The position numbers and the translations under genes are program-made. A DNA stretch of 64,000 nucleotides, from assembly GCA_025201375.1 (NCBI GenBank), contig JAIWZP010000001.1, positions 1,412,501 through 1,476,500 on the forward strand, written 5' to 3'. Source of the DNA: Gongronella butleri. Its lineage: Eukaryota; Mucoromycota; Mucoromycetes; Mucorales; Cunninghamellaceae. The notes under the pieces are model-generated. The model saw nothing but the letters and a program-made list of their open reading frames with translations. It had not been told where the DNA came from and did no database searches. Of the stretch, positions 1 through 64,000 are shown piece after piece; position 1 is the stretch's first letter; each line of letters opens with the position of its first letter.

Positions 1-177
1 AACCAAAAAATTCGCGAAAACAGCATTTTTATTGTATTTTGGTCATTTTTCAAAAAAGTTTACAATGTACAAAGAAAAAAAGATATTGGAGCAGACGAAC
101 CCTTGCCTTCTCGTTCAAATGAGCCCGCCCCCGAGGCGCTGCGTCCACTGGATGGCACGCAAACACGATGGTTAAAA

Positions 178-890
178 ATCGCGGATTTTCTAAGGGGTAC
201 AGTCGAGGATCTGAAAATGATCAAATTTAGGTCCTCTAATCGCCGCGCCATTCAACCAAGTCTTAAAGACCACACCATTCACCGATAAAAGCGAGATAAA
301 ATTCAAGGGTCCATTGACTAGGTTTGGCGAGAAACGCGTTTTTGGCAAAATTTTCGACTCAAGGATAACTCGACGAAAATTGGCCAGAGAGCCGCGAAAC
401 GTGGACCACCAGAAAGAGCACGACCTGGAGCGTATGTTGCCACCGGTGATCAATGGAAAACACGAGTTCCAGTCGAATGAGCGCGTGCCCAAGATTTGAA
501 GTGAAGCTAGGACGCGTCAAAAAGCGCGTCTTTTTTGCGTCTTCGCGCTCCGTGCTCTGATCAAAGTTATGCACCTAGGGCATGACTTGCCAGTGGAAAC
601 GTCGGCGTGGCTAAAAAGTCGCGTTTTGGTGCCGCCATTGCACTTTTAATTTAATTCTTAAACTGCCCATTGCTCGACAATGAGCTGATGGATATCAGTT
701 TTTTTTGCCATTTTTCGTGGTTTCTCCATGCGATTCGTCTTGAGCGTGAGTTTGGTCGCATTCTGAGAACCTGATTTTTCGATTTTGGTTTGAGAGCCCG
801 GAGAGGCTGATTTTTGCATTTGCGTGTAGCGCTCCTCAAGGATCTCTGAGGACCTCAAGTGGTCATTCAATCGGTTTTTCTGGCTTCTCA
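178..890 (+). repeat. Repeat family R1, copy a
   Basis: A divergent, non-coding, roughly 700-bp repeat. The same order of landmarks recurs near 36.77, 48.16, 51.69 and 62.81 kb, always in this orientation. The landmarks are an opening 'aaggggtacagtcga', then 'gtccattgactag', then 'gacgaaaattggcc', then 'agaaagagcacga', then 'gtgatcaatgg', and late 'cattgctcg' followed by 'ttcgtggtttctcca'. No long ORF is shared between copies. Edges are approximate and no terminal repeats were found, so the class is unknown. Family membership is seen directly; calling it a mobile repeat is inference. Confidence 0.75.
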
Positions 891-2377
891 CTTGACTGTG
901 GATGCATTTTTGGGGCCAGTCGTTCTGAGTGGGTTCTGGAGATTTGGAGCAATTTGTGATTTCGCTTATTTTCTTGTTATAAACGCTTTTTCCATCGATC
1001 CACCCTAGCTGAAATCGCATGCAATCGACAAGTACAGGCCATAGCACCTTTTGCCTATGCCGAAACCTACGGTCATCATGCTCGCTGCGTACAATATCGG
1101 GCATTTGTAAAATTTGAACCATTTTTTCAACTGAACCATTCAAAAGGATGGCTATCAATGCTCCCAAGCAGAGCTTAAGTTCTGTCCTTCAGCGTCCCGT
1201 TCTGATGATACAAGTTTCAAGCCGATGGCTTGATAAATGGTCAAGCTTATAATATAAGCAAGGGTTAAAATCAAGAAATGTCCAATTTCTCAACCACAGC
1301 CTAATCGATTTCCCGATTTTTTTTTATTTTATTTCTCTCGAAGCGAAGAATCGGCAAATCGCACAAATGGCTGACAAGTTGGATTTTTTTTTATTTGAAG
1401 CGAGAATTTGTTTTCGAAACCACCCAAAGCCTAAGCCTTGGATTTTGGAATCATGAAGGATCCGTCGTCCAGATCACCTTGGCTACCACTCACCTTTACC
1501 GTGAAATCCGCGACACAACGACCTGGAATTGACCCAAAAGTCCAATCGCTTTCATACAAAATCAAAGGCAAAAAGACCTTTTACGCCATTTCAGTCGGAT
1601 CATGCCATTCCTTTCACCATTGGCGCGCTGTTGAATCACTGCGGCGTGATTCAGCGGGTGATCCGACGCGTAAAAAATGGAAACGTGACCATCAAAGGCT
1701 CATATCGGATCAAGATTTCAATGTCACGTCATGTGTCATGGTCATGCCTCTGTCCAGCCACGGCTTTGTCAACCTAAATGGAGCACAATGCTTAGAGGCA
1801 TGATGCCGTGGCTAAAAAAAAAAGGGGAAAAAATAGACATGGCAAGTCAGAGGCCACGTGTGGCGCATGTCTTTCGCATCGTGAGCTGCTTCCTGCATCG
1901 GATTTTGGATTTCTTTGCTTGGTTCTTGATCTTTTCGGAACCTGGCGGTCGATGGCGTCATGCTTGGCCGTCGCTGTGCTACGCCAGCGTCGGTCAAATG
2001 TCACACAATCACGGTGTATGTAAGACGGTGCGAGGGAATGGTCGTCATTTTTGGCGATTTTCATGCAGGTGGATGAAGAATGAGCGGCACCAGGGGAGCA
2101 GGGGGTTGCCATGAGAACAGGGCATGGACGCAAAACGTCAAGGAGTCAGGCTCAGCTGAGGGTGGTGTGCTGGTATGCCAAAAAAAAAAGGTCTTTTTGG
2201 GTCTTGGCAAGCCCGCAAAAGCAAATCGCGCCCGGGATTGGCCAGCCTAAAAATAGCCTTTTGGTCCCTTTTTTCTACTCCTCGCTGGTGTTTCGTGATC
2301 TTTTTCGCTTTTCTTTCTCATTTTTTTTCTTTTTTGTTCATACAACCCACATACACACATACACACACACACATACT
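891..2377. other. Intergenic, no gene recognised
   Basis: Up to about 1.0 kb this may continue the R1 copy. The rest holds short ORFs without recognisable domains, A/T runs near 1320 and 1387, and the promoter and leader of the SUR7-like gene. That leader ends in a T-rich tract (2300-2340) followed by an (AC)n stretch directly before the start codon. Confidence 0.5.
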
Positions 2378-3387
2378 ATGGGAGGCACCTTGCTACATTT
2401 GTCTGGCCTGTTCGTCTGCGTTGCAGCGACGGCCTTGTTGATCATCACGAATTTGGGCACGACGTTCAACAGCTCGTTTTTGCCAAACGTGTACTTTGTG
2501 CAAGCCAATTTCGCGACAGCATACATCCGCTTTGGGCCATACAATGCATGCCTTTACAACGGCGGCCAAGTGACATGCACCGCACCCAAGCTTGCTCAGA
2601 CGTTTGGTACGATCCGTTTTTTTCTTGAAGAAGAAGGAAGAAAAAAAAAAAAGGAGAAACTGGTGTGATGGCGATCACTGTCCAGCCTGTGATCATGGCT
2701 CTTGTGCCATGGCCAGTGAATTAGCGCCCAATTTGTGCTCGTTGTTACACGGAATCATGCTTGTTTTTCTCACCCTTCCTTTTTCTTGTCTTTTTTAGAT
2801 TTGTCCAGCTTCAACATCCCAAATGTTGACACCTCTGCTGTCGATGCCCTGCAGACCGCCTACAAATTCATTGTTCTGCTCATCCCCTGCACAGTGCTCG
2901 CCTTTTTGTCGCTCACTGGTGAGTTAAAAGTGATGATTGGCATCGATGATGTCCAGATTTTCATCTTTTTTTTTTTTATGTTGTCGTGCCATGTTTTGCT
3001 CACCCTTTTTATTTCTACGTAGGCTGGATGACGATTCGACGTCACCGCAACTCGAACCGCCTGCCTATTTTTGGCGCGATTGGTAGTCTGCTTGGGTTGA
3101 TTTGCGGCGCTGCGACGCTTGCGCTTGTGATTGTGTGCCATCAAGTGCCTTTTAACTTGCTGCAGAGCAAGACGTCGGCGCTCACATACCAGTGGGGCAC
3201 GTCGCTCTATCTACTGGGTGTTGGCGGTGTGGGCTGCATGCTCATTTCGTTCATTTTGTACGTCACGTCGGCCATTGTGCACAAGCCCAACAATGATTAT
3301 ACATATTTCCAAAAGGAGGAGGATTACATTGACATGACGTATCAAAGCGACCAGGCGCAAGCCGAACACCATCGCCCCTATTATTAA
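2378..3387 (+). CDS. SUR7/PalI-family four-pass membrane protein
   Basis: Three exons (2378-2606, 2799-2918, 3023-3387) join in phase to 237 residues. The protein has an N-terminal membrane segment (about residues 5-25) and an extracellular loop with GPYNACLYNG and a second Cys, resembling the claudin-like Cys loop of SUR7/PalI proteins. Three more membrane segments follow: about 98-117, 130-152 and 170-195. The short polar tail ends HHRPYY. In yeasts the family marks eisosome/MCC plasma-membrane domains (Sur7) or takes part in ambient pH signalling (PalI/Rim9). The sequence does not say which role applies. The start is the first ATG after a T-rich and CA-rich leader. An ATTAAA-like signal lies downstream. 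Confidence 0.75.
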
Positions 3388-4058
3388 AAGGCATGCAAAC
3401 AAGCAACCTTTTTATATATTATGTATTTTTTTTGATAAAAAAAAACCTATTGTACATTATGGATCAGCAAACAAAAAAACTAAAAAAAAAAAAAAAAAAG
3501 GGACTTTTTCTCCAAGCATCTCATCTTGTTTATGCAATCAAAATTGAGTGCAATATAGGAGATGCCCCTGTCCTTCATCCACGAAACATTGAGGCCGGGT
3601 GCGTGAAGAGGAGGGAGGGGCAAAAAGACCCGGATGCTGGAGGTGAGGGGGATTGCGCGCGCGCGCGCGTGTGCAAGATTACAGGGCAGCGCGAGGCTAT
3701 TGGGTGGAGAGAAATCCATGCATCTGGGTTTAGGACGTGCTGCCTGATGAATGATTAAAAAATTGAGATGATGATATGATATCGTGCCTAGCGACTTTCT
3801 CCTTTTGTCTCAACATGGTGTCTGCCCCCTTTTTTTTCCCTCACCTCACCCCCCCCCCTTTTTTCGTGCCTTTTTTGGGGGAGCCACCGCCAGTGTGGTG
3901 CAAAACGCCAGGATGACCACAGGTTGAAATGTGAGATCCAACGACAAACAAATATCGCACGATGTAAATAAAAAAAAAATAGAGAGGGCCACCACCACTT
4001 TTTTTTTTGCCTCCCCCACTCTTCTTTCCCTTTTTCTTCTTTTTTTTTTTTGAAAAAG
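3388..4058. other. Intergenic with homopolymers and a (GC)n tract
   Basis: Holds the 3' end of the SUR7-like gene, an A-run at about 3482-3499, an alternating GC tract at about 3656-3669, and the T-rich leader of the ankyrin-DIL gene. I see no gene. Confidence 0.6.
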
Positions 4059-4651
4059 ATGATGATAGACGCGCCGATTTCTGTGGATGACGCGCCATTG
4101 AAGGCGCGCAAGCCGCACCTCCATCTGTCGTGGTCATCGACAAGCTCGTCGTTTTCCGTCGCGTCGTTTTTATCGTCGACCTCGACGCCTGCAACTACCA
4201 TTACAACCATCACAACGCCTCAATCGCACCCGGGATCCGACGATTTTTTCAATCCAACCGAGTCGGCATTCAAGGCGCTGGTTCATGCGTGTTCGCATGG
4301 CGAGACGGCCAAGGTGAAGCAATTGGTCATCGACCGCACGTATAATCTCGACGACACAGACGACCCGCAGATGGGTACCACACCCTTGATTTACGCTGCA
4401 TGCTTTGGCTATGCCGACATTGTCGATGTGCTTGTCCAAGAGGGCGTCGACCTGGACAAACAAGATAAAAGTAAGGGGCTCGCTCCAATTTCATTGGCTG
4501 AAAATCAAGGGGGTGGGGAGGAGGGCAAAACAGAAGAACAAGGAGTCTTTTTTTTTCTGCGCGTTGTTGCAAAAGCAAAGAAAAAAAAGGAGGGGGTCGG
4601 GGGGCCCGGAGGACGGAAGCCGGGTTGTAGTGGTGTGGTGTGAAGTAGCAA

Positions 4652-4682
<31 letters not shown>

Positions 4683-7209
4683 CGAGCTCCAATATGTCTC
4701 TAACAGCCAATTTTTTTCCCAACTCGCCTTCAGATGGATGGACAGCTCTCATGTGGGCGACGATCAACAATCATAGCCACGTGGTCGAGCGACTTTTAGA
4801 CCACGGGGCTTCTACACACCTCCAAACACACAAGGGCCGCTCCCTGCAACACTTTTTAGACGATGAGCACGAAAAGGTTGCGAAATTGATCCAGCCATAC
4901 CTGCCCGTGGCCAGCATGACGGCTGCCGACGACGATACGGCGGCATTGACGCCCACGACGCGACGTAAATACCAGGTCCTCGATGATTTCGATCGCTTGG
5001 ACCAAGAGACGACGCAATTACACCCGAGCACCTCTTCGTCGCGGTCGACGCGACCCAGTTGGACGCTTGTCGCATCGCTGTCACCCGACGACGACGATTT
5101 AATCTCATGCGAGCGCAGCATGCAGTCGATCCACCATTTTGTGTGGAATCGGTGCCTGCCCGACCAAATGTACGTCTTTGCCGAGGACGATGTCGACCAC
5201 CTGCTGTCAGTCCTCATCACCGATCTCAAATTGCCCATGAAATCGCGACAGGAGAATTGGCTACCCGCCAATGTCCTGTTTCTCGCCGCACGCTATGCAC
5301 ACTATTATACCAATCGCGACCTCCTGCAGAGCCTGCTTGGCGGCGCAATGACACGCATTGCCCTTGTCCTCCAGGTACCAAAAAAAAAAAAGAAAAAAAA
5401 AGAAAAGAGAAAGACAGAAAGAAAGAAAGAAAAAAAAGATGAAAAAAAAAGAAAATCAAAAAACCACCCCCCTAAAAAAAAATGGCCACGGTCCCGCTCA
5501 CTTTTTTATAATGTTCCTTGCAGGGCAACAAGGGCGACATTCACACGCTGGCGTTTTGGCTGGCAAATTTGACACAATTGCTATACTATTTGAAGCGCGA
5601 CACGCATCTTGTTGTGGCGACGGCGGAGCAGCAGCTCGAGATCTCTGAGCTTGTGTCCGAGACGTATGCGCTTCTTGTGATTGACTCTGAGCGTCGATTA
5701 GAAAAGATCCTGGAGGCCAGCATGCTGACGTTTGATTCCATTGGCGGCGAGCCCGTGCAATTTTCTGACGATTGGCATCGGTTCTTCCGTCGTCGGCCGT
5801 CATCGCGGCGCCCGTCGTCCATGATGGTGCTCGCAACCGCCGCTGCAGCGTCGTCGTCGTCGCCTGCGCCGTCGGTGCCGTCGTCTCCTCTTGAAACGAG
5901 CACAGCCGCATCGTTTACAGCGTCATCGGCGTCTCCAACAACATCTTTGCCAACATCTCCGCGACCAGGCGACAGCAACACAATGGCGTCCATGGTAGAG
6001 GTGGTGATGAACACACCGTCGTCCGATTGGCCAACGTGCACCATGTCGCCGCACTCGATCACGTCGCTCTTGTCGTCGATTCTATATGTGCTTCAATCGT
6101 ACGAGGTGCATCCGTCCATCATTGTGCAGGCAGTGGCTCAATTCTTTTATTTCATGGGCTGCGAGCTGTTCAATCGCATTCTGATGAACAAAAAGTACAC
6201 GTGCCGTTCAAAGGCGTTGCAGGTGCGCATGAATTTGTCCGTCATCGAGGACTGGCTGCGCGAACAACAGCCCTTTTTGCCGTCGCATCTCACCACGTAC
6301 CTGGATCCGCTCATTCAATTGCTCCAGCTGCTGCAGTGCCTGTCGCAGCTCAATGACCTCCAAACGTTCATTAGCACCACCCAGGGGTTCGACCTGCTCA
6401 ATCCGCTGCAAATCAAACGTTGCGTACTCTACTACAGATATGAAGTCGACGAAACCCGCCTGCCGGATGCCATTGAGAAATATACCACGCGTCTGCCGCA
6501 GCAGCCGCTCCCTCCTCCTGCGCCAACCACACCATCGTGCGCCTCATCGTCGCCATCCACCTCCCTTTCACGTGCCTCGTCGTCGTCTACAGCACAGGCA
6601 AATGGTGCAGCAACAGCAAACGAAGCGTCTACAGCCGCATCACCTACATCCTCACGGCCCACAAGCGTCTCAAGCCTCGGCAGCCTTTTGATGGCCAAGT
6701 GGTCATCAGCCACCACCAATGCACCCGCGGCGTCTGAAAAGGGCAATGAGGACGCGACCACCACATCACCATTGTCGACGTACCCGGATCTGGATGACGA
6801 CGATCAATATCCTGGTCAAGAACCATCTTGGCTTGTTGAACAGCGAGACGCAAATTATACCTTGCCTTTTTCCTTGCCGACGTCCTCCTCCATGATGCAC
6901 TACGACCACGTTCCAGCCCAAACAGCCACAACAGACGCCACCACCCAAGAACGCCAGCAACAAACACCCGACACATCCGCGTCGTCCACCTTGCCGCAGC
7001 AGCCACACGCGCACAATCAGACCTCGTCCCATCATCCACTCTCTCTTGCGCTGTACAAGGCATTACGCCAAAAGCTCGGTGTCGACGCGCGCTGCCGCAA
7101 AACCCGTGAACGCATGGTTGTCCCCACCATTCCCCAAGAATGGATCCCCATCCTCGATAGGCATAACGACAACCACAATGCACGCACAGCCATGGACTTT
7201 GACGCGTAA
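4059..7209 (+). CDS. Ankyrin-repeat and dilute (DIL) domain protein
   Basis: Exons 4059-4470, 4734-5374 and 5524-7209 give 912 residues. Residues about 70-170 form ankyrin repeats (GTTPLIYAACFGYADIV, NGWTALMWATINNHSHVV, with an intron between them). From about 255 to 640 the sequence follows the dilute domain of class V myosin tails: WLPANVLFLAARYAHYY, then TLAFWLANLTQLLYYLK, then SSILYVLQSYEVHPSIIVQA with FFYFMGCELFNRIL. A Ser/Thr-rich insert lies inside (about 445-520) and a low-complexity tail follows. There is no motor domain, so this is not a myosin. Proteins with this architecture occur in fungi, and a cargo or vesicle tethering role is inference. The first ATG after the T-tract was chosen; a second ATG follows immediately. 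AATAAA lies near 7373. Confidence 0.85.
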
Positions 7210-7479
7210 AAAAAAAAAAAAAAAAAAAGCGTCACGTCCTCCTCTCTCCTCAAAAACAAAACACAAAACAGCCATTTGCTCTTCTTTTACTACCCCCTCC
7301 CCCATGATGTATATTTCTCTTGCCTTTTTTTTCCCCCTCTTGTCTATATTTTAGGCTCTAATGCCGAATTATAATAAATAGTGTGTTTCTCTGTTTAAAG
7401 GCATTTCTTTGTTTTTCTTTGTGTCCGAGAGCTTAATTACAAAGAAATTCTTCACACTCGAAGCAACGACCCACAGTTT

Positions 7480-7720
7480 CTTAGGCGTGAAGGGGGTAAG
7501 ATCACCACCATTTGGTCTTGTACAGCGGCAACGGTTGAGCGCCCCGACGCGTGAAGCATCTCAAACAAATACGGTATGAATCAGCGGTCAAACGCGGCGA
7601 AAGCGCTCGTGTTTTGAAGACATCGCGTCGATATCTCAGTGAGTTGGCTTTCACAGGGCCGGTTTGGTCCTGATTTCATGCAAAATGTAAGTTTTCAGGA
7701 CGGAATCGTCCAATCTTTGA
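7480..7720 (+). repeat. Repeat family R2, partial copy
   Basis: Matches the R2 unit through 'ggtaagatcaccaccatttg', 'cagcggcaacggttgagcg', 'ccccgacgcgtgaa', 'aatcagcggtcaaacgcgg' and 'catgcaaaatg'. It is a single diverged fragment of the family that forms the array at 49.3-51.1 kb. Confidence 0.8.
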
Positions 7721-9091
7721 AAAAAAAAAAAGAAAACTTGACATTGTTGGAGTTTTGTGTTCATCATCTCCTAGTTTGAATGATTCAAATGAACCCAGTG
7801 CTGTGCGGCACTACAGCATGATCACCTGCCGCCGACCCGCATTCACGGTTTTTTTTTTCGAAAATGATGAATTTATGCCCTCAGGTCGTCACTCCTTTCA
7901 ACCACACGATAAAAACACCTCAGTCACTGGTAAAAATCAGTCATAAAATCAGTACAAGCTACAGGTATGATGCAAAATCAGCGCTACAGTAAAATTGATC
8001 TGCTCGACGCGTCGTAAATTCCGTGTAACGCGTGGGTGCACATGATCACCAGCAATCATGATTGCGCACAGCCGACCTGCGCGGCATGGTTTTGTTTCAG
8101 GTTACTCGACTGCGTTGCCATTGAGTGATCCCATTTCAAGCCATGTTGCAATCATGTTTCCCAATTGGCTTACCATAAAAGCAGCTGCACTTGCTATTCT
8201 GTAGCAAGAGTTGACGTGGCCAGTGCAATCCAGTCCTTTTTTTTTCAAAATTCTGTCTGGTGTGTGACTCGTGATGATGGGCCAAATTTGCTTTTTGATC
8301 GACAACGGCCATCTCGTAATTACTTGCACAAGAGTTAAATTGTGATTTCTTTTTTTTTTCTGCGGCTGGACATTGAAGCGGCAAGAAAGCGAGGCATTGT
8401 AAGCGTGGAGGGGGCTCGTGACATGCCAAGGACCGTCCTTCAAGATGAAAATCTGTAGGCTAATTAGTCATCCCCCATTTTTTCTTGTGTTTTTGCGCGC
8501 CCTATGTTTTTTTTTACGCGATCATCAGGCCAATGATCTTACTAAATAACCAGGCATGGCAATTCCAGGAAATGGAGCACGCTTTTGAAAACAGGCGACC
8601 GACTATTTCAATGAAAACACTTCCAGACGAGGCATGATCAGATTTTGCTAAATAATCTTGGGGATGTGAATGATCATGCATCTCATACACGGACGACGAC
8701 CGTCCTTTGCGTCCCCTCGGTCCTTTTTTCCCCTTGTCCCCTCCTCCTTTTATCCGCTCTTTATTTTTTTTTTCAGCCACTAACTAGCACGATGCTGTAC
8801 AAAAAAAAAAAAAAAAAAAAAAATCGGAGACGTGCAAAGGAGCAAAGAGCAGAGGAGGGGGACGGCGGAAGGAGGCGATTCCGTGCGGCTCGGCAAGCGT
8901 ATGGTCTTGCATTTCGTCATGGAAAGAAAAAGGACAATGCAGGTGCCAAGAAAAGCGCTCTATTTTCATTGTTGTTCTCCTTGAATGCCCCCCCCTCGCC
9001 CCTTGTTTGGTAACGCGGTCAGGTAGTTGTGGCCCAGATGAGCCAAAAAAGCAATCAATGGCTGCATGAGGGCGATTTTTGAGGAGGTAAG
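7721..9091. other. Intergenic, no gene recognised
   Basis: Short ORFs only, with no recognisable domain. Homopolymers include an A-run at 8801-8822. The right end is the promoter region of the GPCR gene. Confidence 0.5.
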
Positions 9092-12000
9092 ATGATGGAG
9101 CTGTGTGTGTGTGTCTGGAAAGCCAAGCCGATTCTTTTTTCTTTGTTTCCAATCATCTTTTTCGCCTTTTTTCTCTCCTTTTTCTTTTCTTTTTTCATTT
9201 TCCTGTTTCTTTGTCCATTTTCATTGCACCCCCCGCGTTTTTTTTTTCTTTTTTTTTCCCTCATTGTTTTGATTCCCACACGTGCCACCTCCACCTCATT
9301 CATGAGTGCCCATGCTTCGACTGTGTCTATCTTTGGACGCACGCTGGCGGCGGACCCTTCGAACAGTGTGACGCAAATCGACAATCGCACCGTGATTATC
9401 TCGCCACTGTTCAACACGACGGGGCTCACAGAGCTGAAGGTAAAAAGGGTTTCCAATTCGACGCGTCGGCGTTTCGAAAGGCAATTGGAGCGTCGCGACA
9501 ACGCTTGAGGCGCCGATGACACGCACCAAACATACAAAAGAGGCAGGATCAGCAAAAAACGACCCAGAGAGCTCATCATTTTTGCACGACGGGGCATCGC
9601 TCTTTTCTCTCTTTTTTTAAACTGAACGCAGATTGGCCTGTTCTTGCCCTTTAGCCAGACGACCAACCAGTTTACACAGCAGATCGTCTGGGGGTAAGGA
9701 TATTTTTTTTGTTTTATTGTTGTTTCGAAAGCCTATTTTTATCTCCCCGCATGGCCACCTCATTTTGAGTGTACGCCGTGGCCCAGGCGCTGGACACGCC
9801 GGGCGCCCTGGCGTTGCGCAACCCCCTGGAAGGCCAATCTTGGCCATACTCCTTTTTTTTTTTTTGCCTTACCCCTTAATTTTTATTTTTTTTAGGGGGT
9901 CATCAGCCATTCGCATGGCCGTCAATGAAATCAATGCGCAACGACTGATCCCAGGCGCCTATGTGACCTTGATTGAGAAAGACTCGTTCCCAGACACGTC
10001 GGTGGATCAGGCGGCCGTGACAAATGCCGTGTATTCGCTTGTCACGCTGCTCCAGCAGGGCGTCATTGGTGTCATTGGCGACGTGACAAGCTCATGGACC
10101 GCCCTCAGCGCATTGGTGACAAGCACATTGCAACTGCCACAATGTTCATTTACAGCAGCATCAGGTATGATTTGAAAAAAAAAAAAAAGATTGAAAAAAC
10201 GGAAATTGTCGAGACACAGCAACCCTAAATGGCTCAATTGAAGATTCACCCTTTCTTTTTTCATGGTAAAAAAGAGGCCTTCTCGGACAAGTCCCAATAT
10301 GGCTATTTTTTTCGCACGATCCCGACAGATGTCGTGATGATTGACGCGCTTCTCCATTTTGTCGCTCACCAGGGCTGGTCCAAGGTGGGTGTCATCTATA
10401 CGGATGACAGCTTAGGGCAGCAATGTACGTAATTCATGCGAAAAAGCCAAAAAAAAAAAAAAAAAAAAAATAGACTTCAGGGGAGTCAAGGGCGGATGAA
10501 CCAAAAAAAGGCATCCCACGGCCCGTGAATACTTACGCCAACGCGTGCTTTTTTTTTGTTAGTGTACCAGCGGATGATCCAGCAATGCGAGCAAATGAAC
10601 ATTGAGCTTGTGAATTATCAATCATTCCCCGCGGTCAATGCGTCGGCTGATGCGATGACGAATGCGCTTGTCAATGTGACGACCAATGGCGCGCGTGTGC
10701 TTGTCGTTGCCGCCGTGGGCCAGCCGCAAACGAACCTGATTATGCAGGCTGCGCAGGCAGGGTACATGACCAGCGATTATGCATGGCTGCTCGTCGACGA
10801 TACCATTAGCATTTCTTTGCCCGCCGCACTCACCGACGCCAACAGCACGCTCACCATGGCTTCCAACTTTAATGGCCTATTCTGGATCGGCAATTGGCTC
10901 ACACCCAAGGGCTATGGTCCTTACGACGCGTTTTTGTCCAATTGGAATGCCCTGAATGCAAGCGTGTAAGGTGGAAAAAGCACAATGCATAGCATTGTTC
11001 CTGTTTTTTTTTGACGCGCTTTTCTATTTTTTTTCTCAGGTACCCCGAAGCTGGTAGCCCAAACATCAGCACAAACGAGGGTCTTGCATACTCATGCATG
11101 ATGATGATGGCCGAGGGATTCAAGAATATTGTAATTAAAAGTAACAATCAAAGCGGCCAACTTTCACAATTGGCTGCTGGCAACCTCGATCAAGACATGC
11201 AGCCTGCCATGTTCAATGTCGGCTATGTTGGGCCTAATGGGCCCATGCTGCTGGACAACAATGGCGATATGATGACAGGGTGAGTGAGAAAAAAAAAAAA
11301 AAAGGCGCGCATTTTACCCGAAACATGCATGAATCGTGTTCACGCGACCTTGTTTTCTCATGGAAATCGATTTTTTTTTTAACAGCAACTATCACATTTT
11401 CAACAATCAGCACGGCACCTTTGCCACCGTCGCCACGTACCTGATTGGTCAATTGACCATGAACGCGGCGCCCATGTTCTTTGACGGCACATCACAGGTA
11501 CAAAGGAGCGGAGCTGTGCGCGCGCGACGCGTCGCTGCGTGGAAAAAGGGCGACCAATGGCTCATTTCTTTCATTTTTATGCAGATTCCATCAGACTCGC
11601 CCCCAACATACGCATTGAATCCGCAATGGACGTCGGTGATCTCGTTTTTCATCCTGATCATTACTGGAACTGGCTTTATCTTTGCCACTGCCATGTTTTG
11701 CCTCGTCATCTTTTATCGAAAACATCCTGTTTTCAAGGCGGCAAGGTACGCGGTTCAATGGATAATTGATTTGGGCGGGCAAATCTGACTTTGTGTGCTC
11801 ATTTTTTTTGTTTTCATGTAGCCCACTGTTCTGTTGTCTGGAGCTGGTCGGCTTTGTGTTGACGTACATGGCAGTGACACTGATGATTGGCGATCCCACG
11901 CCCACAACATGCATCCTTATGCCCGTGACCTTCAATCTCGGCTTTTTATTGGTACTCAGGTAAGTTTTGGCGTGCATAAAGAGCCAAAAGCAAACAGCGC

Positions 12001-13637
12001 AATCTGACCAACAACCTTTTTGGTGCTCATCCTCGTCTTAGCAATATGATCGCCAAGAATTACCGCATCTATCGCATTTTCAACAATATTTTGATCCGTC
12101 GTACCGTCATCACAGATGCACAATTGATCAAATCAGTGACCGTCATGGTCACGTTGGAGCTTGTAAAGCAAAGAAAGCAACATGCAGCAACGCGTCGCAC
12201 GGCTAAACTTGCTTTTTTTTTGTTTTTTGTGTTGCAGATCATTGTGATCACTGGATTGTTCATGGTCAAGCCGTCACCTGTGCGTGTGTTTGTGTCATTG
12301 ACGTCGTACTATTGGTCATGCGACGCGGGGCATCCTTATACAACTGTGTTTGGTGTGTTGGTCGCGATTTATCTGGGCATCCTGCTGGTCATTGCCACGT
12401 TTTTGGCCTACAAGACGCGCCTTGCTGGCAAACAATACGAGCGCTATAGCGAGTGCCGTCAAATGGGCTTGTCCATCTAGTAAGATTTGCGCAGAAAATT
12501 CTATACTGGGGAAAAAGGGCGCGTTTGACCTGTTTTTTTTTTTCCTATTTTTCCTCTTTTTAGCAACATTCTGTTCTGTTGTCTGGTAGCGTTTGTGATC
12601 ACGATTAATCCAATGGCCGATTATTACACGAAATATTACATCAGTGTTGTTTCTGCGCTGTGGGCAACGACCTTTTCGCTATTTATCCTGTTTTTGCCGA
12701 TTTTGCTCGCGTTTTTCCGTCAACAAAAGCGCGAGCAGCAGAAAACGCAGCGATCACAGCAACAATCGCTGCATCACCAGACATCGTCGACGTCCACGGC
12801 GGAAACATCCATGCACAGCCAGCAACGACATATGCCTCTCCTGCCGGGCGACTTGGTGGCTGTCACCGACGCGTCGCATCCATCCTTGTCAAGCGGATTT
12901 ACGACACAATCGCCGCACACACCGACGTCGCACCACGGGCCATCGTCGTACCACGCGACCCTGTCGTCATTGCCGCCGCATCTTGGCCGCCACGGGCACG
13001 GATCATCGAAAAACGATGCCATCGATGCCATTGGGCTGCCATTGGACGAGCACGATGCGCTTGCGACCGAATTGCTAAGCCTCGACGAGATTCTCGGTTC
13101 CGGCGCGCCGGTGCTGCGCAGCGATGACGCCACATCCATGCGACAGCGCCTCACGGAGCTCGCGCCGGGCCAATTCCTCTATGAAGGCAACGTCCCTGTG
13201 CGCAAAGTCTTCCGCTACCTACCCTGGCTTGCTCCATGGCAAATGGTCCATCTCATGGCCTTCCCAGGCCTTGGCTACATCACAACCATCTCGGTACAAT
13301 TCAAAAGAAATCATGCCAAATAACGGGAAAAAAAATCGAAAAAAAGAAATTAACATGCTTTTTTCTTTTTTTCCTTGTTTTGTAGAAGCAAGGCACACAG
13401 GGCTTTGCCATGGCGTACGACCACGCAACCATTGAATCCGATCAAAGCGACACGTTCATCATCAAGGTCAGAGGCCGTGGCTATTATGATTTTTACATCC
13501 AGGTCCCATCGTGGAAGCATTTGGAACGGTGGCATCAGCGGCTTAACCACGCTTCGGGGTCCTATTTGACCGCGTCGTCCATTCCGTCTAGCCACGACGA
13601 TCTTGTCATGCCTGCACTACCCAAATCCGCCCCATAG
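9092..13637 (+). CDS. Class C (GABA-B-like) GPCR with probable C-terminal PH domain
   Basis: Thirteen exons splice in phase to 1075 residues: 9092-9439, 9632-9693, 9896-10164, 10275-10424, 10563-10965, 11040-11279, 11386-11497, 11585-11745, 11822-11959, 12042-12162, 12238-12479, 12564-13293, 13386-13637. Residues about 116-525 are a periplasmic-binding-like ligand domain (SAIRMAVNEIN, DKSQYGYFFRTIPTD, GWSKVGVIYTDD). Residues about 540-800 are seven membrane segments with class C marks RKHPVFKAASPLF and NYRIYRIFNN. Past a polar linker, about 945-1045 resembles a PH domain ending in LERWHQRL. Start uncertain: 9092 supplies a hydrophobic N-terminus, but much of it is T-tract and may be leader; the next in-frame ATG is 9302. 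The ligand is unknown. Confidence 0.85.
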
Positions 13638-15051
13638 CCCCATCCTGTATCCTGACATCATTTTTTTAGAAGAAAAGAAGCAAAGGAAGCGCATACCCGA
13701 TCCTTTTTGGTCTATTTGTTTACTTTTTTTTTTTTTACCTGGCGCCCCCCTCGCCGCCTCTCCTCGCTTCATCCTCCATTCATCTTTGTCATTTTTTCTC
13801 TCTTGTAACCTATACCTTGATTGTGATAAAGTAATGTCGTGCATCTCTGTACCTTGTCAAAAGAAGCAATAAAAAAGCGATGAGATCAAATAATGGCACA
13901 CACACACGCGACCTTTTTTTTTTTTTTTTGTTTGTGTGAAAAAAAGGCTTTTTTGACGGAATTGAGTCTGTGCACCTTTTTGTGTCATCGAGCCTCGGCC
14001 AGATAAGTTCAATCGGTATCGCGCCCCAGGTTACGTGGCACCTCTTGCCGAAATTGGGGGGGGGGAAAGGAGGGGAAAAGGAAGGTGGGGACAGGGGGGG
14101 CGAGGTCTCACGCCCAGATACGGGCGCGACTTTTTGTGGAACCCCGACACAGACACTGCTTTTAGTCAAAAGATGTGATGGGCTTTCCCAAACATGCAAA
14201 AAAGATAAGCCGTGAAGCCCAACCCGTGTGCCGGTCTCGAATTTGCTGCCTGGGGCTGCGCGTTTGTTGGACCAAAAGGAACAAAATGCGCATCCAAGCT
14301 TTGTGCTCCCCGTTTCTCCTCCCCTCCTTTTTTCAAAGATGGATGAAATGGATTTTCCAATCATGCAATGGGCTGCGATGCACAATGAGAAAGACCTTGT
14401 AGCGCGCAAAAGGGAGAAAAGGGGGTGTTTGGAGAGCCAGTGAGCGATTTTGCTCCCTCTTTTTTGTTATTTTGAGCTTGCATGAACCCCGTCGGGTCAC
14501 GAACGCGCAGCGGGGGTGACCATTGGGCAGGCTAAAAAAGCTTGTGTGTGACCCAAAGCCGTGTTCCATTCAAGGCAAGGATTCGAAATTCTTTTTTTTT
14601 TCTTGGGGGAGAGAGCCAAAAAAGATAATGAAAAAAAAGGGGTGGAACCCACGAGTTCACCCAATAAGATAGGTGCACTCTCACGGCAACAAACAAGGAC
14701 GCTACGCACGCCTCTTTTCAAATGAGAAACCATGACACTTCCTATCTTTTTTTCCAAATCGATGCTTTATTGCTGCCGGTTCAAACTGTGAGACTTGCAG
14801 CAATTGAACAAACAGAGAGATGGGGGGGGGGAGATGGAGAACACTGAATGAGTGGGGGGATCAAGAAAAAATCAAAAAAAGAGATAAATGTTTTTGGTAT
14901 GAGGAGTCAAGCAAGGCAAAAAAAAAAAAAAAAGACAGATCAATATGAACAATGAGAGCAAGTCAGAGAGAGAGTGAGGGGAATATGTACACTAGGGTTG
15001 CAGTGAAGGTGAATGGAGGGGAGAAATGGATAAAAGTGAGCGCCAATTCCA
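13638..15051. other. Intergenic, no protein gene recognised
   Basis: An AATAAA-like signal follows the GPCR stop near 13868. The stretch has G-runs (14056-14100, 14821-14830), many A/T runs and a weak tRNA-like segment listed separately. No ORF carries a recognisable domain. Confidence 0.5.
14630..14715 (-). ncRNA. Degenerate tRNA-like segment
   Basis: Read on the minus strand it contains GGGTGAACTC followed by GTGGGTTCCACCCC, like a T-arm with box B, and then a T8 run that could stop Pol III. An upstream arm ACCTA/TGGGT could enclose a 7-base anticodon-like loop. The canonical box A and a pairing acceptor stem are missing. It is at best a tRNA relic or the head of a SINE-like repeat. Confidence 0.2.
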
Positions 15052-15496
15052 TCAGATAAAGAAGATTCGCTTGTTTTCGGGTGACGCTGGCGGGGTATCG
15101 AGCTTGGCATGGTCCAGGATAAAGCTGCTTGGCGGGGACATTTGCTTGTGCAATAATGGCTGCGATTTGGGCGATGCTTGGGGTGATGGCAACGACGATT
15201 TGGCAAAAGACGACGATCGCGACGTAATTGACAGCGTACTTGATGGCGTTGACGCGGCCGATGATCGAGGAAAATCCTTGAGCTCTGCATAGTCGTAGCC
15301 AAGCAATGGGTGATGATTCAGCGCGTCCGCGCGAAGGCACTCCTCAGAGCAGTAGAGCGAGTTCTAATAGGAGGCAAAAGGAGAAACAAGAAATTAGCCC
15401 CAGTTTGCAATTGATCATGCCCTCACTTTTTTTTGTGAGCCTTACCGAGTAGGCGCTGATAGCCTTATCACAATTGGTGCACCAATGATCGTCCAT
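15052..15496 (-). CDS. Ecl1-type zinc-binding protein (life-span regulatory factor family)
   Basis: Two exons (15496-15446, 15363-15052) join in phase to 120 residues. The N-terminus reads WCTNCDKAISAY, then the splice, then NSLYCSEECLRAD. This CxxC...CxxxC arrangement is the mark of the fungal Ecl1/Ecl2/Ecl3 family. The remainder is Ser/Pro-rich (SSTLSITSRSS, SLPSPQASPKS), as usual in this family. In fission yeast these small zinc proteins extend chronological life span and respond to nutrient limitation; whether that applies here is inference. The first exon is only 51 nt, so gene finders may miss it. A TATA-like box lies about 280 bp upstream, implying a long T/A-rich leader. Confidence 0.75.
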
Positions 15497-16243
15497 GGTC
15501 AAGAAAAGCAGGTAGGTGTGTGTAAAAAAAAGTGTGTAAAGTGGTGTGGCCGAGCGGTTTGGGACGCCGTGAGAGCAACAGTCAGGCTGAGCAACAAGGT
15601 GGAACAAAAAATAGTAAAGAGTGTGTGTTGGGACAAAGCACCAAAGAGGCTTGCTATGATACGAGGCTGCTTGAAGAAAGCACGGTGGTAAAAGAAAAAA
15701 AAGGTAAAGTGGAAGAAGCAAAGAGAAGGGAGAAAAGAAGAAAATGAGGACGAGGTTTGCCCTGGTCCCGCTCATTTTTATATCCTTTGCCGTGCCCAGC
15801 CAATCAGCGACCAGATTGACGTGAGTGGCCCCTTTTTTTTTTGGCATCATCGCAGCATGAAATGAAGAGAGCGTGTGAGTGGGAAGGTCTCATTTTTCGC
15901 CTTGTCTGTGGTTGTGTGTTGTTTGTGGGAGCACGCCTCCTGCCCTTTTTTGATGCACCCCCTCTCCCCCCCCCCTTTTCACAGCCAATGGTTGCCGACA
16001 ACCCGATTTTATCTTATCTTCTGATTGGCTTGTCATGTCGTCAAAAATCAAAGAAATGGGCGCCCTTTCCAGCATGTGTCCACGCTCACCTTTCGTCCCA
16101 CGTGTGCAATCGCCTTTTTCCGATCTCACCATTTCCAATCAGTATGGCACCGAATGTGCATCATCCGGGGCATAATTGCCAACCATCAACCTCATTCGCA
16201 ACGTGCTCTTTCCTCAAAACAAGAGTTGGCCACACCCGCCGCT
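15497..16243. other. Intergenic between two minus-strand genes
   Basis: Carries the promoter and leader of the Ecl1-type gene and the 3' flank of the MSI1-like gene. A perfect box-A-like string near 15550 has no partner box B, so it is not called as a tRNA. Confidence 0.5.
15774..15782 (-). promoter_or_regulatory. TATA-like box of the Ecl1-type gene
   Basis: TATAAAAAT on the minus strand, 278 bp before the start codon of the Ecl1-type gene. It lies in an otherwise GC-moderate stretch. Placement is inferred from the motif alone. Confidence 0.4.
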
Positions 16244-18562
<2,319 letters not shown>

Positions 18563-19190
18563 GGATCGAGTCGTGCACAAAGAAAGTCGGGACGAAAAAG
18601 GGAGGAAACAAAACATTTGGCGTCGCGCCGTCGCTCCTTATTTCTGTTTTTAGGGCACGCGCTTGGTTCATTGTACTGCGGTCCTTGGAATCACCTAGGC
18701 TAATTGACGACCAGCTCGGGCGCCAATGGCCGAGTGCATCCATAGCCTTCCTATGCTGGTCATGCCTTGACAAACAATCCCCTTTCGTTTTCTTGCTCTT
18801 CAAGGCTCGATGGGGTCTTTGTCACCGCCCCAAAAAAAGGAAACAAGTGCTGCAAATGTCAAGCTGAGAGGCAAACACGACAGGGAACGTGCGCAGCATC
18901 TGGATTGCGTTGACGCGCAATTCGCGTTTTACGCATTTTGGCGCTTGATCTTCAAGAGTGTATCCCAAAATTCGCTTGAGACAAAATCATCATCACCCTT
19001 TTGGCGTTTTGGGACCGTGCGTCCGTGCCTTGCGGAAGCAACTCGGCGAGCATGACGGCCAAGGGCCACGGGCCGGCCGCACCTCCAAAACGGCAATTTT
19101 GGAAAGTAAACATGCCATTGTAAGGATTGTATGATACGTAGCCGAAAACATGAAATCGCCATTTTTGCATTTTAAACATGCAGTAGCATT
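18563..19190. other. Intergenic with possible remnant
   Basis: Promoter side of the MSI1-like gene followed by moderately GC-rich sequence. Apart from the weak remnant described separately I see nothing to annotate. Confidence 0.4.
18929..19179 (-). pseudogene. Possible frameshifted coding remnant
   Basis: Two overlapping minus-strand frames read plausibly if joined by one shift near 19020. The first (from 19179) has NPYNGMFTFQNC and WPLAVMLAELLPQGT. The second has TVPKRQKGDDDFVSSEFWDTL and ends at 18929. I do not recognise a family, and neither frame alone looks like a complete gene. The call rests only on protein-like composition on both sides of the shift. Confidence 0.15.
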
Positions 19191-19769
19191 ACGATGCCAA
19201 GAAACAAAGTCATACATACTGTACTGCAGTACTTGCAGAATTGCAGTACAAGAAGTCAAAGTTTACACTTTACAGTACCAAAATCAACGCTTTTACTGTA
19301 CACTTTAAGGGCAAACATTTTAACATGGTTTATCTGTCCATTTTGAATTCAGTACAATATGAATTACTGTATGAAAGACGGAATCTGGGTATCATACAGT
19401 ATCTGACACTTTTTTCCACAATTCACTTGAATAATGATGCAAATTGCTGGCTTGCTGCCCTTGCTGCTGCATCGCGCTACGTACTGAGTACAGTACCTAG
19501 AGGCTACAGTATGTACTGTACACTGCACAAAAACGATCAAATTTACAGTACCTTTTACTGTACAGTACTGTACAGTAGGTACAGTACATTAAGCAAAGAG
19601 CGTGTTTTTCATACTTTGGCAGTTTGCTGTGCTTCCAGAATATTTTTTACAGTCTGCTCTTCCGTCAATGATGAAACCTGCGTAACGACTTTTAATGATT
19701 TACCGTAATCTACTGGTATCATACAGTATACTGTACGTAACCCAGTGTTCAAGACACAGTGACACACCC
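19191..19769. repeat. TA-footprint island 1, left part
   Basis: Dense in TACAGTA and TACTGTA. One chain near 19559-19592 reads TA-CTG-TA-CAG-TA-CTG-TA-CAG-TA-GG-TA-CAG-TA. Similar chains lie near 19217, 19500 and 19720. The motif is absent or rare in the coding blocks. The underlying sequence has no gene I recognise. The excision-scar interpretation is given in the findings. Confidence 0.6.
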
Positions 19770-20239
19770 GCCGCCCGATTTTTTTCCACTGTCGAAAATG
19801 CCAAAAACATCCTATTTGTACTATTTTGCAATTTGCATTCATCTCGCCATCTGCATGGTCAGCCCTGCTCAAAAATAGACGCATCGAGTTCAGTGCAAAT
19901 TTTGCAACAAAAAAGCTTAAACCCCCAAAGCGCTACGACCACTTTTGAAAAATTCAGGGGTCACTCAGGGGTCACTCAGGGGTCACACATTTCAGACTCA
20001 GAAAACGCCAAATTTGGGAAATTTCGAACTCCGGGTGATCAATGCATCTCAAACAGGTAACTCTGACAATAATTTGCTATTGGCAGACAAAATGGCAGAT
20101 CGCCCCAACCTTGAGAAAAATGCCCAAAGAGTGACGCATGAATGCCGATCGACTGAGAAAAGCGCCCACTTTGGGCAAGATTTTTTGTAAAAATTTAAGA
20201 TTTGACACTTCCAAATTAAGCGCGTGGATTGCATGGAAT
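19770..20239 (+). repeat. Repeat family R3, copy a
   Basis: Non-coding repeat also present near 40.8 and 59.5 kb, with a partial copy near 39.5 kb. Landmarks are 'gcaacaaaaaagcttaaa', 'cccaaagcgctacgaccac', 'ttttgaaaaattcaggggtc', 'ggaaatttcgaactccg' and 'aaagagtgacgcatgaa'. An internal 11-bp unit (tcactcagggg) is present in three copies here but two in the other full copies. It runs directly into R4. Confidence 0.85.
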
Positions 20240-20640
20240 TTTTATTTTTTTTATTTTTTTATGATATTTTTTTTGTTTTGCACATTTTAGTGCGCTGAGT
20301 GGGCTGCTTGCACGCTGCTGCAGGCTGCTGGTTATGATACTGTACGTACTGTAATAATGACCGATGCAAAAAGTTCAAACCCAAGCAGCTACAGTATGAT
20401 AGCGCGTTGCAACTTGCAAGTCATCCCATTAGGTGCTTTGCCCCCCCCTGTTTGCTACTGTACCGTACTGTACAGTACAGTACTGTAGTTACCGGTAAAC
20501 TGAAATAAAAATCGGGGGTCGACTATCATAGGCCGTTGTCGACCAAATTGGGATCCAAGATTTTGACGGAAAAGTGAATTTTTTTCTCTGCGACACTGCG
20601 AGTTTTTTTTGGATATCCATCGAGGAAGAAAGTCCTGCAC
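20240..20640 (+). repeat. Repeat family R4, 5' part, copy a
   Basis: Follows R3 as it does near 41.3 and 60.0 kb. Landmarks are 'gcaagtcatcccatt', 'tttgccccc', 'gggtcgactat' and 'agattttgacgg'. It breaks off at about 20640, where R2 sequence begins ('cacctcaaatgaaccagcgg'). Confidence 0.75.
20456..20497. repeat. Chain of TA-NNN-TA units in R4
   Basis: Reads TA-CTG-TA-CCG-TA-CTG-TA-CAG-TA-CAG-TA-CTG-TA-GT-TA-CCGG-TA. The matching copy at about 60.18 kb has only 'gctattaaaactg' at this place, so the tract is an addition inside the repeat that begins and ends at TA. Confidence 0.75.
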
Positions 20641-20965
20641 CACCTCAAATGAACCAGCGGGCAAACGCGGTAAAAGCGCTATTGTCGGCTTGTTGTGGTT
20701 TGGGTCTTTGGTAACATCGCGTCGAGCAGCTCTTCTGCCTGGGCGAGTACATATGAATGATTAATTATTCATATCATACTTCGCCTTCATCAGGGCTTCA
20801 GGGGTCGTTTTGAACATTTGATCCGGATCGATGGCTCGGATTTTATACTCAGATCAATGCATCATTTTCTCAGCATCATCTCAGGAGTCAGGACTGAGTG
20901 ATCTGATTTCTGGAAAAACTTGAAGAAAAGTTGCTTGAAATCATCGAGCGAAGGTTTGAGTCGAG

Positions 20966-21026
20966 TATCATACTGTATCATACGTACAGTAATACCGGTA
21001 TTATGTGCCTACTCGATAATACAGTA
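20966..21026. repeat. 61-bp chain of TA units replacing one TA of R2
   Basis: The R2 consensus here is 'gagtatccactgg'. In this copy the single TA has become TA-TCA-TA-CTG-TA-TCA-TA-CG-TA-CAG-TA, then further short TA-separated blocks, ending CAG-TA and resuming 'tccactgg'. The next two TAs of the same copy are also expanded: 21046-21056 as TA-CG-TA-TCA-TA, and 21069-21075 as TACTGTA. Confidence 0.8.
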
Positions 21027-21412
21027 TCCACTGGTGGTGGTGGTCTACGTATCATAAATTTGGCGCCATACTGTATGGTGGTTAGCTATTGGCTCATCGG
21101 GGGGCGCGGGGCGGGGAGAAGCGCGTAAAAAGATAATGTTTTGGCTACAGTCTATTATTACAGTACGGTATGTGTTTTCACTGGCAAACACGAATCTTGA
21201 TGAGATTTCTCGCGACTGAGTGATCCGATTCGCAAAAAAAAATAACACCGTGCGTTGTTGGAGAATTGGGTCTGCCATTAACTGGTGCAAATTTGGGACC
21301 AAATGATCAAGTTTCTGAGGAAGTGCCAGTTTCCTGGGCGTAAAGGGGGATAGGGGTAAAAAAAATCACCAGCATTTGGTCTCGTACTGCGGCAACGGCT
21401 GAGCGCCCCGAC

Positions 21413-21878
21413 TAGGGTTGTTAATTCGAGCGAGCGAGACGAGATTCACCTTGTCTCGTCTCGTCTCGACAAAATTTTGGGTCATCTCGATCTCGATCGA
21501 GATTCTCCTGGTCGAGATCGAGCGAGATTCGAGCGAGATTCGAGAATGTCACATGACAACTCGAGCATTTTTCTTCAAAACTTTGTCTGGTGGGGTGAAA
21601 AAATCCACCAAAAAAAGTCGACACAAAGACAAGAGTTGAACCTTTCACATCCTGAGTGCCAAGACAAAGCTTTTTCCCATTGCACCACAGCACTAATCTA
21701 AAATACATGATGAAACATTACACCTAACCTAATTTTTTTTGTTCGAGATTCGAGCGAGACGAGCGAGATTTTACTTTCTTGTCGATCGAGACGAGCGAGA
21801 TTCAGGTCGTCTCGATCGTCTCGATCTCGTCTCGAACCCTCGAGATTTTCGAGCGAGATTCTCGATTTAACATCCCTA
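21413..21878. mobile_element. hAT-like MITE, 466 bp, with 8-bp target duplication
   Basis: The element starts TAGGGTTGTTAA and ends TTAACATCCCTA, imperfect terminal inverted repeats of the TAGGG type. It is flanked by identical 8-bp copies of GCCCCGAC (21405-21412 and 21879-21886). Other R2 copies carry GCCCCGAC once at this position (about 50466), giving an empty-site comparison. Subterminal regions are packed with GAGCGAGA and its complement, which could fold. There is no transposase ORF, so it is non-autonomous. An 8-bp duplication with such termini points to the hAT superfamily; that class is inference from family knowledge. Confidence 0.85.
21625..21693 (-). ncRNA. tRNA-like Pol III promoter boxes inside the MITE
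   Basis: On the minus strand TGGTGCAATGG (21686-21676) fits the box A consensus TRGYNNARNNG, and GTTCAACTC (21640-21632) fits box B GWTCRANNC, 35 nt apart, a normal tRNA spacing. The acceptor ends do not pair and the anticodon arm is weak, so this is a tRNA relic or SINE-like head, not a working tRNA. Confidence 0.35.
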
Positions 21879-22860
21879 GCCCCGACGCGCGAGTCACCTC
21901 AAATGAATCAGCGGGTACGCGCAGTATGATACTGTAAAAGCGCTTGTGGTTTGGGAATATCGCTTCCAGTTTTCGGCGAGTTAGCCTTTAGGGTTCTTTT
22001 TGATCCTGATTTGGTCCTGATTTTATGAAAAATGCATTTTCTCAGCACTGAATGATCCGATTTGCGAAAAACCTTGGAATCTCCGAAGTCCCAAGTCGAG
22101 TATCCACTCTTCTTAATTTGAAGCCAAACGGCCAGCCTCATCGGGAGGAACGCGTAAAATATTCGTTGACACTGGGTTTCACTAGCAAACACGAATGTCG
22201 AGCTTTCTCGCGACTGAATGATCCGATTTGCAAAAAAAATTAACACGGCTGAAGAATTGGGTCTACCATCAACTGGTCCAAATTTGAGACCAGATGAGCC
22301 AGTTTCTGATGACGCGCCAGTTTCATGGGCGCAAAGGGGGTAAGATCAGCAGCATTTTGTCTCGTACGACGTCAACGGCTGAGCGTCCCGACGCGTGAAT
22401 CACCTCAAATGAACCAGCGGCCAAACGCAGTAAAAGCGCTTGTGGTTTGGGGACATCGCGTCGTGTTCTCAGCGAGTTAGCCCTCAGGGAGTCGATTTGG
22501 CCCTGATTTATGCAATATGCATTTTCCCAGGACTGAGTCATTCGATCACTGAAAAAACTTGACATCGTTGAAGTTTTGTCTTCATCACCCTCTAGTGCGA
22601 ATATAGGACCGGATGAACAAGATTCGAAGGACGCGCCCAGCAAAAGTGGGGTAAGATTTTGGTAGCGTGTGCAACAAAGGCCCAACGTATCGACACGCTA
22701 CAGTAGTCATCTCAAGTGAATCAGCGGCCAAGAGCGGTAAAAGCGCCTTCTGTTTTGAAAAGTTCGCGATGAGATCTCGGCCTGAGTGATCCAATCTCTG
22801 GAAAAAAAAACTAGACAGCGTTGAAGTTTTCTTCATTATCCTCTAGCTGAGATATAGTGA

Positions 22861-23420
22861 GCCGCCGAACAAGATTCGGCATGGCTGTCATGACAATCGT
22901 CAAATCATGTCGTGGCTGGTTTAGCTTGCAAACGACAGTAATTTATATGATTGAGCGTGCTCGCGTGTATTTCGCAAGGATCATGGACGACGTTGGCTGG
23001 GTGAGGTGCTACGCGTCACGCGCGTGATACAAATAGTCACGAGCCAGATGCTGCACGGCGCGCACCGCGCACTGACATGCATTTTGACTGGAAATAGCGG
23101 CCTTTATACAAGAGGTTTGGCCATGCTCGTGAAATTTGCGCACGTTTGCTCATTCGTGATCCAATTGCGCGTGTCACGTGTGACCGCGATATCGTACGAC
23201 TTGTCAAACGTGGTGCTACGAGCTATAGTGTAATGCATGCCAATTGTCCCATGGGGCTCTGCACTCGATTTTCGAACAAAAAGGAGAAAAGCGGGGAGAC
23301 GACGCGTGTTTTAGGTAGTTTGACCTTCATTATACGACTGGAGGCAAGCTTTTTTAATAATTCAAGACTATTTACAAAGTGGTAGAGAGAGGAACAGGGA
23401 ATTGAGGGGAAAAAGAATAC
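22861..23420. other. Intergenic, no gene recognised
   Basis: Sequence between the R2 block and the 3' end of LYS1. It has only short ORFs without domains. Confidence 0.5.
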
Positions 23421-24741
23421 TTAAGCGCGGGAGGCGGCGAGCTTTTCCTTGAAGAGGGCCTCAGCGCCGTTCCAGACGGGGGACTCGGCGCGGTTCTTGA
23501 GTGCGAGCATGGTGGGGAGCAAGTCGTGAGAGAACATGTCGGAGGACTCACGGGGAAGGAGGGTGGGCAAGTGATCGATGGAGCAGACATCGAGGGGTGC
23601 GGGGTTAGAGCTGTTGACGGGGACAATGGGCTTGTCAAAGGTGGTGTTGATGCTGTAGACGGGGATGGGGTTGTTGGGGTTGGTGGTATCGCACGAGACG
23701 TCGCAGATGATGGACAGCTTACGGGGGGCGTCAATCAGCTCCTGGGTAATGAAGGGAGGGATCTTTTGGTTCAAATAGATACAATTGATGAACGCGTCGG
23801 CCTCCATGATCTGGGGGAAAGGACCGCCCGCCTTGGTCTCGTTGATGTCCCACTTGATGATGTTTTCCTCGGGAATACCAGCCTTGCGCGCAAAATCGCA
23901 AGCGCCAGTGCCACAGCGACCAAGAGCGCCCATGACCATGACCTTGGGGAACTCGCCATTGTTGGTGGTGACTAGGGGGGGAAAAAAGGCGAGATGAGTC
24001 ACTTTTTTTCCAAAAAAAATAAAAGACAGAAAAAAATACTTACTGGCTTGAGCCAACTTTTCCCTGGTGTAGTTGATGAGGGCGTCCTCGTTGGGGTAGG
24101 GGGTCAATGGGCCGTAAGGGGCGTTGGGCGTCAGGCGTTGATGGCACCAGACATCAATGGCGACCGCGGAGCCCGCGAAGCCGGCCATATAACCAAAAGC
24201 AGCGACACGGCGACCTAAAACGTGTAACAATTTAGTCAGTCAAACCTTGTTTCGTGCCCCCCACTTCTCAGCGTCACGACAAGCATCAAACATCTGCCAA
24301 TGACTCACTCTTGTTTTTTTTTCTCTTTTCCGTGTCCTTACCCTGGGCGTCATTGAGGAATTCCAAGTCCAAAATGGTGCCATTGCCAGCATCGAAGCGC
24401 TGGAGGATCTCCTTCCAGCCGCCTTGGGTCTTGAAGCAGTGAGCAAAGAAGATGTGGGTGTGGTGCAGGGGCGAATCGTCATTTTCGGGCAATTCCTTGA
24501 GGCCAACAATGTAGGAATCGGCCGGGGCATCGGTCTTCCAGCTCAGGGCGTCGACCAGGGGGCAGCCAACCTTGACGTACTCTTCGTCGTCAAAGATGCG
24601 CTGCGTGGAGCGCTCCACGGTGATTTGGAAGCCATTGTCCAACAAGATCTTGGCCGTAGCAGGCGTCAAAGCAGCACGGTGTTCCATGGGCTTGGTTTCG
24701 GCACGGAGCCAGAGATGAGGACCAGTCGCAGTAATAGCCAT
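23421..24741 (-). CDS. LYS1: Saccharopine dehydrogenase (NAD+, L-lysine-forming)
   Basis: Exons 24741-24342, 24214-24044 and 23971-23421 join in phase to 373 residues, the same length as yeast Lys1. The enzyme oxidatively cleaves saccharopine to lysine and 2-oxoglutarate, the last step of the fungal alpha-aminoadipate pathway. Recognised by the N-terminal LRAETKPMEHRAALTP, the substrate-region GYMAGFAGSAVAIDVW, the nucleotide-binding VMGALGRCGTGACDFARKAG (about residues 200-220) and the C-terminal ICDVSCDTTNPNNPIPVYS with CSIDHLPTLLPRESS. All are typical of the family. There is no peroxisomal tail such as SKL; the protein ends ASRA. A TATA box and a TGACTC element lie upstream, the latter matching the core of Gcn4-type sites. 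Confidence 0.95.
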
Positions 24742-24834
24742 TGTGATTGTGTGTGGTTGTGTGGGTGTTTTAAAAAAAAATGTATGACAGAAACAAAGAA
24801 AAAAAGAAAAAAAAGCATCAAAAAATGACGCTCT

Positions 24835-24843
24835 CTTTTTATA
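24835..24843 (-). promoter_or_regulatory. TATA box of LYS1
   Basis: TATAAAAAG on the minus strand, about 95 bp before the LYS1 start codon. A TGACTC core (24940-24945) sits about 200 bp upstream of the start and could bind a Gcn4-like activator; that is inference from the motif only. Confidence 0.5.
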
Positions 24844-24849
24844 TGAAGC

Positions 24850-25438
24850 ATCTGGGCGGAGATCCCCTGCCAAAAGCGCCAACAATCAGACCACCATGCC
24901 CAAATTAGGAATATCGATGGACCCCGCTGCGTCTCATCTTGACTCCATGTCCAAACGATAATCAGCCATCTGCTTTTTTCGTTCAAAAATAGAAAATTGC
25001 AAGAGATCCTTGCCCGTCGCCCCCGATGATCGCAAGGAAGCATCCTTTTCTTCAAGATCGTCTCAAAAATAAAAAATAAAAAAATAGTCTCCTTGACAGC
25101 CCTACGCCTTTTGTTTGTGTACCCGTGAGAGAAACCCAAAAGATCCAAAATGTACAAGTGTCAGCAGAGCCAAAACAAAGTTCACCACGTCAGAAAGAGG
25201 CCGGGCGCATCGGGCGCGTCGCCTGATGCGCCAATGTCAAATCTTCGTGATCTCGGGGAGCACATCTTTTTGCTGACTTTATTTTTTCCGCAAAAAAAAG
25301 GACAATGAGGGGGGAATCGTGGGAGAGCAAAGCCGCATGATGACATGAAAGCCAAGTGAGACAAGACCAAGGAGAGCCCGTGGCGACAGAAAAAAGAAAA
25401 AAAAAAGAAAACGAGAGCGGGGTGGGCAAAAACAGGGC
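24850..25438. other. Intergenic between LYS1 promoter and RAD1 3' end
   Basis: Nothing beyond LYS1 upstream sequence and the RAD1 trailer. A-runs are present, and there is no domain-bearing ORF. Confidence 0.5.
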
Positions 25439-26650
25439 TCAATTCATGTGGCAGGGCAAAATCTGTGCAACAAAAGCAAAATGTCCAACGGAGAATCAGA
25501 TGACGCGCGTGGCAAAAAAAAAAAGGGGGGGCGGGCTCTTACTGTGTATTCAAGATTGGCTTCATCGGTTGCCTTTAAGCGGATTAAGATGCAAAGGACT
25601 CCATCCGTGTTGATCCTCAATGACACCTCACTCGCCTGCTCCACCGCCTTGACGCAATGATTGATGTGGGTATACTGATAGCTAAAAAAAGTTTTTTTTT
25701 TTCAGCGTTTCGTGGCGTGCGCGCGTTTGTACGCGCATCAATTCCGATTTGCCTGCGCCAATTGCCCGAAATTCCGTTTCTTTTTTACCTGTATTGCGCG
25801 GCCTGTGTGCTCTCAAAGCCGATGAATGCCTCGGAATCAAGCGTGAACTCCGTCTAGGAGAGACAAAAATCAGGGGCCGTGTTGTCTTTACGCGTCTTTA
25901 CGAGTTTTTTTTTACCTTGCTTGTGACGCCATTCGCGCCATCACCGTAAAGCATGAAGCATGGGCTTGCAGAGTTCGTTTCTGTCGAATTAAATGCAAAA
26001 ACGACCTTGCTGCACTCTGAATCAAGATCGCCAAAGGCGTCCAGCAACCATTGGGCCTTGATGATGATGCGCTGCGCCGTCTCCTGGTCGTTGATCATGA
26101 AATCCATCGCGTCGGGCTCCGTCTCCAAAGGCGTCACCTTGCAATTGATGACGAGATGCGCCTCCTTGTCCTCCAGCCTAAAATGGGGAAGAAAGGGCAA
26201 AAACAATTGTAAATCAAGCTGATTGGCCGCTCAATTGCGTCTTTTAGCACTTGCATGATCTCCAATGGCGCTCCGGTGCCGCGATAGATGAGACGACAAG
26301 TGTCGTTTGTGCCCATGGCAGGGCCAATCATGCCCAGGCAATCCTGCAGGGTCTGCAGATGGATATCAAAGGACGGAATGTCTTCTGGAAGTCGCCGGTA
26401 TCGCTCAAACAATAGGCGCTTGATAAACACCACGGCTTTCATGTTCTGGTGCTCGGTCGTCATCAGTGTGATACCCTCGTCGTGGAAGTCAAACGTCGCC
26501 GTCTATGCAAAACCGAAAAAAGGGTAAAAACAGGGCCAGACAAACTTCTTTTTTGCTTACCGGCTTGAATTGAACGGCTTTTATAAGGCCCATAAGCAAC
26601 TTGACGCTCTTCAGGGTGCCGTTGAAGGAGACTTGGTCCATGTCGACCAT
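25439..26650 (-). CDS. RAD1: RAD1/Rec1 subunit of the 9-1-1 checkpoint clamp
   Basis: Six exons (26650-26561, 26502-26255, 26177-25916, 25853-25789, 25681-25543, 25462-25439) join to 275 residues, close to human RAD1 (282). The order of family segments is preserved: VSFNGTLKSVKLLMGLIKAVQF, TATFDFHDEGITLM, FIKRLLFERYRR with HLQTLQDCLGMIG, CRLIYRGTGAPLEIM, INCKVTPLE, AFGDLDSECSKVVF, and the clamp-type end YTILPCHMN. Rad1 forms the heterotrimeric sliding clamp with Hus1 and Rad9, loaded at DNA damage. The second intron begins GCAAGT: only this GC donor restores frame and gives GAPLEIM-LEDKEAH. The final exon is just 24 nt. The gene shares a short divergent promoter with NOB1. Confidence 0.85.
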
Positions 26651-26868
26651 AAAGAATAGAAAAATGGGGGAGAAAAAGAGAAGCGCAATGAGAAAAAAAA
26701 AAAAAAAAAAGCGCGCCTGCAGATTTCATTTTTATAGTGAGGGCCAATCCTCGACTCCAATTGGCCGGAGCGGGGCTGCGCCAACAGCAGAAAGAGAGGC
26801 TGGGTGGCTGACTCCTTTTTTTTCTTGTCTTCACACTTTTTTAAACTTTTTTTTTCATACACCTTGCC
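26651..26868. promoter_or_regulatory. Divergent RAD1/NOB1 promoter with TATA and CCAAT elements
   Basis: Only 218 bp separate the two start codons. On the RAD1 side TATAAAAAT (26736-26728, minus strand) lies about 80 bp before its ATG. CCAAT and ATTGG elements follow at about 26744-26762. The NOB1 side is a T-rich tract directly before its ATG. Shared regulation is possible but not shown. Confidence 0.55.
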
Positions 26869-28420
26869 ATGGCTGATTCGACTGCCCGTGTCAAGCACCT
26901 GGTGATCGACACCAACGCAATTATCAATGGCGTGTCGCTCAAGGATGCTGCCGAGCATTTTTACACTTGCCCCGAGGTGCTTGCAGAAGTGCGCAGCGCC
27001 CACTCCAAAGACTACCTTACCCGCCTGCCATTCGAGATCCAACTCGACCAGCCGTCCGAGGAGGCTGTCAAAGCAGGTACGTCTTCAATTGACTCCAGAG
27101 GAGCGTGCAATGCAGACAATTCACCCTTTGTTTTCTTCGTTTTCTGCGTTTTTTTCTCTAGTCATTCAATTTGCCAAGCAGACTGGTGACTATGCGTCCC
27201 TATCGATGCCCGATATCAAGGTGATTGCCCTCACTTACTCGCTCGAAGCCAAGCACAATGGCATTGATCACATTCGCACCGAGCCCGTCAAGGTAAAAAG
27301 TGAAATTGACAAGAAAATACGAATATTTAGCTCATTTTTGGTTAATTTTTTTCTTTAGAACCGCCCCAATGGCACGCTGGGCAGCGCGCCGCCTCCTTAC
27401 CAACCAAAGACGATCACCACGGTGGCCGTCGACGACGATGGCTGGGAGATTGCCGGCTCTGCGCGCAAGGAGACGCTGAAAAAGAAGAACAAGAAGAATT
27501 ACAACAAGAAAAAGGCGCAGAATGCCGTCCAGGTCGCTGTGACGCCCAAGGATGAGCCCAAGGAAGAGGCCATTGAGCAGGCTCAAGAAGTGAAAAAGGA
27601 GGAACCCATTGAAGCGCCAAAGGAAGAGGTTCAAAAGCAGCCCAAGGAAGAAGTGGCCATCGAGCAAGCCGTCAGCAGCAGCAGCGGCGGCAGCAACGAC
27701 CAGTCTGTGGATCAATTGGCGCAAGGGGTGCAAGATGTGGTGATTGAGACGGAGCCTCCATTGGACGATGAAGAAGATGACGGTGAATGGATCACGCCCG
27801 AGAATCTCGATGAATTCCGTGCAGCCGCTCTCGGTGTCACGCCCGCGGATTACCAGCGCCTGAACACGATGGACGTGGCGTGTATGACCAACGATTTCGC
27901 CATGCAGAACGTGCTGCTACAGATGAACATGAATCTGGTGTCCACTGGCGGCCATCGTATCACCAAAATCAAGAATTGGGTGCTGCGGTGCCACGGCTGT
28001 TTCTCAGTGACCAGCGATATGGAGCGCAAATTCTGCCCGAAATGCGGCGGCGCGACTTTGACGCGTGTTTCGTGCTCGACAAACAGCAATGGCACCGTCC
28101 GCTACCATTTGAAGCACGGCCATTCGTACAATCTGCGCGGCACCGTGTTCAGTATGCCCAATCCAAAGGGCGGACGCGTCCACAACAACATTGTGCTGCG
28201 CGAGGACCAGCGCGAGTATGTCAAGGCAAAGGAAACACAGTCCAAGAAGAAACTCGTCGACATGTTCGATCCAGACTTTATCCCCATCTACGGCAGCAAA
28301 ACAGGCGAACGCGATCTCAACAACAACATGTTTGGCACAGACGTCATCGGCTCCGGCAGACGCAACCCCAATCAATCGCGCAAGCGCACAGGAAAGAAGA
28401 AACAGCCTTCTCTGTTTTAA
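26869..28420 (+). CDS. NOB1: NOB1 endonuclease (18S rRNA site D processing)
   Basis: Exons 26869-27076, 27162-27292 and 27359-28420 give 466 residues (yeast Nob1 459). The N-terminus VKHLVIDTNAIINGV is a PIN nuclease domain with its first catalytic Asp. A Lys/Glu-rich linker follows. The C-terminal zinc ribbon has C324-x2-C327 and C339-x2-C342 (CHGC, CPKC), then the conserved FSMPNPKGGRVHNNI and EDQREY segments. Nob1 matures 20S pre-rRNA to 18S in cytoplasmic pre-40S particles. It is divergent from RAD1. AATAAA lies near 28490. Confidence 0.95.
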
Positions 28421-29381
28421 TTCTTTTTTTTTCTTTTTCATCCCTATTTTTGTAGCATAACTCGCATCCATTCCTTTTTAAATACGAAAATAAAGCCATT
28501 GATTCCAACAAATGCGGTCGTACCTGCGTTATTTTTACGAGACATGATGAGAAAAATTAAAATAAAGGAAGAAAGATGGTTGTGCGCCATCCATTCCTGC
28601 CTGGATTACTTGGCCAGTCATCAAACTTCTCTGGATGTGCGATCGGTCAGCAAGTTTGATGGCACTTTTGATGGAGACTTGCTGAAAAAGAGCGCTTTTT
28701 TGCATTTTTAATCGTTTGACCAGGCATGATCCAAGTGCAACTCTGATGTATTGCATCATTGAGAGCTGGAAAGTCATTTTGAATGGTGGAAAAGCTCAAA
28801 AAGGATTTGAGGTTTACGACTCGTATAGTACAAAATCGACAATTCAAGGTCCTGTCGCGTTTTTTTTTTTTATAAAAAGATGCCAGTTTGCCTCTTTCTT
28901 TCGCAGCACCTCATTATCCCTATTATTTTTAAACACGAGAGGAAGGCCAAACCGCTACCCGGGCCGCGTTATTTTAAGCCCAAAGCGCCAGGAGATCCCA
29001 GGAAGACGTAAAATCAGCACTTTCTCCTATTTTTTGGTCACCATGCTCGCTTCCAATTCCTTTTTAAATAAAAAGGGTACACTGTTGCTGTCAGCATGAA
29101 TCCCATGCCGCCTGTCTTTACCAGCTACGAGGCAGATAAGAGGCAAATGAGTGGCAAAAACAAAGAAATTAAGCAAATCATGAATTGATTTCTCGAATTG
29201 TCGAGCGAGTTGTTGTGGGGTGATTTATTTATCTCAGTCTAGATATTTGACAAGATGCAAGGAAGCATCCCGTACGTGGAGCGAGAGAGAGGGAACATTG
29301 GGATGCTGGGGTGAGAGAGGGAGTCGATTGGGTGTCATGGAAAGCGGTCCATTTGGTTGTCAATGGGGAAAAGGACGCTTT
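28421..29381. other. Intergenic, no gene recognised
   Basis: Holds the NOB1 trailer. A stretch near 29021-29076 resembles part of that trailer (both contain 'attcctttttaaata' after a similar lead-in), which might be a small duplication. Otherwise there are only short ORFs without domains. Confidence 0.45.
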
Positions 29382-29549
29382 TTACTGCTTGCTCGCCTCC
29401 AACTTGGCGTAGTAGGCATCGCGGCGCTGGACGTTGGGAATGTGGTAGAGGTTCCACCAGATAGCGCCACCGACGGCACCGAGACCGAGGGAAATGGTGA
29501 TATCCTTGATGAAGAGCTTCTTGAGCTTGCCGGTGATGGGAGCAACCAT
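29382..29549 (-). CDS. COX9: Cytochrome c oxidase subunit VIIa (Cox9/COX7A type)
   Basis: A single exon of 55 residues. It starts MVAPITGKLKKLFIKDI, has one membrane segment (about 18-38, LGLGAVGGAIWWNLY), and ends in a charged tail YYAKLEASKQ. Yeast Cox9 (59 residues) has the same plan, with APITG near the start and a KREKFYAEL-like tail. This is a nuclear-encoded, single-pass accessory subunit of complex IV in the inner mitochondrial membrane, without a cleaved presequence. An in-frame ATG six codons upstream is possible, but the homology begins at the chosen one. Its promoter carries several CCAAT elements. Confidence 0.8.
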   Translation of the reverse strand: MVAPITGKLKKLFIKDITISLGLGAVGGAIWWNLYHIPNVQRRDAYYAKLEASKQ

Positions 29550-29721
29550 GGTTGAAAATGTAAGCAAAAGTGAAAAAGAGGAAAAAAGAGAAGGGTTGGC
29601 TTGTTGTGTTTTGCGAATCGGCCCATTTTTTTTTCTTTTTTTTCATTTTGGACAATTTGTGACGGCAAGTTGCGAGGGGTGGTCCGCCCCAAGCCCATGG
29701 GTCTTTTTTTTTCGGCCCGGG

Positions 29722-29803
29722 CCAATCGCAAGTCGGGCCATTGGACCAGCCAATGGCCGCGCACCGTCACACTTTGGCTGAAACATCACGCCTCACTGCC
29801 AAT
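29722..29803. promoter_or_regulatory. Four CCAAT-type elements upstream of the COX7A-like gene
   Basis: CCAAT at 29722-29726, 29750-29754 and 29799-29803, and ATTGG at 29740-29744. They lie 170-255 bp upstream of the COX7A-like ATG and 350-430 bp from the divergent VPS1 ATG. CCAAT boxes are bound by the Hap2/3/5 complex, which drives respiratory genes in fungi; use here is inference. Confidence 0.45.
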
Positions 29804-30153
29804 CGCGCCTCGCTCGGCTTGAATGATTGTACAAGCGCCATCAATGGCCCGAATTTGTGCGATGGAAGCGCGTAAAGATTCAATAAAAAAGCTCCCCCTA
29901 GCTGGGATGGCCTCAGGTTGCCATGGCAACATAAAAATCAATTAAAACCATCAAAATCATCAAAAACAAGCACAGTGGCCCGGTCATGCTGCCAATTGCC
30001 CAAACGGTTACACAAAAGCGATTCGCCTCGAGTGGCAATAAAGAGTGTGCCCTTTTTTTTTTTTTTTGCGTGCCTCTTTTTTCCCTTCTTTCCCTTTTTC
30101 AACCACGCCGCCGGGCCCTCGTTCTCGGTGTTTTTTTCTTTTTTATTTATTTG

Positions 30154-32949
30154 ATGGACGATCTGATCAAGCTCACCAACAAGTTGCAGACGGTGGTGTC
30201 GTCTGTGAATGCGCATGATACACTGGACCTTCCACAGATAGTGGTTGTCGGTTCGCAAAGCGCCGGCAAGTCGTCTGTGCTTGAGAACCTGGTGCAGCGT
30301 GATTTCCTGCCGCGTGGAAGTGGCATCGTTACCCGCCGGCCCTTGATTTTGCAGCTGGTGACTCTGCGGCAGCCGGATGCCCACGAGTATGGCGAGTTTT
30401 TGCACACGCAGGACAAGAAATTCTTTGATTTTGCCGAAATTCGGCAGGAAATCGTGCGTGAGACCAGCCGCCTTGCCGGCGACAACAAGGGCATCTCGCG
30501 CATGCCCATCCATCTGCGCATTTACTCGCCAAGGGTCCTTACACTCACGCTCGTCGATCTGCCCGGCTTGACAAAGGTAAAAGAGCAACAAAAGCAAGAA
30601 AAAGACATGAATTCAGGGACCCCCAAAATGGACACCACGTGCTCACGCTCCCCCTTGTTGTCTCATTTTTACCTCAAATGTCACTAGATTCCCATTGGTA
30701 AGAAAAACATTGAGCCAGGAACAAAGCGTAAATGAGGAAAATCACGGATATTGACGCGTTTCTTCCTGTAGGTGACCAGCCGAGCGACATTGAGAAGCAA
30801 ATCCGCACTCTGGTGATGGACTATATCAGCAAGCCCAACAGGTAAAATAAAAAAAAGTGGCCGCATGGCAAAAAAAAAAAAAAAAAAAAGTGATCAAATC
30901 GCTCATTTTTTGCGTTTTTAGTATCATTCTTGCCGTGACACCGGCCAACATGGATCTTGTCAACTCGGACAGCTTGAAATTAGCGCGCCAAGTCGATCCT
31001 GAGGGTAAGAATCCGGGTAACCCAGGGGGCGATTGGGCTGACATTGACATTTGCGCCCTCCCCCTTTTTTTTTGTCATTCAATAGGCAAGCGCACAATTG
31101 GTGTGTTGTCCAAGCTGGACTTGATGGATGCGGGGACGAACGCTCTCGATGTGCTTGCGGGCCGTGCGTACCCCTTGAAACTTGGATTTATTGGCGTGGT
31201 GAACCGCAGCCAGCAGGATATTTTGACGAACAAGCCGATGGCCGACGCGGTCAAGGCGGAGAACGACTTTTTCATGCAGCACCCGTCGTACCGCGCCATT
31301 GTCAAGCAGTGCGGCACGCAATACTTGGCCAAGCAGCTCAATCAGATCCTATTCCACCATATCAAAGACAAACTGCCTGAATTGCGCACCAAGCTCAGCA
31401 CGCTCATCAGCCAAACCCAGCACGAATTGAATCAGTATGGCGACCCCGTCCTCACGAGCGGCACTATGCACCGAGTAAAAAAAGAAAAGAGAAAAAAAAT
31501 TCAGAAAAAAAATTGACAAGCGGCTCAATTTTTGTTTTCTCCTTGTTTTCGCAGGGTTCGTTGATTCTGCGTCTGCTGACCAAATTTGCCAATGACTTTG
31601 TCGCCGCGATTGACGGCACGTCGAGCGAAATGTCCACCAAGGAGCTGTAAGCAAGCAAAGAATGGCTACGACAAGCGGCATTTGCTCACCTTTTCGTTTT
31701 TTTAGCTGCGGCGGCGCGCGTATTTATTACATTTTCAATCACGTCTTTGGCAATGCGTTGCTTGCGATCCCACCGTGCGCGAATTTGACCAACCAGGACA
31801 TCCGCACGGCGATCCGCAACTCGACGGGCCCACGCCCATCGCTTTTTGTGCCTGAAATTGCGTTTGACCTGCTTGTTAAGCCGCAAATCAAGCTGCTCGA
31901 GACCCCAAGTTTGCGATGTGTCGAGCTCGTCTATGAAGAACTCATGAAGATTTGTCACAATGCCGGTGATAAGGTAAGGGAAAAAAAGGCAAAAGAGTAA
32001 AAAAAAATCTCATTTTCTCCCTTCGTTTTAGGAATTGATGCGATACCCCAAGCTCCATGGCAAGCTGATTGAAGTTGTGGCGGAATTGCTGCGCGAGCGG
32101 CTTGGCCCGACGTCGAGCTTTGTGGAGAGTCTGATTGCGATTGAGCGCGCGTATATCAACACGAATCACCAGGATTTCATGGGGGCAGCTGGTGCAATGA
32201 CGAGCATGGAATTGACGCGCAAGAAGAAACTGTCGACGCCCAAGCAGTCGCGCAAACTGTCGCGGCAGCCTAGCACGGGCAGCATCAGCAGCACGATCAT
32301 GCAGCAACAGCAGCAGCTCGTGCATAAGCCCAATGGCATGGTCAATGGCACATCGGCGACGCATGATGGCGACGACGCGCACCATGATTCGTTCCTTCAT
32401 TATTTCTTTGGAGGTGCTGGCAAGACCGACCGCCCTGCTCTCACGACACCCGAGATGTCGACAGGTATGACCAATGGCGCGCCCGTGCTGTCTGTCAGCA
32501 GCATGGTTGAGGCCGAGCTCGACAAAAAGATGGAGGACGTCTCGTTGCAATCCGACGATCCTACGTACCCGGCGACGGACCGCGAGGAAATGGAAACACA
32601 GCTGATCCGTAAGAGAAAAAAAAAAAAAAAACGAAAGAAATGCCTCGTTTTGACGCCATTGCCTCGTCTTTTTTTTCCCTTAAAAAACAATTTAGGCACG
32701 CTGATCACCAACTACTTTGGCATTGTACGAAAAAATGTGCAAGACATGGTGCCCAAGGCTGTGATGCACCTGCTGGTCAATCATTCTCGTGAGACGGTGC
32801 AAAACAGGCTAGTGACATCATTGTACAAGCGCGAATTGTTTGACGAGCTCCTCCAGGAAGACGAGGCCATGTCCCTGGAACGCGCTAAATGCAAGCAATT
32901 ACTCGATGTGTACAAGCAAGCGTTTGAAATCATCAACAACACCATGTAG
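30154..32949 (+). CDS. VPS1: Dynamin-related GTPase, Vps1 type
   Basis: Nine exons in phase give 721 residues: 30154-30576, 30688-30697, 30772-30841, 30922-31004, 31086-31474, 31555-31646, 31706-31973, 32032-32608, 32696-32949. The GTPase domain has GSQSAGKSS (33-41), [13 protein letters not shown] (135-138), and SKLD (204-207) in place of the usual TKLD. Then follow the dynamin middle domain ([23 protein letters not shown]), a Ser/Gln-rich variable insert with FFGGAGK, and a C-terminal GED ([16 protein letters not shown]). There is no PH or proline-rich domain. [20 protein letters not shown] and overall length fit Vps1 better than Dnm1. Vps1 acts in vacuolar sorting, endocytosis and peroxisome division. 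Exon 2 is only 10 nt. Confidence 0.9.
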
Positions 32950-33305
32950 ATTACCCCCCTTTTTTTATTCTTTTCTTTTATCCTCATTTTTTTTGCCTCG
33001 CGCTTTCATCTTGCCTGTACACATGTAGAACCATTGGAAATAAAAACACCAGCTCTTTTTATCAAAAATGGCCCCTAATTGCATGTGACACCGTGGAACG
33101 CCAAAGTAAATGACGAATTAATGGTCCCTGCCTGGCAATGGAACCTTATTTCATTGAGTCTAGAGCGCAAGGCACAAAAAAATTGGCCTTTAGATTTTTT
33201 AATCTCTTTTGTTCTCGAATTCCATTTCATACTTTTTGCTTTTTTTTTTCTTCTTTTTCTATATTTCTGCTTTTTTTTCATTTCGACGGCACTGTTTCTT
33301 TTCTC
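32950..33305. other. Intergenic
   Basis: VPS1 trailer with AATAAA near 33041, then the T-rich leader of the next gene. No further feature is seen. Confidence 0.6.
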
Positions 33306-35556
33306 ATGGCCTCCAAAACCGTCGATTATCGCGTCTCTACCATTGTAGTGCTGTGCAAAGACTGCGGCGAGGATGTCGGGCTGTATCCAGGTACGTGTTT
33401 TGAGCGAAAAAGAAGCGCGTTTGACGTTGTCTCACGGCTTTTTTTTTTTAACAAAACCAATAAAAATAACTAGCGCGGCATCAGTGCAAGGGTTTTGTGC
33501 GTCCACCATTGCCTGCGCTGCCGCTGCTGATTGAGGATCCCGAGGCGGATGCGGCACGCGAGGCCATGGAAAAGGCATCATCGCCGCCCAAAGATGAATC
33601 GACGCTGGCAGCGTGGTCGTCGGCGCTGGGCCGTCTGACGGGCAAGACCACCGACGCGAAAAGCCATCAAGACACCAATGCGCCCGCGCCGCCACCAAAG
33701 ACGACCGATAAAAAGGACGAATTGGACGAAATGGACGATAATAGCTACTTGGACTATTATGCTGCGCTGCTCCCAGAGGCAAAAAAGCCGGCCCCTCTCG
33801 ACGGCAAAAAGCTGTGGGCTCGTGCCAAGCAGAATGATGCCTTGCAGCAGCTGGTGGACAAGGGTAAATATCAAAAAAAAGGCAAATTGACGCGTCTCTC
33901 ATCGCCCATTTCATTAGTCGACAAGCAAAAACAGCAGAATCAGCAAAATCAATCGAATCCGCAGAGTGCCACGACGCTATGGGGCAAACTGTTTACGGCC
34001 AAGCAGAAATTGCAAGAGCAAGGGCCAGGTAAAAATGAAAAAAAAAAAAGACAGAGAAATTAACCCTCTTTTTTTTATTTATTTTTTTTTAAGATTCGGA
34101 TGACTCTGATCTGGATGCGGAAACACCTGTTTCGCGGACATTGCGGCAATACCACGAGAACAAATACGGTCAGCTGCCTTCATGGTGGGCGGCATCCAAT
34201 GGTGGCAATCGTTCTGATGGGCTGGAAGACGAATCAATGGATCCTGCGATGGATTTGATGCATGACGATCGCAACGACAAGGTGTATCAGAATCTGCAAG
34301 AGCTCAAGCGCAAAAAGTCGCAGCGGCTCTGGGAGCAGGACCCGATGGACGAGATGTCAGCGCGCGAAAAGGAGCGTGCGGCGCTGCGCGACCAAGAGCG
34401 GCGGCAAGCATTGGAACAAAAGCAAGCAGAAGAAGAAGCGCAAAAGGAGCGTGAGCGCGTGGAGCGTGATGCGCTGCGCGAGCGCGGACGGCAGGCCCGT
34501 CTGCAGCGTGAGCGTGACGAGGAGGAGCGCCTCGATCGCGAGCGCACGGAGCGACTGGAGCGCGACCGTGTGGAGCAAGAGCGCAAGGCCAAGATGGAAC
34601 AGGACCGTCAGGAAGCCGCAGCCAAGCTTGAGCAACAGGCGGTAGAACGCGAGAAGGAGCAAGTGCGTGCCGCGGCCGCCGCGCGTCTGGCGCAGGAGCG
34701 CGTCGAGCAGCAAGAACGCGAAGAGCGTGAGCGACGCGCACGTCTCGACATGGAAGAGCGCCAAGAACGCGAGCGACGCGCGCGTGCCGATCAGCAAGAA
34801 CGCGAAGACCGCGAGCGACGAGCGCGTCAAGAGCAATTGGACCGCGAGCGCCAAGACAAGGAGCGCGAGCGCGTGCGCGAACGCGAGCGTGAACGCGTCG
34901 CTGCGGCCAACATGCGTGATGCTATGGCACGCGAGCGACGTGCCGCAGACAAGGACAAGGAAAACCGCCAATATATGGACAAGGACCGATATTGGAAGGA
35001 TCTGCCTCCCAAGAAGCACCATGTCGTTTACACCGCCAACGATGACTACCTGGACAAGGACATGCATAGTATTCAACGATCAAAAACGACGACGACACGC
35101 TCAGCAGAACGCATGTACACGGAAGACGAAGAGGAATCCGAATTGGTGCGCAGAGCCAATCGCCAAGGTCAGCGTCTCGAACGTATGCAGTCTGCCCGTC
35201 GCTTCATTGATCACCAAATCGACCCAATGGATCAAGCACCAAAACCAACCGCTTCGCGATCACGCGGAAATCGCATCGTCGATTTCGCAACAGACGCCGT
35301 CCAACACAAGGCAACAAAAGTCGCCATGAAAAAGCCCGTTCCCGTCACTCGTTCGCAAAGCGACCGTTATTTCCGCAAATATGTCCCCACAGAAAATACT
35401 GCCATGTCTGCAACAGAAATCACACCAAGCAACTACCATATGTTCATGAGCAGCAAGAACCAAAAGCCCGTCATCCCACCTTCGAGCCGCTCGCGCTCCC
35501 CACGCCCCAATCGTTACATTGACCCTGACAGACGCGACGGATTGAGCCAATTCTAG
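33306..35556 (+). CDS. Unrecognised protein: Cys/His motif, LPSWW motif, long charged helix
   Basis: Exons 33306-33390, 33474-33863, 33918-34028 and 34094-35556 give 682 residues. The N-terminus has C17-x2-C20 and H31-x-C33 in VLCKDCGEDVGLYPARHQC, followed by VRPPLPALP, a possible metal site. A second conserved-looking piece, SRTLRQYHENKYGQLPSWW (about 207-225), follows an acidic stretch. From about 295 to 480 the protein is an unbroken Arg/Glu-rich helix (RERER-type), coiled coil or single alpha-helix. The basic tail contains RSRSPRPNRYIDP. I do not recognise the family; the look is that of a fungal cytoskeletal or membrane-associated adaptor, but that is a guess. The third intron-exon junction rests on a 54-nt in-frame intron (33864-33917). 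AATAAA near 35586. Confidence 0.75.
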
Positions 35557-35839
35557 ATCCCCCATATCCCTTCCATCCAATTGTACAATAAAAATATGGA
35601 AAAAAAGTAAAAAAAAAAAAAAAAAAAAAAAGAGAAATAAACATGCGCATTGTGTCACGCCGCGGACCATCCTCAACCAACTCCGCGTGGAATCCATTGG
35701 ATGGTCGCGCATGACTTTTTTTGACCGTGGCGCGTGTCATTCCGTGTTCATTCTGCATGAATTGCCCAAATAAAGACCATTCATGCTCCACAATGACCCA
35801 TGGAGAGGGCTTGGCATGATTGAGGCTGTGGGTCGAAAA

Positions 35840-35847
35840 TATAAAAA
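35840..35847 (+). promoter_or_regulatory. TATA box of the 133-residue gene
   Basis: TATAAAAA, 53 bp before the start codon and followed by a T-tract next to the ATG. This is a strong, close TATA arrangement. Confidence 0.55.
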
Positions 35848-35899
35848 GGAAGGCTAGGAGGGTGAATTTCTTTTTTTTTGTTTTTCATCATCAGTGATC

Positions 35900-36301
35900 A
35901 TGTCTAACATTCGTGTCTACCCCGCAGAGAACAAGGAAAAGTACAAGCTTTCCGAGTCGGAGCGCCTTGGTTACGACCCTGCGTCGTTCACCATCCGCCT
36001 TGTCAAGCAGGATCAGGTGGATTACAAGGTCATCGGCGGCAAAGGATGGCCCGAGATCCTTGAGCCCGGCAGAAAATGTGTGACCAACAATGACCAGTCC
36101 GGTGCATCCATCCAGGTCTCGGGCGCAGCCTATTTTATTGACAATGTAAAATACATTGCTGTGCAAAACATCAAGGGCGCCATTCAATTTACAATCACGA
36201 CTCGCGAAAAAGAAATCTATCTGAATTTCGACAACGAGATCATCCAATTCAGAAACATGGCCGTCTGCGTGCCAACCAGTCTTTTGAATCAGGGTGTCTA
36301 G
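35900..36301 (+). CDS. Small intronless protein of unknown function (133 residues)
   Basis: A single exon starts MSNIRVYPAENKEKYKLS and ends SLLNQGV. It has no signal peptide or membrane segment. It alternates hydrophobic and polar residues (VKYIAVQNIKGAIQFTIT, EIYLNFDNEIIQF), suggesting a beta-rich soluble fold. I do not recognise it. A close TATA box, lack of introns among intron-rich neighbours, and an AATAAA near 36466 suggest an abundant short mRNA. Six codons upstream no alternative in-frame ATG is better; one at 35894 would add MI. Confidence 0.75.
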   Translation: MSNIRVYPAENKEKYKLSESERLGYDPASFTIRLVKQDQVDYKVIGGKGWPEILEPGRKCVTNNDQSGASIQVSGAAYFIDNVKYIAVQNIKGAIQFTITTREKEIYLNFDNEIIQFRNMAVCVPTSLLNQGV

Positions 36302-36769
36302 GACGCGTAAAAAAAAGAAAAGAAAAGAAAAGAAAAGGAAGAAATCCAATGTTGATTTATGACACTCTTGATTCAAATAGGCTGAGCACTTGTTCACGCA
36401 ATCTCATGTTGCAAAGAACAAAAGGAGACACGCTTTTCGCTCATCAAATGGCAACGATGTCCGAAATAAAGCCTTTTTTTAACATCTTGTCTCATTTTAC
36501 TGGACATTTCTAGAAAAAAATTAGTCGGCGCAAGGCATCCTCACGCATAGATGTTGCGGACCTTTGACGACTGTGTGTTGTGTAAGCGATCCGTGAGTTG
36601 ATGCACCTGAAAATCGCGATTGTCGCATTTTTGGCGTGCTTTGGTCTTTTGTCAATGAGTTGACGACCTACGAAGCCATCAGCACTTTTGAACATTGCGT
36701 TCCGTGTTTTCTCGTTCAAAAATAAGTCCATTCTCGGGCCACTCAACCACGGAATGACACGCAGTGGCG
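36302..36769. other. Intergenic
   Basis: Trailer of the 133-residue gene with an AAAAG run (36308-36337) and AATAAA. From about 36.55 kb it may already be R1 flank. No gene is seen. Confidence 0.5.
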
Positions 36770-37480
36770 ATTTTCAAAATCCACGGATTTGCCAAGGGGT
36801 CCAGTCGAGGATTGGCAAATGAAGAAATAAAAGTACCGGGATCGTCGCGCCTTTGAACCATATGGTAAGTACACTCTCATATCCGATAAAAATGCAATAA
36901 AAAGAAAGAATCCATTGACTAGTTTTGGCAAAAGACGCATATTAAGCGAAATTTTCAGCACAAGGCTATCTTGACGAAAATTGGCCGCAGCGCATTGTCC
37001 ATGGTATCATCAGAAAGAGCACGATCTGGCACACATGTGGCTATTGGTGATCGATGGAAAAAAACATGAGTTTCAAAGGAACGAGCGCGTGACGAATATT
37101 TGCGGGGCAACTACGACGCGTCGTGGTTCGCGTTACCTTGGTGGCACGCGCTCGTTGTACCGGTCAAAGTGATGGACCCAGAGTACAACTTCCTGGTGCA
37201 CGAGTTGGCGCGGCTAAAAGTCGCGTTTTGGACGCACCATGGCAATTTTAATTTATATCTTAAATTTCTCGTTGCTCGTCAATAAGCAGATGGACCCTAC
37301 TTTTTTTTTTGCCATTTTCCGTGGTTTGTCCATGCAATTTATCTTGAGCGTAAGTTTGGTGCCATTCTGAAGACCTCAATTTTCCATTTTCGTTTTTGAG
37401 CTAGAAACAGCCGATTTTTTTGACTTGCGCGTAACGCGTCCTGATCATTTACGACTGCTTAGTTTTTGCGTCCCAATCGG
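36770..37480 (+). repeat. Repeat family R1, copy b
   Basis: Carries 'gccaaggggtccagtcgag', 'tccattgactag', 'gacgaaaattggcc', 'agaaagagcacga', 'gtgatcgatgg' and 'ttgctcgtcaa', then a 'ccgtggtttgtccatgca' segment, all in the order of copy a. The 3' part ('gtttctggctgcg') also aligns. Confidence 0.8.
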
Positions 37481-38117
37481 GTTTCTGGCTGCGTATTTCA
37501 CATAGTACGTCCTTTTGGGACATTGACAACGTCTGGGTGACGAGTTGCAAGCTGATGTGGCGCTAAAAATCGATGACCTCTTTATGTCCGGCAGAAAAAC
37601 TTGGCCAAACGTTCCAAAAGATTGACAAAAGTGTTGGTTCTGGCGAAGCATGATTGTGCGCACGGATCGCGCGTCTATCTTGACTGATGTAGCTTGGACG
37701 AAGCAGCCAAAAATCAAACAAAAAGTGCACCAAACCGCAGCTTCTCGACAGCCGTCCAATCGATCTCGACCTTTCTTCCATTTTTTTTACGCAAACCCGA
37801 CCTTTCAAGATTGTCAATCGCGAGCTTGGCACATATCTGGTCAATTGAGCCACATTATCGAATCAAAATGGCAAAATAGCATGATTTTTTGGTTGGTTTT
37901 TACACTGTTCATCTGGTCCAAATAGGATCCTGATGGGCCAACCCATGCTCCAAATAAGCTTTTTTGATCTGCGGGCACGTCAACGCGTGATTGGCTCCGT
38001 GCATTCTAGCCGGCGCCTGGAAAGTTGCGGGGTCTTGGGAAAAGGCAGGACAAAAAAGGGTTCTTTGACCTTCTTTTTCTCTTTCGCTCCTCTCTTTTCT
38101 CTTCTCACAAGTCAAGC
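37481..38117. other. Intergenic before SND3
   Basis: Short domain-free ORFs. The last 80 bases are a pyrimidine-rich leader directly before the SND3 start. Confidence 0.5.
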
Positions 38118-38626
38118 ATGCCATCCATCAGCCGCGTCCTGAACCACCCCTTGTTCAATATTGCCTTTTTCTTGGCCATTCGTCAAATTACCAAGTATTT
38201 CCACTTGGAGCAGCCCAGCTACCTGGTTGGCTTCCGCGTCTTGTACTATGGCGCCCAGCTCCTCATTGTCTTGCTGAATCTATACCTCATCAGCATCGTC
38301 AACAAGAAAAATGGTAAGCAATGAGACATGGGCATGACTCAATTGGGGGCGAGGAACGGATTGCGCGTGGTGGGGTTAGTAAGAATTGCCACGGCGCAAC
38401 GCAGTGCCTGCAGGCGCAATACATGCACGCATTCGAAAGAAAAAAAATGTAACGCGGCGATATTGACCCACTTTTTTTTTTTGAACATGTGCAGACCAAA
38501 CGTTGCTCAAGTACGTGGAGCCATCGAGGCCTGGATGGGATGGTGTGGATACCAAGGAGAAGCTGGTGGTGATCACCTATGCTGGTAAGTTGCAATTGCA
38601 TCTTGTTGCGCGGCCTGTCGCTCAAT

Positions 38627-38662
<36 letters not shown>

Positions 38663-38971
38663 CTAGACTATGACAAGCAGGAGGTGTACAAGGCGATGAA
38701 GCAATCTGCGATTGGCATTGCGATGGTGACGTTCCTGCACTTCAAGTTTGGGTACATCCAGCCGTTGATCATGCAGGCGATTCTCGGATTCAAGGCGTTC
38801 TTTATGACCAAGGAGGCAAAGATTCATCTTTTCAACCAGCCTACCACCAGCGGCGAACTGAAGCGCCCCTTCCGTGCCGAGGCCCCCATGGGCATGAGCC
38901 AAATGTACCCGCAGCCAAAGACTGACAAGGCTTCTATCAAAAAGGCCGAGCGCGCCATGAAGGCCGACTAA
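38118..38971 (+). CDS. SND3: PHO88/SND3 family ER membrane protein
   Basis: Exons 38118-38313, 38495-38584 and 38667-38971 give 196 residues (yeast Pho88 188). The start NHPLFNIAFFLAIRQITKYFHLE and the middle NKKNDQTLLKYVEP match the family, as do VITYADYDKQEVYKAM and the C-terminal EAKIHLFNQPTTSGELKRPF. There are two membrane segments near the N-terminus and one in the middle. Snd3 works with Snd2 and the Sec61 channel in SRP-independent targeting of membrane proteins to the ER. AATAAA lies near 39024. The intron before exon 3 contains a run of about 30 T, one of the longest in the window. Confidence 0.93.
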
Positions 38972-40799
38972 ATTACTTTCCCCTGCCACTCTCTTGGATA
39001 CGCTGCTGTTTATTCGCCTAATTAAATAAAAAATAGAGATCAAAAACTCAATGACAGAAGGGTGGCGATACAAAAGTACAGCGCGTGTATGAGCCACGGC
39101 CCCTTATGTGACACTGTAGGTACTGGAAAAAGTGCACTTTTTGTTTCATAATAATGCTAATTCTGTGATCCTCCATCTGTTGTCAACTTTGATGGTGGCC
39201 CTTTTGTAAGCGTGAATAAGCGTGTCTCGTCACTTTTTTGAAAATACTCAGAGAGCAACCGCCCGGGCAATATAGAAAAACACCATTTTCAACCGTTTCG
39301 ATGAGATTTTACACACAAATATTATGTCTGTCTGGTGTTTGATCTGCCGATTTTGTAAGCTCAACGGTCAGAAATACGCGCGCTACGTAAGTATCATTTC
39401 AATGCCTACACATTACTTGTATAAAAAAAGTACACATACGTTTTTGAAAACGAAAAAAGACGCGTTTTCCGGACTTTACCGGCCTGTTGTACCTCCAGAA
39501 ATTTTTTTACAGCCTACTCACCCGCCATTGAAAATGCGTCACGGCTTAAAGTATGGTCATGTGCTCAAGACGGACCCGCCCGATTTTTTTGGACTCGAAA
39601 ATGTCAAAAACTCCTATTTGTACTATTTTGTATTCATCTGTCCACCTGTATGGTCGACCCCGCTCAAAAAAAATATATGATACTGTAGCTGCATCGAAAT
39701 GCCTACGTACCTATGATTTTCTGATTTCTGTTCATAAATCGAGAATTGGACAACTGCATTTTGACTTTGATATCCTGCTGAGCGCCCAGGAATGCACTGA
39801 GAATTTCTGAGATGAATTACATAACGCCATGCCCCTGGATGTAAAATTTGATTTGGAATCGAATGGTGTTACTTTCGGGCCTCGCTCGTTTAGTACTGTA
39901 ATGTAAAATCACTTGATAAGTGTTGCGCTTTTTTGACGCCGCCCAAGGCTACTGTAAAATCGCGTAAAATCGCGTAAAGTGCGGTTACAGTATCTCGAAA
40001 TTTTATAAAGTTTACGGACACCGTTTGAGAACTTTACAGTATTCGATTCTAAATCAAATTTTATCAACACTGTACAGTATCATACATCGGCAGCGCGAAA
40101 CAGAATTATGAATTGAACGATTGTTGAAGAACTAGTATAGTTGTACTGTATTAGAGCAAACTGAAGACATGACGAAATCGGCGCAAATCGCTAAGCGCTC
40201 AAAATAATCCAGCAAATATCTGACATGCATTTCGGTCTTCACTATGCGATTTAAAACCATCAATTACCCCTGGAACGTCTGTCAAAGCATTACAAATGCA
40301 AAGGTGCACTCAAAGAGCTAATGTGATTGCCCAGAGCCCAGTTCTCGATTTACAGTATGAAGATATGAACAGAAAATTCTAGCTACGGTAGGGGCACTGG
40401 CCCCTCAGGCACCGCGCACCGGCAACCCTTGCCGACATTGCCAACGTCGTCCCTGGTGGGCGCCCGGACATCGTTGCCGAGAATTCTTATCATAGAGCAA
40501 CGAGGCTCTCGAACTGAATGCAGTACGCGGGCGCGCGGCGCGAATCATGGGCGCACCACTCATCATCAGGTGCAGATTGATCAAGTCAACGGTGGTGTCA
40601 TCAATAGTACCAATGGCTGGTGACGCCAAGCAACAACAATGCGCCCGAGCCCATGGCTGTCGAGTGTTGTTGTCGACCTCATTCACAACATGTAAGCAGA
40701 AAAAATAACACAAAAAGGAGAAATATCATAGAAAATGAATTTACTGTTTGTGCAATTCGCAAGCAAGCAAATGACAGATTTCTTCACAACCCAGTAGTA
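38972..40799. repeat. TA-footprint island 2 with partial R3 (about 39.48-39.70 kb)
   Basis: After the SND3 trailer the sequence becomes rich in TACTGTA and TACAGTA (for example near 39680, 39895, 39951, 40035, 40071, 40143). A diverged R3 fragment holds 'cgcccgatttttttggac' and 'ctatttgtactattttg'. In that fragment TA-TA-TGA-TA-CTG-TA (39674-39687) stands where other copies have one TA. No gene is recognised. Confidence 0.65.
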
Positions 40800-41300
40800 T
40801 TGATCGAGACGGACGCGCCCGAGGCCCGATTACTGTATTTTTGGCCTCGAAGATGCCAAAAACGAAAAACCTCATACTGTATTTATAGTAAATTTTGCAT
40901 TTATCTCGCCAGTGGCATGGTCGAACCCGCTCAAAAATAGCTACATCGCATTCAGCATAAAATTTGCAACAAAAAAGCTTAAACCCCCAAAGCGCTACGA
41001 CCACTTTTGAAAAATTCAGGGGTCACTCAGGGGTCACACATTTCAATCTCAGAAAATGCCAAATTTGGGAAATTTCGAACTCCGAGTGATCAATGCATCC
41101 CAAACAGGTAGCTCCGACAATTTGCTATTGACACACAAAATGGCGGATCGCGTGATCGCCCCACCTTAAGAAAAAAAGTCCAAAGAGTGACGCATGAACG
41201 ACGATCGACTGGCAAAATTGCCTACTTTGGTGCGATTTTTTTGCAACAAATTTAGGTTTGACACTTCCAAATTAAGGTGCGTGGATTGCATGGAATTTTT
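40800..41300 (+). repeat. Repeat family R3, full copy
   Basis: Same landmarks as copy a ('gcaacaaaaaagcttaaa', 'cccaaagcgctacgaccac', 'ggaaatttcgaactccg', 'agagtgacgcatgaa'), with two rather than three copies of the 11-bp unit. TACTGTA-type additions lie near 40831 and 40872. Confidence 0.85.
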
Positions 41301-42180
41301 TTTAATTTTTAATTTATTTTTTATTTTGCACATTTTTGTGCGCTGATGATTGAGTGGGCTGCAGGCTGGTGAAATGAGTACCAATGCGAAAAGTTACAGT
41401 ATAACCCAAGCGAGCGCACTGCAAGTCATCCCATATTCCCATTAGATGATTTTCCCCTTGTTTGTTACGTAGTAAAACTGGAATAAAAATTACAAGTTTA
41501 TTAGATGTTGTCGAGCAAATACTGTAGCAATCACCAATCAGCGATTTTGATGAAAAAGCGAAGTTTCTGTCTGCGAGTTTTAGCCATCCATCGTTGAAAC
41601 TACAAGTCTCATTCTACAGTATACGTAGAGATGCAAGAGGTGCGTTCGACACGTTAAAAGCGCCGCCGTGTGTTGTCTACAGTAATCCATTGCCAAGAAC
41701 ATCGAGGTTGAAATTTTTTGAAATGTTTGAACGGTTTTCACCAGCGTACAAATATCACTCATCGGGCAAAGCCGCAAAGCCGCAAAGGCAAACGGCAAAC
41801 AAACATTCCAGAAATGATGTCCGAGCCTGTCCGGTTCGAGCAGTGCAAGTTTTATTATTATGGCGATCGAAGAAGAATTTGACCAAGACATTGTTACAGT
41901 ATACTGTAATTGTGAGAATGTCGATACGTATTTTGGATTCATCATTTCATCTGCATAATGATCCAGTCGACCTCTGGCTTTTACAGAATCATAATGATTC
42001 ATTGAAAAGAAAAAGTCATGCTGGCAAAGGTTTGAAGTTGCTCGAACCATTTATATTTGTGGTGGACCGCATTAAGTTTGTGGAAATTAGTGAAATTGGC
42101 TATTATTGCCTTGACAACGGCTCAACTGAGCTCTGGTTTTTGCGTTTTTTCTGAAAAGAGAGGCCACGAAATATCATACA
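41301..42180 (+). repeat. Repeat family R4, copy b
   Basis: Continues directly from R3. Shares 'gcaagtcatcccat', 'tagccatccatcgttgaa', 'aaatgtttga', 'catcgggcaa', 'gattcatc...tctgca' and 'gaccc/gacctctgg' with the copies at 60.2-61.3 and 63.5-63.96 kb. A 186-residue ORF here is accidental. TACAGTA (41395-41401) and TA-CAG-TA-TA-CG-TA (41615-41627) are additions relative to other copies. Confidence 0.75.
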
Positions 42181-42888
42181 GTAAGCAAATGCCAAAGTTT
42201 GGTGACGATTTAACCACGAACAAGTCGTGACTGAGTCCTTTTTCCCTTTTTTCACGCATTCTCGACTATAAGTACACGTCAGAAGCATGCCGGACTGCTT
42301 TTAGTTGACAGCTGCAAGATTTATGTCTAACTCATGACGTCATAACACTCTGTCTTGAAAGGTACATGGATGATCAAATGTCGTGCACACCAGCTTGACG
42401 CGATTTTGAATGCCCAAAGGGCATTTTCAGCCATCAAAATAGTGGACAGCAGAGAAAAAAAAAAGGCACTCGCGCGTGTCGCGCGGCAAACGGGGGGTCA
42501 TTTACCCACCCAGAAGATTGAGTTTGGCGAGCCATCCATGAATTGGGGATTTTATGGTTTCTTGTTTAATACACGAATCTAAAATGCGACTCCTCCGTTT
42601 TTTTTTTCGTTTCCACGTTGCAAAGGCCATCATCATGCGCATGTTCGTGCCTTGTATCTTGAGTCAAAATACGAAATCAAGGCCGTGACATTGTCGTTTG
42701 ACGTGCTGAGCACGCGATTCTTTTTTTTTTTTTTTTTTACAGGTACGCAATGCATGGCGTTGTTTCAGCCGTGGGCGCGAAATTTGGTTTGGGGGAGGGC
42801 GACGGGGCTTCAAAGTTTTAAGCTTTCTCCTTTTTTTTTGCTGTTTTTGTCCGCAACGTTCCTTGACTTATTCCTGTTTTGCCTCCCG

Positions 42889-42920
<32 letters not shown>

Positions 42921-42973
42921 TCTCTCTCTCTCTTCTCTCTCGTGCCTTTTACATCTTTTTATTGCTTGCTAGC
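42181..42973. other. Intergenic with (CT)n tract before the arrestin gene
   Basis: Contains a T-run (42720-42738) and a (CT)n microsatellite (about 42889-42940) ending 30 bp before the arrestin start codon. There is no recognisable gene. Confidence 0.55.
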
Positions 42974-45537
42974 ATGGCCATCTTTACGGATGGTGCGTTC
43001 CGGTCCGTGTCGATTGAGCCGTTTAACCGTGTTCTCGAGTTTCTCGGGCCCATCAATCTTGCGCATCCGAATTCGCCGCTAAAGCTAAAGGGCGATGTGC
43101 GTCTGGACGTTGCCAAGGCGGTCAAGGTGCATAAAATGACGCTAAAGTTCGAGGGGTGGACACACGCGGTGCACCACAGCTCCATTGAAAAGGTGGACTT
43201 GGAATGCGTGATTGCGCCCGAGCAAAAGACGACATTGCTGCCGACGACAACGTCGCTCGCGGCGGGGCAGGTGATTTTGCCCTGGGAGCTTGAAATCCCC
43301 AACATCTACCCATGCTCGGTGATGATCAAGCGCCTGATGATCCAATACCGGCTGGAGGTCAAGATCAAGCTGCGCTACAAGACGCTTCGCGTGCGCGCGG
43401 ACCAACCGATCATCATCAAGCGGCATTTGCTGCCGAGCGTGTACCTTGCGCCTGCCGTGCCCCCAAAAACACACACAAACACCATCAGCACAAAGTTCCA
43501 CTATGAAATCGACTGTCCTCGTGTTGTCTGTGTTACCCAGGGCGACTTTCCCATCTCCATTAAGCTCGTGTCTATTGGTAGTCAGAAGCGTGTCCTGAGC
43601 ATACGCACGCAAATCATCCAATTCGAACTCTACCGGTAAAAAAAAAAAAAAAAAAAAAAAAATAGTGCGTTTGCCATGTGATTGTTCACTCCCCAGCCTA
43701 ATTTCTTTTTTTTTTTTTAATTTATTTCAGGTGCAGCGTTAGCAAGACGGACACGGATGTGACCAAGGGCGAGTGGGCATTGACACAGCACCATCACCAG
43801 GAGCAGCACCAGTCTTCTCAGGCGAATGGTGGCCGATCCAATGCATTGAGTGCGCGATTCATCAAACGAACGCCGCCGGCGTTGATCCACGCGTTGGACG
43901 AGTCCGAGACGATTTCTGCGCATCAGCGCGTGCTTTTGCGGCACCGGCTGCACGACTATTTGATTTTGGATTTAAAATCGCCATTGGCGACAATTTACCA
44001 TCAATTGGAGATCACGCTGCAATTTGGGTCGAAATTCGAAGACATTCGCGCGCGCCTTCCGGTCAGCCTGATTTCTGCGGCGCATGGGCTGGTAGTGCCT
44101 CCTACCGCGGCGTCTTCGGGAAGCAGTGCCTCCACGACGACGACTGGGAGTGCGACGGCGGTGCCTGCGATGCCGTTGTATCCATTTGAGCAGCTGCCGG
44201 ACAGCATTACGCCATTGTGTGTGACGGACGAGAGCTATTTGGATATGCATGGCACTACGACGATCCTTACAACGACAAACATGGACACGGCCACGGCGCC
44301 GCCCTTGTCACCACGGCCACCATCGTCGCGCTATAGCAACAATAGCAATAGCAACACCACGTCGTCGACGGCCACCACCACCACGGGGCCCTCTTCCAGC
44401 CAAGATGATGACGCGCTCCACCACCCCATGTTGACGGCGGCAGCCGCGGCAGCCACGGCGTCCCGATCCTTTGTGTCCTCGCGCCGACCGGTACACCACC
44501 ATGAGCGACCCCAATCGTCGGCATCATACACCTCGCGCACCATTGACGAGTCTGATCTGCTCGCACCTGCGCCTGCACGGCCACGACGCGCGTCATCTGC
44601 GTCGACACGCGTCCAGGACGACTGTTTGAGTTATGAAGAGTCGACCACCAGCAGCGGCAGTGGCAGTGGGAGCGGCAGCGGCAACTACATGTCTTTCAAC
44701 CCCAATCTCCAACCCGATCATAGCTTTGTCGACGCGTCCTCGCTGGCTTCACGCCCAATGTCGCCCACATTTGCAACAGCGCCCAATTTGCCGTCATCCA
44801 CAAACCTACAACCACAAGCTGCCACGGGTGCATTGCCGGAAGAATCGTTTTTGCCATCTTCCGCGAGCGTTTTTTCGACGGACGATTTGCAATCGCTTTC
44901 ATCGTCGGTGCATCACCCATGGCACAGATACGCCGCGGCCATGCAATACGCGCAGGGCTACGTCAATCATGGCCAAGCAGATGCCGCCCATCAGCAAGTT
45001 TTGCGCCGTAGAATGTCCGGGCTGTCCGTGGCCCAATCGTCCATTGTTGACCCGGACGATTATATTTTGGAACTCATTGACAATCTGCAGGCCGACCACG
45101 AATTCCAAGAGGGCCACGCACGTGCGCTCGAGGACCATTATAAGCACGCTGATTTGCCGCCCTTGCCTCCGTCTCTCCCCGTCAAGCCCGTCAAACAGCC
45201 GTTGCCGCCCACAAACACCTACAATCGCCGCCAAACACCCACCCCCACGCCCACTACCAATCCAATTGATACCATCCTTGCCCCAACCTCATCACGACGC
45301 TTGCTACCCGACGACATTGTTCTCGCCGCAGCCACCATCGACGACATGCATCTGTCCGATGACGACGATGACACTCAAACAGACACCCGGCCCAATCCAA
45401 CCTCCCTGTTGCCACCGCCTCCACCACGACGTCCATCTGCACACCAATTGCAACCGCCACAGCAACAGCATAATGACGAAAACGATGATGACGACGCCGT
45501 GTGCCTCTGTCCAAAGCACGGCGTGCCTATCCGATAG
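42974..45537 (+). CDS. Alpha-arrestin (ART-like) trafficking adaptor
   Basis: Two exons (42974-43635, 43731-45537) give 822 residues. Residues about 1-150 are an arrestin N-domain (FLGPINLAHPNSPLKLKGDVRL, HKMTLKFEGWTHAVHH, LPWELEIPN). About 165-345 are an arrestin C-domain (FHYEIDCPRVVCVTQGDFPISIKLV, LILDLKSPLATIYHQLEITLQFG, ARLPVSLI). The remaining half is a low-complexity Ser/Thr/Pro/His tail with Asp runs. In fungi such proteins recruit Rsp5-type ubiquitin ligases to plasma-membrane transporters, usually by PPxY motifs. I find no clear PPxY here, so the ligase contact is unproven. The intron begins with an A-run of about 26. Confidence 0.85.
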
Positions 45538-45739
45538 AATTTCCAAAGACTCTGCTCTTTTATGCCCATGTACATTTTGACCCCTTTATTAAATTAATAT
45601 CTTGCACAAAAAAAAAAAAAAAAAAAAAAAAGGCAAGCAGCCCGTTTAAATCCCCGCAGCTGGCGCCCTTTTTGTTGTTCGCCTGCCATTTTGTCATTTT
45701 TGCTCTCTTTTACGTTTTTTTTTCTATTTCTTGCGCTTC

Positions 45740-47314
45740 ATGGACGATTCAGAGGTCGACACGGGCAAGGTCGTGTACGACTGGGACCCTCCCACGGGGA
45801 TCATTGAGAATTACTGGTTCCACGAGAACCAGGTGTCGAAAAACGACGTAAAGTGCACAAAATGCGGCCTGCCCGTCAGCCATTTTATCGCTTGGGACGT
45901 GCTTCTCACTTTTTTTTTTTTAGATGCGCGACATGTTCCAGGCATCGCGCATCAAGGAATACAAGGGTCACAAGGAAAAAGTGCACTCCGTCGCGTGGAA
46001 TTGTGACGGTCGGCGCCTGGCGTCCGGCTCCGTCGACAAGACGGCGCGCGTGTGGATCCCCCACCGAGGTGTACGGATGCAAAAATGCCAAAAAAAAAAA
46101 AAAAAAAAAAAAAGAAGCGTCAGGCCGCGACCAGCACCGTACTCATTTTTTTTTCCATGTTGTTGCATTTTTTTAGACGGACATTAAGCACTCGCTCGAG
46201 CTCAAGGGCCACACCGACAGCGTGGATCAATTAGACTGGGATCCCACGCATCCCGATCGCCTTGCCACCGCGTCATGCGACAAGACCGTGCGCATTTGGG
46301 ATCAACGATGTAAACAAATTCACACTTGTGCTTTTTACCGCGCTGACCCTTCTCTTTTTTTTTTTTTTTTTGTAGCCGGCAAGTGCACTGCCACGATCAA
46401 CACGGGCGGCGAGAACATCAACATTTGCTGGAGTCCCAATGGCAATCACATTGCCGTCGGGGACAAGGTGAGAATTGGACTCTGCCTTTTTACAGATGTT
46501 TTTACCCCGCTGACCCTATTTTTATTGACTTAGAGCGACACCATCAGCATCATTGACACGCGCACGCACGAGATCTTGTACAAGCACGAGCAAAAAACCG
46601 AGGTAACGCGTCGACTTTTCCAAAAGACGCGTTTTTTTTTTTGACATTTCTTTGGCAATTGTAGGTCAATGAGATTGCATGGAACGCGGCCAATGACCTG
46701 TTCTTTGTCACCACGGGCCAGGGCACCGTTCGCGTATTTGAGTACCCGGAATTTACCATGTTCCAATCGCTGCGCGGTCACACCGGCAATTGTTACTGCT
46801 TGGAAGTCGACCCCACGTGCAAATACCTCGCTGTCGGCGGCGCCGACGCCCTCGTTACGCTCTGGGACATGAAGACCGGCGTCTGTGTCCGCTCATTCTC
46901 CGAGCTCAGGTACCATTTTCTTGAGAGAGAAACAAAATATATCAAAAAAAAAAAAAAAAAAAAAAGGGTGCGACTGATCCTCTTTTTTATTTTCTTAGCT
47001 GGCCCGTGCGCACCCTCAGTTTCAGCTACGATGGCCAATTGATCGCGTCAGCCTCTGAAGATCACTTTATCGATATTGTAAGTAGGAAACATCATCCAAT
47101 GAGCCTGATCTGATGCTCTTTTGTTGCCATTTTCTAGTCACACGTCGAGACTGGCGAATCATTACATCACATCGACTGCTCCTCGGCTATGAACACGGTC
47201 GCATGGCACCCGCGCGACTATTATCTTGCGTATGCAGGCGACGAAATGGCCGACGGACGCCATGCAGGCAATTTGCGCATCTTTAGCATCAAGGACCAGC
47301 GCCCGACCTTGTAG
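45740..47314 (+). CDS. TEX1: THO complex WD40 subunit (TEX1/THOC3)
   Basis: Eight exons give 349 residues (human THOC3 351): 45740-45847, 45924-46070, 46177-46309, 46376-46467, 46534-46602, 46665-46909, 46999-47077, 47138-47314. Strong family strings are KVHSVAWNCDGRRLASGSVDKTARVW, GHTDSVDQLDWDPTHPDRL, GENINICWSPNGNHIAVG, ADALVTLWDM and SASEDHFIDI. TEX1/THOC3 is a beta-propeller subunit of THO/TREX, coupling transcription to mRNA export in the nucleus. Two donors need care: intron 1 uses GTAAAG at 45848 rather than a nearer GTGTCG, and intron 2 uses GTACGG at 46071, because the earlier GT breaks the frame. The N-terminal 36 residues (MDDSEVDTGKVVYDWDP) are a lineage-specific extension. AATAAA near 47397. 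Confidence 0.93.
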
Positions 47315-48159
47315 ATTCTCTCTATTTTTTTGCTCTCCTTTTTCTTTTTGGCCCATTATTGTACATAATCGCTTCGTCCTTTTTTACAAGCTACGGAATA
47401 AAAAAAATCAAAAATAAACAAAAAAAAATTAACAAAATTGGGCGCGGCAAGGCATTGCGGAGCACTATGTGGTCTCAAAGACTTGACCTTTAGTGGCCAC
47501 TCCGGTACTTTTGGTTCTTGAGATGTGCATCGATTATTATAAATCCGGGGCAAATGTCAACATTTTCGTGCATAGCCTGCCGAGATATCAGTAGAATCAC
47601 TTCACTTTTAGCACTCACTTCTATCTCGTCAACTTGCTCGTGAACTTGTTTCCTTTTTTTTCTTTGATTCGGTTGTGTTCTCGCGGATTTAAATCATGAT
47701 CAATGCGCATTTTCGTAGTGCATTTGAATTTTTCCAAAAAGTTTCTCCTGCACGATGTATCCAAAACTTGATCAAATGTCTTCAATATCTACGAGGAAAA
47801 GCTGATGATGCAAGTTTGACATGGATTGGAGCCCTTGAACGCCATCAATCTCAAATTACACAATTTAACGCACGAATGGCTTGTCAAGCACTAAATTTCT
47901 TGAGGGAGGGGGTGTCAAAATTTCTGTGCCTGTTCTGACTTTTCGTTATCGGCTTTTGCGCAACAAAAATGGGCATCAATCAATTGTTTGCCGTGAAAAT
48001 CATAAAATGGTGTCTTTTTATTGCTTTTTTCTTACCTGTCAAGGAATTACTTGCCCTACAAGGACAATTGGCCATTGAGTTCATTAGTACGCGCTTTTTC
48101 GTTGAAATGGGCCGGCGTTGCCGAAAAATGATCGATGGATCACGCGCAATCACAACGTT
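47315..48159. other. Intergenic between TEX1 and an R1 copy
   Basis: TEX1 trailer, then unassigned sequence with one 80-codon ORF listed separately. Confidence 0.5.
47696..47938 (+). CDS. Doubtful 80-codon ORF
   Basis: ATG follows a T-rich tract as at real genes here, and the product (MINAHFRSAFEFFQKVSP..., LTWIGALERHQSQITQF) has protein-like composition. No domain is recognised, the reading frame ends at an abrupt stop and no convincing second exon is seen. It may be a gene relic or chance. Confidence 0.2.
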   Translation: MINAHFRSAFEFFQKVSPARCIQNLIKCLQYLRGKADDASLTWIGALERHQSQITQFNARMACQALNFLREGVSKFLCLF

Positions 48160-48990
48160 AGAAAATGGCGAATTTTCCAAGGGGTGCAGTCGACAAGTTG
48201 AAAACGGCGCAATTTAGGTTCGCAGATTGCACGCCATTTAACCACTTGGGTAGACACGTCCTCACAACCAAGAGAGATGCAATAAAAAAGGAGGGTCCAT
48301 CGACTGGTTGTCGCGTGAAATGCATTTTGCTTGGTCTTTTCACCTCAAGAAAAAAAGTCACCAAAAATGGGTCCAGGGCCGCGAAACACAGACCATCCGA
48401 TAGAGCACGATCTGCTGCGTACGTGGCTATTGATGGTCATTGCAAAACATGAATTCCAGGCAGAATTAATGCGAGCAGCTTGTTTGCGGGGGAACTTCGA
48501 CGCGTGATAAAGCGCGTCAAGCGACGCGTTGCACGCGCCTGTTTTTGATCATTCATGCAACAGGCATGTCACATGCCAGTTAACGTGTCGGTACAGTTCT
48601 ATGAGCGCGCTTTTCTTGTGCAATTTGGCTGCAAAGTTTTATTCAAAATCGCGCATTGCTCGTCAACGAGCAGATCGCTGTCGCGACTTTTTAACATTTT
48701 TCGCGGTTTCTCCCTAGCGCGTCTCTTGTGTGCAAGTTTGGCGGGAATCTGGAGACCCATTTTTCCATTTTGGTTTTGGCGGCTCGCTACGACAAAAAAT
48801 TAATTTGCGTGTGGCGCGTCCGGAATCACTTTTGAGAGCTGAAAACTGAGTTCCACAGTGGTTTCTATCGCGCTATTTTCCCTTTAATCGTGTTTCAGGA
48901 TATTATAGTGGTCTGGATGACCAGCTGTCGTTGACATTTTACAAAACATTGACAGCCCAAAGGGTTTCTTCCCAGGAAGTTATCCAAAGA
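48160..48990 (+). repeat. Repeat family R1, copy c
   Basis: Has 'ttccaaggggtgcagtcga', 'gcgtgataaagcgcgtc', 'gtccatcgactgg', 'agagcacgatctgc', 'gcgcattgctcgtcaa' and 'ttcgcggtttctcc' in family order. Confidence 0.8.
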
Positions 48991-49139
48991 GCGCCAAATT
49001 TTGCCCAGATGACAACCGAGGGGATTAAGCCAACAAAGACCAGATTTTCTCTGCTATTGATTAGCATACTTTTGGAATTTGGCCCGGGAAATCAAAGAAA
49101 TTGAAAACTGTGCACATCTTGACCAGCAGGCTGATCGTC

Positions 49140-49255
49140 CCTGCCCTTTGTTATTGTTTTTTTATCAAAAAAGAAGCCATGAAATATCAAGAGTCGTGGC
49201 TTTTGCCCGTGATCCAAGCATGATTTTACCCCAAAAAATGAAAAACGCGTAATAT
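49140..49255 (+). repeat. R4 tail segment linking R1 copy c to the R2 array
   Basis: 'gaagccatgaaatatcaag' and 'catgattttacc' match the end of R4 near 42.16 and 60.98 kb. This shows the modules occur joined in a recurring order. Confidence 0.55.
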
Positions 49256-51080
49256 TATTTTGGCCTTGCGTTTTCGCTAGCAAACACAAATCTCGAGATT
49301 TCTCAGGACTGAGGGATCCGATGCGCGAACAAAATTAACACTGTTGGAGAATTGGGTTTACCATTAACTGGTCCAAATTTGGGATCAGATGAGCAAGTTT
49401 CCGAGGAAGCGCCAGTTTCGTAGGCGTAATGGGGCTAAAATCAGCACCATTTGGCCTCATACAGCGGCAACGGCTGACCGCCCCGATACGAGAGCCACTT
49501 CAAATGAATCAGCGGGCAAACGCGGTAAAAGCGCCTGTGGTTTGGGGACATCGCGTCGAGTTTTTGGTGACTTGGCCTTTAGGGATTGTTTTAATCCTTA
49601 TTTGGCCCTGAGATTAAGAAAAATACGTTTTCTTAGGACCGAATGATCGGATTTGCAAAATATCTTGGTATCATTGAATTTTCGAGTCGAGTATCCACTG
49701 ACCGGAATCTGGTGCCAGATGGTCAGCTTCATCGGGAGAAACGCGTAAAATATTGTTTGGCGCTAGGTTTTCGCTAGTAAACGCGAATCTCGAGGTTTCT
49801 CAAGACTGAGTGATCCGATTCGCGAGAAAAATTAATATTGTTGAAGAACTGGGTTTACCATCAAGTGGTCCAAATTTGGAACCAGATGAGCAAGTATTTG
49901 AGGTAGCGCCAGTTACATGGGCGTAAAGGAGGTAAATTCACCACCATTTGGTCTCATACAGCGGCAACGGCTGACCGCCCCTATGTATGAGACACCTTAA
50001 ATGAATCAGCGGGCAAACGCTGTGAAAGCGCTTGCGGTTTGGGGGCATCGCTTCAAGTTCTCGGCGAGTTAGCCTTTAGGGGTCGTTTTGATCTTGATTT
50101 GGCCCTGAATTTATGAGAAACACATTGTCTTCGGACTGAGTGATCCGATATCTGGAAAAACATGAAATCATCGAACTTTTGAATCAATTATCCACTGGTC
50201 TAAATTTCGAGCCATACGGTCTGGCACATCAGGAGAAACGCGTAAAATATTGTTTGGCGCTTGGTTTTCACTAGCAAATACGAATCTCGAGATTTCTCAA
50301 GACTGAGTGATCCGATTCGCGGAAAAAATGAAAACCATTGGAGAATTGGGTTTATCATTAACTGATCCAAATTTGGGACCAGATGAGCAAGTTTATGAGG
50401 TAGCGCCAGTTACATGGGCGTAAAGGGGGATAAAATCACCACCATTGGGTCTCATACATCGGCAATGGCTGAGCGCCCCGACGCGTGACTCACCTCAAAT
50501 GAACCAGCGGGCAAACGCGGTAAAAGCGCTTGTGGTTTAGGGACATCGCGTCGTGATCTCGGCGAGTTAGCCTTTGCGGGGTTGTTTTGGCCCTGATTCA
50601 TGCAAAATGCGTTTTCTCAGGACTGAATGATCCGGTTTCCGAAAAAACTTGACATCGTTGGTGTTTTGTGTTCAGCATCCTCTAGGTCAAATATAGAACC
50701 CAATGCACAAGATCCGGACGACGCGCCCAGCCAAAGTGGGATAAGGTTTTGTCCATTTTGGTAGCGTACACGACAACGGCCCATTGTATCAGCGCGCGAG
50801 TCATCTAAAATGAATCAGCGGGCAAACGCGGTAAAAGCGCTTGTGATTTGGAGACATCGCGTCGATATTTCGACGAGTTAGCCTTCAGTAGTCGTTTTGA
50901 CCCTGATTTGGCCTAAGTTTTTGCAAAATGCATTTTCTCAGGACTGAGTGATCCGATCTCTGAAATAACTTGAAACCATTGAAGTTTAGAGTCGATTATC
51001 CGCTGGTCTAAATTTGGCACCATACGTCCAGGCTCATCGGGACTTGGGAGAAACGCGTAAAATTCGGCTATGGTTTTTCC
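49256..51080 (+). repeat. R2 tandem array with 497-bp period
   Basis: The same point of the unit ('tctcgag' then 'tttctca') falls at 49291, 49788 and 50285, exactly 497 bp apart twice. Each unit itself looks like two diverged halves of about 250 bp, since 'gactgagtgatccgatt' and 'aaacgcgtaaaatattg' recur within it. Further, less regular units continue to about 51.08 kb. It is non-coding, with no TA-footprint chains, unlike the R2 block at 20.6-22.9 kb. Confidence 0.88.
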
Positions 51081-51689
51081 CTTTTGCAAGTTAATCTTGC
51101 CAAGTTTTCAACTTGATCTCTTCAATCCACAACTGCCTCAACTCTCTTTCCCGTACGGTTAATTTTTCTCGTGTCGCCGATAAAAACGCGCGATTGCCGA
51201 GAGAGAAGGATCATATTCTTCACTGATGCGCATGATTTTGTTCAAATCTTTTCCTAGAAAAGGGTGTCAGTATCTTAAACTCGATGTAACGGGCTTTCGT
51301 AGCCCTGAGAGACCAGTGGCCTAAGTTTGGGTGAGATCGAAGCACTGTAAGGCAAATCAGTCCAAATTAGATTGTTTTTTGTTTTTTTTTTTGGCGCTTG
51401 GCCTTTTTGTCTACTCGTATTTGAGCAGGTGCGCAAAGCACCTTTGTTAATGGTTTTAGACTCCTGTCAGACTCATGCCGTGCAATAAAGATCAAGTCGC
51501 TCATGTTGTTGCCGAGAAAATCGCAAGTAGAGCATTTCACAGCCAAATCGTCGTTTGTCAAAGCGACTGAGCAATCTACAACGCATCCATCGTTTTGCAC
51601 AAAGATTAGCACGCTGTCTCTTTTGAATAAGCCCACCCCTGAGCGATTACGAACTCTGGATCGTGAGTAAACCACCCTGCTCGAAAACT
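51081..51689. other. Unassigned sequence with a 111-codon minus ORF
   Basis: A minus-strand ORF (51702-51367) has no recognisable domain and overlaps repeat sequence, so it is not called. Nothing else is seen. Confidence 0.4.
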
Positions 51690-52390
51690 GCGGGTTTTCC
51701 AAAGGGTGCAGTCAACCAGTGCAAAATCGAGATGATCAAGTCCTTAGATCGCCATGCCATACACACCATATGGTAAATGCGCACCAATAACCGATAACAA
51801 TACAATAAGAAACTGCAATTCATTGGCTGATTTTGGTGTAAAACGCGTTTGAGGTCTTTTCAGCTCAAGGCCATCTCGACGAAGAATGCAGGAATCTCGA
51901 GGAAACTTACAACATTGGAAAGAGCTTGGATTGCTGCATACGTTGACATTGGTGATCATTGAAAAAAGTCCTTTTTGGCATTTTGACACGGTTTCAATGC
52001 CTTATATATTTTTTTTACGCGTGATAAACCGCGTCAGACGTCGCGTTTCACGTGCCTGGTCCTAGCCAATCCTTGCATTGGGGTGTGTCTCTTGCATTTG
52101 GACGCGTCGGCGATTCTCTATAGACGCGTTTTTCCAGTGCAGTTTGCCATTGAAATTAAATCTAAAATTGCTCATTGCTCGTCAGCGAGGAGTTGGAGGA
52201 CACCCTTTTTTTGTTATTTTCGTGGTTTCTTCTTGCAGGGTTTGTTGCATGCAAGTTTAGCCAACTTCTGGAGACCCATTTTTCAATTGTGGGTTTTGAA
52301 CTCGACAGGGCCCATTTTTTTTATTTGCAATTAGCGCGTCCTCAATCGCTTGTGTCGGCCACAAGTTGAGTTGCACGTGGTGTTTCTAGC
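51690..52390 (+). repeat. Repeat family R1, copy d
   Basis: Contains 'tttccaaagggtgcagtca', 'ttcattggctga', 'gccatctcgacgaag', 'ggtgatcattg', 'gcgtgataaaccgcgtc', 'cattgctcgtcagcgag' and 'ttcgtggtttctt' in family order. It is the most diverged in its middle. Confidence 0.75.
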
Positions 52391-53001
52391 TTGCGTCTTC
52401 ACATTGGGAAGAGTTTCAGGGTGCACTGGTCCCCGTTGGCGAGATGCGCCTTGAATTGCTCTGAAAGCACCGACGTTATATTGCTCCTTTCAGGGAACTT
52501 TTTTCAAATTACCCAAAACTTGAACAGCCCATAGTTTTGACAAAATTGCAATCATGACGCTCTCGATAAAAGTGTGCTTCGTATCAAAAAAGTGCGTCTT
52601 TTAGCAGTTGGCTGTCCAGTTTATTTGATTTGACCTGCAAACGCCACTTTTTGCAGGTTGACGCGACCATTAGAAACGTCGCGCATAGCAATGAACTAAC
52701 CGACATGGGCGCTACAAATACTGTCTGGGTGGTTGCAGTAAAAAAAAGAAATGAGGCAAGAACGACGCGGTATACGCGCATTAAAAGCCAGAGATCTGGC
52801 CTGGCAAACCTTGAATTTATGCCGCGGTCAGATTTGGTAAGGACCGGCATTGGCAATTGGCTTCACTCAGCAACATCGGCGCCTTCACGTGCTTTTTTTT
52901 TTTTTTTTACTCACGCAGGGTCTCCCCCGCACTTTTTTTTTTTTTTTTTTTTTTTTTTGCTTTCGTTTCACCCTTTCTGTACCTCATCTATCAAACTCGT
53001 C
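52391..53001. other. Intergenic before the thiolase gene
   Basis: No gene. Two long T-runs (about 52890-52909 and 52933-52960) lie in the leader region directly upstream of the thiolase start. Confidence 0.55.
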
Positions 53002-54545
53002 ATGTCCCTTAAGCAAGCTTATATTGTCGCGGCAAAGAGGTAAAAAAAGCTCACAAGGGAAAAAAAAAAAAGGGGGATACAAGAAAACACTCACCAAACC
53101 TCGTTTTGTACTTGTCTCCAGAACCCCCTTTGGCACCTTTGGTGGCAAATTCAAGGATATCACTGGTAAGCTTGGTTTTTATTTTTTTGGCACTGCGTTC
53201 AAGGTGGACGCATCATTTTTCCATATTTTACGCTGCTGACACATGCTCCCCCTTTTTTCCTCTCCCTTTTTACTTTTTTTTTTGGAACAGCGTCTGAGCT
53301 TGGTGGTCTTGCTGCGCGCGCTGCGCTTGCTGATTTGCCCGCGAATGTGGAGGTGGATTCCGTGATCATTGGCAATGTGACGCACACGGACATTGCGGGA
53401 CCGTATCTTGCGCGTCACATTGGTCACCGTGCGGGTCTGCCTGTGCACGTGCCTGCGATGACGGTGAACCGCCTTTGCGGGTCTGGTCTTCAGAGCGTGG
53501 TGAATGCTGCGCACGAGGTGCTTGTGGGCGACAGCGATGTGGTGCTTGCGGGCGGTGCGGAGAACATGTCCTTGTCGCCCTTTGTGCTTTCTGGCCAGTC
53601 GCGATGGGGCAACAAATTGGGTGTTGATTTGTCGCTCAAGGACTCGTTGTGGGCGACGCTGACGGACCAATTGCCGCATCCGGTCACTCAACCCACGCCC
53701 ATGGGCATCACTGCCGAGAACCTGGCAGAAAAGCACAATTTGACCAAGGCCGAGTGTGATCAATTCGCGGTGCAGAGCCAGAACCGCTACGAGGCCGCGT
53801 ACAATGCTGGTATTTTCAAGGACGAGATTGCGCCCGTCGAAGTCAAGGGCCGCAAGGGCACGGAAATCGTCGATGCCGATGAACACCCGCGTCTGGGCCT
53901 GACCCTCGAGCAAGTGGCCAAGATGAAGCCCGTGTTCAAAAAGAATGGCGTCACGTCCGCCGCCAATGCGTCTGGTATCAATGATGGCGCGGCGGCCCTG
54001 ATTGTCGCGTCCGAAGAAGCCGTCAAAAAGTACCAATTGACTCCATTGGCGCGCATTGTCAGCTGGCAGGCGTCGGCCGTCGAGCCATCTTTGATGGGTC
54101 TCGGCCCCGTCCCCGCCATTCAGGGCGCCCTGCGCCGCGCCAACCTGTCCCTGGATCAGATGGATCTTGTCGAGGTCAATGAGGCCTTTGCCGCCCAATA
54201 CATCGCCGTCGAACGCGAATTGGGCTTGGATCGCGCCAAAACAAACGTCAATGGTGGCGCCATTGCCCTTGGCCATCCTCTGGGTGCATCGGGCGCGCGC
54301 ATCCTCACCCATCTCTCGCACGCTCTGCAGCGCACTGGCTCAAAGTATGCCGTGGGCTCCGCTTGTATCGGTGGCGGACAGGTAAAAAAAAAAAAAAAAA
54401 AAAGAAAAAAGAATCATAAAAAAGAATCATAAAAAAGAATCATAAAAAAGAAAGCGTGGTGCTAAAGACGCGTCTTTTTAAAAAAAAAAAAAACTTTTTT
54501 TTTCTGATTCGATAGGGTGTGGCAGTTATCTTGGAACGCGTATAA
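53002..54545 (+). CDS. 3-ketoacyl-CoA thiolase (ACAA2-like acetyl-CoA acyltransferase)
   Basis: Exons 53002-53039, 53122-53165, 53291-54381 and 54516-54545 give 400 residues. The thiolase catalytic set is complete: nucleophile C90 in [11 protein letters not shown]356 in GHPLG, C386 in ACIGGGQ. Segments [30 protein letters not shown] and [16 protein letters not shown] match mitochondrial ACAA2 better than cytosolic Erg10 types, and length equals ACAA2 (397). It cleaves 3-ketoacyl-CoA with CoA to acetyl-CoA and a shortened acyl-CoA. Like ACAA2 it has no obvious cleavable presequence and no PTS1 (ends ERV). The last exon codes only nine residues. The preceding intron contains an A-run of about 20 and three copies of a 12-bp 'aaaaaagaatca'-type unit. 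Confidence 0.9.
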
Positions 54546-54600
54546 CATGCAGAAATCCTTGTTTTTTTTCTTTATGCCCAGACACGCGTCAAAAAAAAAA

Positions 54601-54876
54601 ATGAAACGGGGTCGCAGCCTTGATGACGACAATAGACCAATAAAAAAAGCCCCATACATACTTTTTACTGCTGATGAAGATGATGCTGAGGATAATGAGG
54701 ATGAGGACGGTGAGGCGGCACGCGCCTCATTTGCCCCTGTCGCACTTTTGGCTGCTTTTTGCCACAAATGCAAAAAGTTGCACAAGCAAGTCGAAAAAGG
54801 CAACTGGTCACTCTTTTTCTTTTTTTATTTTTTTTTTTTGGGCGGTGGAAATGCAGGCCGGCTCAGCCTCGTTTGA
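54601..54876 (+). CDS. Doubtful small acidic protein
   Basis: An ATG opens MKRGRSLDDDNRPIKKAP followed by an acidic run (DEDDAEDNEDEDGE) and AAFCHKCKKLHKQVEKGNW with a CxxC. It then runs into a T-tract. It starts only 55 bp after the thiolase stop, so it may simply lie in that gene's trailer. A weak GTCACT...GCAG intron could give a different C-terminus. No family is recognised. Confidence 0.25.
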   Translation: MKRGRSLDDDNRPIKKAPYILFTADEDDAEDNEDEDGEAARASFAPVALLAAFCHKCKKLHKQVEKGNWSLFFFFYFFFLGGGNAGRLSLV

Positions 54877-55060
54877 ACCTTTTTTCACTTTTTTGCAAGC
54901 AATCTCAATAGTGCGAGGGGGAAAGTGAGACAGCGACACATTGCAAAGCCTTTTTACCGCCTGGTTGGCCCCTTTTTTTTTCCTTTTTCTTTTCGTTCCA
55001 CGTCCCTTTTTTTTTATATTCCCCCCTTTCCTTCCCTTTTCCAACACCTTTTTTTTTCGT

Positions 55061-55470
55061 ATGAAGGGTCTCTTTAGCGCCTTCTCTGGCAAGAACGACA
55101 ACCGCTCGTCGTCGTCGGTGCCTCCTGATCCCCGGCAGTTCTATCCTGACACTCCTGGACCCAACGTGGGCAAGCCCGGCGCATCTCTGCAAAAGGGCAC
55201 GCCGCCGTTGCCTCAAAAGTCAAAGCAGCGCCAGGTCGTGGCCGGGTCGACGCCTCAACAGCACCCGCAGTCGCGGTCGGCGCCTCCCGCGGTCGGTGCA
55301 CCGCCCAATGCCGCCGCTCAGGGCGGGGCGCCGCCTCCTCCTCCTCCAGGCTACGCGACCACGTATGTGCCGCCACTCAATTCGTCAAGCGCCGCTCGCA
55401 ATTCGTGGACATCCTTGGACATTGACGAGTTGACTTTGCAGCAGCAGCAGCATATCCAGCAGCAATTGCA

Positions 55471-55503
<33 letters not shown>

Positions 55504-56944
55504 ACAGCAATCTCAATCGCGTGAAGGTGCTCCTCCTCCTTCGGCTTCTTCACAGCCCAATCAGCAAGGAGCCCAGGGACAGGCACAAATCCCGCCAGTG
55601 CTCCCTGCGCATCATAACAACCAATCGCAGACCAGTCTCAGCAATGCCAGCTCCAATGAGGCCGACAATGCCTGCAGCACAACGCCATCCCCCAATCCCA
55701 GCGTCCAAACAGGCAAAAAAAACAGAGTCGTCAGCAAAACCGAGTTCAACAACAATCTGCTCAACAAGGTTCACGCGACAAATCAGAAATTGAGCGCGGA
55801 AAACGCCGCACTCATCACCCAGCTACGCGAACGAGAGCAATATCAATTGGACATCATGCGCAAAAACGACGAATTGCGCCAATTGCTGCGATTCAAGGAA
55901 GAGGAATACACAAAGATGCAAAACAACTTCCACAGCCACATGAGGAACATTCGCGCCACGGACGACGACCTATCCACCATCCGCTCGCAGCTCAACACGT
56001 TGCAAAACAAGATCATGCAGCTGCCAATGACCCTGCGCTCCTATAGCCGCCACATGGACGCACCTAACGATGTGCTCGTCTTTGTCCAGGAACGGTGGAC
56101 AGCCCTCGCACCCACCGTCGAACGCATGATGGCCGTCGACACCGCAGCAGGACAGCCAAAGCCCCAGCCAAAACTCGATTATTTCGTCGTTTGCCACATT
56201 GTCGAAAAATTGGTCACCGAGGTCCTCATTGCCAGCGTGTTCAACGAACCCGTGCACCTCGGCATGTCCATCAATCACCACTATCAGGCCGTCGCCAACT
56301 TTATGGACGCCAATCAGGAGCCCGATTGGGCACTACGCCTCCGCCAGCAACTCTGCAAGCTCATCTACAAGGCGGACCCGGACCAGCAGATCGGCGTCGT
56401 CGAGGCAAAGGCCGCCGTCGTCCACAACATCAAGCGCGAGCTCCAAAAACTCTTTACTGTCCCCGACGAGAAGATTGAACCAAAGCTCGAGGCCATTGTC
56501 AAGGCCGCCGCTCGCCTCAGCCTCGCTATGCACGGCCAAGAATACCCAATCGTCTTTGACGCCGAAATGTGCGAGAAAAAGGCCTATTACGACAAGAGGT
56601 ACATGGAGCTGCAGCAGGGATCCATGCGATTGCCCCACAAGGAACAAGATGCAGACGACGAACCCGACAACCGCCGCAACAATCACAACGACGACGATGA
56701 TGATGATGACGACGATGACGAAGACACCAATGCCAATGCCCAAAACGACGACACAGACAAGAAACGCCTCATTGTCACCACCGTCACCGCATCCAGCCCC
56801 GTCGACGACGAAAACGACCCTCCCCAATCCCCCGTCCCCGCCACACCTGCCCCGCCCGTGCAATTCATTATATCGCCCATGGTCTATGCCATTGATGAGA
56901 ACGGACAGAGTATCCTGCTGCCCGCTAGAGTCATTTGCTTTTAA
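55061..56944 (+). CDS. PolyQ coiled-coil protein of unknown function
   Basis: A single exon of 627 residues. The first 230 residues are low complexity: Ser/Pro/Gly-rich, PPPPPPGY, and a Gln stretch near residues 126-155 encoded mostly by CAG/CAA. Residues about 235-340 are a predicted coiled coil (NKVHATNQKLSAENAALITQL, then RFKEEEYTKMQNN). About 345-525 is a compact helical region with LDYFVVCHIVEKLVTEVL, VFNEPVHLGMS and WALRLRQQLCKLIY. I associate such a C-terminal region with an uncharacterised fungal family but cannot name it. An Asp run (about 545-556) and a Thr/Pro tail follow. Start chosen after the T-rich leader. AATAAA near 57077. It is intronless despite its length. Confidence 0.85.
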
Positions 56945-57605
56945 AAAAGAGAAAAAAAATCGACAACACGCTGTACGTGCCGCATGACACGTTGGAATGA
57001 CCTCTCCCATTACGCTCCTTTTATTTTTTTTTCTTTCCCTCTACCCCGTTTCCCTCTATGCCCCTCAAATCTCTTGTAATAAACTACATTTTTTCACTTT
57101 TAACAATTTGGGCTTGGCACGCGCCCATGGGACGCGTCCCCAAAACGAATCACTCCTCAACGCAGACAGACTGACCACGTGGCCTACGCATCTGGTCAAT
57201 GGACCACGCCAATCGCTCTGGCTGAGCCACGTGAAATCAAAAAATGACAAACTAGTTCCGGTCCTGCCATCGGCTCGGCCCATGCACGCTACTCACATCG
57301 TCATTCACAACCACACCAACGTAGCCATGCTGTAAACACAACGTGTGCGCATACTAGCTCACTTTAAAAAAAAAAAAAAAAAAATTCGTGCCATCCCAGC
57401 CACAAAATCAGAAAATCCCCTCCCCGAGCAAAAAATACCGCCAAGTCGCCAGACCCACAAAACACAACTATCCACAACGCACCCCAGCAATCGGATGCCT
57501 CTCCTTCCAACCCTTGCTTCTTGAAAAACAAAAAAAAATTGATACAAAACGCGAAAAAAATGCCATTTTTAAAAAAAAATGTCGGTCGCCAAAATCAAAA
57601 AAGAA
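56945..57605. other. Intergenic between polyQ gene and tRNA
   Basis: Trailer with AATAAA, an A-run at 57366-57383, and no recognisable gene. The T6 of the minus strand just left of the tRNA can serve as its Pol III terminator. Confidence 0.55.
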
Positions 57606-57676
57606 GGTCTCACCGAGAGTCGAACTCGGGCTGCCAGATTCAAAGTCTGGAATCATAACCGTTAGATCATGAGACC
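57606..57676 (-). tRNA. tRNA-Gln (anticodon UUG)
   Basis: Reading the minus strand, the acceptor ends GGTCTCA and TGAGACC pair perfectly. The anticodon arm is CCAGA-CTTTGAA-TCTGG with TTG at positions 34-36, reading CAA. The T-arm CCGAG-TTCGACT-CTCGG carries a box B match. There is no intron and no encoded CCA. A T6 run follows the 3' end. All four arms close, so it looks functional. Confidence 0.95.
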
Positions 57677-59469
57677 CTTGATGTCCGGGAACTTGTTCAA
57701 ACATCAAGAGCTAATTCAAAGAAAAAAAAATATTAATTAAAAAAAAATATTGATTTTTGGCGATTTTCAACTTTATTTTTGTATTTGCCGGGTACACCAT
57801 CACTACCATGTAAAAAAGGAGGAGAAAAAGTAGCGGTGTGTCGATAGCAAAGCGATCGCCTGGGGTGGACTTTTTGAGTTCGGGAACTCAAGGCGCAAGT
57901 GCAAAATAGCGCTCTAAAGTTCCCGCCGGCGACCGGGCAAATCATCATTTCCTCTTTCGAAGCACTCAGTCCCTTCAGTTGTGAGCACTACAAAAGAACT
58001 GGCGCATCGACAATGCGTAAACATGCGGGTCAATCTGTGATCAAGTAAAATTGGCACCTTTTAGGCCGAGAATCGAGCTTCACACGTCACAGGAGCGCAT
58101 AGATGCGTGCTGCGCGCCACATGACGACGCCTTGTGGAGTTGTTGCAAATCTGGGCACAAGTTACCAGCCACTTTGCATCATCAGCCGTCCACAGAACCA
58201 AGTCACATTCAATTTACAGTACAACACATTTTCTGGCACAATTAAAAAAAAAGCGCGCCAGCCCGTCTTTGCGGCATTTCAATGCTCACTTGCGAGGATT
58301 GCCACAAAGCGCTATGGTATAATGTGTTGGCCTTTTAGCTGAACCAGTGCTAACCTTTCGATTGAGCTGCTACATCTTCCTCTAGACCCATGAACATCCA
58401 AGCGCGATCTGACAACACATGAAGACATGATGGCATGAATTTGGCTCAGGTCACAGATTACAGTATCGGCATTAACAGTAGTGGCATCATGAGCCAGTGA
58501 AATCTTGTGTCTTGATGGTTAGCTCGCCGAAATGTCCACGAATTTTCTTCAAAACACAAGCACCATGCACCATGTTCTCTTTGAGTCGCTAATTCATTTG
58601 ACGTCTTCATGGAGCATTGATGGGGCTGTCCCCACGGCGATTATTTGCTTTTAGTCATGATCTTACAGTATCACTTTTTATCGACATTCTGCTGCCCGAT
58701 CAGCTTGACACATTGACAAAAGCATACGCTCAATTTGTGTTTGATTTTGTACCTTGGTTCTATATTGTATGATACCTGGAAAGACGTTGTCAACTATACT
58801 GTATATAGTGATATCAACTTTATGCATTTTTTTCTAATTGCGACACTATTTTTCCGCTAAATCGCCATTGTGCTGCTTACAGCAGGCAGGTACAGAAATA
58901 AGTTACTGTATAGGTGAGCGATACTGTAAAATCACGACTTGTTTGCATTTTGCACATCCTTTTATAATTTATACATCAATTTGCAACGAATTCAAGCTGA
59001 CAAAATACCGTACTGTAGAGAACAAATTTCGCATTTCGCAACAAAATTGCTGCCTAACGCGTTGCCTCCGGATTCCTGGGCAGTGGAAACAAGGTCACAA
59101 GTGTCGATAAGTTTACTCATGATCTTGAATCATGATGACCAAGTACGGTACCAACAATTTTACTCTACTGTACTACTGTATGGTACGTGCACGAAACCAC
59201 GAATACAGTATCGCTTTTGACTGCATTTTTAAAGGGTCAGTGGATAGAATCTGAAATGCCCAGCTACCGTACAGTATTTCAAGTACTGTAAAGCGCTAAA
59301 GCCAGCCGCTGCATTATCGCGTTACTGTACACACTTACTGTACCTACTGTAACATTTACAGATTACAGTAGTAAAAAAAACATAGGTACATACTGTACAC
59401 TTTTGCCAATGGAACCTGTTTTGCGAAATTTGCCGGCCTGCTCCTGTGCCTCCAGAATTTTTTTACAGC
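57677..59469. repeat. TA-footprint island 3, left part; no gene recognised
   Basis: Up to about 58.2 kb the sequence is unremarkable. After that TACAGTA or TACTGTA occurs again and again (near 58215, 58462, 58798, 58922, 59165-59176, 59208, 59270, 59325-59350, 59391). Only short ORFs without domains are present. Confidence 0.55.
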
Positions 59470-60000
59470 CTATCATACTTGCCCGCTAATGAAAATTGCG
59501 TCCCGGCATAAACTACGGCCCAGGCGCCGAGCGCCCAAGATGGACTCGCCCGATTTTTTTGGACTGTCGAAAATGCCAAAAAAAACTCGCATTAATACTA
59601 TTTTGCATTCACCTCTCCATTTGCATGGTCGACTCCGCTCAAAATTAGCTGCATCGGATTCATCGCCAAATTTGCAACAAAAAAGCTTAAATCCCCAAAG
59701 CGCTACGACCACTTTTGAAAAATTCAGGGGTCACTCAGGGGTCACGAATTTCAATCTCAGAAAATGCCTAATTCGTGAATTTTCGAACTCCGAGTGATCA
59801 ATGCATCCCAAGTAGGTAACTCCGACCATTTGCTATTGGCAGACAAAATACCAGATTATTGCCCCAACGAACAGTAGGAAAAATGTCCAAAGAGTGACGC
59901 ATGAACGGCGATCGACTGAGAAAAGAGCCTGCTTTGGGCAAGATTCTTTTGTAAAAACTTAAGGTTTGGCACTTCCAAATTAAGGTGCGTAATTGCATAA
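59470..60000 (+). repeat. Repeat family R3, full copy
   Basis: Same landmarks and order as the copies at 19.77 and 40.8 kb, with two copies of the 11-bp unit, running into R4. It serves as the unexpanded reference at several TA sites. Confidence 0.85.
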
Positions 60001-61333
60001 AAAATTACTGCATCAAATTTTACAGTACACATTTTTGCGCGCTGGATGATGATGGTGGACTTGCTGCCTGCTGCCTGCCTGTTTGTACAGCCTCCTGGTG
60101 AAACGACAGATGCAAAAAGTTCAAACACAAGCTAGCGCGCTGCAAGTCATCCCATCAGATGTCTTGCCCCCCTGTTTGCTATTAAAACTGCAATAAAAAT
60201 TGCGGGTCGACTAGACCGTTCTCAAACAAATCGCGATCAAAGATTTTGATGAAAAGGTAGATTTTCTCTGCGAGTTTTAGCCATCCATCGTTGAAGCTGG
60301 TCTCGTTCGATAGAGATTCAACAGGTGCTTTCGACATGTTACAAGCGTTGTTGGTTGTTTTTCCAGCTGTCGAGAAAATTGAGCTTGAAAATTAATCCAA
60401 TGTTTGATCGATTTTTGCAAGCGTGCAAAGCTTGTCCATCGGGCGCGCAAACAACCTGGAAATGACATTCGCGTGCGTCACTTTCGATCCGTGCCATTTC
60501 ACGGCAATCCACTAAATAGTTTGAGACGACCCCGTTGTGGATAATATGTGAAAATGTCAAGATTTTGGATTCATCTGCACAACAGCTCGATTGACTTTTG
60601 GTTTGAACGTCTTTTCAAAAAGAGACGCGTCGATTTAACGTTTAACGAATGTCAAGCTATTGGGCGACCCAATCATGATGATTTGTGGCGTTTAATTTTG
60701 CATTTGTAAAAATGGCGTAATTTTGAATTCATCTGCACAAGGATACAGTACTGTACTGTACTGTACAGTCAATCTCTGGTTTTCAAGGTCTTGCTGAACA
60801 AGGCGTGGCAAAATAATTCAGAGAGCGAAGGTCGCGAGGCAATCGAATCATGGGTTGTGCTGGCCATTATTGAGTTTGTGACAATTCTTGAAAACGGCGC
60901 CTGCATGCCTCGAAAACGGCCTGAAAAACTCTGGTTTTTAAAATTTTCCTTCAAAGAGAGACGTTGAAATAATCAAGTGGCAAAGTTTGGCGATGATTGA
61001 ATCATGATTTTACCGCGAAATGATTTTACGAAACGTGCCACAGCCAAATTTTCAGCAATGTCGTGCTCTAGGACAAATTGGATGATCGACCTTTGGTTTT
61101 TTATTTTTTTCTGAGAAGAGAGAGGCAATATCCACTACTTGTAAAAGTTTCGTGGCGTTGCTGCGATGAGTCCTTGGTGAGGGATTTTTTTCATATTTAG
61201 AAAAAAAAAGATGGGTCAGGTCAAAATGCATCTGGAGGGTCTCCTGCTTTGAGAGGTGCAAGCCCAGACAAAGATCTCAAATCCGTTTGGCAACCTACAC
61301 ATTGGGCATCTGAGAGTCATGCCATTAGATGCT
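60001..61333 (+). repeat. Repeat family R4, extended copy c
   Basis: Begins as in copies a and b, then shows internal reiteration of a segment with 'ttggattcatctgcacaa' and 'atctctggtttt' followed by 'aaaagagacg' (near 60570, 60730 and, weaker, 61050). One reiteration holds TA-CAG-TA-CTG-TA-CTG-TA-CTG-TA-CAG (60744-60769), where the copy near 63.89 kb has 'gcacaatgtgccaatc'. The right end is interrupted by the LINE. Confidence 0.75.
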
Positions 61334-62276
61334 TTGGTCCCCTCTTTCTATTTTTTTTTTTTTGTATAATGATTAACTTTTTAATAGGCAACCGTTAATC
61401 ATTCTAGAAAAACATAACAGATCAAATCAGGGGGAAGGGGTCGGGTGGGGGTAAGTGGCATTGGGATGGGGGATGGAGGTACAAGGAGAAAAAGGAAGAA
61501 AAGAAAAGAGGAAAGAAAAAGAGAAAAAAAAAAAAAAAACCAAGTGACTGGGGGGGCAGATGTGATCAGCTTCTTTTGCGTGAGGCGTCGATGGCTGGGC
61601 CAACTTGTTCGAAGTGATGTTTCCAGGCGGCAAGGATGGAGGCATTGAAGAGGGGGAGGAGATTGGCCGGGCACCGAGAGGGTCGACGGAGCCAAAACTT
61701 GATATCGGAATCGAGGAGCTGTACCTTGTGGTCCACTTGTTGCTGGGCCCAGATCGCGTGTTTTGGGGGGCATGCAAAGATGAAATGGATGTCATTTTCG
61801 ATGGTGCTGTGGCAAAATTGACACATGGGCGTCTGGAAATCACGGTGTTGGCGTTTGAACATGTGGGCTGCGGTGGGTAGGCACTCGGTGAGTAGGCGCC
61901 ACCAGATTGTACACGTTTTGTGCGCGATGTCTCTATGTTTCCAGATCCGTCTCCAGTCACGTCGGTCGCAGTCGAGGCGCATGAGGTATGGTGGTGGTTG
62001 GCTTGTGTCGGGTTGGAAGCGTGGGTGCTGCGTGTGTCGAATGAGTCGTGGCGTGACCTTGTGGATGGGGACTGGCTTGGCTGCGATCGGTGTGTGGAGG
62101 CAGAGGATTTTCGTGGCGGCGTCAATGGCCCATCCAGGCGTCTGTCTCAGCGCATTGAGGGCCAATTCGAGCCGGGCGTGCCAGGGAAACGTCGAGGTAT
62201 ATCGTGGTGCGCCGAGGCTGGAGGCCGTGAGCAGGTCCACGTCGCCATAGGCGCGGTGTTGGTCCCCTCTTTCTAA
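61334..62276 (-). mobile_element. 5'-truncated non-LTR retrotransposon (LINE) with 17-bp target duplication
   Basis: TTGGTCCCCTCTTTCTA occurs identically at 61334-61350 and 62260-62276. The body (61351-62259, 909 bp) begins on the plus strand with T14, the poly(A) tail of a minus-strand insert, followed by a short 3' UTR. The remaining ORF is the C-terminus of a reverse transcriptase polyprotein. The broken 5' end at 62259 abuts the duplication, the usual outcome of incomplete target-primed reverse transcription. The target was an R4 repeat. Confidence 0.9.
61566..62259 (-). pseudogene. LINE ORF2 C-terminal fragment with zf-RVT domain
   Basis: An open frame of about 231 residues runs from the 5' truncation to a stop at 61566. 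Its central part, WRRIWKHRDIAHKTCTIWWR then LLTECLPTAAHMFKR, CQFCHSTIENDIHFIFACP and HAIW, is the zinc-binding zf-RVT region found after the reverse transcriptase domain of many plant and fungal LINEs. The polymerase and endonuclease are missing, so it cannot act. The frame is intact, suggesting a fairly recent insertion. Confidence 0.85.
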
Positions 62277-62805
62277 GCAAATCTGCAATAAAAATCGGGG
62301 GCTGATCAAACTGTTTCCGAGGAAAGGGCGATCAAAGTCAAATTATAGAAAATGGAATTTATGTATTAGTTTTGGTCGTACGCTGGTGAAACTGGGTCCT
62401 TCCGACAGAGAATCGAATTCTGCATCTATGATCATATCATAGAAGCACGCCGTCCTTTGTCTTGTTCATTTCCGAGAAAAACTGAAGATGAAATGTTTGA
62501 TTGGGCGTTGAAAGTGTATAAATGTCGCGCATCGGCGTTGCTGGGCAGGGATAAATTGACACGCTTGGGTGTCTCTTGCTACTTGTAAAATTTTAGCGTA
62601 ATTGAATAGCAACGTGGCGCACCAGAGATAAAATTGTGCATTTATGAGGAAATGTCGATTTTCTCGTCAACGGGCACGTCAACTCCCAGTTTTTACTTTT
62701 GTTTTGAAAAGAGACACGCCAAAATGCCTATGTTCTAGCAAAGTTTCGTGCAACTGAGAGCACTCGATGGTGCTCTATGTCGAATTGGAACTGCATTATT
62801 TTCCA
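62277..62805 (+). repeat. Repeat family R4, right part after the LINE
   Basis: Continues the interrupted R4 copy ('gcaataaaaatcggggg', 'gatcaaactgtt', 'agtttttac...ttgaaaagagacacgcc'). It is more diverged than the other copies. Confidence 0.6.
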
Positions 62806-63455
62806 CCGATTTTTGGAGGGGTACAGTCACGTATTTTTAATCAGTGAAGCTTATGTTCGCAGATCACCGCGACATTCAACCACATGGTAGAATGCATCCA
62901 TTTACCGATGAACGTGCAACAAAACCCTGGGCTCCAATTGACTGGTTTTTGTGTAAAATGCAATTTGCTTTATATTTTCGCCACAAGGCTATCTCGACGA
63001 GTACTGGCCACAAATTCTCGAAACGCAGTTCACAAGAAAAAGCACGGTCTGTTTCATACGTGGACATCAATGATCACTTCAAAAAACGAGTTGCAGACAG
63101 AATCGATGCAAACAACCCGTTTGAGGGGTAATTTGGACGCGTGAAAAATCGCGTCAGACTTCAATTTAAGTGCGCCTGTTTCAAGCCAAATTCATGCACC
63201 TGGCGCCTCTTTTGCTAGTGAACGCGCCGACACGGCTCCAAGAACGCGCTTATGCGTGCCATTCGTCGGCAAAGGTTACTATAAAATCATGAATTGCTTG
63301 CCAACCAGCAGGTCAACCTTGATCCTTTTTGCCGTGTTTCGTGGGGTTTCCCTGCGCTGCCTCTTGTGTGCAAGTTTAGAGGTATACTGGAGACCCATTT
63401 TTTCGAATTTTGGTTTTGGAGCTCTGGGATGGACATTTTTTCGATTTGCGCTTGG
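62806..63455 (+). repeat. Repeat family R1, copy e
   Basis: 'ttttggaggggtacagtca', 'aattgactgg', 'ctatctcgacgagtactggcc', 'aaaaagcacgg', 'gcgtgaaaaatcgcgtc', 'gtttcgtggggtttccc' and 'ctggagacccattttttcga' follow the family order. Confidence 0.8.
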
Positions 63456-63960
63456 CAAGCCATCCCGTTAGATGCTTTGTCCCCTGTTTTTTATTAAATC
63501 TGGAAAAAAAATTCACAGGTCGACTAGACCGTTGTCGAGCAAATCACGATTAAAAATCTTGTTGAAAAAGTGGATTTTCTCTGTGAACTTTAGTCATCCA
63601 TCCGCGAAACTGGTCTCATTCGACAGAGATTGAAGGTCTGCTTTCAACATCAAAAGCATTGTGGGTCGTCCTGTAGGTTGCCAAGCAAATTGAATTTTAA
63701 AATTAAAGAAATGTTTGATCAATCTTTGCAAGCATGCAAGTGTCATCCATCGGGCAAGCAAATATTCTAGAAATGGAGCGTGAGCGCCTCTCTCCTTTCA
63801 GCGGTGCAAGTTTCAATGCGATCGAAGAAGGATTTGATAGGACAAATGTGTGATTTTGTGAAATGTTGAGATTTTGGATTCATCTGCACAATGTGCCAAT
63901 CATCTCTGGTTATGACCGTCTTGTTGTAAAGAGATGTGCCAAATAGGCTTATCAACTTGA
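63456..63960 (+). repeat. Repeat family R4, copy d, joined to R1
   Basis: 'gccatcccgttagatgctttg', 'gtcgactagaccgttgtcgag', 'tagtcatccatccg', 'catcgggcaagcaaat' and 'ttggattcatctgcacaa' match R4. It directly follows R1, another recurring module junction. The window ends in a T-run just after. Confidence 0.8.
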
Positions 63961-64000
63961 AGCGTGAGGGCCCACGACCAGTTTTTTTTTTTTTTTTTGT

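Follow-up and report, generated by a model that had tools for sequence, protein, structure and literature searches.

The window analysed here, a 64,000-nucleotide stretch of Gongronella butleri DNA, contains tracts in which TA dinucleotides alternate with three-base spacers, and these raise the question whether DNA resembling a simple repeat can be the residue of transposons that entered and left the same spot many times. Passages of PMC3432063 and PMC8151067 give TAC(A/T)GTA as the experimental footprint of Sleeping Beauty, whose use of targets at TA is described as near random (PMC8151067). Below, a TA-NNN-TA unit is called a scar, and spacers are grouped as CWG (CAG/CTG), TSA (TCA/TGA) and CSG (CCG/CGG). 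All ten tracts listed in a sequence-only reading were re-read and every one holds TA-NNN-TA units. Those at 20456-20497, 20966-21026 and 21146-21170 also include stretches that are not units, and the tract given as 60744-60769 ends in CAGT, the clean chain being four units (CAG-CTG-CTG-CTG, 60744..60765). A six-unit chain, CTG-CCG-CTG-CAG-CAG-CTG (20456..20487), sits at the TA of CCTGTTTGT[TA]GTAAAACTG in a dispersed-repeat copy, a site that is a plain TA in 17 of 25 scored copies. Another four-unit chain reads CTG-CAG-CTG-CAG (19556..19577), and a three-unit chain, TCA-CTG-TCA (20966..20982), opens the tract that runs on, mixed with non-units, to 21026. Two-unit chains are TCA-CAG (19390..19401, 19717..19728 and 42172..42183), TGA-CTG (20333..20344, 21925..21936 and 39676..39687), CAG-TGA at the TA of AAGC[TA]GCGCG (20390..20401), CAG-CGG (21159..21170), CAG-TCA (40073..40084), CCG-CTG (59006..59017) and CCG-CAG (59265..59276). 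Single units lie at 21069..21075 (CTG) and 41395..41401 (CAG), the latter with flanks that by eye resemble AAAGT[TA]AAACCC of the repeat consensus, in a copy outside the alignment. The chains are concentrated in a few intergenic islands, with 68 of 77 inside five 2-kb bins and none of the 77 inside 13 selected ORFs (p 1.4e-5).

The window holds 71 copies of TACAGTA/TACTGTA where about 2 are expected. Set against a second-order Markov expectation, the spacer CTG occurs 37 times (1.09 expected), CAG 34 (1.03), TCA 13 (1.65), TGA 9 (1.39), CCG 4 (1.12) and CGG 4 (0.99). When all 64 triplet spacers were ranked in a pooled set of 302 kb, these same triplets were the top six (CAG, CTG, TCA, TGA, CCG and CGG, enriched 34-, 33-, 11-, 11-, 5- and 5-fold); the set comprises 71 sequences including the window, after removal of 15 redundant loci and with 0.5 kb common to L067 and L081 retained, and its loci were selected for transposases or repeats and are not a random sample of the genome. 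This spectrum of units, and its symmetry between the two strands, count in favour of excision footprints. Spacer length 3 also stands out among lengths 0 to 6 in the loci (1,321 vs 418, 3.2-fold; other lengths 0.9- to 1.6-fold). Genome-wide, TACWGTA occurs 16,213 times in 33 Mb, and in comparison with reversed controls there are 733 copies of TACAGTACAGTA (9 in the control), 341 of TATCATATCATA (1) and 695 three-unit CWG windows (2). Chance as the source of the units is rejected by the window excess and the reversed-control counts.

The chains had been said to expand TAs already present in unexpanded repeat copies. This was examined in 30 copies of one repeat, represented in the window by 20330..20640 (+ strand) and in the genome by 596 first-look candidates, using fixed anchors at TA and other dinucleotide cells because pairwise gap placement is ambiguous. 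Expansion with TA kept at both ends was found in 24 of 180 TA cells, while 114 of 4,498 cells at other dinucleotides were expanded, a few of these being the same TA insertions counted from an adjacent dinucleotide. Insertion of units at existing TAs is apparent in these copies, which bears the claim out; its stricter form, that every extra tract starts and stops at a TA, was too strong, many TA cells having changed in other ways. A hand count of the 24 expanded TA cells gave 15 with a CNG or TSA unit, 5 with a three-base expansion (TATTA, for example), 3 reading TACGTA and 1 of another kind. The site CCCAT[TA]GATG illustrates the variety, with 18 intact copies among 27 scored, one TACTGTA, two TACGTA and one TACGGTA. 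In a pairwise gap listing, where placement is ambiguous, 24 of 187 insertions were labelled TA-type, and many repeat-copy insertions are not of the TA-unit type.

A search of the genome for Tc1/mariner transposases, suggested by the sequence-only reading, did find Tc1-like elements flanked by TA. PF13358 matches 74 times, in places twice per gene, and PF03184 three times; PF01359 gave no matches, its controls being equally silent. The Tc1-type transposase ORFs carry HTH_Tnp_Tc3_2 and DDE_3, above curated cut-offs in the proteins of L048 (family A1), L043 (C) and L053 (B1). In the B1 protein, the one counted, 34 residues by eye separate the second D (MEDGAP) from the E (NPIENLW), and among solved structures its sole match at E <= 0.001 is the catalytic domain of Sleeping Beauty SB100X (E 2e-33). 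The Tc1-like elements have terminal inverted repeats flanked by a TA duplication, and among the genome-wide matches listed TA adjoins 54 of 58 ends in group A, 48 of 49 in group B and 16 of 17 in C. Some copies are young, namely those of A1 (L048 and L081, 99.85% identical) and C (L043 and L044, 100% over 1,630 bp). Family P, pogo/Fot1-like with a DDE_1 domain, TA-flanked inverted ends and three genome matches, ends TA-CAGTAGGTTCTGG in copy L031. No TA-flanked inverted ends were seen within 1.5 kb of transposase loci L011-L025, and no clear inverted pair belonging to the transposase genes in the wider regions L034-L042 and L085. Three groups among these loci, D1, D2 and D3, do stop sharply at a TA on one of their sides; a second boundary was not found. 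Group A ends in CAGT and group B in CCGT. The terminal triplet is CAG in the A families, P and D1, CTG in D3, and CCG in B, C and D2, so that CAG/CTG and CCG/CGG spacers alike match the ends of resident elements. The window itself holds no end of the families then defined that adjoins TA (16-base seeds, at most 2 mismatches) and a single short exact end seed, CAGTGCCC, not adjoining TA, in agreement with the statement that no such element lies in it.

Filled sites were also found: elements do sit inside chains. CAG or CTG lies directly outside the TA at 87 of 102 TA-flanked ends of groups A and B (background 8.3%), in group A at 41 of 54 and in group B at 46 of 48, as against 0 of 16 for C. 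Pairing ends by a fixed rule gave 36 A/B elements, 27 of which have CWG on both sides, compared with 151 of 12,023 TAs in the pooled loci. The empty sites of these 27 would read CTG-TA-CAG in 12 cases and CAG-TA-CTG in one, the former in excess and the latter in deficit (p = 0.004). TSA, with 231 of all 983 units, is directly outside 0 of the 102 ends. A and B thus evidently reside in scars, and this residence may well reflect target choice by their transposases. Exactly one unit lies outside in a pooled share of 0.52, where random use of CWG-TA-CWG predicts 0.54. Taken separately, A (15/43, p 0.015) and B (28/40, p 0.040) deviate from 0.54 in opposite directions, an observation that speaks against the explanation preferred below.

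Growth of the chains differs between unit classes. In the pooled loci 52 of 585 CWG chains reach two units and 24 of those 52 reach three, so growth becomes abruptly faster after two units; TSA chains lack such a step, with 17 of 214 reaching two and 0 of 17 reaching three. The window and repeat loci alone give 8/19 for CWG and 0/5 for TSA at the two-to-three step, and in the window by itself 59 CWG chains are single and 3 have four units. Counted as events, 585 CWG chains start at plain TAs, 52 second units follow and then 45 later ones, with nesting of up to nine CWG units. These counts argue for faster growth from two units on. Acceleration at two units would also suit a five-base microsatellite, (TACWG)n, growing by replication slippage without any transposon, as would the 5-bp unit and the period of 5 that Tandem Repeats Finder reports at 20456. 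Slippage is nevertheless contradicted because neighbouring units mostly differ: adjacent units are unlike in 174 of 238 pairs, adjacent CWG units are alike in 55 cases and opposite in 42, and a hand count found three equal units in only 7 of the 50 plus-strand triples listed out of 695. A microsatellite would repeat a single unit in a single orientation, which the chains do not. In addition, the same TA carries unlike spacers across repeat copies, and the spacers equal the ends of resident elements. We therefore reject slippage, which seems very improbable. The unlike neighbours, together with filled sites and matching ends, support repeated insertion and excision into earlier scars, as had been proposed, and the simple-repeat-like chains appear to be a record of repeated jumping.

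The position of A and B in scars could have other origins. Their true ends might lie one unit further out (CWG-TA-CAGT...), in which case they would enter plain TAs, carry CWG-TA along and leave single CWG scars. Most A/B ends do have an outer CWG unit, and this reading would account for two observations, that single CWG scars are in excess and that CSG is seldom found between CWG units. We think it unlikely, however: the outer W varies between the right ends of the 99.85% identical A1 copies L048 and L081 and also from one end of a copy to the other; in 5 of 46 A cases the outer unit is CSG, which ordinary scars show as well; elements abut through a single TA with no CWG between (L048, L079; C2:209.3k, C69:31.4k, C45:201.7k); the one-unit share is 0.52, where plain TAs would predict 0.92; and D1 and D3 offer an alternative source of single scars. 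A and B might instead enter any TA and survive better in scar-rich neutral islands, or acquire flanking scars later. The clustering of chains in five bins outside the selected ORFs fits this, yet CWG on both sides is rare among TAs and common among element pairs, family C, which shares the genome, has no such flank, and later gain of scars predicts many bare ends where B has 2 of 48 without CWG. Survival or accretion alone is rejected by the 27/36 double-CWG pairs and the 0/16 of C, and we hold it to be quite improbable. That A and B duplicate a whole 7-bp TACWGTA on entering a single scar, so that both flanks are copies of it, is scarcely credible: no kind of site is more frequent than the single scar, and elements often have one unit on each side, but the flanks should then match, and 13 of the 27 pairs differ. 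Such duplication is ruled out for about half of the pairs.

We consider it probable, on the strength of these sequence patterns, that the tracts are nested Tc1-like excision footprints and that A and B insert mainly at C-N-G-TA-C-N-G, making the chains self-feeding. A Tc1-like element would enter a TA and duplicate it, and on leaving would deposit three terminal bases of one end between two TAs. The 3-base overhangs would pair except at the centre, and resolution of the mismatch either way would give CAG or CTG, CCG or CGG, TCA or TGA. Each such cycle would add TA plus three bases and one further TA. The related groups A and B would prefer a TA with a C-N-G triplet on either side, CTG-TA-CAG most of all, which could arise from two adjacent scars or from a scar beside the end of another element. 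Chains would be self-feeding from two units on because A/B entry and exit turns one CNG-TA-CNG site into two. As now placed, A and B would make mainly later units, so that most chains would have been founded by other families inserting at plain TAs; D1 and D3, with one boundary seen in each, and P are candidate founders, and excision may be ongoing. B exit should leave CCG/CGG between CWG units, whereas CWG-CSG-CWG triples are rare (5 vs 45 CWG-CWG-CWG), an observation that does not favour this explanation. We also lean towards the broader view that the A/B target is the eight-base C-N-G-TA-C-N-G, best CTG-TA-CAG, and that, in neutral intergenic islands, these elements would create their own landing sites, increase their number and return to them; the islands would then be a safe haven, and the chains would show how old it is and how much traffic it has seen. 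Both the residence and the growth data are consistent with insertion at sites made by the elements' own type of footprint. CTG-TA-CAG is a product of CAG-ended excision, and A and B would therefore renew their own landing sites.

In TA duplication, CAG ends, transposase domains and the TAC(A/T)GTA footprint, the system resembles Sleeping Beauty and Tc1-like DD34E elements as presented in parts of PMC3432063 and PMC8151067; it differs from the single scars of the Sleeping Beauty assays described there in being nested to nine CWG units, genome-wide and with two groups resident. Drosophila transposons have palindromic target motifs that extend as far as 3 bp past the duplication, a rule to which CTG-TA-CAG conforms, and the relevant sections of PMC3276498 draw no link between such motifs and an element's own footprint. 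Direct abutment on superfamily members (L048, L079) recalls nested transposon insertions, although what receives the insertion in this genome is mostly scar and not element. IS630 of bacteria, in the same superfamily, reportedly prefers TA within CTAG and would likewise be a member with an extended target around TA. CTAG is not known to be a product of IS630 excision, whereas the CTG-TA-CAG preferred here is what CAG-ended excision yields. Titles and abstract beginnings of the open-licence literature matches listed contain no description of footprint chains or own-footprint targeting. Newly seen here are the location of A and B mostly at CAG/CTG-flanked TAs and the step in CWG growth at two units. 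Footprints are usually regarded as inert mutations; here they are so abundant that they can be counted, seem to govern where related elements reside and would form an internal record of past transposition. They may offer a testable case in which a transposon creates the sites it targets and spares genes, and a way for microsatellite-like DNA to arise without slippage; if strains differ in them, the chains could also be a natural lineage recorder.

Finally, the spacers other than CWG had been ascribed to other families with different termini, which held in part. Resident sources exist for CCG/CGG in the CCG-ended families. TCA and TGA have the same form as CNG, with complementary first and third bases; no TCA-ended element was found by inverted pairs, boundary families or chain-adjacent ends, the last search returning 284 places against 53 in its control. 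Among 100 of these places listed, one sequence recurs at least three times and resembles a piece of a dispersed repeat. The claimed CAG/CTG, TCA/TGA and CCG/CGG spacers stood out clearly, and the two-base spacer CG is weakly enriched in the window (14 vs 6.7 expected). Candidate trimmed footprints are mostly not enriched (CATG 2 vs 3.3, CAGCTG 0, TCATGA 0); the CG spacer could result from trimming of a footprint and need not mark a separate family, and the minor footprints in excess are CCGG (17 vs 1.2) and CG (99 vs 46).

TACTGTA occurs 37 times and TACAGTA 34 times in the window (64 kb), where about one of each is expected, and TATCATA (13 vs 1.65 expected) and TATGATA (9 vs 1.39 expected) are likewise enriched; since both partners of each spacer pair are about equally frequent, the footprint signal is strandless. 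In the pooled loci (71 sequences including the window, chosen for transposases or repeats), CAG, CTG, TCA, TGA, CCG and CGG were the six commonest of the 64 triplets between TAs. We call these pairs CWG, TSA and CSG, one such triplet between two TAs a unit, and consecutive units a chain. Built from these six spacers, 77 chains occur in the window, of which 15 have at least two units. They lie in three intergenic islands (~18–22, 38–42 and 58–60 kb), five 2-kb bins accounting for 68 of them. No chain starts in the 13 selected ORFs (of 24 listed in the window), which contain 278 of the 2,055 window TAs (p = 1.4e-5). The ten tracts that a sequence-only reading had taken for nested excision scars proved real, with small corrections. 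A 497-base tandem repeat (49243–50598) carries no footprint chain (bins 48001–52000) and is perhaps a young amplification. A thiolase ORF in the window matches a Gongronella butleri protein at 100%, with 99% query coverage.

The signal extends across the assembly (33.0 Mb, 110 contigs): TACAGTA and TACTGTA together occur 16,213 times, against 6,355 for a reversed control whose word is not of the form TA-NNN-TA. The contrast with the control was 733 vs 9 for TACAGTACAGTA, 341 vs 1 for TATCATATCATA and 695 vs 2 for three-unit CWG runs. We also aligned the window copy of one dispersed repeat with 29 further copies, 30 in all (596 first-look candidates in the genome). With fixed anchors, 24 of 180 TA cells were expanded with both end TAs kept, compared with 114 of 4,498 non-TA dinucleotide cells expanded in like manner (48 by 3 bases), which bears out the earlier claim of expansion at existing TAs. 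At one site, CCCAT[TA]GATG, different copies carry TACTGTA, TACGGTA or TACGTA; such differing spacers match the prediction of independent footprints. The tracts are almost certainly nested footprints. As a separate observation, 3-base insertions were the most frequent small insertions in these copies (window copy 20330–20640), and exact tandem duplications accounted for 30/47 3-base, 5/14 1-base, 3/11 2-base and 2/23 4-base insertions; the 3-base duplications may reflect repair, or be scars left by a different class of elements that duplicates 3 bp.

Tc1/mariner transposases, proposed as the source from sequence alone, are indeed resident: PF13358 matched at 74 places and PF03184 at three, and the A1, B1 and C proteins have Tc1 domains, B1 matching the Sleeping Beauty structure. 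Five families were recognised by inverted ends adjoining TA: A (CAGTG/CAGTACCC...), B (CCGTACCC, CCGTCCCC, CCATACCC), C (CCGTGGCTCTC), E (CACTGACTGAC) and the pogo family P (CAGTAGGTTCTGG). Copies of A1 and C are young, being 99.85% and 100% identical. Groups D1–D3 were defined by one sharp boundary at TA, where differently flanked copies begin to match, with triplets read by hand: D1, TA-CAGAGTTTCCACTG, has seven boundaries (four at a TA without preceding CWG); D2, TA-CCGGATTTCCAGTG, five (none with preceding CWG); and D3, TA-CTGGATTTGTCCAATC, six exact ones (five without), its copies being 99.9% identical. Thus the CAG/CTG and CCG/CGG spacers have resident sources, partly at plain TAs (those without a flanking CWG unit). 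The TCA/TGA-ended source implied by the earlier reading was not found in the genome loci. Family C consists of 1,630-bp elements with 212-bp inverted repeats (L043, L044, L045, L084; L043 and L044 are 100% identical). Near-perfect palindromes of ~1.0 kb with A1 ends (L045:228-1233, L048:1199-2203, L052:1526-2531) have 419-base arms, 98.8–99.3% identical, and many listed A and B ends pair at the same ~1.0-kb spacing. The D3 loci (L018–L023, L041, L042) gave six DDE_3 matches of equal score, five of them <2 kb from a contig end; the copies begin jointly at TA-CTGGATTTGTCC, at 99.9% identity, and this one end is the only one seen.

Open-flank patterns gave 58 A, 49 B and 17 C ends; about a quarter of ends were missed, without known bias, because the pattern requires a first base other than A. 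TA adjoined 54/58 A, 48/49 B and 16/17 C ends. Outside this TA stood CAG/CTG at 41/54 A and 46/48 B ends and at none of 16 C ends, compared with a background of 8.3% for TAs in the pooled loci as a whole. Seven further A ends had CCG/CGG outside; in two of these cases the triplet is the terminus of an adjacent B2 element. TCA/TGA stood directly outside none of the 102 TA-flanked A/B ends. When a plus end was paired with a minus end following within 2 kb, 27 of the 36 elements with both ends listed had CWG at both sides, against 151 of 12,023 TAs in the pooled loci. Relative to supply in chains, the palindrome CTG-TA-CAG was over-used and CAG-TA-CTG under-used (elements 12 and 1, with 14 mixed; chains 15 and 21, with 52 mixed; p = 0.004). 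A and B elements probably choose scars as targets. The main rival, that their true ends lie one unit further out, is weakened: outer bases vary among near-identical copies, some elements abut with one TA only, and exactly one unit was present at 0.52 of pooled ends, where 0.54 is expected for random CWG-TA-CWG use and 0.92 for plain TAs. Taken separately, the A share of 0.35 (p = 0.015) and the B share of 0.70 (p = 0.040) deviate from 0.54, which counts against scars as targets.

CWG-only chains in the pooled loci comprise 533 single, 28 double and 24 longer ones. The second unit was reached by 52/585 (0.089), near the 0.052 expected if all TAs were equal, and the third by 24 of those 52; for TSA-only chains the figures were 17/214 and 0/17. 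The two-to-three step was 8/19 for CWG and 0/5 for TSA in loci not chosen for transposases, including the window. The rise in growth falls at the point where a TA first has CWG at both sides. Slippage, which would also need two units, was rejected because chains mix orientations; three-unit CWG runs were uniform in 7 of 50 plus-strand triples listed of 695. Two further points count against scars as targets. The tally of 585 first units, 52 second units and 45 later ones means that families other than A and B must have started most chains, and CSG, the expected scar of B, is scarce between CWG units (5 CSG, 9 TSA and 45 CWG; n = 59). Since D1, D3 and P combine CAG/CTG ends with partial residence at plain TAs, they are candidate founders, by putative excision.

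In every one of the six top spacers, bases 1 and 3 are complementary. As Tc1/mariner elements are described as cutting the non-transferred strand a few bases within the element, three in Mos1 (accounts in PMC8151067 and PMC4344528), we infer that 3-base 3' overhangs, one from each end of an element, would base-pair in their outer positions and mismatch at the centre. One report gives the Sleeping Beauty footprint as TAC(A/T)GTA (PMC3432063). Finally, TACCGGTA is 14-fold enriched in the pooled loci (17 vs 1.2) and could be a two-plus-two-base footprint left by elements with CC...GG ends.
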